Source of the DNA: an uncultured Porphyromonadaceae bacterium
GTDB lineage: Bacteria > Bacteroidota > Bacteroidia > Bacteroidales > Muribaculaceae
NCBI GenBank assembly: GCA_947175645.1
Contig: CAMWNP010000003.1
Location: forward strand, 62,001-126,000
DNA length: 64,000 nucleotides
Reading direction: 5' to 3'
Of the stretch, positions 1-64,000 are shown piece after piece (within the stretch, counting starts at the first letter, position 1; each line of letters opens with the position of its first letter). Under the pieces are notes generated by a model. The model ran no database searches and was not told the DNA's origin. It saw only the letters and a list, made by a program, of their open reading frames with translations. The translations under genes and the position numbers were made by a program.

Positions 1-615
1 CTGGTGGTCATAGGTCAGAGTGTCAATGTCAAGAAGGCGTCAGCGGAGATAGGCCATGTTGACCGTCCCACACTTTCGTCTGACCTTATGTTCGTCGGAC
101 TGGCCATAGCCATAGGCGGAATAATAGGTGCGCTTACGTTCATGATCGGGTCGATTCCGTTGAGTTTCGGAACAAGCGGCGGCGCATTGGTGGCAGGACT
201 GGTGTTCGGGTGGCTGCGCAGCAAGCGTCCGGTGTTCGGCAATATTCCCCGTCCGGCACTTTGGATAATGAATAATCTGGGTCTGAACGTGTTCATAGCA
301 TGTATAGGACTGGAATCGGCGCAGTCATTTGTATCAGGACTGGTCAGCGTAGGACCCATGCTGTTTGTGGTAGGAGTTGTGGCAACGACACTTCCGCTGT
401 TATTCGGACTGTGGCTCGGACATAAGGTTTTCAAGTTCAATCCCGCCATTACTCTCGGATGTTGTGCCGGAACCCGAACATGCACCGCCTCGCTTGGTGC
501 GGTTCAGGACACGCTCGGAAGCACACTTCCGGCCATGGGTTACACCGTGACTTACGCAGTGGCGAATATCCTTCTGGTGATATGGGGCTTGCTTGCCGTG
601 ATACTCGTTCATTAA
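1..615 (+). CDS. AspT-type aspartate:alanine exchanger family transporter, C-terminal part
   Basis: The reading frame is open from the first base, so the gene begins before the window; 204 C-terminal residues are visible. They consist of hydrophobic segments separated by short basic loops and contain the glycine/cysteine-rich stretch GCCAGTRTCTASLGAVQDT (about residues 150-170), typical of the second membrane domain of the AspT/YidE/YbjL antiporter family. Characterised members exchange amino acids or dicarboxylates across the inner membrane. The substrate cannot be told from this fragment, and the TrkA-C domains usual in the middle of the protein would lie outside the window. Confidence 0.8.
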   Translation: MVVIGQSVNVKKASAEIGHVDRPTLSSDLMFVGLAIAIGGIIGALTFMIGSIPLSFGTSGGALVAGLVFGWLRSKRPVFGNIPRPALWIMNNLGLNVFIACIGLESAQSFVSGLVSVGPMLFVVGVVATTLPLLFGLWLGHKVFKFNPAITLGCCAGTRTCTASLGAVQDTLGSTLPAMGYTVTYAVANILLVIWGLLAVILVH

Positions 616-866
616 ATATCAGAATACACCTTCTATTGGGGTGCACTAAAATTATATCTGTAAATCAGAAAGATATTTTTTATAGGGTGTACTAAATAGG
701 TACTTAATGGTGTAATTGAGGTAAATGAGTAGAATGAATTTATGAAATTTTGATACTTGTTTGTTTATAATTCTAACCATTTCGATTTGTTTGTCAAAGA
801 TTTGATAATCTGACTGGCAGGAGATTAAAGTATTTTTTGTAATTTTGCAGTCGGATTGGCATAGCC

Positions 867-959
867 ATGTCTATGACATTTTGGAAAAATAAGAAGCGTT
901 ATGCCTATCTTGAACGTGAAAACGTAGGAAATTTTCAGCAGTACTCTAAGATGGCATGA
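867..959 (+). CDS. Possible 30-residue small protein or 5' gene remnant
   Basis: An ATG-to-TGA frame begins 19 nt after a TAATTTTG -7-like element (840-847). The product starts MSMTFWKNKK and is basic and aromatic-rich. No recognisable family. It ends 13 nt past the stop codon of an open fragment on the other strand, so it may be the surviving 5' end of a deleted gene. Translation is unproven. Confidence 0.25.
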   Translation: MSMTFWKNKKRYAYLERENVGNFQQYSKMA

Positions 960-1101
960 TGGCTTCCATCGCATAGCGTGTGCTGCTGTCAATCGCATCT
1001 GAGTACAATCGGTTTCCTACGACCTTCAAGTTAAGACGTGGCATAGTTGGCTCACGTTTTATATTAATATCTTTTGCTAAAGAGTCAATAGCAATTTGTA
1101 T
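946..1101 (-). pseudogene. C-terminal gene fragment of unknown family
   Basis: The minus strand is open for 51 codons and ends at TAG (948-946), but its only ATGs are internal, leaving at most 28 residues after the first. The translation (for example REPTMPRLNLKVVGNRLYSD) has protein-like composition rather than AT-rich random sequence. I do not recognise the family. The lack of a start and of any upstream coding sequence points to a remnant. Confidence 0.3.
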
Positions 1102-1136
1102 TCAATAAGAATTTCGTAATATTCAAGCATAATGAT

Positions 1137-2387
1137 ATGATGAAAAAGATTTTAAAGGTCCTACTTGCGCTGGTTGGACTGGTTTTGCTCTCATTTGCCG
1201 GCTTAATAATCTATTTCAAATTTTTCTATTCATCAGAACCGTCGGCAGAAAGTTATTATGTCGAAAATTTGCCATTGAAGAATGACAAATTCTCAGACGA
1301 TTTTCATGAAATTACGGAGATTGTAGGGGACAATTACTCCCTTTACGAAGCCAAGCATCTAAACATTGATTCTTTGTGCGATTCGTTTTCTGCACGCGTA
1401 GGCCATATTTCCACATCTAAGGAATATGGCGAACTTCTTCAAGAATTCTTCGCATCTTTAAAAGTCGGTCATTCGTTTGTATATCTCAAAGAGTATAGCG
1501 CAGGCACTTTCCCTGTATATATAAATGATTCCGTTTTCATCAACAGCCCAAACGAGATTATGACTGAGGCAGGACTGAAGAACAAGGACAGAGTTATAGC
1601 CGTAAATGGAGAACCTATAGTTCGGTGGATGGATCGGAATGAAAAGTATGTATCTGCGTCCACTCCACTGAATCGCCGACTGTACACGGCTGCAAATATA
1701 TTCCGAAGCCTATCTGACACTGTGCGCGACTATACTGTATGTCGTGGCAATGACACCATTTTGGTAAAACTGCCATTGCTGACTATGGACAAGTTGCCAT
1801 CAACTGAAGTGGTAAAAACAAGCGGTAAAGTGCTGAATGACAGTATCGGCTATATTGTAATCAATACAATGATGGATGGTGTTCTTGAAAGTTTCTCGGC
1901 TGATTTCAACAAAGTGCGCAATCTTCCATATCTTATAGTCGACATAAGAAATAATGAAGGTGGCAATAGCGGTAACGGGCGAGAGTTATGTAAATATTTC
2001 ATTCATAGCGAACAACCTCATTGTATTGATAACAAGGTGATGACCCCTTCGGACAATGCTTATCATGGTAAAGTACTTTTGCTCATAAGTCCTATTACTT
2101 TTTCAGCCGCAGAAAGTTTTGCTATTGACATGAAGGAAAGCGGCAATGTCATATTGATTGGAGAACCAACGGCAGGAGATACAGGCAATCACCCAAAGAC
2201 CTTCAAAACTTCAAACGGAATATGTTTCCGTATTCCTACAGCAGATCCATCAGTATCCCCTAAAGGGTTCCCATTGGAAGGAGTTGGAGTTATCCCCGAT
2301 TACTATGTAACCCAGACGGTTTATGATTACTTTAACGATAAAGATACCCAACTTGATTTCGCAATAGATTTTTTTAAGAATAAATAA
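1137..2387 (+). CDS. S41 family (C-terminal processing type) peptidase
   Basis: The protein has 416 residues. An N-terminal hydrophobic segment (about 4-27) anchors or exports it, so it should act in the periplasm. A PDZ-like region lies around residues 125-165. The S41 core follows: the strand LIVDIRNNEGGNSG (about 265-278) and the nucleophile segment TFSAAES (serine near 323), the tail-specific protease serine site. Family members cleave misfolded or tagged envelope proteins. Two ATGs are adjacent (1137 and 1140); either may be used. The gene stands alone between two debris-rich gaps, with no operon partner. Confidence 0.85.
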   Translation: MMKKILKVLLALVGLVLLSFAGLIIYFKFFYSSEPSAESYYVENLPLKNDKFSDDFHEITEIVGDNYSLYEAKHLNIDSLCDSFSARVGHISTSKEYGELLQEFFASLKVGHSFVYLKEYSAGTFPVYINDSVFINSPNEIMTEAGLKNKDRVIAVNGEPIVRWMDRNEKYVSASTPLNRRLYTAANIFRSLSDTVRDYTVCRGNDTILVKLPLLTMDKLPSTEVVKTSGKVLNDSIGYIVINTMMDGVLESFSADFNKVRNLPYLIVDIRNNEGGNSGNGRELCKYFIHSEQPHCIDNKVMTPSDNAYHGKVLLLISPITFSAAESFAIDMKESGNVILIGEPTAGDTGNHPKTFKTSNGICFRIPTADPSVSPKGFPLEGVGVIPDYYVTQTVYDYFNDKDTQLDFAIDFFKNK

Positions 2388-2427
2388 GCCAATATATCAA
2401 AACGAGGCTGTGCCAAAATTTTGATAG

Positions 2428-2554
2428 AATCCCGCTAACTATTTCGACTACGAAACGTTCTTGCTACGCAAAGCGGCAGGCCGGTAAAGGACACGAACTG
2501 TTCATGTATGACTATCAGATGGGAGCGAACAATAACGTGTTCCGCGTTATCTGA
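2428..2554 (+). pseudogene. Frameshifted C-terminal gene remnant
   Basis: Two consecutive frames read as one protein if a single base near 2482 is skipped. The first gives NPANYFDYETFLLRKAAG, the second GKGHELFMYDYQMGANNNVF and then three residues and a TGA. The join keeps protein-like composition on both sides, so this looks like a decayed 3' end. There is no start codon or upstream coding part; the left edge abuts the half hairpin at 2404-2423. Family not recognised. Confidence 0.35.
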
Positions 2555-2638
2555 CCTGCCCCGACTTCCGCTGACAGGCTTTTGGCTCGGTCAAGCCTCG
2601 CCGAAGTAAAGGTTACGAAAGGAAAGGCTCTTGTTGTG

Positions 2639-2866
2639 CTACGGTTTGACTATTTCCCAATAACCTGCTCTTGCGGAACCGTGCCTAATCAAAACACCTC
2701 GGTCTTTCATATCTTCAAGAATACGTGAAAGTGTTCGACGCGGTATTTTTGTTGCTTCTATCAATGCGGCTATTGTAACTGATTTATTGGCTTCAATTAG
2801 TGCCAAAATTTGCGTTTCAATGCAACTTTTAGTGCCATTTTTAGTGCCATTTGGCGTTAATTGGCG
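2639..2866 (-). pseudogene. 3' remnant of an ATP-binding / helicase-like protein with C-terminal winged helix
   Basis: The minus strand is open for 75 codons and ends at TAG (2641-2639). The translation has a PNGTKNGTK linker followed by a winged helix-turn-helix (TLSRILEDMKDRGVLIRHG) and the terminus ARAGYWEIVKP. That layout is characteristic of the C-terminus of Bacteroidota AlbA/AAA_4 (COG2865) proteins. Upstream the frame runs into a stop inside the 10-bp tandem repeat; neighbouring frames stay open for about 20 codons there, as expected if repeat slippage broke the gene. The N-terminal AAA_4 domain is absent. Confidence 0.55.
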
Positions 2867-2910
2867 TTAATTGGCGTTGATTGGCGTTAATTGGCGTTGA
2901 TTGGCATTAA
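2851..2910. repeat. 10-bp tandem repeat, six units
   Basis: Six head-to-tail units of TTGGCGTTAA, with G replacing A at position 9 in units three and five and A replacing G at position 6 in unit six. The preceding bases (about 2827-2850) contain two 12-bp copies of TTAGTGCCATTT, which read in frame on the minus strand as the NGTK linker. A period not divisible by three breaks the minus-strand reading frame. Confidence 0.85.
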
Positions 2911-3040
2911 AAATTTTACCTCTGAATAGGTAATGCTACTACTTGCCTATCTCTAAGATTATTTCTAAATTTGAACCTAAAATCCAAAACATAATTAGCA
3001 CTAAATATGTGAATTATAGGTCTTGAATGAAATTTACAAT

Positions 3041-3946
3041 ATGAACTTACGGATATTAACTTTAATAATAGGATGTCTTAGTATTGCTTTGAAGTTTTCG
3101 GCTCAAACCCAAACTGTTGTAAATGTCAGTGAAGGAGGTTATGGACTCGTGAAAACAAATTTAAACATGGAGTATGATCATGGATTTGGGGCAATTCAGG
3201 ATGGCTTTTCCGCACGGGCTTCTTATGAGTTCTTCAGAAATAAGAGATTTACGGTATCCGCAAATGCTCGTTATTCTTCCTGCGAGATTTCATTTGGAGA
3301 TGCTGACCTAAGTGAGGGTTATAATCCAGGGGAGATCAACCTGAACGGCACCCATTTATTGGGTCAAGTTGGATTCACCTCCACTTTTAAGTCCAAAATT
3401 CTCAATCGTCCCATAATGGCTATGGCAATGATCAACAGCGAGTGGAGTGAAGGAGGTTTCGCAAGAGTTTCCGGAATAGCAATGGGATTGATCATGTTGA
3501 GAGCCAATAAAAACACCCAGTTCGGTATTGGTCCATTGGTAATGGTAAATACAAGTTCCAAATTACCTGCATTTCCGGTATTTATGTATAGGCATCGGTT
3601 TAATGATAAATGGCTTATTAATTTGTATGGAGGTATGTTTGGAGTCGATTATAATCTGACTAAAAAAGATTTGATAAGTATGGGGGCGGACGTGGATGTG
3701 AAGGCATTTTATTTTAAACCTCACAGCGAGTTATTATCTGAAAAATGCCGCTTTACCTATACATCTTTCCGTCCGATGATAAAATACCGCCGACGATTGA
3801 TGCAAAATTTTTATTTTGATTTTCAAAGCGGCGTATCTCTCAAGATGTCATGTAGAGTAAACGGAGTCAGCAGTTCGACGGAATATATAAACTGTCGGCA
3901 ACCAATATTCCCATTTATAAAGGGAGGCATTTCTTATGCTTTATAG
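3041..3946 (+). CDS. Putative outer-membrane beta-barrel protein
   Basis: The protein has 301 residues from the ATG at 3041; an in-frame TTG at 3023 is possible but the signal peptide fits the ATG. Residues 1-22 form a signal peptide ending near FSAQT. The rest alternates polar and aromatic residues in strand-length blocks with many glycines and ends in an aromatic-rich strand (GGISYAL), as outer-membrane barrels do. No named family recognised; DUF6268-like is a guess. No operon partner. The 54-bp repeat begins 51 nt after the stop. Confidence 0.55.
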   Translation: MNLRILTLIIGCLSIALKFSAQTQTVVNVSEGGYGLVKTNLNMEYDHGFGAIQDGFSARASYEFFRNKRFTVSANARYSSCEISFGDADLSEGYNPGEINLNGTHLLGQVGFTSTFKSKILNRPIMAMAMINSEWSEGGFARVSGIAMGLIMLRANKNTQFGIGPLVMVNTSSKLPAFPVFMYRHRFNDKWLINLYGGMFGVDYNLTKKDLISMGADVDVKAFYFKPHSELLSEKCRFTYTSFRPMIKYRRRLMQNFYFDFQSGVSLKMSCRVNGVSSSTEYINCRQPIFPFIKGGISYAL

Positions 3947-3996
3947 GTAATTACAGCCGATCGCAATGCGACCTCCAAGCAACCGACTATGGTAAA

Positions 3997-4050
3997 CATC
4001 TCTCGGCGATATGCGTCCTCAGCATTAACAAATATTGGGGAACCGGGTCT
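3997..4050 (+). repeat. 54-bp dispersed repeat, copy 1
   Basis: This block matches 52367-52420 on the opposite strand at 52 of 54 positions; the differences are at positions 19 and 47 of the unit. It starts CATCTCTCGGCGATATGC and ends CGGGTCT. It sits 51 nt downstream of a stop codon and about 70 nt upstream of a promoter. There is no coding potential shared between copies. Confidence 0.9.
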
Positions 4051-4119
4051 AAACAAGCAAGTTTGAAATTAATAAAAATGTCGGAAGTCTTCTCTTTTGG
4101 GTTGATACAACGATACGGC

Positions 4120-4150
4120 TTTGCGATATGGAAATAATTTATTAAATTTG
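4120..4150 (+). promoter_or_regulatory. Bacteroidota-type promoter of the acyltransferase-lptE operon
   Basis: TTTG at 4120-4123, a 19-bp spacer and TAAATTTG at 4143-4150 match the Bacteroidota sigma-factor consensus (TTTG, 19-21 bp, TAnnTTTG). Transcription would start near 4156, giving a leader of about 35 nt before the ATG at 4191. Confidence 0.65.
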
Positions 4151-4190
4151 TGGATTGATAGGCGCGCTAAGGTGTCTGTTACCGATAAAT

Positions 4191-5039
4191 ATGGAAAATC
4201 AGAACCTGACAGTCAGGCCTACGGTGCTTGACTATAATGATATAATAAAGATTGTGCCCCGGCTTGAAGGGCACGAGAAACTTGTCAATTCTCTGCTTCA
4301 TTTTCTGAGCGTGGACAAGGTTAACGGTGTACACAGCCGATGCTGTGATACTCCCGGACCGGAGTTCGTACGCAGGCTGCTGTTTGAGGAATTCAAGGTT
4401 AAACTTAGAATAGACAACGAGCAGTTGCTTGACCATCTTCCCGAGGGTGCGTTCGTGACAGTGTCCAATCATCCGTTCGGTGCGCTTGACGGTATCACGC
4501 TTATTCATCTGATAGCCTCGCGCCGACCGGAGTTCAAGGTGATGGTCAACATGGTGCTGAACCAGATAAGCGCGATGCGTCCGAATTTCATTGCCGTGGA
4601 TGCGCTGGCATCAGATGATCCTGCCAAAAAACAGGTTTCAATGCGGGGAATCCGTGAGGTGATAAAACAGATCCGCGGAGGTAATCCCGTAGGTTTTTTC
4701 CCTGCGGGTGCGGTGAGCAAGATAAATATCAAAGGGGAACTCAACGACCGTGAGTGGCAGCCCACCGTGGTGCGTCTGATCGAGCAGTTGAAAGTGCCCG
4801 TAATTCCTATATATTTCCATGGATCAAACTCCTGGTGGTTCAATTTTCTGGGTGTGGTCAGTTGGCAGTTGCGCACGTTGCGTCTGCCCGCCGAGGTGTT
4901 CCGCAAATCCGGAAAGGAGATTCATGTCTCCGTAGGCGACGTTATTAGTGTTGAGGAACAGCAGCGTCATCAGGGTTCCGTGGCTGAATTCGGGGAGTTT
5001 CTGAAATCTAAAACTTACGAATTGAGAAAATGCAGATAA
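4191..5039 (+). CDS. PlsC-like acyltransferase (1-acylglycerol-3-phosphate / hemolysin type)
   Basis: The protein has 282 residues. The acyltransferase core shows SNHPFGALDG (about 92-101), the family's catalytic His-Asp motif with five residues between them, and FFPAGAVS (about 167-174), the substrate-binding block. Enzymes of this type transfer acyl chains from ACP or CoA to lysophospholipids or lipoamino acids at the inner membrane. The start is the ATG at 4191, since an in-frame TTG at 4155 lies at the predicted transcription start. The next gene starts 10 nt before this stop, implying translational coupling. Exact acceptor unknown. Confidence 0.75.
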   Translation: MENQNLTVRPTVLDYNDIIKIVPRLEGHEKLVNSLLHFLSVDKVNGVHSRCCDTPGPEFVRRLLFEEFKVKLRIDNEQLLDHLPEGAFVTVSNHPFGALDGITLIHLIASRRPEFKVMVNMVLNQISAMRPNFIAVDALASDDPAKKQVSMRGIREVIKQIRGGNPVGFFPAGAVSKINIKGELNDREWQPTVVRLIEQLKVPVIPIYFHGSNSWWFNFLGVVSWQLRTLRLPAEVFRKSGKEIHVSVGDVISVEEQQRHQGSVAEFGEFLKSKTYELRKCR

Positions 5040-6250
5040 TACCGCCACCGGAACCACAGGAAGTACAGCAGGCAAAGATGCGTTTCGGCATCGTGGGTAA
5101 TGCTCCCGGTCTCATAGCCGCCATCCAGCGTGCCATCCTTGTGGCTCCTATAAACATTTCCGTTCTTGTAACAGGCGAGAGTGGTTCGGGAAAGGAATTT
5201 TTCCCGAAAATCATCCATCAGTTCAGTCCGCGCAAGCATAACAAGTATATTGCAGTGAACTGCGGCGCCATTCCGGAAGGTACTATTGACTCGGAATTGT
5301 TCGGTCATGAGAAAGGGGCGTTTACAAGTGCTGTGTCGGCCCGCAAGGGATATTTCGAGGAGGCCGACGGAGGCACTATTTTTCTGGATGAGGTGGCTGA
5401 ACTTCCGCTTCCCACCCAGGCACGTCTGCTGCGTGTGCTGGAAACGGGGGAGTTCATGAAGGTGGGATCATCCACCATCCAGCACACCGATATCCGTGTT
5501 GTTGCAGCAACAAATGTTGACATGCTCAGGGCGATCCGAGAGGGTAGGTTCCGCGAAGACCTCTATTATCGTCTCTCGGGGGTTCAGATACCTGTGCCGC
5601 CTCTTCGTGACCGTGGTAACGACATATTGCTGCTGGCACGTAAGTTCGCTACCGATTTTGCCGAACGTTACACTCTTCCGCCGATAACCTTCTCGTCAGA
5701 GGCACGTGAAACGATGCTCACCTACCGCTGGCCGGGGAATATCCGCCAGTTGAAGAATATTGTGGAGCAGATAGCCATTTTCCATGCCGGGAGCGAAATC
5801 ACCCGCGAGCAACTTCTTGGCTATATGCCGGAAAAGGGTACGGTCTACACCCCCGCGTTATGCACTGACAGCAGCCATTCGGCTACGGATCATTCCTACT
5901 CCAAGGAGAGAGAACTGCTCTTCAACATGATATTCAGGATGCAGCGTGAGATTGACAGGCTCAGGGAACTGGTGGAGGAAAAGGAGGCTATGCCACGTGA
6001 TGGTGGCCCACTGCCCGTGGCTGAGGAGTTGACCGTTTCGCCTGCACGTAATCCTCATGCCATCATTCCGTACTCACCTGCTGAAGAGATCACCGTGGCT
6101 GAGCCTGCGGCTCTTTCTCCTGACGATGAGAAAGAAATGATACGTCGTGCCCTGGAGAGGAATGACGGTCGACGGAAGGCAACGGCAAAAGAACTGAATA
6201 TTTCCGAACGTACCCTTTATAGAAAAATCAAAGAATATGACCTGGAATAG
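5030..6250 (+). CDS. Stand-alone sigma-54-dependent transcriptional activator
   Basis: The protein has 406 residues: an AAA+ sigma-54 interaction domain from about residue 20 to 265, a variable linker with a short coiled coil (about 292-318), and a C-terminal Fis-type helix-turn-helix (about 363-406, ending SERTLYRKIKEYDLE). Walker A is GESGSGKE (49-56), Walker B ends FLDE (118-121), and REDLYYRLS carries the arginine finger. The sigma-54-contacting loop reads GAFTSA (96-101) instead of GAFTGA. There is no receiver, GAF or PAS domain, so activity must be controlled by other means. It is translationally coupled to the acyltransferase before and lptE after. A sigma-54 promoter in front of groES at 19874 is a possible target, by inference only. 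Confidence 0.9.
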   Translation: MQIIPPPEPQEVQQAKMRFGIVGNAPGLIAAIQRAILVAPINISVLVTGESGSGKEFFPKIIHQFSPRKHNKYIAVNCGAIPEGTIDSELFGHEKGAFTSAVSARKGYFEEADGGTIFLDEVAELPLPTQARLLRVLETGEFMKVGSSTIQHTDIRVVAATNVDMLRAIREGRFREDLYYRLSGVQIPVPPLRDRGNDILLLARKFATDFAERYTLPPITFSSEARETMLTYRWPGNIRQLKNIVEQIAIFHAGSEITREQLLGYMPEKGTVYTPALCTDSSHSATDHSYSKERELLFNMIFRMQREIDRLRELVEEKEAMPRDGGPLPVAEELTVSPARNPHAIIPYSPAEEITVAEPAALSPDDEKEMIRRALERNDGRRKATAKELNISERTLYRKIKEYDLE

Positions 6251-6761
6251 ACTCCTCGCAGTTCCTTTACTGCTTCTGCTGGCTATGATTCCTGTATGGC
6301 ACGGATGCATACCGAGTTACAAGTTCAATGGCTCGGCTCTTGACTATTCTGTCTATAAAACCATCCGTATAAGTGATTTCCCCATCCGTGCCGCACTGGT
6401 TTATCCGCCTCTGCAGCAGACTTTCGAGAATGAACTGATGGATTATGTCACCCGCAACACACGCCTGCAGATAACCGAGGGTGCGTCAGATCTGGAACTT
6501 GAAGGGGAAATTACGGGTTATAATCTTTCTCCTCAGGCGGTTACGGAAAATGCTTACGCGTCAATGACCCGCCTTACCATCACTGTTCGTGTGAAATACA
6601 ATGACCTGAAGGATGAGAAGAACAATGTTGACCAGTCATTCTCAGCCTATCGTGACTTCAGCAGTGAGGAAATGCTGACAGATGTGCAGGATGAACTGTG
6701 TCAGCAGATAAGTAAGGAACTGGTGGATTTAATTTTCAACGCTACACTCGGAAACTGGTAA
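6237..6761 (+). CDS. lptE: LptE family LPS-assembly lipoprotein
   Basis: The protein has 174 residues. A short signal sequence ends in VWHGC, so Cys24 is the probable lipidation site, although the lipobox is weak. The mature part (YKFNGSALDYSVYKTIRI, then FENELMDYVTRN) matches Bacteroidota LptE, which plugs the LptD barrel and helps insert LPS into the outer membrane. It overlaps the 3' end of the sigma-54 activator by 14 nt and touches the next gene (TAATGA). This regulator-lptE-TPR order is common in the phylum. Confidence 0.8.
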   Translation: MTWNRLLAVPLLLLLAMIPVWHGCIPSYKFNGSALDYSVYKTIRISDFPIRAALVYPPLQQTFENELMDYVTRNTRLQITEGASDLELEGEITGYNLSPQAVTENAYASMTRLTITVRVKYNDLKDEKNNVDQSFSAYRDFSSEEMLTDVQDELCQQISKELVDLIFNATLGNW

Positions 6762-7504
6762 TGACACGCACTGAAGAACAAATTTCATTTCTCCTGAAAG
6801 AGGATGCGGAGCCTGCACAGAGGCTTCAGACAGCGCGTGACCTTATGACACAGTTTCCTTTCTTTATGCTCCCGGCCATAGTGATGCTCACTGAGTGCCG
6901 TCACCTGCTGAGCGATAATGAGTGTAAGGCTCTGACAATCAAGGTGGCTCTTTCAGATCCGGGTCATGCCATGCTTTTTGATATTCTCAGTGACCGTGCC
7001 GAGGTGTTCCGTGACTTTTATCCTCCCGAGGATCTTCCGGCGCGTATGACGACGGATGATGCGATCGATGTGTTTCTGCAACGTTATGGCGGGGGAAAGG
7101 ATAACCGGGAGGAGACGGAACTGCTTGAACGACTGATATTCAATCCTGTTCCGGATTATGCCACTGTGCTTGAGCAGAAACAGGCTGCCGAGCCGACGTC
7201 GCAGGAGAAACTTCCATCGGATTCCCGTGAGGCTATGATCGAGGAGTTTATACGCACACATTCTCCTGAAAAGGATGTGGAAAGTCCGGCATCAGAGGTT
7301 CGCCGCAGGAATATTCCGGAGCCGTCGCCTGATTCGTTGCTCAGTGAGACCCTCGCCAAGTTTCACGTACGCCGTAAGCAGTATGACAAGGCATTGGAAA
7401 TTTTCAATAATCTTATTGAGTCTCATCCCCGTAAGGCTGCCCAATATGAGGCGCAGATACGTTTTCTTACAAAATTGATCCGGAACCAGCAACTGGGTCG
7501 CTGA
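6761..7504 (+). CDS. Tetratricopeptide-like protein of the lptE operon
   Basis: The protein has 247 residues, no signal peptide and an acidic, proline-containing middle (about 155-195). The C-terminal part (LAKFHVRRKQYDKALEIFNN, about 199-218, continuing to about 232) has the spacing of a tetratricopeptide motif. The N-terminal half is helical and resembles no catalytic family known to me. Its start overlaps the lptE stop by one base. It is the last gene of the operon; the secG gene that often follows in relatives is not present. A scaffold role is inferred from the TPR only. Confidence 0.6.
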   Translation: MTRTEEQISFLLKEDAEPAQRLQTARDLMTQFPFFMLPAIVMLTECRHLLSDNECKALTIKVALSDPGHAMLFDILSDRAEVFRDFYPPEDLPARMTTDDAIDVFLQRYGGGKDNREETELLERLIFNPVPDYATVLEQKQAAEPTSQEKLPSDSREAMIEEFIRTHSPEKDVESPASEVRRRNIPEPSPDSLLSETLAKFHVRRKQYDKALEIFNNLIESHPRKAAQYEAQIRFLTKLIRNQQLGR

Positions 7505-7620
7505 ATAATCAGGTCATACCTCGTGGCACAGTGTTGTGAAATGGTGATGAAGTCCGGGAGGTAGCGCCGATTAACTCAGGCCGGGTCTTAGAAATCAGTC
7601 AGAATTCAGACTCAGTGTCC

Positions 7621-7681
7621 TGCATCAGACTTATTCTTCAAAACTGAGAGGGTACGTCACAAAATTTTGACATACCCTCTC
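7621..7681. repeat. Hairpin repeat with conserved flank, copy 1 (convergent terminator)
   Basis: An inverted repeat (7646-7681; arms GAGAGGGTACGTC and GACATACCCTCTC, one mismatch, AAAATTTT at the centre) is preceded on the plus strand by GCATCAGACTTATTCTTC. The same flank-plus-hairpin arrangement is found at 24181-24247 and 47584-47653. It lies between the convergent TPR gene and korB, 29 nt past the korB stop, and can terminate both. Confidence 0.75.
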
Positions 7682-7709
7682 AAAAAAAGTATTATTAATA
7701 TAATCGGAA

Positions 7710-8723
7710 TTATTTCACTTCCCAGGTTTCACCTGCAAGAATCATGTCACGGAGTGAATCGAACCCTTTTTTAGCACGGACGGTTTCAACCTGCTGGTCG
7801 ATTTCGTCGTTGTAAGTGGGTGCTTTAACATCACGAATGATACCTATAGCAAGCGGAAGTTCATGTCCGTCCATCATTGCAAGTTGCTGGTGGAGGAAGT
7901 TGCTGGGAGTGTGGGCGTCGTGAACGAGAACATCATCGATGGTGTAGCCGTCTTTGCCGAGTTCCACTGCTTTGAGAAGGAATCCGTCACGTACCAGACC
8001 TTTGTTTTTCTCTTTACCGAAGAGCATCTTTTCGCCGTGAACAAGGTGGATTGTTCTTTCGGCGCGTGTTTCACGGTCAGTGATGAAGTTGTGGATACCG
8101 TTGTTGAAGATAACGCAGTTGGTGAGCATCTCAACCACTGATGTGCCTTTGTGGAGGGCTGCAGCCGCGAGTACTTCCTGAGATACGGCAAGTTCCACAT
8201 CAATAGAACGTGCGAAGAAGTTGCCACGTGCGCCGAACACGAGTTCAGCGGGAATGAACGGGTCTTCGGTTGTTCCGTAGGGAGATGATTTGGAAACGAA
8301 ACCGCGGTCAGATGTAGGAGAGTACTGTCCTTTGGTCAGACCGTAAATTTTGTTGTTGAACAGGATTATGTTGAGGTCGACGTTACGGCGTACGGCGTGG
8401 ATGAAGTGGTTACCACCGATGGCCAGACCGTCACCGTCACCGGAAATCTGCCATACGGTCATCTGTGGGTTTGCTACTTTGAATCCTGTGGCGATTGCAG
8501 CGGCACGTCCGTGGATGGTGTGGAAGCCGTAGGTGTTCATGTAGTAAGGGAGGCGAGAAGAGCATCCGATACCGGAAATAACGGCTGTCATGTGAGGTGC
8601 GATGCCGATGTTGGCCATTGCTTTGTGGAGAGAATTCAGGACTGCGTGGTCACCGCATCCGGGACACCAGCGTACTGATTGGTCGCTTTTATAGTTGGCG
8701 GGAGTGAAAGTTGTCTGTTCCAT
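7710..8723 (-). CDS. korB: 2-oxoacid:ferredoxin oxidoreductase, beta subunit (2-oxoglutarate type)
   Basis: The protein has 337 residues. It carries CPGCG (20-24), the thiamine-diphosphate motif GDGDGLAIGGNH (95-106) ending near ILFNN (120-124), and TKGQYSPTS (130-138), all typical of the beta subunit of 2-oxoglutarate ferredoxin oxidoreductase. With KorA it decarboxylates a 2-oxoacid to the acyl-CoA and reduces ferredoxin in the cytoplasm. It follows korA with two bases between them, so both are made from one transcript. No separate delta (ferredoxin) subunit is adjacent, as in other two-subunit KorAB enzymes. Confidence 0.9.
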   Translation of the reverse strand: MEQTTFTPANYKSDQSVRWCPGCGDHAVLNSLHKAMANIGIAPHMTAVISGIGCSSRLPYYMNTYGFHTIHGRAAAIATGFKVANPQMTVWQISGDGDGLAIGGNHFIHAVRRNVDLNIILFNNKIYGLTKGQYSPTSDRGFVSKSSPYGTTEDPFIPAELVFGARGNFFARSIDVELAVSQEVLAAAALHKGTSVVEMLTNCVIFNNGIHNFITDRETRAERTIHLVHGEKMLFGKEKNKGLVRDGFLLKAVELGKDGYTIDDVLVHDAHTPSNFLHQQLAMMDGHELPLAIGIIRDVKAPTYNDEIDQQVETVRAKKGFDSLRDMILAGETWEVK

Positions 8724-8725
8724 GG

Positions 8726-10573
8726 TTATTTGCCCTCGATGATGTTAGTTACCTGGTCAACGACTTCTGAAACGAGGAAGGGCTGGCCTTGTATTTTGTT
8801 GATGCGATGGATTTCTGTTTTTGGGAATTTTGCCTGGAGGTAATCGGCGAACATACCTGTGTTGAGTTCGGCAACGATGACTTTCTTGTATTTGGCAAGA
8901 ATTTCTGCTGTGTTGGCGGGTAAGGGATTGATGTAGCGGAAGTGAGTGAACGCCACTTTCTTACCTTGTTTGCAGAGTTCCTGTGCGGCGGTGTAGAGAT
9001 GACCGAATGTTCCGCCCCAACCAACAAGCAGAGTGTCGGCGTCAATGTCGCAGAGAACTTCCTGTGCGGGGATGTCGTTTGCGATGCGTGCCACTTTTTC
9101 ACGACGGAGATTTACCATTTTTTCGTGGTTCACGGGGTCAGTTGAAATAGCGCTTGTAACGGCATCTTTTTCCAGACCGCCGAGACGGTGCTGCAACCCT
9201 TCGGTGCCGGGGATAGCCCAATAGCGGACCAGTGTTTCGGGATCACGCTGATAAGGTTTCCATCCTTCTTTCTTTTCTTCGGGGAGGAAGTGGCATTTGA
9301 TTTCGGGGTATTCCGATGCTTCCGGCACACGCCATGCTGATGAACCGTTGCCGATGAAGGCGTCGGAGAGCAGGATGACGGGGGTCATGTGTTCGATGGC
9401 GATGCGTGATGCTTCGAATGCCATGGTGAAGCAGTCAGTAGGCGAAGCGGGAGCAACCACGGCAAGGGGTGATTCGCCGTTACGTCCGTAGAGTGCCTGC
9501 ATGAGGTCTGTCTGTTCGGTTTTTGTTGGAAGACCGGTTGAGGGACCGCCACGCTGAACGTCGATGATCACCAGTGGGAGTTCGGCGATAACTGCCAGAC
9601 CTATACCTTCGCTTTTGAGTGCCAGACCGGGACCGGATGTGGATGTTACGGCGAGGTCGCCTGCGAAAGATGCACCGATTGCGGAGCAAACGCCTGCGAT
9701 TTCATCTTCCATCTGACATGCTTTTACTCCAAGATCTTTACGTTTGGCAAGTTCATGAAGAATGTCTGTGGCGGGGGTGATGGGATATGATCCGAGGAAA
9801 AGGGGACGACCGGCTTTTTCCGATGCCATAATCAAGCCCCACGCTGTTGCGGTGTTGCCGTTGATGTCAGTGTAGATGCCGGGTTTGATGTTGTCAGTTT
9901 CGATGGTGTACGTTGAAACGGATGCATGGATGTTGTGTCCGTAGTCATATCCGGCCTGGATAACCTTAGCATTTGCTTCAAAAACAGCGGGCTTTTTGGC
10001 GAATTTGTTTTTGAGCATGTGAATGGCGTTCCCCAGAGGACGGTCAAAGAGCCAGCATACCAGACCTAAAGCGAAGATGTTTCGGCATTTGAGGATGGAT
10101 TTGTTGTCCATGCCTGAGTCAGCGAGGGCTGCTTTGGTCATTGAAGTAACGGGGACTTCCACCACCTGTGCGGTGATTCCGAGTTCTTTTATGTAGTCAT
10201 CAGTTTCAAACTGTGCTTTTTTCAGACCTTCTTCCTTGAAGGAGTCGATGTCAACAATGATGACTCCGTTTGGCTTGAGGAATTTTACATGCTGCTTCAG
10301 GGCTGCGGGGTTCATGGCGATGAGTACGTCACACTGGTCACCGGGTGTGTGTACGCCTGAGCCTACACTTACCTGGAAGCCTGAAACGCCGCTAAGAGAG
10401 CCTTGAGGAGCGCGAACTTCAGCGGGATAGTCTGGGAAAGTTGATACGCTGTTGCCCACACCTGCTGATACGTTGGTGAAGATGTTACCGGCAAGTTGCA
10501 TGCCGTCGCCTGAGTCACCGGAGAATCTTACGACTACTTTGTCGAGAGATTTTACACTGGCCTTCTCTAACAT
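8726..10573 (-). CDS. korA: 2-oxoacid:ferredoxin oxidoreductase, fused gamma-alpha subunit
   Basis: The protein has 615 residues. The N-terminal gamma domain (about 10-195) opens with FSGDSGDGMQLAG (17-29). The alpha domain follows, with GSYPITPATD (261-270) and QMEDEIAGV (287-295), the pyrimidine-binding part of the thiamine site. The gamma-alpha fusion is normal for KorA of Bacteroidota. Together with korB it supplies a ferredoxin-linked, reversible step between 2-oxoglutarate and succinyl-CoA, fitting an anaerobe with a partial citrate cycle. Upstream on the minus strand, TAACTTTG (10660-10653) is a likely -7 box; no clear TTTG lies at the right distance. Confidence 0.9.
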   Translation of the reverse strand: MLEKASVKSLDKVVVRFSGDSGDGMQLAGNIFTNVSAGVGNSVSTFPDYPAEVRAPQGSLSGVSGFQVSVGSGVHTPGDQCDVLIAMNPAALKQHVKFLKPNGVIIVDIDSFKEEGLKKAQFETDDYIKELGITAQVVEVPVTSMTKAALADSGMDNKSILKCRNIFALGLVCWLFDRPLGNAIHMLKNKFAKKPAVFEANAKVIQAGYDYGHNIHASVSTYTIETDNIKPGIYTDINGNTATAWGLIMASEKAGRPLFLGSYPITPATDILHELAKRKDLGVKACQMEDEIAGVCSAIGASFAGDLAVTSTSGPGLALKSEGIGLAVIAELPLVIIDVQRGGPSTGLPTKTEQTDLMQALYGRNGESPLAVVAPASPTDCFTMAFEASRIAIEHMTPVILLSDAFIGNGSSAWRVPEASEYPEIKCHFLPEEKKEGWKPYQRDPETLVRYWAIPGTEGLQHRLGGLEKDAVTSAISTDPVNHEKMVNLRREKVARIANDIPAQEVLCDIDADTLLVGWGGTFGHLYTAAQELCKQGKKVAFTHFRYINPLPANTAEILAKYKKVIVAELNTGMFADYLQAKFPKTEIHRINKIQGQPFLVSEVVDQVTNIIEGK

Positions 10574-10741
10574 AAATGTGAAATGTTAATGGTTTATAGT
10601 TTTTAAGGTTGTTCTAAGACTGGGAGCGTCAGGGTTGGGACGCAAACCGCTGCAAAGTTAGTTGTTTTTTTTGAAATACATATAATATATATGTGTATTT
10701 TTTTGATGAAAAAAATATGAGGTGTGATGATGAAATTCCGG

Positions 10742-10783
10742 AAAAGGAAAGAGTCCGGCAGATTTACCGGACTCTTTCCTTTT
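10742..10783. terminator. Strong hairpin terminator downstream of the DUF1232 gene
   Basis: Perfect 17-bp arms (AAAAGGAAAGAGTCCGG and CCGGACTCTTTCCTTTT) enclose an 8-nt loop. Each strand ends in a T tract, so the structure could work in both directions. It lies 84 nt past the stop of the minus-strand DUF1232 gene and shields the korA promoter. Confidence 0.85.
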
Positions 10784-10866
10784 GTGGGATTATGTTTAGT
10801 AAGTCCTGCTTCGGGCGGTCACTTCATGTTGTTAGTGCCTGCTGAAGCGTGGCGTTACATTTGGAA

Positions 10867-11265
10867 TCAGAGTTTGAGTTCCTTTGGGTTCAGACCGGGG
10901 AACATCCGCAATACTTCCTTGCGTGCTTTTTCCTCCACTGATTCGTCGATGTTTGCTTTCAAACGGTTGTAGACGATGAGCAGCGCCGCCAGGTCGTCGG
11001 TGTAGCCGAGTCCGATGATGAAGTCCGGGATAAGATCCGTAGGGAGGATGAAATAGCCCAGTGCGCCAACAATCATCAGTTTATCGGTTATGGATGCATG
11101 CTCAAGGGAGTAGTAGAGAGTCATGGCCGTGTAAATGGCTTTGGCTCCTGCTTTTGAAGCGGCACTTTTTATTTTTTCAAAGAAGTCCTTTTCGTTGTAA
11201 TGACGGGAGTAAGCGGTGATATCTTCGGCTTTGGCTTCCCGTTTTTCTGATTTCATTTCTTCCAT
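10867..11265 (-). CDS. YkvA family (DUF1232) protein
   Basis: The protein has 132 residues. The DUF1232 core is clear: ITDKLMIVGALGYFILPTDL followed by IPDFIIGLGYTDDLAALL (about 59-96), a hydrophobic hairpin around the conserved LPxDLIPD motif. A basic, charged N-terminus precedes it. The biochemical role of the family is unknown; small membrane-associated proteins of this type are widespread. It starts 38 nt after the dipeptide epimerase stop, so it may be read through from that operon; no good promoter is visible between them. Confidence 0.8.
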   Translation of the reverse strand: MEEMKSEKREAKAEDITAYSRHYNEKDFFEKIKSAASKAGAKAIYTAMTLYYSLEHASITDKLMIVGALGYFILPTDLIPDFIIGLGYTDDLAALLIVYNRLKANIDESVEEKARKEVLRMFPGLNPKELKL

Positions 11266-11303
11266 AATTGATTGTTTTTAAGGAAGTTGGATGTATTGGT
11301 CTG

Positions 11304-12434
11304 TTATGCGAGGGGTTCAACACCGATACCCGGACGGTCCGGAATTGTTACCTTTCCGTCAACAATCTTCATGCCGTCAAAAATGTCATTGGCAATGAGG
11401 AGGTTACCGTCGAGGTCAGCCCAGTCGACCATTGGCGCGAGTTGTGATGCCGCGCTGACTGCGCATGAGGTTTCGGTCATGCAACCGAGCATGACTTTCA
11501 TACCCATAGCACGGGCGAGGACGGCCATTTTGTGCGCTTCGTGCATGCCGGTGCTCTTCATGAGTTTGATGTTGATGCCATCGTAGGCTTCGGCGGCACG
11601 GCGAACATCAGGGAGACGCTGAAGAAATTCGTCGGCGATGATTGGAAGCGGTGAGCGTTCGCGCAGCCATGCTGTTTCGTCGATTTTTTCCTTGGGCATG
11701 GGCTGTTCCACGAAAAGACAGTTGCGTTCAGCGAGCCAGTGACACATTTCAAGTGCCTTTTCTTTGTCGTCCCAACCCTGGTTTGCATCAACGCAGATGG
11801 GTACATCTGTTTTTGAGCGGATTATGTCCACCAGTTCCTTGTCGTTGTCCAGACCCATTTTCACCTTCAGAACTTTGTAGGGTGCCGCTTCGTCGACTTT
11901 CTGGCGAACTACGTCGGCCTTGTCGATTCCTATCGTGAATGATGTGTTGGGTGCTTTTGCGGGATCGAGGCCCCAGATTTTGTACCATGGCTGCTGCATG
12001 ATTTTGCCTAAGAGGTCATGAAGGGCGATGTCTACACCGGCTTTTGCTGCACGGTTGTTGGGAGCCACGGAGTCCATGTAGTCATGGATTTCCTCAATGC
12101 GGAATGGATCGGAGAACTGGGTGAGGTCAAGTTGAGAAAGGAATTTCTGAACGCTGTCGACACTTTCTCCCAGATAGGGGGGCATGGAAGATTCACCGTA
12201 TCCAACGATGCCGTCATATTCCAGGCGAACCTGAACACCGGGTGTTGTGGTTCGGCTGAATTTGGCGAGATTGAAGGCGTGGCGAAGTTCAAGTTCGTAG
12301 GGGAAGAATGTGAGGTTGAGACGTCCTGACTTGCCGGTCTGGCGGGTTGGTTCTCCGAAAGCGGAGAAAGATATTGGCGAGGCGAGGGCAGCGGCAGTGA
12401 ATGCTGCTCCTCTAAGGAAATTTCTGCGATTCAT
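11304..12434 (-). CDS. L-Ala-D/L-Glu (dipeptide) epimerase, exported
   Basis: The protein has 376 residues of the enolase superfamily, muconate-lactonizing subgroup. Catalytic residues are visible: KVK (190-192, Lys192 as base), metal ligands Asp216 (CVDANQGW), Glu243 (VEQP) and Asp268 (ADEF), and Lys290 (INIKLMKSTG). The N-terminus (MNRRNFLRGAAFTAAALA) is a twin-arginine-like signal, so the enzyme probably works in the periplasm. It would epimerise L-Ala-D-Glu released from peptidoglycan to L-Ala-L-Glu, which ordinary peptidases can then cut. It lies 36 nt after the NlpC/P60 gene that would make its substrate. Confidence 0.88.
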   Translation of the reverse strand: MNRRNFLRGAAFTAAALASPISFSAFGEPTRQTGKSGRLNLTFFPYELELRHAFNLAKFSRTTTPGVQVRLEYDGIVGYGESSMPPYLGESVDSVQKFLSQLDLTQFSDPFRIEEIHDYMDSVAPNNRAAKAGVDIALHDLLGKIMQQPWYKIWGLDPAKAPNTSFTIGIDKADVVRQKVDEAAPYKVLKVKMGLDNDKELVDIIRSKTDVPICVDANQGWDDKEKALEMCHWLAERNCLFVEQPMPKEKIDETAWLRERSPLPIIADEFLQRLPDVRRAAEAYDGINIKLMKSTGMHEAHKMAVLARAMGMKVMLGCMTETSCAVSAASQLAPMVDWADLDGNLLIANDIFDGMKIVDGKVTIPDRPGIGVEPLA

Positions 12435-12470
12435 GATGAAAATATAATGAGAGGTTAATAAAATACTTGA

Positions 12471-13616
12471 TTAGAAATACCACGGGTGTGCTGCAACGGT
12501 GGTTATTCCGTTGGTTCCTATACTATCCTTGATTCGGGTAGCATGCAGGAACGGTGTGGTGAGATATTTTTCAGATTCAGGGTCGACGCTGTTCCGGCGT
12601 ACGCGTCCTGAAGAATGGATATAGTCGCCGTCATGGTCATAAATAGCCACGTGGGTTACTTTTCCGGTTTTTGGGTTGCCGAAGAAGAGTAGGTCGCCTG
12701 CCTGGCATGTGGGCCATTGGTCAGCGGCAATGTTGTTTCCTGTCAGAGCCTGCTGTGATGCGTCGCGCATCAGGATGATGCCGTTAGAGAAGTAACTTAC
12801 TTTAGCCAGTCCTGAGCAGTCAAGGGTTTTGATCGATGTTCCGCCCCAAAGGTAGGGTGTGCCCTCCATGGAGTAGGCGGTGTCAAGAATCTTTTCCGCA
12901 TCGAAACCCTGTTGCGCCCATGTGTCGAGGGGTTGTACATCGGCAGTGGCGATGAATCCTTTGCGACCGTCGGGGAGAGTAACTTCCATCACTTCGGCTT
13001 CGGGATCATATGTTCCTTCAAGAATGTTGCCGAGGACAACGTCAGAAACCACATCGCGGGGACCGCGGTCAACAGCGTTGTAGTAGACATGTGTCTGATA
13101 AGGGGCGGTAACTATAACTCTGGGGGCAGAGCGCCACTGACGCATCTGGTCGTCGGATTTTTCGGCGAGTGAATTGTCGACTACGTAGGCTATGTAACCG
13201 TCGGGGGTCTGAGCGCGCCACCAGTCGCCATCTTTTTCGAGCAGACGGATTGGCTGGCCCATGATTCCTTGTGTGGCCATTTCAGCGGCATGGGCAGGGC
13301 CTGTGCGGAAGCAGCAGACAGAGATGCGAACCTGAGCCCACCGGTCGGAGGGTAATACGGTGACTGAGTCGATAACCTGCTTTCCATCGTTCTCAAAAGC
13401 CTGAAGAAGGATGTTCTTTACATCCTGCTCTGAAGTTTTTCCACGAAGAATAACCTGTCCGTCAGGAAGTTGCTCTGGGGTGATTTCATAAACAATCTGA
13501 CGTGAGTCCGGAGCGACCGAGGCTTTTGTGTTATTGATTATTTCGGCTGGTGTAGCGGCGAAAGATGATGCTGCGGTAAGGGCGATCGCAGCGACGCTTA
13601 GAGTTAGTTTATTCAT
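12471..13616 (-). CDS. NlpC/P60 peptidoglycan endopeptidase with SH3-like domains
   Basis: The protein has 381 residues and a signal peptide (1-21). Two SH3-like regions (about 85-150 and 165-228) precede a C-terminal NlpC/P60 domain with Cys267 (LDCSGLAK), His322 (THVAIY) and His334 (DYIHSSG) as the triad, and YLWGGTS before the cysteine. Relatives such as YkfC and dipeptidyl-peptidase VI cut between D-Glu and the diamino acid of muropeptides with a free L-Ala, releasing L-Ala-D-Glu. That is the substrate of the epimerase encoded next. Its start overlaps the transglutaminase stop by 4 nt (ATGA). Confidence 0.88.
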   Translation of the reverse strand: MNKLTLSVAAIALTAASSFAATPAEIINNTKASVAPDSRQIVYEITPEQLPDGQVILRGKTSEQDVKNILLQAFENDGKQVIDSVTVLPSDRWAQVRISVCCFRTGPAHAAEMATQGIMGQPIRLLEKDGDWWRAQTPDGYIAYVVDNSLAEKSDDQMRQWRSAPRVIVTAPYQTHVYYNAVDRGPRDVVSDVVLGNILEGTYDPEAEVMEVTLPDGRKGFIATADVQPLDTWAQQGFDAEKILDTAYSMEGTPYLWGGTSIKTLDCSGLAKVSYFSNGIILMRDASQQALTGNNIAADQWPTCQAGDLLFFGNPKTGKVTHVAIYDHDGDYIHSSGRVRRNSVDPESEKYLTTPFLHATRIKDSIGTNGITTVAAHPWYF

Positions 13617-14932
13617 TTGGGTTCAATGCTGAGAGTGTCAAAATGTAAAGTCCAACCGGGGTAGAAGATGTTTCCTTTGGAACATTCAACTTCACCGGCC
13701 TGGTTGTCAACGGTTTCGCTGCGGAGGAATTTCTTGGGTGGGAAGAATTCGTCGCATATACCTTTGTTTGCTGCCATCCTCTGGTTTTCAAATCCTGTAG
13801 AATAGAAGTTCCGCATATTTTCCGGACCGAATTCTTCGGGGTATCTGCCGGCTGACGCATCGACAGGCACCCATCCTACACCTTCAAAGTATACTTCCGC
13901 CCAATCGTGGAAGTTCTCTTTGCCGGGGTTGATGACCCATCCGCTCTCCCATCGTGCGGGTATGCCGAGTGAACGCATGATGGAGAGGTAGAGCATGGTC
14001 ACCTGTCCGCAGTCGCCGTGTCGGCCGTTGATGACATATTCGGGCATGCAGGGGATTGTGCTGTATTCCCTGGCACCGGCCCAGGGGAAATTGTCAGAGA
14101 TGTAGGTGAGCACTTTTTCCGAACATTCGAAGGGATCAGTTGTGTCACCCACAATTTCTTTTATCAGCGCTTGATCGATGGGAACGATATGAGGAGCCTG
14201 CATGGTTGTGTATTTCTTGTAAAGTTCGCTTTCCTTGTCGTAAGGACGGATGTTCTCGCGGATATATTCCGGTGAGAAATATTGTGCGGCCACATCAAAC
14301 TGACAGGTGTATTCGAAGTGGGTTGTGTCATCGGTAACCGGCTGACGGAAACAGATGGTGTTGTGGTCAGAACGGGTGAGAGTTGAAATTACGTATTCGG
14401 CGGGGGAGGCGGAGAGAATCCTGATGCGGCTCTGACGTGGAGTTTCAATGGGTACGGGCATGTAAACGGTAAGAGTGTCACCGCGCAGGAAGTCATGTGT
14501 GGGCACATCAATGGAGAACCGGTAAGTGACACGCTGAGTGTCGACGGGTGTTCCATCCCCTTTTGAAAGGGCTACGATTCTTTCGATGTCACGACGGCGT
14601 TCTTCAGTGAAGCCGGCGCCGCGTCCTTTCCAGTCACCGGTGAAATCAGGCGCGAGGAGTTTCACGTTGCCAGGCGCCTTGCGGTGGATTTTGGTAACAC
14701 CGTCAATCTCCATGTTCTCAATATATCCTTTGGCGATAAATTCATCGATCTTGTCGGAACTTATCTGAGGTAATTTTTCCTTAATGTCATCTACTGTGTA
14801 GGGGAAGTCGCGGTTCAGGCGATATTTTATTGCTGAGGCAGAGTCGGTTTCAAGCCAAGCCGGATTCTGAGCGGAACCGGAGAAGGTCGCAACGGCGATC
14901 AGAGCCAGTGGTAGGAGCAGTTTTTTTGGCAT
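13613..14932 (-). CDS. Secreted transglutaminase-like protein
   Basis: The protein has 439 residues with a signal peptide (1-21, ending GSAQN). The transglutaminase-like core has the full triad: Cys308 in RHGDCGQVTMLYLSIM, His342 in FHDWAEVYF and Asp358 in PVDAS. Bacterial proteins of this fold are usually cysteine peptidases rather than cross-linkers. As first gene of an operon with an NlpC/P60 endopeptidase and a dipeptide epimerase, it plausibly handles cell-wall peptides; the substrate is not known. A TAATTTTG -7-like box lies at 15100-15093, some 160 nt upstream. Confidence 0.8.
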   Translation of the reverse strand: MPKKLLLPLALIAVATFSGSAQNPAWLETDSASAIKYRLNRDFPYTVDDIKEKLPQISSDKIDEFIAKGYIENMEIDGVTKIHRKAPGNVKLLAPDFTGDWKGRGAGFTEERRRDIERIVALSKGDGTPVDTQRVTYRFSIDVPTHDFLRGDTLTVYMPVPIETPRQSRIRILSASPAEYVISTLTRSDHNTICFRQPVTDDTTHFEYTCQFDVAAQYFSPEYIRENIRPYDKESELYKKYTTMQAPHIVPIDQALIKEIVGDTTDPFECSEKVLTYISDNFPWAGAREYSTIPCMPEYVINGRHGDCGQVTMLYLSIMRSLGIPARWESGWVINPGKENFHDWAEVYFEGVGWVPVDASAGRYPEEFGPENMRNFYSTGFENQRMAANKGICDEFFPPKKFLRSETVDNQAGEVECSKGNIFYPGWTLHFDTLSIEPK

Positions 14933-15176
14933 AGCAAAGGGTTAGTTTAAAAGGGATAGAATCAGATGAATCCTTCTCGGATCCTGTTACTGCGTGTAAA
15001 ATTACGAAAAAAAATGTGGTTGTGCAAGTTTTAGAGGGAAATGTGGTGCTTAAATTTAGTATTTTTAAGGCATCCTACTCTCAACTGGCAAGTGCAAAAT
15101 TAGCGATTTTGCGGAAGAAAACAGTTTTAGGCGATTCAAAATTTAGTTTTTTTCTTGGTGTGGGCTTGTAATCACT

Positions 15177-16556
15177 CTACCTGAGTGTTGGAGATGAGAT
15201 TTTCCTCAGAGTTCGGGAGAAGGCGAGATACTGGAGCGCGGCGGCCACCAGAAGGGCCACGTTGAAACTGATGTAGATGCCGACGCTCTGCAGATTAAGT
15301 GCGACGCTGAACAGGAGCAACGACGGTATGCCCACTGCTACATAACTGATGAGGGCCACCGCAAGGAGAGGACGTACGTTTCCTGTGCCGCGCAGGCAGT
15401 TCGCATAGTTTATTTGAGTACCGTCAAGGAACTGGTAGATTATCATTGGCGCTATCAGGGTGAGTGCGGAAGTTATCACGGCTTCATCGGAGGTGAAAAG
15501 CGGTAGCAACTGGTGGCAGAACAGAGCAAGGAACAGTGAGACTAATGTGCAGAGCAACAGTATGATATGCAATCCGGCTGTGGCTGTCCGGCGCATGGCG
15601 TGATAGTCTTTCAACCCCAGATTGTTGGAAACCAGGACTGATGCTGCCACGGCGAAACTCATGTAGGTCATGAAGCCCAACTGGCTTATTGTGACGATTA
15701 TTTGATATGCGGCAAGTTTGACTGCTCCGAACCACCCGCAAACAACGCCTCCTACTCCCCAGAGTCCGCACTCCACACCCACCTGAAGCATCACCGGCCA
15801 GGATGTTGCGAACAGCCGTCTGCGGCGTGTTCCGGCACGTAGCGGCGAAAGTAGCCCCCGGCGGTATATCCTGTATCTTGGGGATAAAAGCATTATGCCA
15901 CCAAGCACAAGCAGGGACAGTATGCGTGCTGACAGAGTGCTGATGCCCGCTCCGTTCAGCCCCAGTTCCGGGGCTCCCCAGTGGCCGTAAATCAAGGCGT
16001 AGTTTCCTATGATGTTCAGGATGTTCGCCCCGAGGATTATCCACATTGGGAGCGCCGTGTCCGTTATTCCGTTGGCGGTTTGCTGGAGTGCGTTGAAGAG
16101 GGCCGTGGGAATAAGAGTGCAGAGTACAATGATGAAATAGGGACGGATAAGCGGGAGCAGTTCGTCGGGCTGTCCGAACAGGTGGAGGTTGAAATAGACC
16201 ACCGTCATGATCAATGTGAAGATGAGGGCGAGCGCAAAATTCAGTTGCAGCGCCACCCGGAGAGTCTGTCCGACCGAGCGGTTGAGCCGGCGTGCGAAAT
16301 AGGCGCCTACAAGCGGTGTGATACCTGATGCAAACCCTATCATTGTTGCTATCAGGGTGAAAAAGATATTGTTGACGAATGCCGCTGAAGCGAGTTCGTT
16401 GGTGCCGTATTCCCCAACCATCATGGTGTCGGCGAACGAAACGGCAATGATACCCGCCTGCGTGAGCAGCACCGGAAAGCCTATGCGGAGAACGCGGCTG
16501 TAGTCTCGGCGTGAGGGTAGTTGTGCTTTTGCGGCAAGTGTCATTATGTGTGTCAA
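15177..16556 (-). CDS. MATE family multidrug/sodium efflux transporter
   Basis: The protein has 459 residues and about 12 membrane segments in two homologous halves. The first half shows the MATE pattern FPVLLTQAGIIAVSFADTMM, then GEYGTNELASAA; the second repeats it around WPVMLQVGVECGLWG. MATE proteins extrude cationic drugs or metabolites using a sodium or proton gradient. The start overlaps the mgtE stop by 4 nt, so rsmA, mgtE and this gene form one minus-strand operon. The 244 bp before the next gene contain no further gene. Confidence 0.85.
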   Translation of the reverse strand: MTHIMTLAAKAQLPSRRDYSRVLRIGFPVLLTQAGIIAVSFADTMMVGEYGTNELASAAFVNNIFFTLIATMIGFASGITPLVGAYFARRLNRSVGQTLRVALQLNFALALIFTLIMTVVYFNLHLFGQPDELLPLIRPYFIIVLCTLIPTALFNALQQTANGITDTALPMWIILGANILNIIGNYALIYGHWGAPELGLNGAGISTLSARILSLLVLGGIMLLSPRYRIYRRGLLSPLRAGTRRRRLFATSWPVMLQVGVECGLWGVGGVVCGWFGAVKLAAYQIIVTISQLGFMTYMSFAVAASVLVSNNLGLKDYHAMRRTATAGLHIILLLCTLVSLFLALFCHQLLPLFTSDEAVITSALTLIAPMIIYQFLDGTQINYANCLRGTGNVRPLLAVALISYVAVGIPSLLLFSVALNLQSVGIYISFNVALLVAAALQYLAFSRTLRKISSPTLR

Positions 16557-17914
16557 CCGAATATGCCGAGGAACCAGGTGGCTATGCCCACGTATATTAT
16601 CAGACCGAATATGTCATTGGATATCTGAATGAACGGACCTGTCGCCAGCGCCGGATTAATGTGGAGTTTCTCCAGCGTGAGAGGAACCACCGTTCCCAGA
16701 ATGGTAGCGAACATCACCACTATGAACAGCGAGCATCCCACCGACAGGGTCACGGCCAGGTTTCCGGGCATTGTGATGAGGTTGTAAACCAGGATCACCC
16801 CTGCGATGATCGAGGCGTTCAGAAGTCCTATCAGCACCTCCTTGCCAAGTTGCGATGCAAACTGCTTAACGTCAAGCGAACCGTTGGCCAGAGACTGAAC
16901 CACGATTGCTGATGCCTGAACACCCACATTACCGCCGGTACCTCCGATTATGGGAATGAACAGCGCCAGAGCGGTGCATATTTTCAACTGATCCTCGAAT
17001 CCGCCGAGGATAAGTGATGCGAGAATTCCTGAACCGATTCCAACCAGAAGCCATGGGATGCGGGCTTTCACCTGTGCCAGAATGGAGTCGTCGGCGCCTA
17101 CGTCCGATGACAGACCTGATGCCAACTGATAGTCGCGTTCGCTTGATTCGCGGACTTCATCCATGACGTCGTCGACGGTGATCTGACCAACGAGCCGGCC
17201 TATGGAGTCTACCACCGGCATCGCCACGAGGTCATACTTTTCAAAGTCAAGCGCCACCTCATCAATCGGAGTCTCCGTTTTGACGGAAGCGGGATCAGTT
17301 TCCATCACATGCTTGATTTTGGAAACTGAAGGGTGGGTTATGAGTTTTTTCAGAGGAAGCACGCCACGGAGTTTTTCATCGTTGTCAACCACGTAGACGT
17401 AGTATATCTCATCCATGTCTTCAGCCTGCAGACGCATCTGCTTGATGCATTCCGGCATGGACCAGTTTTCGTTTACCACCAGCATTTCCTTACCCATCAG
17501 ACCACCGGCGGTGTCCTCGTCATATTTCAGAAGGTCAATGATGTCGCCCGCCTGTTCAACGTCGTCGATGTGTGAAAGGATCTCATCGCGGTCCTCGGCG
17601 TCAAGTTCCTGAATAAGGTCCACGGCCTCGTCAGTGTCGAGGTGGTCGATGAACTGCTGCGCGATATCCTCGGCGCTCATGCTGCTGAGAAGTTTACGGC
17701 GGTCATCCTCGTCGAGTTCCATCAGGGCGTCGGCAGCGGTGTCTCCGTCAAGGAGGGTGTAGATATAATCGCCGTCTTCTTCAGGAAGTGACTGGTAGAG
17801 TTCCGCTATGTCGGCCGGGTGCATCTCGGCGAGTTCCTTGCGCAGCGCCTCGTTGTCATGCTGTTCTATGAGCCTTTTGAGGGTTGCGATGTAGTCTTCG
17901 GTAAACTCCTTCAT
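16553..17914 (-). CDS. mgtE: Magnesium transporter MgtE
   Basis: The protein has 453 residues with the standard MgtE order: an acidic helical N domain (about 10-130, with DEDDRRKLL repeats), a pair of CBS domains (about 135-255), a connecting helix and five membrane segments (about 285-453, with PIIGGTGGNVGVQASA lining the pore). It is a magnesium-gated channel of the inner membrane: the N and CBS domains close the pore when cytosolic magnesium is high. It overlaps rsmA upstream by 4 nt and the MATE gene downstream by 4 nt. Confidence 0.9.
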   Translation of the reverse strand: MKEFTEDYIATLKRLIEQHDNEALRKELAEMHPADIAELYQSLPEEDGDYIYTLLDGDTAADALMELDEDDRRKLLSSMSAEDIAQQFIDHLDTDEAVDLIQELDAEDRDEILSHIDDVEQAGDIIDLLKYDEDTAGGLMGKEMLVVNENWSMPECIKQMRLQAEDMDEIYYVYVVDNDEKLRGVLPLKKLITHPSVSKIKHVMETDPASVKTETPIDEVALDFEKYDLVAMPVVDSIGRLVGQITVDDVMDEVRESSERDYQLASGLSSDVGADDSILAQVKARIPWLLVGIGSGILASLILGGFEDQLKICTALALFIPIIGGTGGNVGVQASAIVVQSLANGSLDVKQFASQLGKEVLIGLLNASIIAGVILVYNLITMPGNLAVTLSVGCSLFIVVMFATILGTVVPLTLEKLHINPALATGPFIQISNDIFGLIIYVGIATWFLGIFG

Positions 17915-18699
17915 GATTTGCGGGAAATGAGATTTGTAAGTTCTATGAATTGTTCAACGGAGAGTTGCTCGGGACGCATCCCCCACACCGGAAGGTCAGT
18001 CATAGAGGCTGGAGGATCAGGGGGAAGCATGCCTCTGAGTGAGTTGCGGAGGGTTTTGCGCCGTTGTCCGAAAGAGGTCTTGACAACAGATTTGAACAGC
18101 CTGGTGTCACATCCGAGATCCGTTACCCCGTTAGGAGTCATTTTTATCACTCCGCTTTTGACTTTAGGGGGCGGATTGAACACGTTTTCGCTGACGGTGA
18201 ACAGGTAGTCCACATTGAACCATGCCTGCAGGAGAACTGACAGGATGCCGCGGTCTTTTCCTCCGGGTTCGGCTGCCAGACGGATGGCCACTTCCCGCTG
18301 AAGCATTCCTGAACAGCAGGCAACGCGCTGACGGTAGTCCAGGATATGGAAAAAAATCTGGGAGGATATGTTGTAGGGGTAATTGCCGATGACGCAGAAC
18401 TGACCGTCGCCGGGAATCACTTTGCTGAGGTCAAGTTTCAGGAAATCTTCCTCGATAATCCTGCCTTTCAGTTGAGGGAAATTCTCATTCAGATACTCGA
18501 CACTCTCAGTGTCAAGTTCCACAACCGTAAGGTCATGTCCCCGCTCAAGCAGGAATTGGGTGAGCATACCCATTCCGGGACCCACCTCAATCACCGGCAG
18601 CCCTATGTACTCGTCAAGGGTGGCGGCGATCCGGTCAGCCACGGAGCGGTCAGTCAGAAAGTGCTGTCCGAGGTTCTTTTTGGGGCGAACGTTCTGCAT
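17911..18699 (-). CDS. rsmA: 16S rRNA dimethyladenosine transferase RsmA (KsgA)
   Basis: The protein has 262 residues from the ATG at 18699. It begins with KKNLGQHFLTD, has the SAM-binding motif VIEVGPGMGM (36-45) and the catalytic motif NYPYN (106-110; NLPY in most homologues). It dimethylates two adjacent adenosines near the 3' end of 16S rRNA. A longer in-frame extension to 19023 exists but runs through the promoter and the divergent gene, so I reject it. A full AAGGAGG Shine-Dalgarno lies 7 nt before the start (18713-18707), rare in this phylum. A TAACTTTG -7 box is at 18736-18729. Confidence 0.92.
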   Translation of the reverse strand: MQNVRPKKNLGQHFLTDRSVADRIAATLDEYIGLPVIEVGPGMGMLTQFLLERGHDLTVVELDTESVEYLNENFPQLKGRIIEEDFLKLDLSKVIPGDGQFCVIGNYPYNISSQIFFHILDYRQRVACCSGMLQREVAIRLAAEPGGKDRGILSVLLQAWFNVDYLFTVSENVFNPPPKVKSGVIKMTPNGVTDLGCDTRLFKSVVKTSFGQRRKTLRNSLRGMLPPDPPASMTDLPVWGMRPEQLSVEQFIELTNLISRKS

Positions 18700-18706
18700 A
18701 TAATAT

Positions 18707-18757
18707 CCTCCTTTTTGAAAATTAGTTACAAAGTTACAACTCTTTTTACTAAATTTG
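18707..18757. promoter_or_regulatory. Divergent promoter region of rsmA and the flippase-like gene, with strong rsmA Shine-Dalgarno
   Basis: On the minus strand AAGGAGG (18713-18707) sits 7 nt before the rsmA ATG. The rsmA -7 box TAACTTTG (18736-18729) and the rightward -7 box TAAATTTG (18750-18757) are only 13 bp apart, so the two promoters overlap and cannot both be occupied. The -33 elements are not clear on either strand. Confidence 0.55.
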
Positions 18758-18774
18758 CACAAATTTAAGCAAAA

Positions 18775-19830
18775 ATGAAAACAGAAAATGTTCAAAACAG
18801 GGAATCCATAGGGAGGAAACTGATGAAAATAGTCATCCCTCTGATTGTTACGGTGGGGCTTTGCTATGTTCTGTTCACCGGGGTGGATTTCCGTCAGATG
18901 ATGGAGATCATCCGCCGCGACTGTGATTTCCGATGGATTGGTCTGGCTCTGGTCATCAGTATCTTCTCGCATATTTTTCGTGCGATGCGATGGGGCATAC
19001 AACTTGATGCGCTTGACTGTCACACACCGCTTAAGAATCTGACTTACAGTATATTCGGTACCTATGCCATCAATCTTGTGTTTCCGCGTCTGGGTGAAGT
19101 GTGGCGCACCGGATACATAGCCGAACGGCAGAACCGTCCGTTCACCCTTGTGTTCGGGTCGATGGTCTCCGACCGTCTTGCCGACACCATAACCGTTCTT
19201 CTGATAACACTGTCCACCTTTTTGCTCGCTTCCTCAGGAATAATGGCTTTCATCCAGAAATATCCCGACACTTATAATAAAATAATGGAGATATTGGGCT
19301 CGCCGCTGACCTATGTTGCCATAGTGGCGTTCTTTGTGGCTCTGTGGGCGTTCTTCCGCTTCGGCAAGGGTAAGTTCATCGACAAAATCAAAGGTATGCT
19401 GCGCGATCTGTGGACCGGCTTCGCCACCATCCTCACCATGAAGCACAAACTGCGCTGGCTGTTGCTGACATGCTGCGTGTGGGGATGTTACTACACCCAA
19501 CTATATGTGGCGTTCTACGCCTTCCCCATGACCACGGAACTGCTGCATACGCATGGTTTTATAGTATGCCTGGTATGCTTCACGCTGTCAAGTATAGCCA
19601 TGGGTATCCCTTCCAACGGAGGAATAGGACCGTGGCAGTTGGCTGTCATTTTCGGACTGACACTTTACATGCCGTCCACCGCTGATCCCGCCATTTTCAA
19701 GATGCAGGCAACTGCATTCGCCAACCTGGTGCTCGGTGCACAGACACTGCTTCTCATCCTGCTTGGTATCTTCACTTTCGTTGCAATCGCACTTGAAAAA
19801 AGGGGATCGAAAAAACTGAACAAAGCGTGA
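18775..19830 (+). CDS. YbhN/UPF0104 family (lysylphosphatidylglycerol synthase membrane-domain type) integral membrane protein
   Basis: The protein has 351 residues and about eight membrane segments. It shows the family signatures FRAMRWGIQLDAL, FPRLGEVWRTGYIAE and GSMVSDRLADT, and GIPSNGGIGPWQLA near residue 285. Related domains flip or transport lipid-linked substrates, as in the membrane part of MprF; here no catalytic lysyl-transferase domain is attached, so lipid transport is the likely but unproven role. It is divergent from rsmA, with a TAAATTTG box at 18750-18757, and precedes groESL, which has its own promoter. Confidence 0.8.
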   Translation: MKTENVQNRESIGRKLMKIVIPLIVTVGLCYVLFTGVDFRQMMEIIRRDCDFRWIGLALVISIFSHIFRAMRWGIQLDALDCHTPLKNLTYSIFGTYAINLVFPRLGEVWRTGYIAERQNRPFTLVFGSMVSDRLADTITVLLITLSTFLLASSGIMAFIQKYPDTYNKIMEILGSPLTYVAIVAFFVALWAFFRFGKGKFIDKIKGMLRDLWTGFATILTMKHKLRWLLLTCCVWGCYYTQLYVAFYAFPMTTELLHTHGFIVCLVCFTLSSIAMGIPSNGGIGPWQLAVIFGLTLYMPSTADPAIFKMQATAFANLVLGAQTLLLILLGIFTFVAIALEKRGSKKLNKA

Positions 19831-19873
19831 CCTGCGGGTGTTATTATGGCAGAAATCGATGCCGGACCTTTGT

Positions 19874-19890
19874 TTGGCACGATAGTTGCT
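19874..19890 (+). promoter_or_regulatory. Sigma-54 (RpoN) promoter in front of groESL
   Basis: The sequence TTGGCACGATAGTTGCT fits the sigma-54 consensus YTGGCACGrNNNTTGCW at every specified position, with GG (19876-19877) and GC (19888-19889) exactly 10 bp apart. The predicted start near 19901 leaves a leader of about 38 nt to the groES ATG. No TAnnTTTG box with a proper TTTG is evident in the gap. A sigma-54 activator is encoded at 5030-6250. Confidence 0.7.
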
Positions 19891-19938
19891 ATACAGTTAT
19901 TCAGAATAAATTAAAATCAAAATAATTCAATAGATAAT

Positions 19939-21860
<1,922 letters not shown>

Positions 21861-21879
21861 TTCCTGCCCTGATAAACAG

Positions 21880-21917
21880 AAAAAATCACCTTCGATTGAG
21901 TTCGGAGGTGATTTTTT
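21880..21917. terminator. Bidirectional terminator after groEL
   Basis: Arms AAAAAATCACCT and AGGTGATTTTTT form a 12-bp stem with a 14-nt loop that can pair further. T tracts exist on both strands, so it can end groEL transcription and leftward transcription through the small minus-strand frame at 21918-22073. Confidence 0.85.
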
Positions 21918-22073
21918 CTATGTTGACAATATCCGTGCGCCCTTGTTGAATAATGCCACCAAATTGGGGTCGGTTTCACAGTAATCAAGGGTCTTTGCGG
22001 TACAATGAGGGTAATAGAATAGGTCAGCATTAGAAAGAATCGGAGTGATCCGCGACTGTTTGTCCAAGGGCAT
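21918..22073 (-). CDS. Small orphan ORF, 51 residues (possible remnant)
   Basis: The frame starts at ATG 22073 (MPLDKQSRITPILSNADLFY) and ends at the edge of the groEL terminator. Its composition, with two Cys and several Tyr, is protein-like and not obviously a shadow of another gene. An upstream ATG at 22127 would add 18 residues but lies in a hairpin (about 22090-22121). I do not recognise the family; it may be the end of a deleted gene. Confidence 0.35.
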   Translation of the reverse strand: MPLDKQSRITPILSNADLFYYPHCTAKTLDYCETDPNLVALFNKGARILST

Positions 22074-22089
22074 TCTTGAAAAACAGCAA

Positions 22090-22121
22090 AGATGGTGATT
22101 CAAAATATATTGGATCACCAT
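22090..22121 (-). terminator. Hairpin, probable terminator of the lipocalin-like gene
   Basis: GATGGTGATTCAAAATATAT and its continuation TGGATCACCATC fold into a hairpin with about 13 pairs and two mismatches. On the minus strand it is followed by TTTGCTGTTTTT, 53 nt after the lipoprotein stop. Confidence 0.5.
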
Positions 22122-22173
22122 CCTCACTATTTTGTGTTCGGTTTGTTTTTTCGGAAATCAGAGAATTATTTCA

Positions 22174-22545
22174 TTATCTTTTAATGTAAGTATCACCTGC
22201 CCATGTCAGGGTTTTCCCATCAGAGGAAATGAAATATAGTCCCCCTTCGGTTTCATTAATTTGTAGATAATTCACAGTCAGGTAGTTGTCAGTTGCTGTC
22301 CATGTGGTAGTATAACTCTCATTTTCGCCGGGATAATCCGGCCAGACGAAGTATGCGCTACCGCTTCCGTTGGAATTGAATGTGTAGGTGAATACTCCAT
22401 CTTTCCCCTCATCGCAAACCCATGTTCCAATAAGAGCGGTTTTGGGATCCATGGGTTCATCATCTTTACTGCATGAAGTGAACACACAGCCGAGCATCAG
22501 GACAGTTGCCAGAGTCATAAGACTCATTTTGAAAATCTTTTTCAT
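22174..22545 (-). CDS. Small lipocalin-like surface lipoprotein
   Basis: The protein has 123 residues. Its signal sequence contains two candidate lipobox cysteines (Cys20 and Cys25). Cys25 is followed by SKDDEP, which fits the Bacteroidota surface-export signal, so the mature protein probably sits on the cell surface. The remainder (LIGTWVCDEG, then alternating strands ending GDTYIKR) resembles lipocalin-like or DUF4923-type small beta-barrels of Bacteroidales, of unknown function. It is transcribed behind a leader of about 300 nt with a consensus promoter and terminator-like structures. Confidence 0.7.
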   Translation of the reverse strand: MKKIFKMSLMTLATVLMLGCVFTSCSKDDEPMDPKTALIGTWVCDEGKDGVFTYTFNSNGSGSAYFVWPDYPGENESYTTTWTATDNYLTVNYLQINETEGGLYFISSDGKTLTWAGDTYIKR

Positions 22546-22591
22546 TTTGAATTGTTTTTTTGCCTATAGTCTCTCCTGATTTGGCATAAAT

Positions 22592-22685
22592 AAAAAAAAG
22601 CGTGAGAGTCTGTATCTCTACTCGTCTCACAATCTGAGGCTCTGGAATGCCCTTCGGAATGAAACGAGCAGTTAGAGCCTCACGC
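22592..22685 (-). promoter_or_regulatory. Attenuator-like set of competing hairpins
   Basis: Read on the minus strand: GCGTGAG (22685-22679) can pair with CTCACGC (22606-22600); GAGGCTCT (22681-22674) can pair with AGAGCCTC (22643-22636); and GTGAGA (22630-22625) can pair with TCTCAC (22608-22603) directly before GC plus a T run (22601-22592). The last is a terminator-like hairpin, and the first pairing excludes both others. The arrangement resembles a transcription attenuator before the lipoprotein gene; no ligand is suggested by the sequence. Confidence 0.4.
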
Positions 22686-22840
22686 AGGTATGTGATAATA
22701 AAGATTCTCCTTAAGGGAGAGTCGTTTAATATACACAATCGGAAGGCATCCATCACTGCTTCATTTGACTCCGTAAGAAATTTTCCAGATTTCAGATTGT
22801 CAAATGAGCGTTGATAACGCTTCGGGTAAATGATATGTCT

Positions 22841-22860
22841 GGTCAATCATGTGATTGACC
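22841..22860. promoter_or_regulatory. Operator-like palindrome at the lipoprotein transcription start
   Basis: GGTCAATCATGTGATTGACC has perfect 9-bp arms around TG. It begins 4 bp downstream of the -7 box on the minus strand, so it covers the transcription start. A repressor site or a 5'-end RNA hairpin are both possible. Confidence 0.55.
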
Positions 22861-22863
22861 GTG

Positions 22864-22895
22864 CAAATATACCAAATTCTATTAAATCTTACAAA
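22864..22895 (-). promoter_or_regulatory. Consensus Bacteroidota promoter for the lipoprotein gene
   Basis: On the minus strand TTTG (22895-22892), a 20-bp spacer and TATATTTG (22871-22864) match the full consensus. The start would be near 22857, giving a leader of about 310 nt. Confidence 0.75.
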
Positions 22896-22966
22896 TAGAA
22901 TTTCAATGTTTTATAATTTTGTTATTCTAAGGTGAGATGGCAGTAGATGATTCAAATATGTCAATG

Positions 22967-24079
22967 CTACGGAACATTGCAGGAAGCGCACCGGTCATGA
23001 TAGTGAGCGGTGTATCTGCCACAGTAAGGACATTCTGTACCGGCCTTGTTGTACCATGCCACCCAATTGGGTCTGGATCCTCCGGAATTAGGAGTTTTAT
23101 TCACCCCGGTTCCACCGCATTTTCTGCATACGTTTCCTGATGGCTTATCCCCTTTCCCTTTATCATCGTGGTCATAACCGTTGTAATCGACTCTGTCATG
23201 AGTTGTGGAACCGTCAGGGGCTATGGTGGAGGTGGAACCTATTACATAGCCTGGGTACTCGGAGCCGGCGCACGTGGTGCATCCGCGGTTGCCTTTACAG
23301 AACATACATCGGCCTGTGGTCTGGCATGAATAGCAGGGGTAGTAGTTGCCGTATCCGGCGGAGATTATGCCTCCATTTCCGTTGCAGATGGGGCATGCTC
23401 CCGTACCGTGGCAGTTTCCGCACACGCGTGTTCCGTTACAGTTTGGGCAGAAGCGGTAGCGAGTACGCATAATGTAGCCGTTGGGAAATTTTTTGACAAT
23501 CACGAAACCTCCGTAGCCGAGTTCCTCGCGCCAGGTTTTCACTCCGCCGTTGTTGTCCTGTCGGTTTCCTGATGGTTTTGCCGCTGAGCCGCCGCCTGCA
23601 CCTGACGGTTTTTTCTGAACGGAGTTCCCGGAGCCTGTTCCTGTGAACGTAACCGGATCTGATTGTCCGAGTATATTTCCGTTGTAGTCGTTGACCGTGA
23701 CATATACCTTATATTCATGTTTCCCCTGAAGCAGGTTAAGGTCATCGACGTAGATGGCAGCCCATGCTCCGTTGTAGTTTGAGGTGGAGTAGGTGGGGGT
23801 GAACTCGTTGACAAGGTGATTGATATAGTTATTGCCGGAACTTCCATTTTTGAATTTGTGCCAGTTGCCGTTGTGATCCTGTATCCACACACACCATTTC
23901 ATTTTCTGTCCTTTTCCGTTATAAACCGTGAAATTGGTGTGAATTTTCATGGCTGTGCGGTTGTTCACCTTGGCACCGTGTTCAAGTCGGACATAGTGTA
24001 CTTTCGCAGTAGCGGCATAGAGGTTAAGAGCCGAAAGCAGTATGATTGCCGTAAAAAAGTATTTCAATAATTGTTTCAT
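22967..24079 (-). CDS. Secreted protein with DnaJ-type cysteine-rich C-terminus
   Basis: The protein has 370 residues and a signal peptide (about 1-22). The N-terminal half (about 25-150) is a beta-rich, Ig-like region with many aromatic residues. After a Ser/Gly/Pro/Lys linker, the C-terminal half (about 208-370) holds a run of CxxCxGxG-type motifs (CPNCNGTRVCGNCHGTG, CPICNGNGG, CMFCKGNRGC, CRKCGGTG) and two CxxC pairs near the end, as in the zinc-binding domain of DnaJ. No J domain is present. Location outside the cytoplasm is implied by the signal peptide; function unknown. It is monocistronic. Confidence 0.7.
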   Translation of the reverse strand: MKQLLKYFFTAIILLSALNLYAATAKVHYVRLEHGAKVNNRTAMKIHTNFTVYNGKGQKMKWCVWIQDHNGNWHKFKNGSSGNNYINHLVNEFTPTYSTSNYNGAWAAIYVDDLNLLQGKHEYKVYVTVNDYNGNILGQSDPVTFTGTGSGNSVQKKPSGAGGGSAAKPSGNRQDNNGGVKTWREELGYGGFVIVKKFPNGYIMRTRYRFCPNCNGTRVCGNCHGTGACPICNGNGGIISAGYGNYYPCYSCQTTGRCMFCKGNRGCTTCAGSEYPGYVIGSTSTIAPDGSTTHDRVDYNGYDHDDKGKGDKPSGNVCRKCGGTGVNKTPNSGGSRPNWVAWYNKAGTECPYCGRYTAHYHDRCASCNVP

Positions 24080-24180
24080 AGCAAGTGGGTTGAGATTGCA
24101 AAGATAATGATTTTCACTGAAATAAGAATGGCGTGGGAACAGGATAATTATTTTTCATTCGGTACGGGACTATTGTAGGC

Positions 24181-24247
24181 TTGCATCAGGCATATTCTGA
24201 CAAACCAAAAGAGGGCATGCCAAAACTTTTCATTTTGACACACCCTC
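24181..24247. repeat. Hairpin repeat with conserved flank, copy 2
   Basis: GCATCAGGCATATTCTGAC (24183-24201) precedes an imperfect inverted repeat (24211-24247; GAGGG..TG.CAAAA and TTTTG.CA..CCCTC). It lies 27 nt past the stop of the minus-strand DUF4332 gene. The flank matches copy 3 (47584-47653) more closely than copy 1. Confidence 0.7.
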
Positions 24248-24274
24248 CGGGTAAATTGTGGTTCTCGGAAATGA

Positions 24275-24682
24275 TCAATAGGTGATCTTAGGTTCAAGTT
24301 CCTTAGCCTGATCAATCATTTTCTGTATTTCTTTTTCAGTGGGTACACGTCCGCAAAGATGTTTTTCTTCATTAACCTTGACCAGTGTGGGGTAAAGGTT
24401 TGCGGCAACGCGGTGACGGAATTCCTTGATGGTGTCAACACCACCGGCCTCAAGAAGTTCGGCGAACTGTCCGGCAATACCCTTGATGCGGAACAGGTCA
24501 GCGTGGTTAGCCCATTTAAGGATAAGTTTGTAGGGGATTCCGGTGGTTTCAGCCAGTTCTTCGCGTCCTTTTTTGGTGGCCCCCTTCTCAAGAAGATCCT
24601 CGGTTGTTTTTACTCCTGCATCCTGCAGTTTTTTTGCGTATACTTCACCTACGCCTTCGATCTCGATAATTTTGTATGGCAT
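24275..24682 (-). CDS. DUF4332 helix-hairpin-helix protein
   Basis: The protein has 135 residues. Two helix-hairpin-helix-like units are visible: IEGVGEVYAKKLQDAGVKTT (about 8-27) and FRIKGIAGQFAELLEAGGVD (about 63-82), the pattern of DUF4332. The fold suggests non-specific nucleic-acid binding, but no function is established. No signal peptide, so cytoplasmic. It stands alone, divergent from the amylase gene. Confidence 0.8.
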   Translation of the reverse strand: MPYKIIEIEGVGEVYAKKLQDAGVKTTEDLLEKGATKKGREELAETTGIPYKLILKWANHADLFRIKGIAGQFAELLEAGGVDTIKEFRHRVAANLYPTLVKVNEEKHLCGRVPTEKEIQKMIDQAKELEPKITY

Positions 24683-24800
24683 GATTCTTTAGGTATAAAA
24701 GGTTAACAATCATATAACAAAACGTTGCCGGGAATTGTTCACGGAGAGTGAAAAAACTGTGAAATTTTTCCGGATTTAACCGTGAAAATGGGAGGCGGAT

Positions 24801-24832
24801 GTTGCAAAATCGCATAATTATCCGTATCTTTG
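24801..24832 (+). promoter_or_regulatory. Promoter of the alpha-amylase gene
   Basis: TATCTTTG (24825-24832) is a perfect -7 box; GTTG (24801-24804), 20 bp upstream, is a near match to TTTG. Transcription would start near 24838, about 42 nt before the ATG. Confidence 0.6.
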
Positions 24833-24879
24833 CAAAAATAAATCTAAATATCATACTTAAATTTTACTTTTTACCATTC

Positions 24880-27800
24880 ATGAAAAAATTTGCACTTGCT
24901 CTTGCCGCTCTTTTTTGCGTCCTGAACAGTGTCACCGTCAGTGCGGAAACCTTTGTAGGTGACCGTACGGATTTCCGTGACGAAACAATTTATTTTGCGA
25001 TGACCACCCGTTTTTATGACGGTGACCCCACAAATAACGTTTGTGGCTGGGATCATCAGGATGTTCAGATTGCCAATAATGACCCTGACTGGCGTGGCGA
25101 CTTCAAAGGTCTGATCGACAAACTTGACTATATCAAGGCCCTCGGTTTCACCGCCATCTGGATTACCCCAATCGTTCAGAACTGCTCCGGCACTGACTTC
25201 CACGGCTATCATGCCATGGACTTCTCCAAAGTGGACCTCCGTTACGAAAGTAAGAAGGAATGGGGTGCTGACAAAGATGTTACTTTCCAGTCTCTTATCG
25301 ATGCCGCTCATGCAAAAGGGATGAAGATTATCCTTGACATCGTGCTTAACCACACCGGTAACTTCGGTGAGGCTCACTTTGCCGAACTCTTCTACCGCTC
25401 TCCCGACATCCGTAACCAGGCGAGCGTTTCAGCATCCATCATCCCCAACTATGACAAACTCCCCGCAAACTACAATGAACTCGGCGGTACAGCACAGTAC
25501 AACGCCCGCTTCCCTTATCTGAAGAACTCCGACGGTACAAACAAGGATAACCACAACTACTGGCACCATGTGGGTACCGGATGGAACTGGGACCTTCCCA
25601 ACCGCTGGTGGGGACAGATTGCGGGTGACTGCGTTGACCTCAACACCGAAAACCCTGCAGTAAGCGAATATCTCGTAAAATGCTACGGCAAATTCATTGA
25701 AATGGGTGTTGACGGTTTCCGTATCGACACCACCGGTCATATCTCACGACTCACTTTCAACACCTCGTTCATCCCGCAGTTTCATGCGATCGCCGAACAG
25801 AACAAGGATAAACGTCTCAACCAGGCTCCGTTCTTCATGTTCGGTGAGTGCTGCGCACGTTTCTCTGAAGTGACCTACCGCGACCAGCCCAACCTCTCAA
25901 GTTATTTCTACACCTGGAAATCACCTGCGGATCTGGTGAGCCAGTGGAACCACGATGCGTCTTTCTGGGATGACATCTATATTAAGGAGGGTGACGACAG
26001 CGGTCGCTACGGCAACATGGCTCTGTGTGATGCCGAACCCTCAATCAAGCGTGAGTCTGACAACGTGTTCCTAAAGAACGGTCAGTGGCACGAACCTGAC
26101 TATTCCGATTATTCAGGCTTCTCAATCATCGACTTCCCCGCTCACTACAACTTCAACAATGCCGGAGCAGTTGTGGGTGTGGCAAAAAGTGGTGACAAAT
26201 ATTATAATGACGCTTCGTTCAACGTGGTCTATGTCGACTCTCACGACTATTGCCCCGGTCCTAACGACGGTACCCGTTTCAACGGTGGCACCGAGCAGTG
26301 GGCCGAAAACCTCTCGCTGATGTTCACCTTCCGCGGTATCCCCTGTATCTACTACGGTTCCGAAGTGGAGTTCCAGGCAGGCTGCAAGGTTGATGCCGGC
26401 GGCACTGACATGCCCGTTAAGGACTCAGGTCGTGCATATTTCGGACACTACATCGAAGGTGACGTTACTGCAACTGACTTCGCAAAATACACTGCGTCAG
26501 GCAATGTAGAGAAAACTCTTAACGGCGACCTCTCACAGCACATCATCCGTCTGAATCAGATCCGTGCCGCCGTACCCGCACTCCGTAAAGGTCAGTATAC
26601 CTTCGACGGCTGCTCCGCTCAGGGTGGCTGGGCTTTCAAACGTGCCTACAAGGACAGTTACGCACTGGTTGCCATCAACGGTGGCGCCACTTTCACCGGT
26701 GTTCCCGCCGGAACCTACACTGACCTTGTTACCGGTCAGACCTATCAGGGCGGTGGTTCAATCACTGTTTCAGCACCTAAGAACAAAGGCCAGTTACGAG
26801 TTCTTGTAAAAGACTGGAAAGGCGGCAAAGTAGGTGAAGACGGTAAGTTCATCTACAACACATCTGCAGTGGCCAAAGGTGGCAAGCCCAAGTTCACTGA
26901 CCCCGGTACTACTCAGTACTACACAGAGGATGATGCTATCGGTGCACCCTCACTCACCTTCGATCCCGCAGGCTGCGCCTTCAAGACTGAAACTCTTACT
27001 GTTAAGGTTACTCTCAATGAGGCTGCCTCAAAAGGATGGTATCAGATTGAAGGAGGTCAGAAAGTAACCGTTACATCTGCCGGCGCTACATTCATTATCG
27101 GTAAGGATATGCAGTATGGCCAGTCTGTTGATGTGAACTGGGGTGTTGAAGATGCTTCCGGCTCATCATACACCGGCAAGGTTACCTACAAGAAGGTTGA
27201 CCCCAACGCAACCATCACCGTTTATGTACTCGCCGACAATGCCCCCAACCTCTACTCATGGGCTACCGTGGGAGGCGCAACCAAAGAGTACACCGGCACT
27301 TGGCCCGGCAACAAGATGTCCGCTAAGAAGAGTTTCGGAGATTACGAATACTACTACAATACATTCGATGATGCTGAAACCGTTAACGTAATCTTCAACA
27401 TGAACGGCGGCTCAAAAACAGGCGATATCAAGGATATAACTTCCGACACCTGGTTCACATACGACGGTGCCACCGGCTATGAAATTGTTTCCGACCCCGA
27501 AAATCCGTTCAACGGTCAGGGTGGCGGCGATGATCCTGTTCATGAAGGTGACTGGGAAGTTTATTTCGATAACACAGCATCAAACTGGAGCAACGTTTAC
27601 TGCTACGTCTATAATGGTCCCTGCCATGAAATAACCGGTGGATGGCCAGGAAAACAGATGCAGAAATTCGGTCAGAACCTCTACGTCGCTACATTCAATA
27701 CTGACAAAGATATGACAAAATCAAATGTCATATTCAACAACAGCAGTGGTTCTCAGTCAGGTGACAATGTGGCTGTCCGTGACGGAGGTATTTACACCGT

Positions 27801-27960
27801 TAACGGTGACACCGGACAGAGTTCTGTAGAACTTGTTGAGGCTGACGAAAATGCCGCCCCTGAATATTATAATCTCCAGGGTATCCGCGTGAACAATCCT
27901 TCAAACGGATTCTACATCGTTAAGCAGAACGGTAGATTCTCCAAAGTCTACATCCGCTGA
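24880..27960 (+). CDS. Secreted multidomain alpha-amylase (GH13)
   Basis: The protein has 1026 residues from the ATG at 24880, which starts a clear signal peptide (1-22); the longer open frame upstream crosses the promoter. The GH13 catalytic domain (about 35-600) shows DIVLNHTG (153-160), GFRIDTTGH with nucleophile Asp283, acid/base Glu323 in FGECC, and DSHD (453-456). After a linker and a beta-sandwich (about 690-770) come two starch-binding modules of CBM26 type (about 778-865 and 888-975, each with a W/Y-rich WPG motif). The tail EYYNLQGIRVNNPSNGFYIV resembles a Bacteroidales C-terminal sorting sequence. It should degrade starch or glycogen outside the cell. No SusCD genes are adjacent. 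Confidence 0.9.
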   Translation: MKKFALALAALFCVLNSVTVSAETFVGDRTDFRDETIYFAMTTRFYDGDPTNNVCGWDHQDVQIANNDPDWRGDFKGLIDKLDYIKALGFTAIWITPIVQNCSGTDFHGYHAMDFSKVDLRYESKKEWGADKDVTFQSLIDAAHAKGMKIILDIVLNHTGNFGEAHFAELFYRSPDIRNQASVSASIIPNYDKLPANYNELGGTAQYNARFPYLKNSDGTNKDNHNYWHHVGTGWNWDLPNRWWGQIAGDCVDLNTENPAVSEYLVKCYGKFIEMGVDGFRIDTTGHISRLTFNTSFIPQFHAIAEQNKDKRLNQAPFFMFGECCARFSEVTYRDQPNLSSYFYTWKSPADLVSQWNHDASFWDDIYIKEGDDSGRYGNMALCDAEPSIKRESDNVFLKNGQWHEPDYSDYSGFSIIDFPAHYNFNNAGAVVGVAKSGDKYYNDASFNVVYVDSHDYCPGPNDGTRFNGGTEQWAENLSLMFTFRGIPCIYYGSEVEFQAGCKVDAGGTDMPVKDSGRAYFGHYIEGDVTATDFAKYTASGNVEKTLNGDLSQHIIRLNQIRAAVPALRKGQYTFDGCSAQGGWAFKRAYKDSYALVAINGGATFTGVPAGTYTDLVTGQTYQGGGSITVSAPKNKGQLRVLVKDWKGGKVGEDGKFIYNTSAVAKGGKPKFTDPGTTQYYTEDDAIGAPSLTFDPAGCAFKTETLTVKVTLNEAASKGWYQIEGGQKVTVTSAGATFIIGKDMQYGQSVDVNWGVEDASGSSYTGKVTYKKVDPNATITVYVLADNAPNLYSWATVGGATKEYTGTWPGNKMSAKKSFGDYEYYYNTFDDAETVNVIFNMNGGSKTGDIKDITSDTWFTYDGATGYEIVSDPENPFNGQGGGDDPVHEGDWEVYFDNTASNWSNVYCYVYNGPCHEITGGWPGKQMQKFGQNLYVATFNTDKDMTKSNVIFNNSSGSQSGDNVAVRDGGIYTVNGDTGQSSVELVEADENAAPEYYNLQGIRVNNPSNGFYIVKQNGRFSKVYIR

Positions 27961-27984
27961 TAAAACATACACAATTCTAAAAGT

Positions 27985-28020
27985 GAAGACTGTGTCAAAG
28001 TAAAATTTGGCGCAGTTTTC
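27985..28020 (+). terminator. Terminator after the amylase gene
   Basis: GAAGACTGTGTCAAA (27985-27999) and TTTGGCGCAGTTTTC (28006-28020) form a 15-bp stem including three G-U pairs, with a 6-nt loop, followed by CTTTTTATAA. Its TGTGTCAAA arm resembles the other hairpins of the window but lacks their conserved flank. Confidence 0.8.
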
Positions 28021-28211
28021 CTTTTTATAATATCCTGTTTATAATATTTTTATAATATATGTGGCAGAATATGGTGCGTGAGTCAGAGAGGTATAATTTT
28101 TTCGGTGACCTGAATTGAGAATATAAAACCTTGGCAATAAGGTTTTAAATGTGATTTTGTAGAAACAAACCACGCTTTTATAAAAAATTCTTATAATTTT
28201 GATTTTTTTTG

Positions 28212-28219
28212 TATCTTTG
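28212..28219 (+). promoter_or_regulatory. -7 box of the WecG/TagA gene (possible leaderless start)
   Basis: TATCTTTG ends 7 bp before the ATG at 28227, which would put the transcription start at or next to the first base of the start codon. No TTTG is found 19-21 bp upstream; the region is AT-rich. Confidence 0.45.
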
Positions 28220-28226
28220 CAAGTCA

Positions 28227-28988
28227 ATGAGTAAAACTGTCCGGTTTCTGAATATTCCCATCCGCAACATAACGGCGGAGGAACTGCTGGAACAACTTGA
28301 TAGTGGCGTACTGGTTACACCCAATCTCGACCACCTTGTAAAACTCCAGACAGACAAGGAATTTTATGCCGCCTACCGCGACGCCGAGTGGGTGGTATGT
28401 GACAGTCGTATACTCCGGCAATGCTCACGCCTGCTGCCGGAATCGCTCACAGAGGCAATCCCCGGAAGCAGTTTCTTTACCAGTTACTACAAATATCATT
28501 CAAATGATCCTGACTGCCGGATATTCCTTCTTGGTGCCGCTCCCGGAGTAGGGGAGAAGGCTATGGCCAATATTAACAAATCGGTAGGACGCAAGATTGT
28601 AGTAGGTTCATATTCACCACCTTATGGTTTTGAGTCAGATGCTGCTGAATGTCAGCGCGTGGTTGATATAGTCAACGCCTCGGGTGCTAATGTGGTGCTT
28701 GTGGGACTTGGAGCACCGAAGCAGGAAAAGTGGATTCATCGCTTTCGTCATCAGATGCCCGGTGTGAAACTATGGATGGCTCTCGGAGCCACCATAGACT
28801 TTGAGGCCGGCAACATAAAACGTGCGCCGCGATGGGTGCAGAAACTGTGTATGGAGTGGTTCTACCGTTTCCTCAAGGAACCCCGCCGCATGTTCGGGCG
28901 ATATTTTGTCGACGACCCCGCCTTCTTCTATCACTTTACGCGCCAGTTGCTCGGGATCTACCGTGACCCGTTCTCCGGACGTGACTGA
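28227..28988 (+). CDS. WecG/TagA/CpsF family glycosyltransferase
   Basis: The protein has 253 residues of glycosyltransferase family 26. Typical blocks are TPNLDHLVKLQTDKEF, the acidic WVVCDSR, FLLGAAPGVGEKAM, VGLGAPKQEKWIHR (about 160-173) and GATIDFEAG with RAPRWVQKLCMEWFYRF near the C-terminus. Such enzymes add N-acetylmannosamine-type sugars to a lipid-linked acceptor at the inner face of the membrane, for surface polysaccharide synthesis. It lies alone before the division cluster, where mraZ would be expected. Confidence 0.88.
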   Translation: MSKTVRFLNIPIRNITAEELLEQLDSGVLVTPNLDHLVKLQTDKEFYAAYRDAEWVVCDSRILRQCSRLLPESLTEAIPGSSFFTSYYKYHSNDPDCRIFLLGAAPGVGEKAMANINKSVGRKIVVGSYSPPYGFESDAAECQRVVDIVNASGANVVLVGLGAPKQEKWIHRFRHQMPGVKLWMALGATIDFEAGNIKRAPRWVQKLCMEWFYRFLKEPRRMFGRYFVDDPAFFYHFTRQLLGIYRDPFSGRD

Positions 28989-29124
28989 CATGAGCCCGCC
29001 TCTCGGCACACCCTTGGATTTGCAAATGTAAATTTTTTAAACATGGCGTAACCGAGGGGCTATCCACTAAACAACAGAGTGTTGATAACTTTTTCCCTGC
29101 GGAGCAAAAATTGTGTAGTTTTCA

Positions 29125-29156
29125 TTTGCAAATTATTAGCCATTTGTGTAATTTTA
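29125..29156 (+). promoter_or_regulatory. Promoter of the division and cell-wall cluster
   Basis: TTTG (29125-29128), a 20-bp spacer and TAATTTTA (29149-29156, one base off TAnnTTTG). The start would be near 29163, about 20 nt before rsmH. No other good promoter is visible until after ftsZ, and most genes in between overlap or nearly touch. Confidence 0.55.
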
Positions 29157-29182
29157 CGCTCAAATTAGGCGTTACACCTGAA

Positions 29183-30100
29183 ATGGCGAAAATGGAAGAA
29201 GTCTATCACATACCCGCACTGCTGGAAGATACTGTTAACGGATTGAATATCAGCCCGGAAGGTATTTATGTAGATGCCACAATGGGAGGGTGCGGTCACT
29301 CGCGTGCCATTCTTGAGAGATTGGTGGCTCCGGGTCATCTCTATAGTTTTGATCAGGACATGGATGCAATAGAACGCGCCATCTCCGACCCGTTGATCAC
29401 CCCTGTTCATTCAAACTTCCGTTTCATCAGCAATTTCATGCGTTTCTACGGACACACCGATGATGTTTCAGGAATCCTTGCCGACCTGGGGGTGTCGTTT
29501 CATCATTTCGATGACCCTGAGCGCGGATTTTCATTCCGATGGGAAGGTCCTCTTGACATGCGAATGAACCGCAGAAGCCGTCACGACGCCTCATGGTTGC
29601 TCAATAACCTTGACGAACAGCGCCTCGCGGATATTTTCTATCTCTATGGTGAACTCAAAAATGCCAGGAAAATTGCCGCAGCGATAACAAGATACCGGTC
29701 AACACATACACTGACCCATGTGGAACACCTGCTGGACGTGGTCCGTCCGCTGATAAATCCGCGTCAGGAAAAGAAAGAACTCGCGCAGATTTTCCAGGCA
29801 CTGCGTATTGCGGTCAATGATGAGATACAGGCACTCCGTGAACTGCTTTTGCAGAGCGTGGAACTGCTCCGTCCGGGTGGCCGTCTCGCCATAATCACCT
29901 ACCACTCGCTTGAAGACCGTCTTGTGAAAAACTTCATGAAAACCGGCAATATGGAGGGCACACAGGAAAAAGATTTCTTCGGAAGGACCACATCGCCCTT
30001 ACGGTTGCTCTCCTCCAAACCTATTGTCCCTTCAGAGGAAGAGATTGAGAGGAACCCGCGATCAAGAAGCGCCAAACTCAGGATTGCAGAAAAAATTTAA
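29183..30100 (+). CDS. rsmH: 16S rRNA (cytosine-N4)-methyltransferase RsmH (MraW)
   Basis: The protein has 305 residues from ATG 29183 (a second ATG at 29192 is possible). Signatures: YHIPALLEDTVNGL at the start, the SAM site VDATMGGCGHSRAIL, SFDQD, GILADLGVSFHHFDDPERGF, and near the end ITYHSLEDRLVKNFMK. It methylates N4 of cytidine 1402 in the 16S decoding centre. It is the first gene of the cluster here; no mraZ precedes it. Confidence 0.95.
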   Translation: MAKMEEVYHIPALLEDTVNGLNISPEGIYVDATMGGCGHSRAILERLVAPGHLYSFDQDMDAIERAISDPLITPVHSNFRFISNFMRFYGHTDDVSGILADLGVSFHHFDDPERGFSFRWEGPLDMRMNRRSRHDASWLLNNLDEQRLADIFYLYGELKNARKIAAAITRYRSTHTLTHVEHLLDVVRPLINPRQEKKELAQIFQALRIAVNDEIQALRELLLQSVELLRPGGRLAIITYHSLEDRLVKNFMKTGNMEGTQEKDFFGRTTSPLRLLSSKPIVPSEEEIERNPRSRSAKLRIAEKI

Positions 30101-30144
30101 ACATACACAACACCATAACCCACACCAATCATTCATTTCAGCAA

Positions 30145-30483
30145 ATGGCAAAAAAAGAAAAAAAAACCTCCGACTCATGGATGCTCCGCGCCCTCCACGG
30201 ACGGCTGCTCTCCACAGAGTTTTTCCAGCACCACTGGAAAGCCATATTGCTGCTTATGTTCATGATCCTGATCTACATCACCAACCGCTACAATGCCCAG
30301 ACAAGCATAGAAATCCTCGAGGGACTAAAAGAGGAATATATCATCACCCACACGGAATTTGTCAAAGAGCGCGGACTCTACATGAGCAACACTCGTGAAA
30401 CCGCCATGCAGCATCTGGTGGACTCTCTTCACCTGAATCTCCACATCCAGAATCAACCACCATATAAACTCTCCTCAAAGTAA
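30145..30483 (+). CDS. ftsL: FtsL-like cell division protein
   Basis: The protein has 112 residues: a basic cytoplasmic N-terminus, one membrane segment (about 32-46, AILLLMFMILIYITN) and a short periplasmic helical part with leucine-zipper spacing. This is the form of Bacteroidota FtsL, recognised more by size, topology and position between rsmH and ftsI than by sequence. It would join FtsQ and the FtsW-FtsI synthase in the divisome. It overlaps ftsI by one base (TAATG). Confidence 0.8.
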   Translation: MAKKEKKTSDSWMLRALHGRLLSTEFFQHHWKAILLLMFMILIYITNRYNAQTSIEILEGLKEEYIITHTEFVKERGLYMSNTRETAMQHLVDSLHLNLHIQNQPPYKLSSK

Positions 30484-32561
30484 TGGCACAGAAAGGAAAA
30501 AATAACCGCACAATCCTTACCCGCTACCTGCTGGTGTCGTTTCTGATCATAGCCTTTGCCGGCACTATAACCGTGTTCCTTTTCCGTAACACGGTTCTCG
30601 ACGCACCCCATTGGAACAGCCGCGCACAGGAGGAACTGATGAAGACACGCCCCGTTTTTCCTGAACGCGGTGATATCCTTGCGGCTGACGGAAGCACACT
30701 GGCATCCAACAAAACCATAGTTTCCGTTTGGCTTGACTACCGTTCACCCGGCTTTGCCTCCGATACACTCCGCAAATATCTTGATCCTCTGACTGACTCA
30801 ATGGCAATGGTATTTCCCCACCGTTCCAAATCGGACTGGGCAAGATTGCTGACCGAGCAACTTGACGTTCCTCAGAAAAAGGATCGGAAACGCGTTCTCA
30901 TTGCACGTGACATTGACTACGACGTGTTCGAGCGTATGCGCCATTTTCCCTTCCTGAAAATGAAAAACAAAAACAAGAGCGGATTCGTGCATGAAACACG
31001 CCGTCGCCGCTCCCACCCCTACGGGATGATGGCCAGCCGTTCCATAGGAAGCGTGGGTATGACTGAAACGTCAACCGAAATCCACGGTAAAACCGGACTG
31101 GAATGTGCCCTTGACTCTCTGCTCTACGGCAAAAAAGGTGTGGCACGCAAGCGCAACGTGACGCGTAACATCAAGTTTATCGCCGATACCCCGGCGGTGG
31201 ATGGGTTCAATATCCGCACCACAATAGATGTGACCATGCAGGATATTGTGGAGAACGAACTTGCGACGGTGCTTGAAGAGGTAGGTGCAGAATGGGGTGT
31301 GGCGATACTGATGGAGGTGAAAACCGGTGAGATTCGTGCCATATCCAACCTTGAGCGAAGCAAGAACGGACGCTACATCGAGGCTATGAACCGTGCCGTT
31401 CAGGGCTATGAGCCGGGTTCCGTGATGAAACCCATCTCAATGCTCCTGGCACTTGAAAACGGACTCGCCTCAAACCTTGAGAAGGTCTACGACATAGGCT
31501 CCTCTTACGCCTACGCCGGCGGTCGTCCCATCACTGACTCCCACACCTACGGCTCCCTTACCTTGCGCGGAATCATCGCCAAGTCATCAAACATCGGGAT
31601 GACAAAGGTGGTATGTAATCCAAACTTCAAATACCATCAGGACCCCCGCGAATTCCGTAAGTCACTTGAAGAGATAGGATTTTTCGAACCGTTCAACCTC
31701 GGTATCGCGGGCGAACGTGTCCCCAGGGTACCTGAAACCAAGAGCCGTGTGGCGCTCTCACGCATGTGCTACGGCTACAGCACCGAGATACCTCCCGTCT
31801 ACACCCTGGCAATGTACAATGCCATAGCCAATGACGGCGTTTTCGTCAAGCCCCGCCTGGTGTCACAGATGAGCAATAAGGACACCGTAATCGACATCCC
31901 CGTGTCAAACATCCGTGACAGAATCTGCTCTGTGGAGAATGCAGTAAAACTGCGTACCATGCTGCGTGATGTTGTCCTTGAGGGTACCGCACGCAGGCTG
32001 CAAGACACACGTGTGGCCATCGCGGGTAAAACCGGAACCTGCTACACCGTCAATCCTGATACACGCCAGTATGACAAGGCACGTAAACGCCTCGCTTTCT
32101 GCGGATTCTTCCCATACGAGAATCCCAAGTACTCCTGCATGGTGCTCACCTACTATCCCACGCGCGAGCGTTTCGGCGCGGCGGCCACCAGCGGCGACGT
32201 CCTCAAAAACATAGCCCTGAAGATGTATGCACGCGGTATGCTGGACAACAACAGCGACTACTCCGTAGACTCCCGCAAGGGTGATAAAGCAAAAGTGCTT
32301 CTCACTTCGAAACCTGAAAATTACGACAACATATCATCAATAGCCGGCATCGACTGCGGCAGCATGAAAGTGATTGCTCCCTCAAAGCCTGACGGACACG
32401 TCCCGAATGTTGTGGGATTGAGCCTGCGCGAGGCTATCGTCATGCTTGAAAGCCACGGATTCAATGTGGCTGTCAAAGGATCGGGCTACATCGCTTCACA
32501 AAACCCTGCAGCGGGAACACCGCTCCGCCAGGGCGCCACAGTCACTCTTTCACCGGTATAA
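30483..32561 (+). CDS. ftsI: Division-specific transpeptidase FtsI (PBP3) with C-terminal PASTA domain
   Basis: The protein has 692 residues. A membrane anchor (about 15-36) is followed by the pedestal (RGDILAADGSTLASN) and a transpeptidase domain with SVMK (Ser313-Lys316), SSN (368-370) and KTG (Lys516). The C-terminus (about 630-692, VPNVVGLSLREAIVMLESHG) is a PASTA domain, usual in this phylum. It cross-links septal peptidoglycan made with FtsW. The stop is followed after 7 nt by murE. Confidence 0.95.
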   Translation: MAQKGKNNRTILTRYLLVSFLIIAFAGTITVFLFRNTVLDAPHWNSRAQEELMKTRPVFPERGDILAADGSTLASNKTIVSVWLDYRSPGFASDTLRKYLDPLTDSMAMVFPHRSKSDWARLLTEQLDVPQKKDRKRVLIARDIDYDVFERMRHFPFLKMKNKNKSGFVHETRRRRSHPYGMMASRSIGSVGMTETSTEIHGKTGLECALDSLLYGKKGVARKRNVTRNIKFIADTPAVDGFNIRTTIDVTMQDIVENELATVLEEVGAEWGVAILMEVKTGEIRAISNLERSKNGRYIEAMNRAVQGYEPGSVMKPISMLLALENGLASNLEKVYDIGSSYAYAGGRPITDSHTYGSLTLRGIIAKSSNIGMTKVVCNPNFKYHQDPREFRKSLEEIGFFEPFNLGIAGERVPRVPETKSRVALSRMCYGYSTEIPPVYTLAMYNAIANDGVFVKPRLVSQMSNKDTVIDIPVSNIRDRICSVENAVKLRTMLRDVVLEGTARRLQDTRVAIAGKTGTCYTVNPDTRQYDKARKRLAFCGFFPYENPKYSCMVLTYYPTRERFGAAATSGDVLKNIALKMYARGMLDNNSDYSVDSRKGDKAKVLLTSKPENYDNISSIAGIDCGSMKVIAPSKPDGHVPNVVGLSLREAIVMLESHGFNVAVKGSGYIASQNPAAGTPLRQGATVTLSPV

Positions 32562-32568
32562 GTCTATT

Positions 32569-34032
32569 ATGAAAAAACTCGCTCAACTAATCGCATCCAT
32601 CGCCGTGACCCAGACCGTGGGTGACACGGCCATTGAGATTACATCAATCACGGCCGACTCACGTAAAGTAAGCCCCGGAGCATTGTTCGTGGCGGTAAAA
32701 GGGGTAAACGTCGACGGTCATTCCTTTATTGACAAGGCTGTAGCCGCCGGTGCATCGGCCATCGTGGCTCAGAAACTCCCCGAAAAAACTGTCGAAGGAG
32801 TGACATACGTCCTCACACCTGACTCCGCTGTAGCACTCGGTTACCTCGCATCCGAATGGTGGGACAACCCTTCACGGAAATTGAAACTCGTGGGTGTTAC
32901 CGGAACAAACGGCAAAACAACCATCGCCACCCTCATCTATGAGATGGCCAGGCTCATGGGATACAAGGCAGGACTACTCTCAACAGTTGTCAACTATGTT
33001 GACACTGAGGCTGTTGCGGCAACTCATACTACTCCCGACCCACTTGAACTGAACTCTCTGCTCCACAAAATGGTGGAGGCCGGATGTGACTACGCGGCTA
33101 TGGAAGTGAGTTCACATGCCGCCCACCAGCACCGTATTTCCGGACTCACATTTGCGGGTGGAGTGTTCACCAACCTCACGCGTGACCACCTTGACTATCA
33201 CAAGACTTTCGATGCTTATCTGGCTGCCAAAAAATCGTTCTTCGATTCACTTCCCGCAGATGCTTTCGCCCTTACCAACATCGATGACAAGAATGGTGAA
33301 GTGATGCTCCAGAACTGCAATGCACGGAAGAAAAGTTATTCGCTCCGACGCCCCGCTGATTTCGTGGGAAGAATAATAGAACAGCGTCTGGACGGCACAC
33401 TGATGCAGTTCAACCGTCTGGAAGTGGAGACAATGTTCGTTGGACGCTTCAACGCCTATAACCTCACCGCACTTTTCGGGACATGCGTCCTGCTTGGCTG
33501 GAACACGGAAAAGATTCTGCTCAACATGAGCCGGCTTGTTCCCGTGGCCGGTCGTTTCCAGACAGTCCGTTCTCCCCGGATGGGCTATACCGCCATCGTC
33601 GACTATGCACATACACCTGACGCCGTGGTCAACGTGATCAACACCATCCGCGAGATTGTTGGTAACACGGCATCAATAATAACAGTGGTGGGTGCAGGTG
33701 GCAACCGCGACAAGGGTAAACGTCCCATCATGGCACATGAGGCAGCCAAACTCTCTGACCGCGTGATTCTTACATCTGACAACCCCCGCGACGAGAATCC
33801 GCGCCAGATTATCCGAGACATGGAGGAGGGACTTGACACGCCACAGTTGCGCCGGCGTACGCTGACCGTCACTGACCGTGCCGAAGCCATCCGTGTGGCA
33901 ACGGTGCTCGCCCATCGCGGCGACGTCATTCTCATTGCCGGAAAGGGGCATGAGAACTATCAGGAAATCAACGGTGTACGTCATCATTTTAACGATAAAG
34001 AGGAACTTGAAAATATTTTCCGCGAAGAATAA
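32569..34032 (+). CDS. murE: UDP-MurNAc-L-Ala-D-Glu:meso-diaminopimelate ligase MurE
   Basis: The protein has 487 residues from ATG 32569; the longer frame upstream lies inside ftsI. The Mur ligase domains are in order: the N-terminal UDP-binding part, the ATP loop GVTGTNGKTT (about 112-121), and the C-terminal domain with DNPRDENP (about 404-411). The DNPR motif marks specificity for meso-diaminopimelate rather than lysine. It adds the third residue of the stem peptide in the cytoplasm. It lies 2 nt before mraY. Confidence 0.96.
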   Translation: MKKLAQLIASIAVTQTVGDTAIEITSITADSRKVSPGALFVAVKGVNVDGHSFIDKAVAAGASAIVAQKLPEKTVEGVTYVLTPDSAVALGYLASEWWDNPSRKLKLVGVTGTNGKTTIATLIYEMARLMGYKAGLLSTVVNYVDTEAVAATHTTPDPLELNSLLHKMVEAGCDYAAMEVSSHAAHQHRISGLTFAGGVFTNLTRDHLDYHKTFDAYLAAKKSFFDSLPADAFALTNIDDKNGEVMLQNCNARKKSYSLRRPADFVGRIIEQRLDGTLMQFNRLEVETMFVGRFNAYNLTALFGTCVLLGWNTEKILLNMSRLVPVAGRFQTVRSPRMGYTAIVDYAHTPDAVVNVINTIREIVGNTASIITVVGAGGNRDKGKRPIMAHEAAKLSDRVILTSDNPRDENPRQIIRDMEEGLDTPQLRRRTLTVTDRAEAIRVATVLAHRGDVILIAGKGHENYQEINGVRHHFNDKEELENIFREE

Positions 34033-34034
34033 AC

Positions 34035-35300
34035 ATGCTTTACTATCTGTTCAACTTACTTGCACAACAGGATTTTCCGGGAGCCCGACTGATGGGCTAC
34101 ATCTCTGTCCGCTTCTCTGTGGCAATGGTCCTGTCGCTCTTCATAGCCATATTTATAGGTAAACGAATAATCCGTCAACTACAGAAACAGCAGGTAGGAG
34201 AAATTATCCGTGACCTTGGTCTGGAAGGGCAGATGAAGAAAACCGGCACACCCACAATGGGAGGTATCATCATCATCATCTCCATCCTCATACCTTGCCT
34301 CCTGGTGGGCGACCTCACAAGTGTCTACATGCTCCTGATGCTCTGCACCACAGTGTGGCTCGGTATTCTGGGATTCCTTGACGACTGGATCAAGGTTGTG
34401 AAAAAGAACAAGGAGGGTATGAGCGGGCGCTACAAAATCATCGGACAGGTTGGTCTTGGTCTGATCGTAGGTCTGACCATGTATCTCAGCCCTGACATCG
34501 TCATACGTGAGAACACCGAGGTTCAGAACGTGGAGACTTCCGAGATTGTGGATGTCGTCTATGAATCTGACCCCGTCAAGACACCCGTGACCACCATCCC
34601 TTTCGTGAAGAACAATAACTTCGACTACGGATGGCTCACTTCATGGGCCGGAAAATATGGTGAGACAGCGGCATGGATTCTTTTCATAATAGTGACGGTT
34701 TTCGTGGTAACCGCCACCTCCAACGGCGCTAACCTCACGGACGGACTCGACGGACTCGCCACAGGTTCCTCCGCCATCATAGGAGCCGCACTTGCCATTA
34801 TGGCATATCTTGGAAGTAACGTCATCTATTCCTCCTATCTTAATATAATGTATATACCGGGCAGCGAGGAACTGGTGGTCTACATGGCTGCATTCATTGG
34901 TGCGCTGATAGGTTTCCTCTGGTACAACGCATATCCCGCGCAGGTGTTCATGGGTGACACCGGCTCGCTGACCCTCGGTGGAATAATCGCGGTCTTCGCG
35001 TTGCTGATCCATAAGGAACTGCTTCTTCCTCTCCTCTGTGCCATATTCTTTGTTGAGGATTTGTCAGTGATGATGCAGGTTGCCTACTTCAAGTACACGA
35101 AAAAGAAATTCGGTACAGGCAAACGAATCTTCAAGATGACCCCTCTTCACCATCACTATCAGAAGCCGGGAAATAACGGAATAGATGCTATTATCCAAAA
35201 ACCGCTGCAACCGGTTCCGGAATCAAAAATCGTAACACGTTTCTGGATCATAGGGCTTATTTTTGCCGTTTTGACATTCGTTACTTTAAAAATTCGCTAA
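34035..35300 (+). CDS. mraY: Phospho-MurNAc-pentapeptide translocase MraY
   Basis: The protein has 421 residues with about ten membrane segments; this is longer than E. coli MraY (360) because of a periplasmic insertion (about 155-200), usual in Bacteroidota. Active-site features are GTPTMGG (about 75), FLDDWIKV (Asp116, Asp117), NLTDGLDGL and the cytoplasmic HHH motif in PLHHHYQ. It transfers phospho-MurNAc-pentapeptide to undecaprenyl phosphate, making lipid I. MurF, which makes its substrate, is not in the cluster. Confidence 0.96.
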   Translation: MLYYLFNLLAQQDFPGARLMGYISVRFSVAMVLSLFIAIFIGKRIIRQLQKQQVGEIIRDLGLEGQMKKTGTPTMGGIIIIISILIPCLLVGDLTSVYMLLMLCTTVWLGILGFLDDWIKVVKKNKEGMSGRYKIIGQVGLGLIVGLTMYLSPDIVIRENTEVQNVETSEIVDVVYESDPVKTPVTTIPFVKNNNFDYGWLTSWAGKYGETAAWILFIIVTVFVVTATSNGANLTDGLDGLATGSSAIIGAALAIMAYLGSNVIYSSYLNIMYIPGSEELVVYMAAFIGALIGFLWYNAYPAQVFMGDTGSLTLGGIIAVFALLIHKELLLPLLCAIFFVEDLSVMMQVAYFKYTKKKFGTGKRIFKMTPLHHHYQKPGNNGIDAIIQKPLQPVPESKIVTRFWIIGLIFAVLTFVTLKIR

Positions 35301-35323
35301 TCCACACAGACAACTGCATACAA

Positions 35324-36679
35324 ATGAACAACAAACGCATAGTAGTGTTAGGTGGAGGAGAAAGCGGTGTGGGTGCCGCAATCCTCGCCAAAGTCAAGGG
35401 ATTTGATGTTTTCCTCAGTGACATGGGAACTATCGCTACCCATTACAAGGAGGCTCTTGATCAGTATGAAATAGAGTGGGAGGAGGGACATCACACCGAA
35501 CAACTTATCCTTAATGCCACCGAAGTGGTGAAAAGCCCGGGTATACCTCCCACGGCACCACTGATAAGAAAACTGGTGGAACTCGGAACCCCGGTGATAT
35601 CCGAAATTGAATTCGCCGGACGTTACACTGATGCCAAAATGGTATGTATAACAGGCAGTAACGGTAAAACCACAACTACTCTGCTGACGTATCACATTCT
35701 CAAGAACGCAGGTCTGAACGTGGGGCTTGCCGGAAATGTGGGCAAATCACTGGCTTGGCAGGTGGCTACCGTCAAACATGATGTTTATGTTATTGAACTG
35801 AGCAGTTTCCAGTTGGAGAACATGTATGATTTCAAGGCCGACGTGGCTGTTATCATGAACATAACCCCTGACCACATGGACCGCTACGACTACCAGATGC
35901 AGAACTATGTCAAGGCCAAGTTCCGCATTATCAATAACCTCACCTCGGAGGATGCGCTGATTTACTGGCAGGACGACCCCGTCATCACCGAGCAACTCAA
36001 GCATGTGACCACGCAGGCACGCCTTTTCCCGTTCTCCGAGGAGCATGAGGGGAGTGAGACCGCAGCGTGGGTGGATGATGATAACCTCCTGGTTTTCAAT
36101 ACTCCGACTGAGCATCTAAACATGCCACGCGCTGATCTCGCGCTCTCAGGACTGCATAATCTTTTCAACTCCATGGCTGCCGGACTCTCGGCCTGCCTGA
36201 TGAATGTGCGGAAAGAGGATATCCGCAGGTCTCTCTCTGATTTCGAGGGTGTGGAGCACCGTCTGGAATTCGTTGCCGAGATTGATTCCGTGCGCTACAT
36301 CAACGATTCCAAGGCAACCAATGTCAACTCTTGCTGGTATGCCCTGGAAAGTATGCCTGACACCAAATCCACAGTACTTATCCTGGGGGGAAAGGACAAG
36401 GGTAACGACTATTCCGAGATCGAGCCACTGGTGAGTCAGCGAGTCAAGGCAATCGTGGCCATGGGAAAGGATAACTCCAAGATCATGGAGTTTTTCAATG
36501 GCAAAGTCCCGGTGTTGGTGTCTACCTCATCGCTTGAAGAGGCAGTTGCAGAATGCCGTCGGGCAGCCGCTCCCGGCGACACCGTCCTGCTTTCACCATG
36601 CTGCGCAAGTTTTGATCTCTTCAAGAGTTACGAGGACCGCGGTACTCAGTTCAAGAATGTCGTCAAGGCTCTGAAATAA
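35324..36679 (+). CDS. murD: UDP-MurNAc-L-alanine:D-glutamate ligase MurD
   Basis: The protein has 451 residues. It opens with RIVVLGGGESGVGAAILAK, the Rossmann part that binds UDP, followed by the ATP loop GSNGKTTTTLLTYH (about 109-122), NITPDHMDRY and, in the C-terminal domain, INDSKATN (about 326-333) and LSPCCASFD. It adds D-glutamate as second residue of the stem peptide. It follows mraY after 23 nt and precedes ftsW by 35 nt. Confidence 0.96.
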   Translation: MNNKRIVVLGGGESGVGAAILAKVKGFDVFLSDMGTIATHYKEALDQYEIEWEEGHHTEQLILNATEVVKSPGIPPTAPLIRKLVELGTPVISEIEFAGRYTDAKMVCITGSNGKTTTTLLTYHILKNAGLNVGLAGNVGKSLAWQVATVKHDVYVIELSSFQLENMYDFKADVAVIMNITPDHMDRYDYQMQNYVKAKFRIINNLTSEDALIYWQDDPVITEQLKHVTTQARLFPFSEEHEGSETAAWVDDDNLLVFNTPTEHLNMPRADLALSGLHNLFNSMAAGLSACLMNVRKEDIRRSLSDFEGVEHRLEFVAEIDSVRYINDSKATNVNSCWYALESMPDTKSTVLILGGKDKGNDYSEIEPLVSQRVKAIVAMGKDNSKIMEFFNGKVPVLVSTSSLEEAVAECRRAAAPGDTVLLSPCCASFDLFKSYEDRGTQFKNVVKALK

Positions 36680-36714
36680 ACACTCTTCTCTCACCATTCC
36701 CACATTTCTCCACC

Positions 36715-38001
36715 ATGTCAGAAACTTCTGCCAAAGCAGTATCCACGGAACCTCAGGTACGCAAACCTGACAAATACATCTGGGCAATCTACATAGGGCT
36801 CTGCTTTATCTCGGTCATTGAACTTTACAGTGCATCATCCTTTGAAGTGCGGGCCAACAACGTGTTCATGCCCCTTATCCGTCACACCATCCTGTTGGGG
36901 ATTGGAGCGGCGATTGTCTATGCCGTGTCGCGCATCAACTACCGGTGGTGTATCCTTTTCACCCCGTTCTTCATCTTTCTCAGCGTGGGACTCGCGGCCT
37001 ATGTGCTCCTTGCCGGTGAGGTGGTCAACGGTGCCCGACGCTCACTGACCATACTCGGGTTTATGATTCAGCCGGCCGAGTTTCTCAAACTCTCATCCGT
37101 CCTGGCCATTTCGCTGTTTATGTCAAAGTTCAGCGGAAACGGCAGCAACCGGGGTGTGATATATTCCGGAATAGCGGTGTTGGTGTTCAGCGGCCTCCTT
37201 TTCTTTCAGGGACTTACAAACACCATCCTGCTGATGGGAATCTCCCTTTCCATGATGGTCATCGGTGGTATTCCGTGGAAGAAACTGGGTATTCTTCTGC
37301 TGGTCTACGGATGCTTCGGCGCAGGGGGTGTGTTTGTAAAAATGAACTCCGAGTCGAAACGTGCCGAGACAACCGAGGCGACAGCAAGCATGGAGGCGCG
37401 TGGTGAAGGACGTATGGCAACCTGGATGGCACGTCTGGAACGTTTTATGGGTTCCGGGGACACCGTTCCCAAGTATGACAGGCCTATCGACGGTAACAAT
37501 GCCCAGGAGATGTATTCCTACATGGCTCAGGCCCACGGTGGGGTGGTTGGCGTGATGCCGGGCAACTCACGTGAAACTTCACGTCTGCCGCTGGCTTTTT
37601 CTGACTTCATCTTCTCCATTGTGGTCGAGGAGTTCGGCTTTATCGGCGGATTCCTGCTGTTGATGGTCTACCTCTCGCTGATGGCGCGTGCCGGAAACAT
37701 TGCCAGCCGTTGCAAACGGTCCTATCCCGCCATGCTTGTAATCGGTATGGCTGTATTTATAGTCCTGCAGGCGCTTATCCACATGGCCATAGTGGTGGGA
37801 GTGTCGCCGGTGAGCGGTCAGCCTCTGCCGCTGATATCAAAAGGTGGAAGTTCAATTCTGATAACTTCGCTGGCTTTCGGAATCATGCTCAGCGTGAGCC
37901 GATTCGCCGCACGTAACGATCAATCAAAAGAAATCAAGGCTGAGGGTGAACTTCTCCCCGAAGAACTCCATGCCGAAAATCCTGCTCAACTTCATGACTA
38001 A
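36715..38001 (+). CDS. ftsW: Septal peptidoglycan glycosyltransferase FtsW
   Basis: The protein has 428 residues and about ten membrane segments. SEDS family markers are ARRSLTILGFMIQPAEFLKL (about 105-124), NAQEMYSYMAQAHGG with the adjacent catalytic-loop region, and SPVSGQPLPLISKGGSS (about 363-379). It polymerises lipid II at the septum with FtsI. A charged periplasmic stretch around residues 205-250 is longer than in E. coli. The 3' end overlaps murG by 8 nt. Confidence 0.95.
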   Translation: MSETSAKAVSTEPQVRKPDKYIWAIYIGLCFISVIELYSASSFEVRANNVFMPLIRHTILLGIGAAIVYAVSRINYRWCILFTPFFIFLSVGLAAYVLLAGEVVNGARRSLTILGFMIQPAEFLKLSSVLAISLFMSKFSGNGSNRGVIYSGIAVLVFSGLLFFQGLTNTILLMGISLSMMVIGGIPWKKLGILLLVYGCFGAGGVFVKMNSESKRAETTEATASMEARGEGRMATWMARLERFMGSGDTVPKYDRPIDGNNAQEMYSYMAQAHGGVVGVMPGNSRETSRLPLAFSDFIFSIVVEEFGFIGGFLLLMVYLSLMARAGNIASRCKRSYPAMLVIGMAVFIVLQALIHMAIVVGVSPVSGQPLPLISKGGSSILITSLAFGIMLSVSRFAARNDQSKEIKAEGELLPEELHAENPAQLHD

Positions 38002-39085
38002 AGTATTGATTAGCGGGGGTGGTACCGGCGGTCACATTTTCCCCGCGCTTTCCATAGCAAACGCATTGCGCCGGCGTGATCCGGAAATTGAAATCCTGTT
38101 TGTGGGCGCTGACAACAGAATGGAAATGGAGCGTGTGCCCGCAGCCGGATACACCATTAAGGGACTGCCTGTGGCAGGTTTTTACCGCACGAAGATATGG
38201 CGTAACATACCTGTGCTGTTCAAATTGTGGAAGAGTATGAGGCTGGCGCGCTCGATAGTCCGTGAATTCAGACCTGACATTGCGGTAGGAGTTGGCGGGT
38301 ATGCATCCGGGCCGGTACTCAAGCAGGCTCAGAAAAAAGGGATACCCACGCTGATTCAGGAACAGAACTCCTATGCCGGTGTGACAAACAAACTGTTGGC
38401 AAAGAAGGCCGATGCAATTTGTGTGGCTTACGGAAGTATGGACCGATTTTTCCCCTCAGAAAAAATAATTATGACGGGCAATCCGGTAAGAAAAGATATA
38501 CTCTCATCAGAAATCACCCGTCAGGAAGCGAAACGCCAACTTGGGTTCGACCCTGAACTTCCTCTGGTGGTGGCTGTGGGTGGAAGTCTGGGCGCACGGA
38601 CGGTCAACAATGCCATGAAGCGCGCTGTGGAGAGGTTCTCACGTGAAGGCGTTTCGGTGCTGTGGCAGACAGGCAAACTGTATGCCGAAGAATGTATCTC
38701 TGTGGGTGAGGGTGTGCCCAACCTTCAGGTTACACCCTTCGTAGGCCGGATGGATCTGGTTTACCGCGCCGCCGACCTTTTGGTGTCACGTGCCGGAGCA
38801 AGCACCATTTCGGAAATTCAACTCGTTGGCATACCCTCCGTACTGATTCCTTCCCCTAACGTTGCCGAGGATCACCAGAGGAAAAATGCTCTGGCACTTG
38901 TAGCACGTGATGCTGCAGTGATGATTGAGGATTCCGAGGCCGAGGACAAGTTGGGTGACGTGGTTATGGAACTGCTCGGTGATCCGGCCAGACTGAAAAC
39001 CATTGGCGGCAATGCTGCTGAAATGGCACTCCCTGATGCCGATGAGAAAATTGTGGATAAGATTTTCGAGATAATAGGAAAATGA
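37994..39085 (+). CDS. murG: Lipid II-forming N-acetylglucosaminyltransferase MurG
   Basis: The protein has 363 residues. ISGGGTGGHIFPALSIANAL (6-25) carries the glycine-rich loop that contacts lipid I; GVGGYASGPVL, QEQNSYAGVTNK and SRAGASTISEIQLVGIPSVL hold the UDP-GlcNAc site. The enzyme works at the inner face of the membrane and completes lipid II. ATG 37994 lies inside the ftsW end; the longer upstream frame is rejected because the motif must sit near the N-terminus. Confidence 0.96.
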   Translation: MTKVLISGGGTGGHIFPALSIANALRRRDPEIEILFVGADNRMEMERVPAAGYTIKGLPVAGFYRTKIWRNIPVLFKLWKSMRLARSIVREFRPDIAVGVGGYASGPVLKQAQKKGIPTLIQEQNSYAGVTNKLLAKKADAICVAYGSMDRFFPSEKIIMTGNPVRKDILSSEITRQEAKRQLGFDPELPLVVAVGGSLGARTVNNAMKRAVERFSREGVSVLWQTGKLYAEECISVGEGVPNLQVTPFVGRMDLVYRAADLLVSRAGASTISEIQLVGIPSVLIPSPNVAEDHQRKNALALVARDAAVMIEDSEAEDKLGDVVMELLGDPARLKTIGGNAAEMALPDADEKIVDKIFEIIGK

Positions 39086-40449
39086 AAAACAACTTGTATT
39101 TTGTGGGAGCAGGAGGCATAGGCATGGCTGCTCTTGAACGATATTTCAAAGCCCGCGGCTGCAACGTGGCGGGATACGACCGTACTCCGTCCGATCTCAC
39201 CCGACAACTCGGTGAGGAGGGTATAGATATAGTTTTTGATGATGATCCTGAACTTATACCGGCGCAATTCCGTGACCCTGCTACCACCATGGTTGTATAT
39301 ACTCCCGCTGTTCCGGACTCACACCGCGGACTGTCGTGGTTCCGCAGCAACGGGTTCGAAGTTGTGAAGCGTGCGGCCGTACTCGGTGCCGTCACACGCA
39401 GCAGCAAGAGCCTATGTTTTGCGGGGACTCATGGGAAAACCACAACGTCATCCATGGCGGCCCACATCCTGAACTCTACTCCGGCTGCCGGCTGCAATGC
39501 CTTTCTGGGAGGGATACTCCGCAACTACAACAGTAACTTCATCCTCAATGAACAGTCGGCATACTCTGTCATCGAGGCGGATGAGTTTGACCGCTCATTC
39601 CATCATCTTACACCCTATGTTGCCGTGATTACAGCAACGGATCCCGATCATCTGGATATCTACGGAACCGAGGAGGCCTATCTTGAATCATTCGCCCGTT
39701 TCACCGAACTTATCAGTCCTGACGGGTTTCTTATCCTTCACACCGGACTGAAACTCCACCCACGTGTGAAAGAGAGCGTTAAAACATACTTCTACTCAAA
39801 GGATGACGGCGATTTCCATGCTGCCGATATCCGACATGAGGAGGGGAGGATAATCTTTGACTTTATCTATCCCGGGGGGATCATCCGTGACATAGAACTT
39901 GGTGTGCCTGTGGAAATAAACATTGAGAATGCGGTTGCCGCCCTGGCCGCCTGTTCGCTTCTGCCTGAGTTTGATGCCGAGGCAGCACGTGAAGCAATCG
40001 CCACATACTCGGGTGCCAAGCGCCGTTTCGAGTTTTATCTGAAGGAGCCCGGAGGAAGGGTGATAATCGATGATTATGCCCATCATCCTGACGAACTCAA
40101 GGCTTCCATCAGGTCAGTGAAGGCACTTTATCCCAACCGTGAACTCACGGTGGCCTTCCAGCCTCACCTCTACACCCGTACCCGCGACTTCGCACCGGAG
40201 TTCGCGGAGGCTCTTTCTATGGCAGACTCAGTTGTGCTTCTCGACATTTATCCGGCACGTGAACTCCCCATAGAGGGTGTGACCTCAAAAATCATCTTTG
40301 ATGATATAAAATGTGAAAAAAAACAACTCATTTGCAAAGATGATTTGATAAAGACAATAAAAAATAGTAACTTTGAAGTTCTTTTAACAGCGGGCGCCGG
40401 CGACATGGTTGAACTGATGCCCGAATTGGTCAATCAAGTGACGAAGTGA
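39082..40449 (+). CDS. murC: UDP-MurNAc:L-alanine ligase MurC
   Basis: The protein has 455 residues with YFVGAGGIGMAALERYFKAR at the start, ATP loop AGTHGKTTTSSM (about 113-124), EADEFDRSF, and the C-terminal DDYAHHPDEL motif. It adds L-alanine to UDP-MurNAc, the first stem-peptide step. It overlaps murG and ftsQ by 4 nt each, so the three are coupled. Confidence 0.95.
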   Translation: MKNNLYFVGAGGIGMAALERYFKARGCNVAGYDRTPSDLTRQLGEEGIDIVFDDDPELIPAQFRDPATTMVVYTPAVPDSHRGLSWFRSNGFEVVKRAAVLGAVTRSSKSLCFAGTHGKTTTSSMAAHILNSTPAAGCNAFLGGILRNYNSNFILNEQSAYSVIEADEFDRSFHHLTPYVAVITATDPDHLDIYGTEEAYLESFARFTELISPDGFLILHTGLKLHPRVKESVKTYFYSKDDGDFHAADIRHEEGRIIFDFIYPGGIIRDIELGVPVEINIENAVAALAACSLLPEFDAEAAREAIATYSGAKRRFEFYLKEPGGRVIIDDYAHHPDELKASIRSVKALYPNRELTVAFQPHLYTRTRDFAPEFAEALSMADSVVLLDIYPARELPIEGVTSKIIFDDIKCEKKQLICKDDLIKTIKNSNFEVLLTAGAGDMVELMPELVNQVTK

Positions 40450-41291
40450 GTAGAAAAGCGTTGACATACATGTTTCTTTCCATCATCCTGACTGGATATG
40501 CGGTGGCGGCTCTTGTTGTCACCCAGATGATGTCGGCCCAGGAGAAACCTCACTCACTTCAGGTTTTTCTCTCCGATTCATCAAATCCCTTCGTGACAGA
40601 ACAGGAGGTGAGAATGAACGCACTCGGCGCACTCCCCGAAAACTTCAGGAGTCTGCCGGCTGACAGCATCAACCTGCAGAAAGTGGAGGATGCTCTCAAC
40701 GCCATTGACAATATAGAGGAGGCTAACGTCACACGCACCTATAAGGGTGACAAGACATCGATACGCGTTGATGTGTCGGCCATGATTCCGGTGGCACGCG
40801 TGTTTGACCGTGACCAGTCGTACTACATAAACCGGCAGGGTAAACGCCTCACAGCCAATTATCGGTACAAGGTTGACGTACCCGTGGTGGTGGCTCATTT
40901 CACACGTAACGTTCCTCCTACTTATATTATCCCGTTTGTGGACTATCTCCATTCGGACAGCCGATTCAACTCGTTGGTGTCGGCCGTAGGAGTTGAACCT
41001 GACGGCGACATAATCATCTATCCGATGGTGACTAATGCCAGGATAAATTTCGGCGACACCACTCTGATCAAAGATAAGGTACAACGCATAATGATTGCCT
41101 ACAACAAGATAATGCGTAAACGCGGCTGGGATTACTATGACACTATCTCTGTTAAATTTGACAACCAGATAGTGGCTCATCGCCGCTATGGTCCGCCTGT
41201 CTACCATTCTCAGTTCCAGGATGCTGATGATGACCACGGTCAGGTTGACTTCAACTACATGGACACAATCCAGATTGAACCGACTCCTTGA
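40446..41291 (+). CDS. ftsQ: Cell division protein FtsQ
   Basis: The protein has 281 residues, starting at GTG 40446 within the murC stop. A single membrane segment (about 7-27) is followed by a POTRA-like domain (about 35-110, VTEQEVRMNALG then NVTRTYKGDKTSIRVDV) and a beta domain. It is the weakly conserved Bacteroidota FtsQ/DivIB, linking early and late divisome parts in the periplasm. Position directly before ftsA supports the call. Confidence 0.85.
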   Translation: MSRKALTYMFLSIILTGYAVAALVVTQMMSAQEKPHSLQVFLSDSSNPFVTEQEVRMNALGALPENFRSLPADSINLQKVEDALNAIDNIEEANVTRTYKGDKTSIRVDVSAMIPVARVFDRDQSYYINRQGKRLTANYRYKVDVPVVVAHFTRNVPPTYIIPFVDYLHSDSRFNSLVSAVGVEPDGDIIIYPMVTNARINFGDTTLIKDKVQRIMIAYNKIMRKRGWDYYDTISVKFDNQIVAHRRYGPPVYHSQFQDADDDHGQVDFNYMDTIQIEPTP

Positions 41292-41372
41292 TCCCGGAAA
41301 ACAAATGACTCTAACACAAAACACAAAAATATACAAGGTACGGAAGTACTGATAACAAGAAAAATAAGATAT

Positions 41373-42797
41373 ATGCCCGACCGTAATCTCATAGTAGCGT
41401 TTGAAATAGGCAGTTCCAGAATCAAAGGGGCTGTGGCAAGTGTCGATCCCAACGGCGCCCTTACGGTTCTCGCCATTGAGGAAGAACCGCTCATTGACGC
41501 CGTTCGCTACGGCGTTGTAAGAAAGGTGGAGGAAGTGAGCAAACGAATCCAGAGCATTAAACTCAAACTTGAAAACTATGCCGCTGTGTCCCCGGGCAAG
41601 ATAAAGCGCGTGTTCGTTTCTATAGGCGGACGTTCACTGCGCTCCACAACCATATCCGTTGAAAAGAAGTTCCCGGAAGAAACGGAAATCACCGATCTGG
41701 TGATACGGCAGTTGAAGGAGCAGGCACTTGCTCTTGGCGCCGACAACGCCGAGCGTGAGGTGCTGGCCGTTATTCCTCGTGACTTCGTGGTTGACAATAT
41801 CCCTCAGAAAAATCCACGCGAGATTTATGCCCACTCCATACAGGCTGACATCTGCCTCGTCACCGGACGTGCTACAAACACCCTCAATATCAAACGAGCC
41901 ATTACGGAGCGTCTGGATATAGAAATACAGTCACCTATCGTGCGCCAGATTGCCATAGGCGGCATAGTGCTGACTGACGAGGAGAAGAGTCGCGGATGCA
42001 TGCTGGTGGATTTCGGGGCGGAGACTACCACGGTTTCAATCTACCGCAACAACGGACTGATTTATCTGGCAGCCATTCCAATAGGTTCGAGGACCATCAC
42101 TCGCGACCTCACCAACATCTCAGGGGTGGAGAGCCGTGCGGAGGAAATCAAGAAAACCGTTGGCAACATAAGCCCTGACGATAGTGCCCAGCCGATGGGC
42201 TCCGACGGTATGGACACCACGGAAATCAACAACTATATCAGGGCCCGTGCAGGTGAGATTATCACCAACATCATGGAACAGCCTATTTATGCCGGAATGA
42301 AACTTTCTGACCTGAAGGGTGGAATAGTTGTAGTGGGAGGAGGAACCCGTCTGCGCGGATTTAATGCAATGTTGCGTAGCCAGAGCGGACTGTCCGTGCG
42401 TCAGGGTATGCCGTCGAACACCATCCGTATAGCGGACCACCGTATCGATCCGTCAGCCGCGGTGGACATCATAGCCGTCCTGGCGGTGGCCGCGCGAGTG
42501 TCAAAGGAGAATCCATGTGTGGTTTATCCTGAAAAGGCACCGCAGACAGAGGCCGACAACACTCGGGGGGGGGGCCGGACTGAAGGCGAGGATGAAACCA
42601 TTTCCAGGATTGGAAGCGACATGGATGGAGATCTTTCAGACCTTGAGGATGAGGATGAACGTCCGGCCAAGAAAAAAGATAAGAAAAAAACCGTTGACCA
42701 GAAGGGAACGAAAAACCTCCTTTCATTTTTCGGTGACAAACTAATGAGAATCCTCAGCGAGGAGTCGAACGACTCGGATCAGGATGATAATGATTAA
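41373..42797 (+). CDS. ftsA: Cell division protein FtsA
   Basis: The protein has 474 residues of the actin-like fold: AFEIGSSRIKGAVASV (phosphate loop), the 1C SHS2 domain, and VDFGAETTTVSIYRNNGLIY (about 211-230), then GGIVVVGGGTRLRGF (about 314-328). It tethers FtsZ to the membrane through a C-terminal amphipathic helix, here probably NLLSFFGDKLMRILSE near residue 450. A linker of about 50 polar residues lies between. The linker codons include a run of ten G (42565-42574), an unstable tract. It lies 23 nt before ftsZ. Confidence 0.95.
   Translation: MPDRNLIVAFEIGSSRIKGAVASVDPNGALTVLAIEEEPLIDAVRYGVVRKVEEVSKRIQSIKLKLENYAAVSPGKIKRVFVSIGGRSLRSTTISVEKKFPEETEITDLVIRQLKEQALALGADNAEREVLAVIPRDFVVDNIPQKNPREIYAHSIQADICLVTGRATNTLNIKRAITERLDIEIQSPIVRQIAIGGIVLTDEEKSRGCMLVDFGAETTTVSIYRNNGLIYLAAIPIGSRTITRDLTNISGVESRAEEIKKTVGNISPDDSAQPMGSDGMDTTEINNYIRARAGEIITNIMEQPIYAGMKLSDLKGGIVVVGGGTRLRGFNAMLRSQSGLSVRQGMPSNTIRIADHRIDPSAAVDIIAVLAVAARVSKENPCVVYPEKAPQTEADNTRGGGRTEGEDETISRIGSDMDGDLSDLEDEDERPAKKKDKKKTVDQKGTKNLLSFFGDKLMRILSEESNDSDQDDND
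42565..42574 (+). repeat. Homopolymer of ten G inside ftsA
   Basis: Ten consecutive G bases encode part of RGGGR near residue 398 of FtsA. Gain or loss of one base would shift the frame and remove the last 77 residues, including the membrane-binding helix. Confidence 0.95.
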
Positions 42798-42820
42798 CCC
42801 TCTCTAAATCAATTTTACTT

Positions 42821-44173
42821 ATGTTCGAGATTGACCAAACTCCTTTCGTAGATAATAAGGATTCTGAATCCATCATAAAAGTCATTGGTGTGGGCGGTGG
42901 CGGCAATAACGCCATCAACCACATGTACAAGCAGGGTGTCAGCGGTGTTTCTTTCGTTGTATGTAACACTGACAAGCAGGCGTTGAATCATTCCGCAGTG
43001 CCTACCCGTGTGCTTATCGGGCCCAATACCACTTTCGGTCGTGGAGCGGGTAATAAACCGGAACTGGCCCGTGATGCCGCCGAGGAGAGTGCCGATGAAA
43101 TCAACCGTCTTTTCGATGATGAGACAAAGATGGTATTCATCACGGCCGGCATGGGTGGCGGTACCGGAACCGGAGCCGCGCCGGTAGTGGCCCGCATAGC
43201 ACGTGACCGTGGACTTCTCACCATAGGAATCGTGACCATTCCCTTCCTGTTTGAAGGTGAGAGCAAGATACGCAAAGCGTTCAAGGGTGCTGATGAAATG
43301 GCCAAGTTCGTTGATGCGCTGCTTGTTATCAACAATGAGCGCCTGACTGAAATATACCGTGACCTCAACTTCATCAACGCCTTCGCTAAGGCTGACGACA
43401 CTTTGACCACGGCGGCCCGCTCCATATCGGAACTGATTTCGATAAACGGTCACATCAACCTTGACTTCAATGATGTAGACACAACTTTGCGCAACGGAGG
43501 TCTGGCAATCATTTCAACTGGTTATGCCGAAGGAGAGAACCGTGTGACCAACGCCATTAAGGATGCCCTGAATTCACCGCTTCTCAAGGATAGCGACATA
43601 AAGACTTCCAAGCACCTGCTTTTCAATATCTATATCGATCCAAATGCCGAACAGGAGTTCAAGATGGATGAGGCTAATGAACTGACTGCGTTCACCAGCA
43701 ATATCTATCCGGGAGTTGATGTGATCTGGGGTATAGCCTTTGATGAAACCTTGGGCAACAAGGTTAAGATTTCCGTGCTTGCATCAGGGTTCGGAACCAC
43801 AGTGAAGGTTAACAACGCCGGCGGTAACTTTGTCTATACACCTGATAAACAGGGTCAGACAGCGGATGAAACAGCCACTGCCGCAGCCGAACCTGACAAC
43901 GAGCGTCTGGTAAAGGAATACGGTAAGGACAAGATCGCCGAGCGCCAGCGTGCCGCTGACCGTATGCGTTACATTGTTCTCACTCCTGAACAGATGGATG
44001 ATGACCGGGTGCTTATTGCTCTTGAAAACTCACCGGCATATAACCGTGATCCGAAAATAGCCGAGCAGATACGTAAGTCAAATGCAGAGTCAGCCGCACA
44101 GAAGGTGGCTGTTGACAATGCCCGGAACACCAACCATAACAGCAGCGGAAGCGGCGACCTGATTGTGTTCTGA
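42821..44173 (+). CDS. ftsZ: Cell division protein FtsZ
   Basis: The protein has 450 residues. The tubulin-like GTPase domain (about 18-320) carries IKVIGVGGGGNNAINHM, the signature GMGGGTGTGAAPV (110-122) and NNERLTEIY. A C-terminal linker (about 340-440) with charged helices ends in SGSGDLIVF. FtsZ forms the Z ring at midcell and is attached by FtsA. It closes the division cluster; 74 nt of non-coding sequence without an obvious hairpin follow. Confidence 0.97.
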   Translation: MFEIDQTPFVDNKDSESIIKVIGVGGGGNNAINHMYKQGVSGVSFVVCNTDKQALNHSAVPTRVLIGPNTTFGRGAGNKPELARDAAEESADEINRLFDDETKMVFITAGMGGGTGTGAAPVVARIARDRGLLTIGIVTIPFLFEGESKIRKAFKGADEMAKFVDALLVINNERLTEIYRDLNFINAFAKADDTLTTAARSISELISINGHINLDFNDVDTTLRNGGLAIISTGYAEGENRVTNAIKDALNSPLLKDSDIKTSKHLLFNIYIDPNAEQEFKMDEANELTAFTSNIYPGVDVIWGIAFDETLGNKVKISVLASGFGTTVKVNNAGGNFVYTPDKQGQTADETATAAAEPDNERLVKEYGKDKIAERQRAADRMRYIVLTPEQMDDDRVLIALENSPAYNRDPKIAEQIRKSNAESAAQKVAVDNARNTNHNSSGSGDLIVF

Positions 44174-44247
44174 CGCCTGTCGCAACTATTTCATAATCAG
44201 GCCAACGAGTTAACTGATATAATTAATCCGGGAAGAACAGTCATTCA

Positions 44248-45060
44248 TTGAAGAGTTACCTGACAGACACCGGGGTTCAACTGTGCCGCCCCACCGATGT
44301 GCCCATGACAGAGGTGGAGCAGAAGGCTTTTACTGCCGTAGCCACAGATTACACCTGTGGCGAATTACCGGTGGAACGTAATCTCTCACCTGCGGGCGAC
44401 TCGCCGCTGATAGCCATACTGCTTCTGCTGGCGGCTCTTGTGATGTTCAATGCCGGACATGCCCGCCGACTTTTCCGCAACCTTGGTCAGGACCTGTGGG
44501 GTCTGCGTCAGCGGCAGAACGCCTTTGACGAGCATACGGCCAATGAAACCCAGACTTTCATTCTGCTCATATTCCTGCTATGTGTTGGTCAGGCACTGCT
44601 GTTGTATTCCTGGTTTGTGGGAGATGTCTCGGTCACATCGTTCCACACCATCAATATATGTCTGATAAGTCTGTTTGCGCTGACCGCGGGCTTCTTCATT
44701 TTCAAACTTCTGGCTATTATGGTTATAGGAAACGTGTTCACTGATTCCAATTCGGCGGCTATCTGGACACGAGGATTCAACACCACCTCCGCTTTTCTGG
44801 GTGTGCTGACAATTTTCCCGGCATTGATAGTTATTTTCTATCCAACGATAGCATTTCCTATGATTATTCTGGCACTTTGCACGTTCATAGGGGCTGAAAT
44901 ATCATTTGTCATCAAGGGATTTAAAATTTTTTATGACAACTTTGCTGATTTGCTTTATTTTATTTTGTACCTTTGCAGTCTGGAAATCATCCCTATAGTT
45001 ATTGTATATCTGATGGCGCGCGCCATCTGCATGTTTTTCTTATCTGAAATTAATATCTAA
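44248..45060 (+). CDS. DUF4271 integral membrane protein
   Basis: The protein has 270 residues if TTG 44248 is used; ATG 44305 would give 251. Seven or so membrane segments (about 54-265) with the FIGAEISFVIKGFKIFYDNF block near the C-terminus match DUF4271, a Bacteroidota-specific family often found beside hemD. Function unknown. It is followed after 4 nt by hemD, and hemD, rnpA, yidD and tatD overlap in turn, so it heads a five-gene operon. Confidence 0.7.
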   Translation: MKSYLTDTGVQLCRPTDVPMTEVEQKAFTAVATDYTCGELPVERNLSPAGDSPLIAILLLLAALVMFNAGHARRLFRNLGQDLWGLRQRQNAFDEHTANETQTFILLIFLLCVGQALLLYSWFVGDVSVTSFHTINICLISLFALTAGFFIFKLLAIMVIGNVFTDSNSAAIWTRGFNTTSAFLGVLTIFPALIVIFYPTIAFPMIILALCTFIGAEISFVIKGFKIFYDNFADLLYFILYLCSLEIIPIVIVYLMARAICMFFLSEINI

Positions 45061-45064
45061 GAGC

Positions 45065-45811
45065 GTGAGTATCAAAAAAATACTGGTTTCTCAACCCAAG
45101 CCTGCAAACGACAAATCACCATACTACGACATAGCCAAACGTCATAATGTAGAAATAGTTTTCCGTCCCTTCATCAAAGTTGAGGGTCTCTCATCAAAGG
45201 ATTTCCGTCAGCAGAAAGTGTCAATTCCTGAATATACCGCAATAATTTTTACGGCTAAGGCAGCCATTGATTCATTTTTCAAGATATGTGAGGAACTGCG
45301 TATTTCAATCCCTGATACGATGAAGTATTTCTGCACCACAGAACAGATTGCGCTCTATCTCCAGAAATATATCGTTTACCGCAAGCGTAAGATTTTCCAT
45401 GGCGTTACCGGCAAACTTGACGATCCCACTCTCCAGCAGTATCTGGCAAAACACGGCAAGGAAAAATTCCTGTTTGCTGTCAGTGACATTCATCGTGATG
45501 AGCCTAATCCGTTGGATAAACTGAATATCAACTACACCAAGGCTGTGATGTACCGTACGGTCAGCAACGATTTCGAAGAGGGTGAACCGAGAGACTTTGA
45601 CATGATGCTCTTTTTCTCTCCCGCGGGAATAGAGTCACTGCTTAAGAATTTCCCTGACATTGCTGATCGTGACGTCAAGATAGGATGTTTCGGTAACTAC
45701 ACCTGTCAGGCTGTTCGAGATGCCGGTCTGACCGTGGACTTCTCTGCTCCTACACCCAAGACCCCTTCGATGACGGCAGCGCTTGATCTGTATCTATCTG
45801 AGCACAAATGA
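45065..45811 (+). CDS. hemD: Uroporphyrinogen-III synthase
   Basis: The protein has 248 residues from GTG 45065. The fold is recognisable from paired domains: KILVSQPKPANDKSPYYD at the start, IIFTAKAAIDSFFKIC (about 61-76), and in the second half MLFFSPAGIESLLKNFP and IGCFGNYTCQAVRDAGL. HemD closes and inverts ring D of hydroxymethylbilane. Sequence identity in this family is low, so the call rests on the SPAGIES and GNYTCQAVR blocks plus the phylum's hemD-rnpA-yidD order. Confidence 0.85.
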   Translation: MSIKKILVSQPKPANDKSPYYDIAKRHNVEIVFRPFIKVEGLSSKDFRQQKVSIPEYTAIIFTAKAAIDSFFKICEELRISIPDTMKYFCTTEQIALYLQKYIVYRKRKIFHGVTGKLDDPTLQQYLAKHGKEKFLFAVSDIHRDEPNPLDKLNINYTKAVMYRTVSNDFEEGEPRDFDMMLFFSPAGIESLLKNFPDIADRDVKIGCFGNYTCQAVRDAGLTVDFSAPTPKTPSMTAALDLYLSEHK

Positions 45812-46206
45812 AGCAGTTCGGGCTCAGGAAGTCGCAGAAGTTATGCTCTGAGATAGCAATAGATTCACTGTTCCGGCGGTCGGAAGACTCTCATGCAGCC
45901 CTCTGTTACCCGATAAGGGTGGTTTGGAGGTGCAACGGTTCAAGAAAGGCTGACCCGGAGACTCCTAAGTTCCTGATTTCAGTGCCGAAACGCAAACTGC
46001 GTCATGCTGTTGACCGTGTTCTCATGCGTCGCCGTATCCGTGAGGCTTACCGTCTGAATCATGCCGAACTGACCGGTGGATTGAGATTGCCGCTTGACAT
46101 GGCGTTCATTTATGTTGCCGATACCAACCTTCCATACGCAAACGTAGAAAGAGCCGTCCGCAGATGCTTACAGAAAATATCAGAAAAATATTCTCCTTCC
46201 TGCTGA
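45808..46206 (+). CDS. rnpA: Ribonuclease P protein component
   Basis: The protein has 132 residues, strongly basic. [20 protein letters not shown] (about 50-69) with the following REAYR is the RNA-binding RNR region of RnpA; the N-terminal [12 protein letters not shown] is the typical start. It assists the catalytic RNase P RNA in tRNA 5' maturation. In most bacteria it follows rpmH; in this phylum it sits beside hemD as here. It overlaps hemD by 4 nt and yidD by 43 nt. Confidence 0.9.
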
Positions 46207-46400
46207 TCCTGCCCATCCGTTTCTACAGGTTCTGCATATCACCTCTTTTTCCGCCTGCCTGCCGCTACACACCCACCTGCAGCCAATATGCGATAGAGGC
46301 TATCACTCGTCATGGACCTCTGAAAGGTTCGTGGCTGGCGGTTAAACGGATATGCCGCTGTCACCCGTGGGGAGGGTCAGGTTATGATCCTGTTCCATGA
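46164..46400 (+). CDS. yidD: Membrane protein insertion efficiency factor YidD
   Basis: The protein has 78 residues with the full YidD signature: [20 protein letters not shown], then [31 protein letters not shown] and GGSGYDPVP at the end. An amphipathic N-terminal helix attaches it to the inner membrane, where it aids YidC-dependent insertion. It overlaps rnpA by 43 nt in another frame and tatD by 4 nt. Confidence 0.95.
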
Positions 46401-47038
46401 AGAGCGTAATATTTGACATTCACCACCATGGCCTGACCGCTCCGGATGATGCCGTGACATCCTTTTCACCCGGTGAGAGTGTGCCCGAGGGATCAGGACT
46501 GCTGTCCGTAGGGCTGCATCCGTGGCTTACTGCCGGAATCGGGAGTGCGGTCATGGGGTTTCTCAAAGAACTGATAGTTACAACGCCACGCATTGTTGCG
46601 GTTGGAGAAACCGGAATAGACAGGTTACGTGGTGCATCCGTTGAGGTTCAGTGTAAACTGTTCCGAGTGCATGTGGAGTTGAGCGAGAGTCTCGGTCTGC
46701 CCCTTGTTATTCATTGTGTGCGTGCCACAGACCTGATTCTGCATCAGCATAAACTTATCAATCCGCGGCAGCACTGGGCTATACATGGTTTCCGCGGCAA
46801 GCCCGGTGAAGTAAAACTATTGACATCGCGCGGTATTTTTCTCTCATACGGTGAGAAGTTCAATGTGGAATCACTGTCAGAGACTCCACGGGATTTTATT
46901 CTCGCCGAAACGGATGAGGCAGATATGACTGCAGCGGAGATTATCAGCCGTCTGGAACCGTTTGCTAATCCCTGCTTGATTGCTGAGAATTCAGAACGGT
47001 TCCTGTCATCGCCACTGAATAAAACTCGGCTTTCTTAG
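46397..47038 (+). CDS. TatD family metal-dependent hydrolase
   Basis: The protein has 213 residues. Metal-binding and catalytic residues of the TatD family are visible: DIHHHG (7-12), the glutamate in [10 protein letters not shown] (about 70-79), HCVRA (about 106) and ETDEAD (about 175). TatD proteins are metal-dependent 3'-5' nucleases of the amidohydrolase superfamily. It is slightly shorter than the usual 255-265 residues. Its last 74 nt overlap the 3' end of the convergent glycosylase gene. Confidence 0.85.
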
Positions 47039-47555
47039 CCAGAGGAAGAGGATAAGCGCGTGAGGTTGACGGGCATCGCCATAGGGTAATGTCCCCGACA
47101 GAAGTGACTGAATGTCCCATGGCCGGAGGTTGCACTCCTAATTGTTCGGCGGCTATCACGGTGGCTTTGTCACCTGTTGTTATCACCGTGTGGCAAAGCG
47201 GCATACGTTTAAGCAGGGCGTGGAGATCGACCGGCTCTATGACTTCCAGAAACTTGTCGGAAGCATTGTTCTTGAGACGTCGTGCCACCTTCACGGTGTC
47301 GTTCATCGCTATTCCTTTATCATTCAGAAGAGCCTTGATTTTCGCAAGATCAAAGTTTTTGGTGCCGGGAGTCAGCAATGCTTCACGGTTACCGAAAAAG
47401 ATCAGCCCCATCATGTACCAGAAGTCGTTTGTGCGGTTGGGGTAGTAGAAATCCATGCTCCAGCGATGGGGGCCGGGTGGGAACGTCCCCATTATCAGAA
47501 TCCGGGCATTTTGGGGTATGTATGGTTCCCAGGGATGCTGCTCATAATCAGTCAT
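46965..47555 (-). CDS. Uracil-DNA glycosylase family (Mug-like) protein
   Basis: The protein has 196 residues from ATG 47555; a TTG at 47561 is possible. ARILIMGTFPPGPHRWSMDF (about 17-36) followed by YYPNRTNDFWYMMG resembles the nucleotide-binding start of the UDG superfamily, and VITTGDKAT plus [18 protein letters not shown] the second motif. It would excise damaged or mismatched bases; no specific activity can be assigned. The last 74 bp are shared, antisense, with tatD. Confidence 0.7.
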   Translation of the reverse strand: MTDYEQHPWEPYIPQNARILIMGTFPPGPHRWSMDFYYPNRTNDFWYMMGLIFFGNREALLTPGTKNFDLAKIKALLNDKGIAMNDTVKVARRLKNNASDKFLEVIEPVDLHALLKRMPLCHTVITTGDKATVIAAEQLGVQPPAMGHSVTSVGDITLWRCPSTSRAYPLPLAKKAEFYSVAMTGTVLNSQQSSRD

Positions 47556-47583
47556 GGTCAATAAAGGCGTGTAATATAAGATG

Positions 47584-47653
47584 TTGATCAGGCATGTTCT
47601 GACAAACCTTAAGAGAGGCTATGTCAAAATGGATGTTTTTGACATAGCCTCTC
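47584..47653. repeat. Hairpin repeat with conserved flank, copy 3
   Basis: TTGATCAGGCATGTTCTGAC begins the flank and AAACC closes it; the hairpin GAGAGGCTATGTCAAAA / TTTTTGACATAGCCTCTC follows (about 47613-47653) with a short loop. The gene end is on the right: it lies 14 nt past the stop of minus-strand ridA. The same order is found in copies 1 and 2. Confidence 0.8.
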
Positions 47654-47666
47654 CTGAAGGAAACTA

Positions 47667-48041
47667 TTATCGGGTTGCGATAACTTCAATTTCCACGAGC
47701 ACCTGCTTGGGAAGTTCGCGTACAGCCACGGCTGAACGGGCAGGGAAGGGAGCGGTGAAGTGCTCGGCATAAACGGCATTCATGTCAGCGAAGTCATTCA
47801 TGTCGCGCAGGAACACGGTGGTTTTCACAACGTTGTCGATTGTCAGACCGGCTTCAGCGAGAATCGCCTTTATGTTCAAGATGGACTGATTGGTCTGTGG
47901 TGCGATTCCTTCAGGAATCTCACCTGTTGCGGGGTTTACGGGAATCTGTCCGGAGATAAATACGAATGGACCTGCATCGATGGCCTGGCTGTAGGGGCCG
48001 ATGGCACCCGGAGCATTTGTGGTTGCTATCTGTTTCTTCAT
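47667..48041 (-). CDS. ridA: RidA family reactive intermediate deaminase
   Basis: The protein has 124 residues, a typical RidA length. [33 protein letters not shown] and the arginine-containing [19 protein letters not shown] (about 102-120) are the family blocks. RidA hydrolyses reactive enamine/imine intermediates made by PLP enzymes. The start overlaps the YihY-type gene by 4 nt. A hairpin repeat follows the stop. Confidence 0.93.
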
Positions 48042-49381
48042 TTTTTGTTTATGGTTAAGTTTGTCAATAAAAGGCTGTCAATATCGGAGTATGTTTTGTC
48101 AGTGAAATTATCCACTACATTAATAATGTCAGCGAACTCATGGTTAAATCCCGGGAGGAAATCAGAGTTTCCGAGGTCCTCCAGACTTTTTATCACGAAT
48201 CCCACTGAAATGTTGTCGGCATCTATGGCCGGAACATAGCCTGTTTTGCCATTATTCGTGTTTATGATGGCTTTATAAATTAGTCCGGCCTGCATCAGTT
48301 TTTCTGTAATTTCAGTTACCAGAGCAATGGGGAATCCGAAATCCATTGCAATGTCGTTGTCGTTTCGTGGGGTTCGTTTCGCTGCATAGTCCTGTACGAT
48401 AACCGCAGTTACAGCCAACATCACTTTCTTCCTGTAATCGGGTGAGATTCCTGAAATCTGGCTGGCGAAGGAGTATCTGAATATATTCTGTGAAGAGAAG
48501 CATATTACTGCTCCGGCCAGAGTGATCATCCAGACAAGTTGGAGCCATATCATGAGCAGCGGCAGGAATGCCACCGAGCCGTAAATGGCATTGTATTTGG
48601 AAACGTACATCTGTCCGCTTACAAAGAGCCATTGCAGTATTTCATAGGCTGTACCGGCCAGAATACCTGCTATCAGTGCGTTCGGGAATTTCACCTTCGT
48701 GTTGGGGACCAGCATGTAGGCAGCGGTAAACATAAGCCATGTCAGAACAACGGCCGATGCATCAAGCAGAAATCCTGTAAGTGGAGTTACGAAGTCATAA
48801 GGGAAGAACTGCTGGAGTGTGGATGACATCATGACGCTGATTCCGGTGGATGAGATGAGCAGCACCGGGAGAATGAGAAACATTGCGGTGTAGTCAGTGA
48901 TCTGACGCCACAGTGTACGTCCGTGGCGGACTCCCCAGATTTTGTTGAAAGCACCCTCCACACTTGCCACCAGAGATACGAGAGTCCACAACAGAACAAG
49001 AATCCCCACTCCCACGAACACTCCTTCCGACGATTGATTCAGGTAAGAGTCCACGAACACGAAACTTTCCTGAATGGCGGTTCGCTGTGCGGGGAAAGCA
49101 TCCAGCAACGCTTTCTGGATAACCGACACAAATCCGAAACCCTTTCCAATGGCAAAAATCAGCGCCAGGGCGGGGATGGTGGCCAGCAGTGTGCGGAAAG
49201 CCATGCCACATGCGGCAGTCTGAACATCCTTGCTAAGGAATGAGCGGACAGAGAGGTTCAATGTTTTGATAACGGAAACTTTCCATCCCTTGCGAGTGTC
49301 AGACCATACGCCAGCCGAGCAGTAGTCCCACCATTTGGTGAGTCTGTTGACGATTACGGTTGTTAATTCCTTGATGTTCAT
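48038..49381 (-). CDS. YihY/UPF0761 family membrane protein with C-terminal extension
   Basis: The protein has 447 residues from ATG 49381 ([11 protein letters not shown]). Residues about 60-320 form the YihY membrane domain with six segments ([20 protein letters not shown], then [18 protein letters not shown], and the [19 protein letters not shown] block). A soluble C-terminal part of about 120 residues, with a winged-helix look ([20 protein letters not shown]), extends beyond the usual 290-320. The family was once called RNase BN; membrane transport is now more likely. Function here unknown. Confidence 0.8.
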
Positions 49382-49437
49382 GCTATAAAAAAACAGATGG
49401 TCAGGCGACAGAATAAGAATAGTGGTGATACCTGATG

Positions 49438-51225
49438 TCAATCAAGTTTGAGCACGGCGAGGAATGCTTTCTGGGGAACCTCCACCGAGCCTATCTGTTT
49501 CATTCGTTTTTTACCTTTCTTCTGCTTTTCAAGGAGTTTCCTTTTACGGGATATGTCGCCGCCGTAGCATTTTGCGGTTACATCCTTGCGCACTGCCTTA
49601 ATGGTTTCACGTGCGATGATTTTGGCTCCTATGGCAGCCTGAATGGCAATGTCGAACTGCTGGCGGGGAATCAGTTCTTTCAGTTTCTCGCACATTCTTC
49701 TGCCGAAATTGACTGCGTTGTCCACGTGAGTGAGAGTTGATAGTGCGTCGACGCTCTCTCCGTTCAGCAGTATGTCAAGTTTGATCAGTTTGCTTTCACG
49801 GAAGTCGTGGAGATGGTAGTCAAATGAGGCGTAACCTTTGGAGATGGATTTCAGTTTGTCGTAGAAGTCGATGACTATTTCGCCCAACGGCATGTCAAAG
49901 ATCATTTCCATGCGATTGCCTGAAATGTATTCCTGCTTGACCAGTTCGCCGCGCTTGCTGAGACAGAGAGTCATTATTGGCCCGATGAATTCCGCAGCAG
50001 TTATGACCGATGCACGAATATACGGTTCCTCGATGTGGTCGATAAGAGTTATGTCAGGCAGTCCTGAAGGGTTATGAACCTCGGTCATGTTCCCTTTTTT
50101 GTCAAATACGCGGTATGAAACGTTCGGAACGGTGGTTATCACCTCCATGTCGAACTCACGGCTCAGTCGTTCCTGAATGATTTCCATGTGGAGCAGCCCG
50201 AGGAAACCGCAGCGGAAACCGAATCCGAGAGCGGCAGATGATTCAGGGGTGAATGTCAGCGATGCGTCGTTGAGTTGGAGTTTCTCAAGAGACGCGCGCA
50301 GATTCTCGAAGTCTTCCGTCTCAATGGGGTATACACCTGCGAAGACCATCGGTTTTACTTCCTCAAAGCCGTCGATGGCCTCCTTGCACGGGTTCTCGAC
50401 GTGAGTGATTGTGTCGCCTACTTTCACCTCCTTGCTGGTTTTTATTCCGGATATGATGTATCCTACATTACCGGCCGAGAGTTCCTCGCGTGGCGACATT
50501 TCCAGTTTCAGAACTCCTATTTCATCGGCATGGTACTCCTTTCCGGTAGCGACGAATTTGACGAAATCGTTCTTGCGGATGGTTCCGTTAACAATCTTGA
50601 AGTAGGCGATGATACCACGGAATGGGTTGAACACAGAATCGAAAATGAGTGCCTGGAGGGGTGCTTCAGGATCACCTTTCGGGGCCGGTATCCGGTCAAC
50701 GATGGCTTTGATAATTTCAGGTATACCTACGCCGGTTTTACCACTGGCACGAATAATATCGGCCCGGTCACAACCGAGCAGGTCAACAATCTGATCCTCC
50801 ACCTCATCGGGTTTTGCGCTGTCAAGGTCAACCTTATTTATTACCGGAATAATCTCAAGATCGTTGTCGATTGCCATGTAGAGGTTGGAGATGGTCTGAG
50901 CCTGGATTCCCTGGGATGCGTCAACAATGAGCAGTGCACCCTCGCATGCGGCAATGGAACGAGACACCTCGTAACTGAAATCAACGTGTCCCGGGGTGTC
51001 GATGAGGTTCAGGATATATTTCTCACCGTCAACCGTTGTTTCCATCTGAATGGCATGGCTTTTGATGGTGATGCCACGTTCGCGTTCCAGATCCATGTCG
51101 TCAAGCACCTGAGCCTCCATATCCTTTTGAGCGATGGTGTCAGTGTACTCCAGCAGACGGTCGGCAAGGGTTGATTTGCCGTGGTCAATGTGGGCTATTA
51201 TGCAGAAATTTCTGATATTTTTCAT
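49438..51225 (-). CDS. lepA: Elongation factor 4 (LepA), ribosome back-translocating GTPase
   Basis: The protein has 595 residues from ATG 51225 (a second ATG three bases upstream is possible). The GTPase domain shows AHIDHGKST (11-19), [19 protein letters not shown] and NKVD; domains II and III follow and the C-terminal LepA-specific domain ends [17 protein letters not shown]. It acts on stalled or mis-translocated ribosomes. An in-frame extension to 51315 runs over the TAACTTTG -7 box (51286-51279) and is rejected. Confidence 0.96.
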
Positions 51226-51386
51226 CATAAATTTGAAAAAGTTAGGTGACTCTGCCATAGTTAAGACAGAATCACCCACAAAGTTACGAAAAAATGAATA
51301 AAATCCATAATGCAAGATTCACAAATTTTCGTACAGACGAGGCATCAACACGCGTCAGCGACATGATATGGTCTTTGACATGAACC

Positions 51387-51830
51387 TCAGTAGCCGTTCC
51401 ATGGGATTGATGAGGATGCTGAGACCCCGGATTCGCGGATCACCATCAGCAGTCGTGTGGTTGTGGCGGTTGCCATGGATGCGAAATTTTCAGAGGTTTT
51501 CTCGGAAAGGGGAGCGTAGAGAATCTGCAACATGCGTTCAACTATGGCTGATTCCATTATGCTGTCTGTGCCGGAAGGTAGTTTTACCACATTGACCTCC
51601 ACTTCAACAAGGTCGTCAATGGAATTGGGGGGTGTTTTGACTTCCATGTGAGGGAAAATGTCAACGGCCAGATGGCTCAGCGCATCCTGGAGGACGGGTA
51701 TAAGCCCGGCACGGTTGTCCTCTGTAAGATAAGGAGCCACTGCGGAAGGGGTGGCGGTGAGGTGGCTTCGTAATGCGGATAACGCATAGAGTTTTTTGAG
51801 GATGGATTCAATGGATAAGGAAATTTGCAT
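51387..51830 (-). CDS. Orphan protein, 147 residues, end of the capsid island
   Basis: From ATG 51830 the protein reads MQISLSIESILKKLYALSAL and continues with mixed helices and strands; it is mildly acidic, without signal peptide or membrane segment. No family recognised. It overlaps the preceding 144-residue gene by 23 nt, so the two are coupled. Its place beside capsid- and portal-like genes allows a virion role (for instance neck or tail completion), but nothing in its sequence shows this. Confidence 0.5.
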   Translation of the reverse strand: MQISLSIESILKKLYALSALRSHLTATPSAVAPYLTEDNRAGLIPVLQDALSHLAVDIFPHMEVKTPPNSIDDLVEVEVNVVKLPSGTDSIMESAIVERMLQILYAPLSEKTSENFASMATATTTRLLMVIRESGVSASSSIPWNGY

Positions 51831-52242
51831 GACGTTTTCTGTGTGATGAATTGATTGAATAGTAAAGGCGGAGTGCATAGTCCTTTGAGATGAAGAAGGA
51901 GGAAGGGCGCGAGCGGTAGAGAACTTGAGTCAGAATCCTTGTACTGATAATGCCGTCGGGCGATATTCCGTTGCGTTCCCTGACTTTACCGAGAATCTCA
52001 AACCACATCCGTTTGCGCGCGGTGATCCGTTCGGACGATGAGACACCCCGGTTTATGATTTCCCTTAATTTTCTCATTGCGTTGTCCATTGTGACGAAGT
52101 AGGAAGGGGCGGGTTTCCTGATGCTTGCGCTGACAATCACCTCAGCCGAAGGGGTGAACCGGCCGGAGGAAAGTTCCAGCGCGGTTCTCATGCATGTTTT
52201 CATAAAGGCGGTGTCTCGTTTGATTGTTTCTGATCTTTTCAT
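51808..52242 (-). CDS. Orphan basic protein, 144 residues
   Basis: The protein is rich in Arg/Lys/Ser (MKRSETIKRDTAFMKTC at the start, INSSHRKRHANFLIH at the end) and mostly helical by composition. No family recognised; the basic charge would suit nucleic-acid binding. It has its own likely promoter (TATCTTTG at 52285-52278), so it and the 147-residue gene can be expressed apart from the capsid-like genes. Confidence 0.55.
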   Translation of the reverse strand: MKRSETIKRDTAFMKTCMRTALELSSGRFTPSAEVIVSASIRKPAPSYFVTMDNAMRKLREIINRGVSSSERITARKRMWFEILGKVRERNGISPDGIISTRILTQVLYRSRPSSFFISKDYALRLYYSINSSHRKRHANFLIH

Positions 52243-52277
52243 TGTGTGTTATCATAGTTAAATTACCATTTGCGTTG

Positions 52278-52285
52278 CAAAGATA
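52278..52285 (-). promoter_or_regulatory. -7 box for the two orphan genes of the capsid island
   Basis: TATCTTTG on the minus strand, 35 nt before the ATG at 52242. No TTTG is present 19-21 bp upstream, but an inverted repeat (TATGCA and TGCATA) lies about 15-30 bp upstream. Confidence 0.4.
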
Positions 52286-52366
52286 CTATGTCACCTATGC
52301 ATGTTTTTTGCATACGCCGGCTTAAATATGTTAATCTGTTGTGTTAAAAGTGTTAATGAAAATCTA

Positions 52367-52420
52367 AGACCCGATTCCCCAATATTTGTTAATGCTGAGG
52401 AAGCATATCGCCGAGAGATG
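52367..52420 (-). repeat. 54-bp dispersed repeat, copy 2
   Basis: Read on the minus strand this matches 3997-4050 at 52 of 54 positions. It begins 9 nt after the portal-like gene's stop codon (52430) and ends about 80 nt before the next -7 box. Confidence 0.9.
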
Positions 52421-52429
52421 GAGCCGGAT

Positions 52430-53815
52430 CTAAGCCAACAGAATTTTCCGGTCACGCAGATTGAGGAGAGACTTGAATGTTTCCATGAGGTCGAGCAGTG
52501 CTACGGTGGCGTTCTGAACCTGTTGCTGATATCTGTCCGCTCCTACACCGGAGGCGATGTTTTTCCCGCTGATTGCATCGTTTACACCGGATACCTCCTG
52601 AATCAGTTTCATCTGCAGTTCCACGAGTTTTGATGCTCCTGCGTCAAGTCCGCCTGAAGTTATCTGAGTAGGTTGTTTGGAGGAACCCAGGGAACGATAT
52701 GGGATTATGCCTCCGCAGGTGCTCCACTGATGACTGATGTCTCCCCATGAGAGTTGATCGATTTTTGCCTCGGTGGGAAAGAGCAGGACTCCTTTTGCCG
52801 ACACACCCATTATGTGGTCAATCATGGTTATCAGTCGGTTGATGTGTCGCTGCTGGTCAATGACATCCTCCACAAACGGATGTATTTCACCGTCAGTGAG
52901 GGGATAGAGTTTTACCACATAAGGGTGCTCGCCGTGAGGAGCGAAGGAGGGGTGTTCATTGATAAGCGTTCCGTCCGGAGCATAAACTCTGCAAATCCAC
53001 GTGGGTTTATTAGCCATTCTTGTGCGGATTGGTGATTTACCATTAGTCAGACGTTTTTTATTCTCGGCATCGACACGTTCCGATTGTGATGCCGGGAGTT
53101 CGAAACAGCGGTGCAGATGAGTGTCGTGACACCTGATCCGCTCATCCATTTCCAGACTCCATACCTCTATTACCCTGCATCGTCCGGTGGGCGATTCAAA
53201 GAAACGGTGGCCTGAGGGGTTTCCGAGAATCGAGCCGTTGAGTGAGGAATTTGACGGGTCGGAATAGATGTGTCTCAGCCGGTCGATGGAGTCACGGTCA
53301 CCTTTGCCGTAACGCATCAGCAGTTCGCCGATTGACATGTCGCGGAGTTCACCGATAATTTCCACGTCCCAACCGCGGGGGTCACGGATCGCATTGATGA
53401 AGAAATCGGCAGGATTGACATTGTCGACGAAAGTTTCCATAATCCCCGGCCGGCGACATTCACGGGTTATACGCTGCACGGCCACACCGGAAATGAGAAA
53501 CTCTTCAAGCAGCCTGGAGTCCAGTTCCGGCAGGAGATTCCGCCGGTAGACCTCAAGCAGCCTCTCATCTTCAGGCGAAACGGAGTCATTGCGGAATTTA
53601 CCAACGATGGTTTTCACCAACTGGCGAATGACGTTGTTGGTAATAGGGCTTCGACCGGTGTTCTCAACTATTTCATGTTCCGGTCGGTTCCGGCATGAGA
53701 CGGGGTCATACACTATGTCGTCCCATTGCCGGCCGTAGGTGTACTTTTTGAATCGTTCTCTGCGGGATCTCATCTGTTGGCAGTCAAGCCAGGTTTTGTA
53801 AGCAGTGTTGAACAT
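52430..53815 (-). CDS. Phage portal-like protein, short C-terminus
   Basis: The protein has 461 residues. Portal-like features: an N-terminal helical part with RERFKKYTYGRQWDDIV, the central NPADFFINAIRDPRGWDVEI, and especially HPFVEDVIDQQRHINRLITM then IDHIMGVSAKGVLLFP (about 320-355), the stem-helix region of portals from podovirus and crAss-like phages. The late part, SGVNDAISGK through VQNATVALLDLMETFKSLLN, fits the crown-side helices, but the protein stops there, while phage portals of this type usually run at least another 100 residues. It follows the 181-residue gene after 3 nt. Confidence 0.6.
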   Translation of the reverse strand: MFNTAYKTWLDCQQMRSRRERFKKYTYGRQWDDIVYDPVSCRNRPEHEIVENTGRSPITNNVIRQLVKTIVGKFRNDSVSPEDERLLEVYRRNLLPELDSRLLEEFLISGVAVQRITRECRRPGIMETFVDNVNPADFFINAIRDPRGWDVEIIGELRDMSIGELLMRYGKGDRDSIDRLRHIYSDPSNSSLNGSILGNPSGHRFFESPTGRCRVIEVWSLEMDERIRCHDTHLHRCFELPASQSERVDAENKKRLTNGKSPIRTRMANKPTWICRVYAPDGTLINEHPSFAPHGEHPYVVKLYPLTDGEIHPFVEDVIDQQRHINRLITMIDHIMGVSAKGVLLFPTEAKIDQLSWGDISHQWSTCGGIIPYRSLGSSKQPTQITSGGLDAGASKLVELQMKLIQEVSGVNDAISGKNIASGVGADRYQQQVQNATVALLDLMETFKSLLNLRDRKILLA

Positions 53816-53818
53816 AAT

Positions 53819-54364
53819 TTAAATTTTTATCTGAGGCACGGTTTCCCATGCGCGGTTGTCAAACTTGAATATGTCAGGCTCAAGACGCACGGCAGTAAGC
53901 GAAGTAAGCACGGGGGGAGTGCCGGAACGGTCATGCGCGAAGAGGGTTATGAAACGTGGCGAATTCAGGAATGCCACGGGATTCATGCGCCCGGCCCTGG
54001 TGAACGGGTTTGTCTGAAGTTTCATCAGCGGGCTCTCAGGATCGGTTATCAGTGCTACCGGCAATGGATTGCCTTCAATGGTAATACTTATGACGCGCCT
54101 TACATCCTCGGGCAGACTGAGGGTAACTGCACCGGTGCCGGGGATTATTTCCATTATGGTGTCAGCCGAGACATCCTCCGTGTGAAGCCAATCCGGAGGG
54201 GCGGTGTCAATGAGGCGCGCATACCACTGGAGTATATCCTCCTTGAGTTGGGTGTCTATATCCGGACCGTCCATGCGCTCAACCACACAGTCATCGCGCA
54301 ACGGTTCCAGGAAGCGACGTCGTCTGAACTCTTCGAGCAGTTGTTTTAAAGTGTAATTGTTCAT
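53819..54364 (-). CDS. Putative head-completion / connector-like protein, 181 residues
   Basis: The protein has no signal peptide. An N-terminal helical part (LKQLLEEFRRRRFLEPL) is followed by a helix-rich segment (TQLKEDILQWYARLIDTAPP) and a beta-rich half (IIPGTGAVTLSLPEDVRRVI). Size, layout and place between the capsid-like and portal-like genes suggest the adaptor that bridges portal and tail, but the family is not recognised. Three bases separate it from the portal-like gene. Confidence 0.45.
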   Translation of the reverse strand: MNNYTLKQLLEEFRRRRFLEPLRDDCVVERMDGPDIDTQLKEDILQWYARLIDTAPPDWLHTEDVSADTIMEIIPGTGAVTLSLPEDVRRVISITIEGNPLPVALITDPESPLMKLQTNPFTRAGRMNPVAFLNSPRFITLFAHDRSGTPPVLTSLTAVRLEPDIFKFDNRAWETVPQIKI

Positions 54365-54381
54365 GGTAAATTATAAGAAAA

Positions 54382-54493
54382 CGGTGTGTCATAATAATCC
54401 ATCAGTGTGGTTGCGTCTGGAATCCGGCTTTACGGTATGCATCCCTTCAACCTCATCCGCTGCGCCTTGCTTCTGACTTATTATGACACACCG
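54382..54493. repeat. Perfect 16-bp inverted repeat enclosing 80 bp
   Basis: CGGTGTGTCATAATAA (54382-54397) and TTATTATGACACACCG (54478-54493) are exact reverse complements. The 80-bp interior has no gene. The element fills the gap between the capsid-like gene (stop at 54510) and the connector-like gene. No target-site duplication is seen (AGAAA left, CCCCA right), so an RNA structure is more likely than a mobile element. Confidence 0.85.
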
Positions 54494-54509
54494 CCCCAAT
54501 TGGAAAGAA

Positions 54510-55721
54510 TTATTTACATACTATTCGGAGATGGGCACCGGGATGACGCAGCACGATGCATGATGCCTCTGTGACAACAACAGCCTCGGTGTTTCGGACG
54601 CCTGAGGTTCGGAGGTCAAGGCGGTCGATGTGGAGGGGAGTGTGGACATATTTGGTGATGAATTCAGGGTCGATGACCATGCCGTCGTTGCTGTGTCCGC
54701 ACTGATCAAACAGTTCGCTCATGATTATGTAGAGGGTTCCGAACTTTGTGACATACTCCGTGAAGTCGATACCCCAACGGGTTACAACCTGAGTGGCGGT
54801 GACCACTTTAGTGAATTCCAGATTGTGGATCATGCGTATCAAACCGCTGCCGGCAATAAGGATTTTCTTGGATGAACCGCAACTTTCGGTGAAAGCGGTG
54901 CGACAGAGGTCGATCATTTCCGCTTCCTGGAAGGTGTCAGCGCCAATCTGTATTTCTCGTCCGGCCTGCCACCAGATGCCGCCGGTGAGCATGATTTCCT
55001 CATTCTTGTCAGGAGCCATGAATCGTGTGCGGTGACCGAAGAGGAAAGATTTCTCCATTGACAGGCGCATGTCAGTGATTGCCACCTCTTCCTGGTCGTT
55101 GAATGTCCAGTTCACCTCCTTGTCGGCCATGCGCTGGATTGTGCTCTGTTCAATCTGAGTCTTGAAAATCTGGCAGAGGTTACTCTCTTTCTGGGGGAGA
55201 GCCTCGAACTGAGGAGTCTGCACGTCAAGTTCAGTGGCTGCGCGTCCCATGCGTATGATGCTCTTCTTGCTGAGTTCCGAGGCCTGGGGGAAAGTGCCGA
55301 TTCCGTCCACTGAGTTGTTGATGGCGATTACCTTAATGGTGTCCATGTCAACGCTGAGCACATACACAATGAGGTTTACTTTCCGTCCGCCGTTCTGAAT
55401 GGTGACTGCCGGGAAAATGGCGGTGTCGGTGGGCTGGAAAACGCCGGTTTTGTTGAGCGTGAGGTCGGCCACATAGAACCCATTCACCGGTTCGGCAGAG
55501 ATTGAAGCGCTTTTGACTGCTGCCGAAGTAGGTTTTGTGTCGACTGTATAGTATTCGACCTGCATGTTGTTGACCGGACGTGACTGAGCCAGACGTGTGA
55601 TCTGATCAATGGGCGTTGACATAGGTCTGATTTTGACCACACGCTGATCAATTTCATTGCGGAGAAGTTCCGGAGAGAGTTCGCGGGTGTCTGTGGTGGT
55701 GAGTGGTTTGTTGTTAAGCAT
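54510..55721 (-). CDS. Putative major capsid protein (HK97-fold / SU10-DUF5309 type)
   Basis: The protein has 403 residues, no signal peptide. After an N-terminal arm, IRPMSTPIDQITRLAQSRPV (31-50) and QVEYYTVDTKPTSAA (54-68) match the start of SU10-like and crAss-like major capsid proteins. The centre carries repeated strands and NWTFNDQEEVAITDMRLSME (about 205-224) with KSFLFGHRTRF, the end returns to mixed strands (HTPLHIDRLDLRTSG). This is the commonest virion protein, so its presence without terminase, tail or lysis genes is notable. The assignment is by pattern only. Confidence 0.55.
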   Translation of the reverse strand: MLNNKPLTTTDTRELSPELLRNEIDQRVVKIRPMSTPIDQITRLAQSRPVNNMQVEYYTVDTKPTSAAVKSASISAEPVNGFYVADLTLNKTGVFQPTDTAIFPAVTIQNGGRKVNLIVYVLSVDMDTIKVIAINNSVDGIGTFPQASELSKKSIIRMGRAATELDVQTPQFEALPQKESNLCQIFKTQIEQSTIQRMADKEVNWTFNDQEEVAITDMRLSMEKSFLFGHRTRFMAPDKNEEIMLTGGIWWQAGREIQIGADTFQEAEMIDLCRTAFTESCGSSKKILIAGSGLIRMIHNLEFTKVVTATQVVTRWGIDFTEYVTKFGTLYIIMSELFDQCGHSNDGMVIDPEFITKYVHTPLHIDRLDLRTSGVRNTEAVVVTEASCIVLRHPGAHLRIVCK

Positions 55722-55767
55722 AGTGATTAAGAGATTTGAAATGTTTGAAAAATAGAGTTACTTGCGG

Positions 55768-56037
55768 TTAATCCCATACGGAGCGACGTCGGTTTGCCAG
55801 AAACGGCTCCGTTACAACCTCTTCAGGTTTAGGTTCGGGTTGCTCCCCTAAAACGGGTGAATCCATGGCTGCAGTGGCTATTTCAGAACGGGCGCGGTCA
55901 TAACCGCGTTGTTCCGCTTCTGCAAGCATGCTCTCCAGAGCCGCCAGATCAAGAGAGGTGGGAGTGGGGAAGTCCGAGGGTTGCGATTCAGGGATTGGCT
56001 GTGTGGACTCGTTTAAAGTGAGTTCTTCGTTTTCCAT
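55768..56037 (-). CDS. Small acidic protein, scaffold-like, first gene of the capsid operon
   Basis: The protein has 89 residues, rich in Glu, Pro and Ser, with one predicted helix (ALESMLAEAEQRGYDRARSE) and a short basic end (ANRRRSVWD). Acidic, partly disordered proteins encoded just before the capsid gene often act as scaffolds; that is the only ground for the suggestion. It lies 46 nt upstream of the capsid-like gene. Confidence 0.5.
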   Translation of the reverse strand: MENEELTLNESTQPIPESQPSDFPTPTSLDLAALESMLAEAEQRGYDRARSEIATAAMDSPVLGEQPEPKPEEVVTEPFLANRRRSVWD

Positions 56038-56066
56038 AATTGATTAAGAGTTTTGATTACAGTTGC

Positions 56067-56115
56067 TGTCAATTGACACTGCAAAGTTACAACCGGATTA
56101 TCCCTTTCCGACAAA
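56067..56115 (-). promoter_or_regulatory. Capsid-operon promoter with operator-like palindrome
   Basis: On the minus strand TTTG (56115-56112), a 22-bp spacer (one longer than usual) and TAACTTTG (56089-56082). The palindrome TGTCAATTGACA (56078-56067) lies 3 bp after the -7 box, over the transcription start, where a repressor would block initiation. The ATG follows at 56037. Confidence 0.5.
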
Positions 56116-56259
56116 AAATTATCACAGGGTCAGCCTTTGGATATCAGACAATTAACATTTCCGGCTATCCGATATTGTGCTGATATATAGAGGTGTGGAC
56201 AGTTGAGGGTCTTTGGATTTAACGACCGTTAATTATACGGAAAAAATCGTTTCGGGCAA

Positions 56260-56292
56260 TAAAAAACCGAAGTTTTTTTGAAACCTCGGTTG
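56260..56292 (-). terminator. Terminator of the DUF4919 operon
   Basis: On the minus strand AACCGAGG and CTTCGGTT (one mismatch) pair around an 11-nt loop, followed by TTTTTTATT. It lies 33 nt past the DUF4919 stop and separates that operon from the capsid promoter. Confidence 0.75.
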
Positions 56293-56324
56293 GAAAATGT
56301 CAGTGAATGAAATGGGAAACGGGC

Positions 56325-57041
56325 TTACTGCTGTTCCGGGAACTTGCGATAGTATTCCTCAAGCAGGTTCTTGATGTTGAAGAAGTATCCTTCAGGCGAT
56401 TTGGCGTTCTGCGACGAAATCGAGATATAGTCAAAATAGGGTTCCACATACTGCTGGCCGGTTGCCACATTACCCAGGAAGTTGATGATGTTATACTCGT
56501 GGCGCGGATTGATGACGAACCATGCGTTATCTGTGTCCACCCCTGTGCCGGTGCTGACTATAGCCTCCAGCAGGTGGTTCAGACGGTATTGCCATATGGC
56601 GGCTTTGTTTACCTTTCCGCGCTTATCCAGTGCATAAATCAGATAACTCATCTGGTTAAGGTCGAAGGGGTCATCGGCCAAAGCCGTCTCGGCATGGGTG
56701 ATGATGGTGTCAAGTTGGGCGCGGGTGTGGCTGTGCTGCTGATAAAGATCCTGTAGTTTGGCGTCAGTTTCAGTATGGCGGTATGGGTTGTAATCTTCCT
56801 GGAAAACCGTGCCGAGATACAGATAGCGGAACTGCGGGAGCGTCATGACGGTGTCGTTCCTCTGATACATCTCCATCAGACGCGGGTAGTAATATTGCGA
56901 ACGTGGGTCATTGACTTCCCGCTTTATCTGTTCCATGTCGGGGCGCTCTATCGTTATCTTGTTTTCGCCACGTCGCACGGGGGCGGCGCAGACAGATAGT
57001 GACGTCAAAGTCACGGCTATGATCAGCAATATCTTTTTCAT
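56325..57041 (-). CDS. DUF4919 family exported protein
   Basis: The protein has 238 residues and a signal peptide (1-19, SVCAAP). The body is helical with TPR-like spacing: QYYYPRLMEMYQRNDTVM, FRYLYLGTVFQEDYNPYR, ALADDPFDLNQMSYLIYALD. DUF4919 is a Bacteroidales family of unknown function. Its start overlaps the DUF456-like gene by 4 nt (ATGA), so both form an operon ending at the hairpin at 56260-56292. Confidence 0.75.
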   Translation of the reverse strand: MKKILLIIAVTLTSLSVCAAPVRRGENKITIERPDMEQIKREVNDPRSQYYYPRLMEMYQRNDTVMTLPQFRYLYLGTVFQEDYNPYRHTETDAKLQDLYQQHSHTRAQLDTIITHAETALADDPFDLNQMSYLIYALDKRGKVNKAAIWQYRLNHLLEAIVSTGTGVDTDNAWFVINPRHEYNIINFLGNVATGQQYVEPYFDYISISSQNAKSPEGYFFNIKNLLEEYYRKFPEQQ

Positions 57042-57511
57042 TGTAATATTCCAATTAATGTTATACCCATGAGGGTGTAAGTCACTACCATGGGGAGCAA
57101 GGCGGGGGCCACAGCCTGGAAGGTACCGCGGTCAATGGCTACACGCCGGCTGCGGAAGAAAAACAGAGCCCCGGCAGCAGAGCCCGCCAACGGACCGAGT
57201 GCAACCGTATTAACCGTTGCACCTACCGCCACGGCTACAACTGTTCCGGCAATACCACCGATAGCCATAAAGCGTCGCATATTTGCGGTAAGAATAGCCT
57301 TGTCGCCACGTATACGGCTAATTACCAGCAGGATGATGGTGAATGTCAGCCAGAACATCAGTTGCGATGAACTGACGTGCAGATAGCCGCTGCGGTTCAT
57401 TGCCCACACTCCGAAGAGAGCGAAAATCATTGACGATGTCAGCGGCATGAATGTAAGGACTAAAGCCGCTGACAACATGAGAACTCCTATGACCAGTAAA
57501 GTTGTTGCCAT
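57038..57511 (-). CDS. DUF456-like small membrane protein
   Basis: The protein has 157 residues and about four to five membrane segments, with glycine-rich helices (AIGGIAGTVVAVAVGATVNT, PLAGSAAGALFFF) as in DUF456. Function unknown. A TAAATTTG -7 box lies at 57599-57592 on the minus strand, about 80 nt before the start. Confidence 0.65.
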   Translation of the reverse strand: MATTLLVIGVLMLSAALVLTFMPLTSSMIFALFGVWAMNRSGYLHVSSSQLMFWLTFTIILLVISRIRGDKAILTANMRRFMAIGGIAGTVVAVAVGATVNTVALGPLAGSAAGALFFFRSRRVAIDRGTFQAVAPALLPMVVTYTLMGITLIGILQ

Positions 57512-57810
57512 ATTATTATGACCACCGAGGGTAAAAATAGTTTAGAGCCGAATTTGAAAAATTTGTTAAAAAATCGGTTTGTTATGGTTAGCAAATTTAC
57601 TGCTTTTTTGCGAAATAAGATTCCACATCCACACATCTAATTATATTAAAATTCTATAAATACGACAAAAAGGAGAGTACTTTAGCAGAAATCTCCAATC
57701 TTTACCTCTCTGATTTTGTAAAATTGTTTGTAACTTTGCACCAAATATCTAAAAATACGCTCACGTTAAAAATTAATTTATCACGACAATCAGTAAACAG
57801 ACATAAAAAT
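57512..57810. other. Divergent intergenic region before the RND operon
   Basis: This 299-bp AT-rich gap holds a leftward -7 box (TAAATTTG, 57599-57592) and a rightward one (TAACTTTG, 57731-57738) about 73 nt before the membrane-fusion gene. Neither has a TTTG at the usual distance. A weak inverted repeat, GGAGA (about 57672) and TCTCC (about 57692), lies between them. No regulator gene of TetR or MarR type adjoins the operon. Confidence 0.5.
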
Positions 57811-58977
57811 ATGAAAGCAACTTTCCAATCTGTAGCAATTTTGGTTGCCTCGGCCTCAGCGGCACTATTCGCTGCTTGCGGCGGCTCAAACGGCAACGGT
57901 CAGCAAATGCAGCAGACGGCACCTCAGATTGCCGTCATCACAGTGGAGCAGGGCAGTTCCGACCTTATTTCGGCTTACCCTGCCACAATAAAAGGTAAAA
58001 CAGATATCGATATCCGTCCGCAGGTTTCCGGATTCATCACAAAAGTACACGTGGACGAAGGTCAGCACGTAAGAAAAGGCCAGACCCTGTTCACGCTTGA
58101 CCAGGTTCAGTTCCAGGCTGCTGTTGATCAGGCGAAGGCTGCAGTGGCTCTGGCTCAGACAGGTGTCAACACAGCATCGCTCACCGCAAAGACAAAGCAG
58201 GATCTTTTTGATAAAAACATTATCAGCGAATATGAGAATCAACTGGCTCAGAATTCACTGGCTCAGGCAAAGGCTCAACTCGCTCAGGCGCAGGCCGGAC
58301 TGGTGACCGCGCAGAAAAACCTCGCTTACACCGTTGTTACCGCTCCCAGTGACGGCGTTGTGGGAAAAATCCCCAACCGTGAAGGTTCGCTTGCTTCACC
58401 CTCAATGGCACAGCCTCTTACAACAGTCAGCGACACAGGTGATGTCTATGCCTACTTCTCACTGACAGAAAAGGATCTTCTGAACATGACTTCCAATGGT
58501 GAGGCTACTCTTGAGGCACGCATTCAGGCTATGCCTGACGTACAACTCCGTCTTGCCGACGGTTCAATCTACCCCATCACCGGTAAGGTAGCGACTGTTT
58601 CAGGTGTGATTGACAATGCCACCGGCTCATCAACGGTTCGCGCACTGTTCAAGAATTCAAACGGTATGCTTCGCAGTGGCTCTACAGGTCAGGTGCTTAT
58701 TCCCAATCACCTTGATAACATCATCAGCATACCACAGAAGGCGACTTCCGAAATCCAGGGTAAGAAATTCGTTTACGTTGTCAACGACAGCAATAAGGTT
58801 GCGTCAGTTCCGGTGGAGATCTCGCCCGTTGATGATGGCAAGAACTATATTGTCCTCTCAGGTCTGGAACCCGGACAGAGAATTGCAGTGGAAGGTGTGG
58901 GCACAATCGTACGTGACGGCATAACCATCACTCCCACCGACCCCGCCCAGAAGCAACAGCAGCAACAACAGCAGTAA
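57811..58977 (+). CDS. RND efflux periplasmic adaptor (membrane fusion) lipoprotein, AcrA/MexA type
   Basis: The protein has 388 residues from ATG 57811. The signal sequence ends LFAAC, giving a lipoprotein attached through Cys22. Order: beta-barrel and lipoyl halves (PQVSGFITKVHVDEGQHVRK, about 71-90), a helical hairpin with Ala/Gln repeats (about 105-165), the second lipoyl half (VTAPSDGVVGKIPNREGSLA), and the membrane-proximal part. The end is a run of seven Gln. It bridges the RND pump and the outer-membrane channel. 37 nt separate it from the pump gene. Confidence 0.92.
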   Translation: MKATFQSVAILVASASAALFAACGGSNGNGQQMQQTAPQIAVITVEQGSSDLISAYPATIKGKTDIDIRPQVSGFITKVHVDEGQHVRKGQTLFTLDQVQFQAAVDQAKAAVALAQTGVNTASLTAKTKQDLFDKNIISEYENQLAQNSLAQAKAQLAQAQAGLVTAQKNLAYTVVTAPSDGVVGKIPNREGSLASPSMAQPLTTVSDTGDVYAYFSLTEKDLLNMTSNGEATLEARIQAMPDVQLRLADGSIYPITGKVATVSGVIDNATGSSTVRALFKNSNGMLRSGSTGQVLIPNHLDNIISIPQKATSEIQGKKFVYVVNDSNKVASVPVEISPVDDGKNYIVLSGLEPGQRIAVEGVGTIVRDGITITPTDPAQKQQQQQQQ

Positions 58978-59014
58978 TCTTTTCTGCACTATTTAAACAT
59001 TTCAACTTGCAAAA

Positions 59015-62000
59015 ATGAAATTAGATACCTTTATAAACCGACCGGTGCTATCCACGGTGATCTCAATTTTCATCGTACTGCTGGGTATCATCGGACTTGT
59101 TTCACTCCCCGTCACACAGTTCCCTGACATTGCGCCACCAACAATCTCGGTTTCTACGACTTACACCGGTGCGAACGCTCAGTCAGTGCTTAACTCCGTC
59201 ATAGCCCCTCTGGAGGAGGCCATCAACGGTGCGGAGGGTATGACCTACATGGAATCCACAGCCACCAACACCGGTTCGGCACGTATCACCGTATACTTCA
59301 AACAGGGATTTGACCCTGACATGGCGGCGGTCGACGTCCAGAACCGTGTGGCAAAGGCACAGAACCTCCTTCCCGCCGAGGTAACTCAGGTGGGTGTGCT
59401 GACTCAGAAACGTCAGTCATCAATGCTTCTGTCCGTGGGTCTGTACTGCGATAACGGTCAGTACGACATGGCATTCATTGACAACTACATGAAAATCAAC
59501 ATCATCCCGCTTCTGCAGCGTGTAAATGGCGTGGGTGACGTAATGTCGTTCGGTGCGGACTACTCCATGCGTATATGGCTGAAGCCCAATGTGATGGCTC
59601 AATATAACCTGATGCCTACGGACATTTCTGCCGCTCTTGCCGAACAGAACGTCGAGGCTGCTCCGGGTGCGTTCGGTGAACAGGGTAACCAGTCGTTCCA
59701 ATACACCATTAAATATAAGGGACGTCTTTCAACACCGGAGGAATTCGGTGATATAGTTGTCCGCGCCACCCCTGACGGTGAAGTCCTCTATCTGAAGGAT
59801 GTCGCCGATATAGAACTCGGCCGTGTGACATACGGATTCAAGAACACTCTTAACGGCTATCCCGCTACCACCGCCATCGTGTTCCAGACCGCAGGTTCTA
59901 ACGCCACCCAGATTATCAATGACTGTTTGAAAACAGTCAAAGAGGCTGACAAGAATCTTCCCAACGGTTTGAAAACCGCCATTGTCATGAATAATAATGA
60001 CTTCCTGGATGCATCAATCCATGAGGTTGTGAAAACTCTTATCGAGGCATTCATTCTTGTGTTCTTCGTGGTGTATGTGTTCCTTCAGGACTTCCGCTCG
60101 ACCATCATCCCAGCCATAGCAATTCCTGTGGCGTTGGTGGGTACGTTCTTCTTCATGAACCTTATCGGATTCTCCGTGAACCTCATCACCCTTTCCGCGC
60201 TTGTGCTTGCAATCGCCATTGTGGTCGATGACGCCATTGTGGTGGTCGAGGCTGTCCACGCCAAACTTGATGCCGGGTACAAGAGTGCACGCAAAGCGTC
60301 AATCGATGCCATGAGCGAGATTGGAGGTGCAATCCTTTCAATCACCCTGGTAATGATGCTCGTGTTCATTCCTGTGTCATTCATGACCGGAACATCCGGT
60401 GTGTTCTACCGTCAGTTCGGTCTGACAATGGCAATAGCAATCGGTCTGTCGGCTCTGAACGCGCTTACCCTTTCACCGGCTCTCTGTGCAGTATTCCTCA
60501 AGGGTCATGACAATAACGATTCTCTCAAGGACCGTGTGGCACAGTCTATGGGTACCGCGGCGGAAACCATGAAGAAACGTTACGTTTTTGCAGTAAACAT
60601 GCATCCGCTCATCACAACCGTTGCTCTGGTTGGTACCATCACCTGCATGATCATGGGCTGGTTCTCAACCACTTTCGACTGGAAGGCAATCGTGGCCATC
60701 GTATGTGCGGTGATAACCATCGTGGGAATCTTCTCTCCCCGCTTCCACAAGGCGTTTGAAAAAACCTTCGGAGCACTGTTGAGAAAATATTCCGGAGCCA
60801 CAGGATTCTTCAACCGTCACAAAGTGTCGGTATTCGTGATGGTAGGTCTTTCCATCGCCGCTCTGGTGGTGCTGATGCGCAATACTCCCCAGGCTCTTGT
60901 TCCTGATGAAGATACAGGTATGATTTTCGTTATGGTGGATATGCCTCCGGGCACATCACAGGAACGCACGTTTGAAGTGCTTGACCAGACCGACGAGATT
61001 ATCCGCTCCGTTCCGGGAGTGCTTTACTCCATGAAAATCGCCGGTTATAGTTTCATCGCCGGTGAAGGTGCCACCTACGGTACATTCCTTGTGAAACTCA
61101 AGCCATGGGATGAACGTACATCCGCTTCTGAATCTTCGCAGGCCATTCTCGGACAGATCTACGGCCGCGCGAGCCAGATGGTCAAGGACGGACGTGTCAT
61201 AGCATTCGCTCCTCCCATGATTTCCGGTTACTCGATCACCAATGGTTTTGAACTTAAGATGCAGGACCGTACGGGTGGCGACATCAATGAATTCTTCGCA
61301 ATCGTCCAGGGATTCCTCGCTCAACTCAACCAGCAGCCGGAAATTCAGGTGGCTTACACCACGTTCAACCCCACCTTCCCCCAATATATGGTGGATATCG
61401 ATGCCGCCAAGGCTAAAGCGGCAGGTATTTCTCCGCAGACAATCCTGCAGACTCTCCAGGGCTACTACGGTGGTATGTATGTCTCCAACTTCAACAGATT
61501 CGGTAAAATCTACCGCGTCATGATGCAGGCTAATCCGGAATCCCGTGTATCTCCTGAAACCCTCTCCGCAATAAAAATTCGCAATGGCTCGGAAATGGCT
61601 TCGCTGGAGAACTACGTGACCCTTACCCGTGTTTACGGTCCTGACCTCCTTAACCGTTTCAACATGTTCCAGTCAATATCAGTGACCGGTAATCCCGCTC
61701 CCGGCTATTCTTCAGGAGAGGCGCTTGCTGCCATTGAACGTGTTGCATCACAGACTCTTCCCCAGGGCTACGGTTATGAATACTCAGGTATGACACGTGA
61801 ACAGGCGCAGACTTCAGGCAGTTCAACAGCCATCATCTTCGGTCTGTGCTTCCTGTTCGTATACCTCCTTCTCTCAGCCCAGTATGAAAGTTATATCCTT
61901 CCCTGGGCAGTGCTCCTTTCAATTCCGTTCGGTTTGATGGGTACGTTTATCTTCGCTGACCTCAAGGGTATAACCAACAACGTTTACCTCCAGATTGCGC

Positions 62001-62383
62001 TCATCATGCTCATCGGTCTGTTGGCCAAGAATGCCATCCTTATCGTTGAGTTCGCGCTTGACCGCCGCAAGACAGGTATGTCTATCGTCAACGCCGCGCT
62101 ATCCGGTGCTACAGCACGTCTGCGACCCATTCTTATGACCTCTCTGGCCCTCATCATCGGTTTGTTGCCCATGATGTTCGCCCACGGTGCGGGTGCTAAC
62201 GGTAACCAGGCGCTCGGTACGGGAGCCATTGGCGGTATGTTGATCGGTATGATCTTCCAGGTGCTCTTCGTGCCCGCTCTCTTCATCACCTTCCAGATTA
62301 TACAGGAAAAGATATCACCAATCAAGTGGAAGGACACCGACAACTCCGGAATTGAATCTGAATTGGAACAACTTTCAAGATAA
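59015..62383 (+). CDS. RND multidrug efflux pump, AcrB/HAE1 type, with extra membrane hairpin
   Basis: The protein has 1122 residues; HAE1 pumps are normally 1030-1060. Start MKLDTFINRPVLSTVISIFI, TM4 with the proton-carrying VVDDAIVVVEAVH (about 402-414), TM10 with GLLAKNAILIVEFALDRRK. The surplus is an insertion at about 520-585 between TM6 and TM7, holding two added hydrophobic stretches (PLITTVALVGTITCMIMGWF and WKAIVAIVCAVITIVGIFS). It trades protons for drugs or bile-type compounds. The outer-membrane gene follows after 4 nt. Confidence 0.92.
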   Translation: MKLDTFINRPVLSTVISIFIVLLGIIGLVSLPVTQFPDIAPPTISVSTTYTGANAQSVLNSVIAPLEEAINGAEGMTYMESTATNTGSARITVYFKQGFDPDMAAVDVQNRVAKAQNLLPAEVTQVGVLTQKRQSSMLLSVGLYCDNGQYDMAFIDNYMKINIIPLLQRVNGVGDVMSFGADYSMRIWLKPNVMAQYNLMPTDISAALAEQNVEAAPGAFGEQGNQSFQYTIKYKGRLSTPEEFGDIVVRATPDGEVLYLKDVADIELGRVTYGFKNTLNGYPATTAIVFQTAGSNATQIINDCLKTVKEADKNLPNGLKTAIVMNNNDFLDASIHEVVKTLIEAFILVFFVVYVFLQDFRSTIIPAIAIPVALVGTFFFMNLIGFSVNLITLSALVLAIAIVVDDAIVVVEAVHAKLDAGYKSARKASIDAMSEIGGAILSITLVMMLVFIPVSFMTGTSGVFYRQFGLTMAIAIGLSALNALTLSPALCAVFLKGHDNNDSLKDRVAQSMGTAAETMKKRYVFAVNMHPLITTVALVGTITCMIMGWFSTTFDWKAIVAIVCAVITIVGIFSPRFHKAFEKTFGALLRKYSGATGFFNRHKVSVFVMVGLSIAALVVLMRNTPQALVPDEDTGMIFVMVDMPPGTSQERTFEVLDQTDEIIRSVPGVLYSMKIAGYSFIAGEGATYGTFLVKLKPWDERTSASESSQAILGQIYGRASQMVKDGRVIAFAPPMISGYSITNGFELKMQDRTGGDINEFFAIVQGFLAQLNQQPEIQVAYTTFNPTFPQYMVDIDAAKAKAAGISPQTILQTLQGYYGGMYVSNFNRFGKIYRVMMQANPESRVSPETLSAIKIRNGSEMASLENYVTLTRVYGPDLLNRFNMFQSISVTGNPAPGYSSGEALAAIERVASQTLPQGYGYEYSGMTREQAQTSGSSTAIIFGLCFLFVYLLLSAQYESYILPWAVLLSIPFGLMGTFIFADLKGITNNVYLQIALIMLIGLLAKNAILIVEFALDRRKTGMSIVNAALSGATARLRPILMTSLALIIGLLPMMFAHGAGANGNQALGTGAIGGMLIGMIFQVLFVPALFITFQIIQEKISPIKWKDTDNSGIESELEQLSR

Positions 62384-62387
62384 GAAC

Positions 62388-63770
62388 ATGAAACTGATCA
62401 AAACAACATACATCGCCGTGGCGCTTGTGGGGACAACTGCCCTCACCGGCTGCCACATGAAAAAATTCGACATAAGCCGGCAGGAGAGCACTCTTGCCAA
62501 GGAGTATGCCAAAGCAGCACAGGCTCCCGTCGACTCCGCCGCTTTCGGTAACGTCCGTTGGGAACAGGTATTCACTGACCCCCTTCTTGCTGATCTTATC
62601 CGTGAGGCACTGGCTGCCAACGTTGATCTTGACAACGCACGTCTGAATGTGGAGATAGCCCGTGCCAACATGCGCGGAGCCCGTCTTGCCTATCTCCCTT
62701 CACTTGCACTCGCACCCCAGGGTGGCGCTTCGTCAGTCTCAAACGGAAAACTAACCAACTGGAACTATACCATACCCCTGACAGCAAGTTGGGAGGTTGA
62801 CATCTTCGGCAAGACTCTTAACAATAAACGTGCTGCCGAAGCATCCTATCGCATGTCGCAGGACTATGCGCAGGCCGTCCGTTCACAGATCATCGGCGGA
62901 GTGGCTAACTGCTACTACGCTATCGCTGCGCTTCAGGCCACTCTTGACATGATGCAGGAAACAGCCGCCATCTGGAAAGAAAATGTGGCCACCATGCGTG
63001 ACTACAAGGCTATTGCGCGCACCAACGAAGCCGCTGTGATGCAGTCTGAAGCAAACTACTACAGCATCCTTGCCTCAATTCAGGATATACGCACACAACT
63101 CCATGAAACAAACAACTCCCTGGCTCTGCTGCTCCGTCGTCAGCCACAGATTTTCGCTATTCCGGCACTTGAGTCATTCGCTCCACCGGTGATGGCTCTC
63201 GAGGGGGTAGACATGGCGATGCTTGCCTCACGTCCGGATGTGCGTGCCGCTGAAGAATCACTCGCAGCCGCTTATTATCAGACCAACTACGCTCGTGCAG
63301 CGTTCTATCCGGGGCTGACAATCACCGCCAACTACGGGTTCACCAACTCTTTCGGCTCGATAATCAAGAATCCGGGTGACTGGATTGCTTCTCTCGCCGG
63401 CTCTCTGGTGGCACCAATCTTCATGCGCGGACAGAACATCGCGCGTCTGGAAGCCGCTAAGGCTCAGCAGAAGCAGGCTCTCAATAATTTTGAAAAGAGT
63501 GTCCTTTCAGCAGCAAGCGAGGTGTCAAATGCCCTCACTCTTTATGAGAACAACCGCCAGAAAGCAGTTTACCTTGACAGTCAGGTGGAGGATCTCAAGA
63601 AAGCCCAGGAATACACCGGTGACCTCTTCGCAGCCGGTAGCGCCACATATCTTGAGGTGCTGACCGCCCAGACCTCGCTCCTCTCTGCCCGCACCGGCAG
63701 AATCAACTGCGAACTCGCACAGGCTCAGGCTGTCATTAACCTCTACCAGTCGCTCGGCGGCGGACGCTGA
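62388..63770 (+). CDS. RND efflux outer-membrane lipoprotein, TolC/OprM type
   Basis: The protein has 460 residues from ATG 62388; an upstream frame overlaps the pump gene and is rejected. The signal peptide ends ALTGC, so Cys22 is lipidated. The NodT/OprM features are [40 protein letters not shown] and, in the second repeat, [20 protein letters not shown]. It supplies the trimeric channel for the pump; the three genes form one operon that ends at the hairpin at 63812-63841. Confidence 0.92.
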
Positions 63771-63811
63771 TTGATCATTTAGCGAATCATAATCAAAGAC
63801 ATCAAAACACC

Positions 63812-63841
63812 GGAGTGCGTTCCGCGCACGGAACGCACTCC
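63812..63841 (+). terminator. Terminator of the RND operon
   Basis: Perfect 13-bp arms GGAGTGCGTTCCG and CGGAACGCACTCC with a CGCA loop, followed by ATTTTAAT. It also lies 18 nt before the lpxA start. Confidence 0.8.
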
Positions 63842-63859
63842 ATTTTAATCTATAAAACC

Positions 63860-64000
63860 ATGATAAGCGAAAAAGCATTTGTCGATCCTTCAGCAGTTAT
63901 CGGCAAAAACGTAAAGATTTATCCTTTCGCCTACATCGATGCTAATGTAGAGATAGGCGACAACACCGTAGTGATGCCCTACGCCAGCATAATCAACGGA
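63860..64000 (+). CDS. lpxA: UDP-N-acetylglucosamine acyltransferase LpxA, N-terminal part
   Basis: The first 47 residues are present; the gene runs off the window. [20 protein letters not shown] then [19 protein letters not shown] show the hexapeptide repeat of a left-handed beta-helix acyltransferase. The opening and its length best fit LpxA, which starts lipid A synthesis; other hexapeptide enzymes cannot be ruled out from so few residues. Confidence 0.75.

Follow-up and report, generated by a model that had tools for sequence, protein, structure and literature searches.

Encapsulins are shells of phage origin that a host has kept around a cargo enzyme, and to our knowledge they come without a portal or a terminase. 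Among gene transfer agents (GTAs), RcGTA is encoded in one main cluster and possesses a siphovirus-like tail. PMC9662315 describes RcGTA and the other recognised GTAs as phage-derived, distributed over several loci (RcGTA has five), mostly vertically inherited and co-diversifying with their hosts; a GTA is characterised there by tailed-phage proteins, endogenisation, mostly vertical inheritance, packaging of mostly random host DNA, an own genome that is not wholly packable, and delivery of DNA to cells. FpGTA of the gut anaerobe Faecalibacterium, as described in PMC12946183, comprises podovirus-like TerL, portal, scaffold, capsid and a candidate TerS, while its tail and lysis genes occupy a second locus, in one strain some 125 kb distant; it is arranged in two compact operons, and its particles, with DNA of about 9 kb, have been shown. 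The Bacteroidales gene set reported here resembles FpGTA, by description, in these head and packaging genes and in having a second locus, but its capsid is of the SU10 type, its loci have promoters in common in part of the genomes, they are often single genes or pairs and occur in several families, and the system is known from genes alone. Like the recognised GTAs it is phage-derived, lies at several loci, is inherited mostly vertically and co-diversifies with its host; unlike RcGTA it usually has capsid and terminase apart, and its founder looks like a short-tailed phage. With encapsulins it has in common a phage-derived shell kept by the host, and it departs from them in possessing portal, adaptor and terminase. 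The island described below is probably the head module of a dispersed, host-kept GTA-like element, derived from a short-tailed SU10/crAss-like phage in an ancestor of several Bacteroidales families. No description of a Bacteroidales GTA was found among the top-ranked titles of the open-access PMC literature.

The island consists of six genes on the minus strand of the window, the stretch of 64,000 nucleotides that was analysed, and is a head module of capsid, portal, adaptor and scaffold-like proteins with two small conserved proteins. The capsid, connector-like, portal-like and scaffold-like genes that the earlier note had read in it proved to be real. The gene g2 (54510..55721, 403 aa) encodes a major capsid protein (MCP) of the SU10 type, a member of SU10_MCP (PF17236; E 5.3e-52, 177.6 bits against a curated cut-off of 24.1) that is 37% identical to the MCP of Bacteroides phage BF1-TP2 and weakly matches 9in6_M (E 5.8e-5), a major capsid protein of solved structure. 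The portal protein g4 (52430..53815, 461 aa) is of the P22 type and belongs to P22_portal (PF16510; E 1.3e-19, 70.6 bits against a cut-off of 26.1) and matches phrog_156 (E 4.6e-37); it is shorter than the aligned phage and outgroup portals by about 90-140 residues at its C-terminus and 30-96 at its N-terminus, and a PDB sequence search with it returned an unrelated match only. The product of g3 (53819..54364, 181 aa) was recognised as a head-to-tail adaptor from its AlphaFold model and structure comparison, and g3 adjoins the MCP gene at 17 of 20 family loci. In the gap between the MCP and adaptor genes lies a hairpin-forming spacer of 143 nt (54366..54508; -45.7 kcal/mol, z -3.8) with a perfect inverted repeat, GGTGTGTCATAAT, whose arms lie at 54383-54395 and 54480-54492; the spacer is perhaps a small inserted repeat. 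The short acidic protein g1 (55768..56037, 89 aa) is called scaffold-like for its position, which matches that of a 247-331 aa protein in outgroup families (n=10) and phage-like loci, and for the RRxSxWD-like C-terminus it has in common with these longer counterparts; it was matched by BLAST at 11 of 20 family MCP loci.

The two remaining genes are small. The all-helical protein g5 (51808..52242, 144 aa; predicted model pLDDT 93.6) is a candidate small terminase subunit, 15-28% identical to 27 aligned relatives. Its homologues are found on 75 of 80 viral contigs, and of the 11 contigs listed, 9 have them next to TerL; a phage homologue matches phrog_27246, a match that the g5 of the window itself does not give. 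Position is the sole basis of the small-terminase call, because its fold gave no PDB or viral structure match at E 0.001. The conserved g6 (51387..51878, 163 aa) has homologues adjoining portal or TerL at 10 loci of a first clustering, and 4 phage contigs match it weakly, at E 1.5e-5 to 5e-3; a g6 homologue suspected by eye in the compact element L250 was dropped at E 0.15. Of seven proteins compared with NCBIfam, none reached a cut-off. The island is flanked by lepA on one side and a DUF4919 gene on the other. In agreement with the earlier note, among the eight proteins scanned there is no integrase, replication or lysis protein, and neither an att repeat nor a tRNA was found at the island. 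The integrase, replication genes and att sites that in a temperate prophage surround one compact genome are thus not seen there, nor were the own integrase or replication genes and the hijacking genes that a phage satellite has alongside partial head genes recognised in it. A search for capsid-portal pairs beside lepA had been proposed; among 30 loci, several of them cut by contig ends, DUF4919 flanks only those of G014 and G134, the two closest relatives, and lepA flanks none, so this setting is not a general one. The lepA synteny, seen in the closest relatives only, was rejected as a key to the system.

The packaging genes had been thought absent, which does not hold for the genome as a whole: a large terminase (TerL) with intact ATPase and nuclease motifs is encoded away from the island on contig C19, behind a gene for a probable tail protein. 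All 28 of the 28 TerLs retain the Walker B and EST motifs together with the three nuclease acids, and Walker A shows small variants in two of them. In 23 of 28 genomes TerL is separated from the MCP gene by more than 30 kb or sits on a different contig, and in the relative G058 a single contig carries loci as much as 2.5 Mb from each other; host genes, for example those of ribosomal L21/L27, stand between them. The separate chromosomal position of the terminase counts against membership among the satellites, and the separation of TerL from MCP, with neither att repeat nor tRNA at the island, agrees with the full endogenisation, often at several loci, that PMC9662315 gives for GTAs. The genes are usually single-copy, with a compact second copy (L248) in G372. 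Of the 13 MCP loci from outgroups, 9, belonging to five families, have a fumarase gene (Pfam) within 4.3 kb of the MCP gene, and in the genome studied a fumarase gene lies 0.9 kb from the terminase.

The promoter element of the capsid operon, TTTGTCGG-N18-TAACTTTG (56082..56115, minus strand), recurs as the same pattern ahead of the tail-protein/terminase operon on contig C19; a search of the 3.17-Mb genome with the pattern TTTGTCGGN{13,21}TANNTTTG gave exactly 2 matches, against none for the reversed control, and the window contains TTTTTTGTCGG a single time (56108-56118). A predicted -7 box of a second promoter, TATCTTTGC (52277..52285, minus strand), stands ahead of g5, with TAnnTTTG presumed to be the consensus. 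In G058 one element heads 20 promoters, including those of capsid, terminase and endolysin, with TAnnTTTG at one fixed distance in all 20 sites; the endolysin, of the M15 type, and a spanin-like lipoprotein have this promoter in common with capsid and terminase. Over 26 genomes, promoters were more alike within genomes (similarity 13.40) than in any of 20000 shuffles (maximum 12.38). Sharing is patchy, the capsid/terminase pair of a genome being strictly its own best in 8 of 26, and in two of these 8 (G009 and G020) the matched stretches need not be promoters. For the genome studied, sharing comes from the pattern search, its true pair being only fourth best in the 26-genome comparison; for G098 it was shown in a comparison apart from that test. 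Sharing was not seen in G017, G025, G008 and G023, and where portals are placed separately (n=6 and n=4), their promoters did not clearly match those of MCP or TerL. A match at the G024 portal was rejected, as it looks like an unrelated palindromic repeat.

In a sample of 248 genomes of the family, probably Muribaculaceae, a capsid match was found in 228 (208 strong, E 5.1e-27 or better; 20 weak, E 4e-5 to 4e-13, confined to genera g30 and g4) and was absent in 20; a portal match was found in 232. Terminase was found in 54 of 60 genomes with a phage query and in 28 of 30 with the genome's own query. Outside the family, 19 genomes from six families of the order gave capsid matches of E 5.5e-111 or better, and a phylum-wide sample of 247 genomes gave the own genome and three weak matches. 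The earlier note had argued from intact frames against simple decay and had proposed a dN/dS comparison; frames are intact and dN/dS is 0.02-0.20 across the genes (MCP 0.02-0.12, TerL 0.07-0.11, portal 0.07-0.14), indicating purifying selection. Trees of LepA, MCP and TerL (27 genomes) have 10 of 24 splits in common in every pair, within-group shuffles giving at most 5-6 and none of 2000 reaching 10; the LepA-MCP distance correlation is not significant (Mantel r 0.12, 315/2000), and each comparison with LepA holds one well-supported conflict. The mostly vertical inheritance and host co-diversification named in PMC9662315 are found here with one marker gene, LepA. The system can be lost, since terminase is missing from both G053 and G005, the portal of G053 is frameshifted, and the terminase of G059 carries a stop. 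A split portal was discarded as a general feature of genus g4: all 11 loci fetched there give one unbroken tblastn match, and only G053 is frameshifted.

Related gene sets occur in phages. A capsid 30-39% identical is found on 77 of the 80 viral contigs retained, and L250 carries one 47% identical; true phages hold the set compactly. Bacteroides phages BF1-TP2, BS-TP4 and BKO1-TP3 all have a homologous MCP (35-37% identical), and two of them, like many IMG/VR contigs, also have homologues of scaffold, adaptor, portal, TerL and g5. These phage records are 64-68 kb long with many further genes, and their portal and scaffold are of phage length, unlike those of the family. SU10 and crAss001 have the capsid family (SU10_MCP) and an adaptor-like fold in common with the island, but are free phages. 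The origin from tailed phages listed for GTAs in PMC9662315 is seen here by Pfam/PHROGs, structure comparison and phage homologues. In the genome studied, neither a tail fibre gene nor a lysis gene was recognised; in two genomes of two other families a holin and an endolysin lie downstream of the fibre gene. Neither the M15 endolysin nor a DUF6291-like protein of G058 found a match in 7 genomes (for the endolysin including the one studied), which shows little because these were single-sequence queries without a positive control.

Of the options raised by the earlier note, genes kept by the host and GTA-like are well supported, and simple decay and a satellite are not. That the island is a decayed prophage, its leftover head genes drifting to deletion, would agree with the lack of integrase, replication and lysis proteins among the eight scanned there, with the parts lost in G053 and G005 and with the 20 family genomes lacking a capsid match; we consider it very unlikely, since the frames are intact under purifying selection, the terminase keeps its catalytic motifs, some of the genomes have matching promoters at different loci, and the set persists in most sampled family genomes and six other families. 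That a temperate phage or satellite family lives on and infects nearly every member of these families, presence then reflecting reinfection rather than inheritance, is highly improbable: related phages do exist, L250 among them, and G372 has its compact second copy, yet the usual state is one copy split over chromosomal loci with host genes between, neither integrase nor att repeat was found at the island, the capsid and terminase trees have LepA splits beyond those of shuffles, and fumarase recurs near the outgroup MCPs and the own terminase.

The head may instead have been repurposed without DNA transfer, as a compartment, a protein-delivery shell or a decoy disturbing infecting phages. Scaffold and portal are indeed shortened in the family (medians 133 versus 254.5 aa and 460 versus 622.5 aa), and at 3 of 3 loci fetched from genus g7 the MCP has no adjoining portal. 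This explanation too is unlikely in view of the ATPase and nuclease motifs kept in the terminase, the portal and adaptor, needless for a storage shell, and the endolysin under the common promoter in G058.

If the island belongs to a dispersed GTA-like element, as we favour, a common regulator would fire the scattered promoters in a few cells, and capsid, scaffold, portal and adaptor would assemble a small head. Terminase and g5 would then pack headfuls of DNA, presumably chromosomal because no replicating element is left to pack; cells would lyse, as the G058 endolysin and spanin-like lipoprotein and the holin and endolysin of other families suggest, and particles would bring the DNA to kin cells. 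A fuller joint reading, to which we give slightly less than even confidence, is that a GTA reached fixation in an ancestor shared by at least seven Bacteroidales families and later broke up, its genes now scattered over the chromosome but persisting as a regulon in which a dedicated regulator reads an element that varies by species yet is matched between capsid, terminase and lysis operons; in G058 the same switch would drive an expanded family of 13 DUF6291-like genes. The dispersed set offers a test case for phage genes kept as a scattered regulon, and its promoter signature a handle for finding the remaining parts, which cluster-seeking tools would miss because they are scattered. Muribaculaceae dominate the mouse gut, according to PMC6381624, and if most of their members carry a domesticated particle for DNA transfer, then gene flow in a major group of gut bacteria has a main route that went unnoticed.

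The island (six minus-strand genes, 51387..56037) was described in the earlier note as lacking terminase and tail genes. The large terminase (TerL) and a probable tail protein, c5, are encoded elsewhere in the same genome, on contig C19. Three Bacteroides phages possess a major capsid protein (MCP) 35-37% identical to that of the window, and the terminase of one of them, used as the query for family genomes, detected a TerL homologue in 54 of the 60 searched, the window's own genome among them. In two Bacteroides phage records the TerL-matching gene is annotated 'tail spike protein' (L061, 15975-18002; L062, 15886-17982). PHROGs assigns the TerL on C19 to the terminase large subunits (E 1e-22). 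All 28 host copies retain Walker B, EST and the three nuclease acids, and slight variants of Walker A occur in genomes G003 and G097. The c5 protein, of about 830 amino acids, is found near TerL in 15 of 20 TerL loci fetched; in 12 its gene immediately precedes TerL in the same orientation. It is called only a probable tail protein, because the window genome's own copy has no profile match and the G527 homologue (L141) gives only weak hits to profiles of virion and tail-appendage proteins (E 2e-4 and 0.04).

Capsid and terminase genes are widely dispersed. TerL lies within 2 kb of MCP in two of the 28 terminase-bearing genomes (G098 and G022), and at about 7-13 kb in three (G003, G044 and G329). 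In the other 23 the two genes are separated by more than 30 kb or sit on different contigs, some with contig ends close by (e.g. G014). Distances on a single contig reach 2.5 Mb in G058, 0.96 Mb in G007 and 0.74 Mb in G097. Host genes separate the loci; in G310, for example, the genes for ribosomal proteins L21 and L27 part TerL from portal. Of 13 outgroup MCP loci, 9, belonging to five families, have a fumarase gene no more than 4.3 kb from MCP, and such a gene also lies 0.9 kb from the window genome's TerL, which suggests a single ancestral site.

In part of the genomes, the separated operons share promoter sequences. In the window's genome, both the capsid operon and the c5-TerL operon are preceded by TTTGTCGG, with TAAYTTTG 18-19 bases on; this pattern occurs exactly twice genome-wide, and its reverse never. 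Longer, differing sequences are common to both loci within each of G003, G054, G058, G007 and G131. Mean own-pair scores were 16.6 in a 14-genome test (shuffle maximum 15.3) and 13.40 in a 26-genome test (12.38), the own pair being strictly best in six and eight genomes, and none of 20000 shuffles attained the observed mean in either; for G098, the stretch used in the 26-genome test missed a match scoring 25.5 in the 14-genome test. In several genera no promoter sharing was seen. In G058, a 25-base pattern is found at 20 sites with at most two mismatches (three allowed; control 0), the first 23 bases being identical in all 20 and followed in all 20, at constant distance, by TAnnTTTG. These sites precede the capsid operon, c5-TerL, a gene for an M15 peptidase matching the endolysin phrog_894 (E 8e-26), a lipoprotein-like gene that has a membrane stretch at its C-terminus and is read as spanin-like, a gene read as rlmH, and 13 DUF6291-like genes; two sites have no clear gene. 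These 13 paralogues (L331-L349), labelled by a short motif (of two tested, one fell just below the Pfam cut-off and the other had no match), are dispersed over one chromosome with a near-invariant element, the same as that of the capsid and terminase operons. In G476 and G329, from two other families, holin (PF05105) and endolysin (phrog_894) genes lie downstream of the fibre gene; the endolysin matches PF08291 only in G329.

MCP matches were obtained in 228 of 248 family genomes, 208 strong (E 5.1e-27 or better) and 20 weak (E 4e-5 to 4e-13; 16 in genus g30 and four in g4), and none in the other 20; portal matches occur in 232. At order level 26 of 294 genomes match: five within the family, 19 strong in six other families, where genomes without MCP may also occur (248 order rows are not itemised), and two divergent. 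At phylum level there are four of 247, namely the window's own genome and three weak matches. Signs of loss are seen in G053 (portal frameshifted, L058 11276-12555; terminase missing), G005 (no terminase) and G059 (stop in the terminase).

The MCP tree contains 52 rows, 34 host and 18 phage or viral (13 of these drawn from the 80 viral loci), and as a whole carries long-branch warnings. Host rows group together (support 83/80), along with two IMG/VR contigs, L250 and L249, the latter 10 kb long and carrying the gene order of the family as an inverted double. Four other families are represented by at least two rows; three of them form one clade each, and family f57 is intermixed with f64. Among trees of LepA, MCP and TerL from 27 genomes, each pair has 10 of 24 splits in common (within-group shuffles, at most 5 or 6), with one conflict at 95% bootstrap in each comparison with LepA and zero between MCP and TerL. 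Distance correlation is strong for MCP-TerL (r 0.62; 0 of 2000), marginal for LepA-TerL (r 0.40; 59 of 2000) and not significant for LepA-MCP (r 0.12), as if MCP and TerL had a common rate history of their own. The dN/dS check across species proposed earlier, now run, gave 0.02-0.20 wherever computable; many dS are near saturation, and three pairs yielded none.

Scaffold and portal are shorter in the family than in outgroup families and phage-like loci. Median scaffold lengths are 133 in the family (n 11), 254.5 in outgroup families (n 10) and 269 in phage-like loci (n 5), versus 460 (n 22), 622.5 (n 6) and 651 (n 4) for portal, some cut pieces being counted; the family portal is without the roughly 90-140 C-terminal residues present in the longer portals aligned. 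Of the 11 viral contigs listed, 9 have the g5 homologue next to TerL, and by this position g5 is proposed as a candidate small terminase; its predicted model (pLDDT 93.6) has six helices and no known fold. Phage matches to g6 are weak. Both g5 and g6 adjoin portal in some genomes and TerL in others, a pattern that links the two loci as parts of a single system. The 143-nt MCP-adaptor spacer (54366-54508), with 13-base perfect inverted ends and a strong fold (z -3.8), is possibly a small repeat that was inserted there. At 24232-24244 lies a relative of its inverted end with one mismatch.

On phage contigs, TerL and g5 are opposite scaffold, MCP, a small gene and adaptor. The 80 viral contigs, many of whose stretches end at contig ends, contain MCP in 79, g5 and scaffold in 75 each, adaptor in 64, TerL in 58 and portal in 48. 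L250 (IMGVR_UViG_2681813420_000001) is a compact phage-like element with TerL, g5, scaffold, MCP (47% identical), adaptor, and fibre-like and lysozyme-like genes; it is the best founder model found. Besides its dispersed set, G372 possesses a second, compact set (L248, contig C32) of tail protein, portal, TerL, scaffold and MCP (37% identical), which probably belongs to a resident phage of the founder type.

The criteria applied for gene transfer agents (GTAs) are those of PMC9662315. PMC12946183 describes the GTA of Faecalibacterium (FpGTA) as the first one known from the human gut and also as the first of podovirus-like morphology; Bacteroidales are mentioned there via lateral transduction and in remarks on transfer. 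Among the top-ranked titles in searches of the open-access literature, none described a GTA from Bacteroidales. As far as sequence can show, the dispersed capsid-terminase system works like a GTA, one of the options raised in the earlier note, and is a candidate member of that class.
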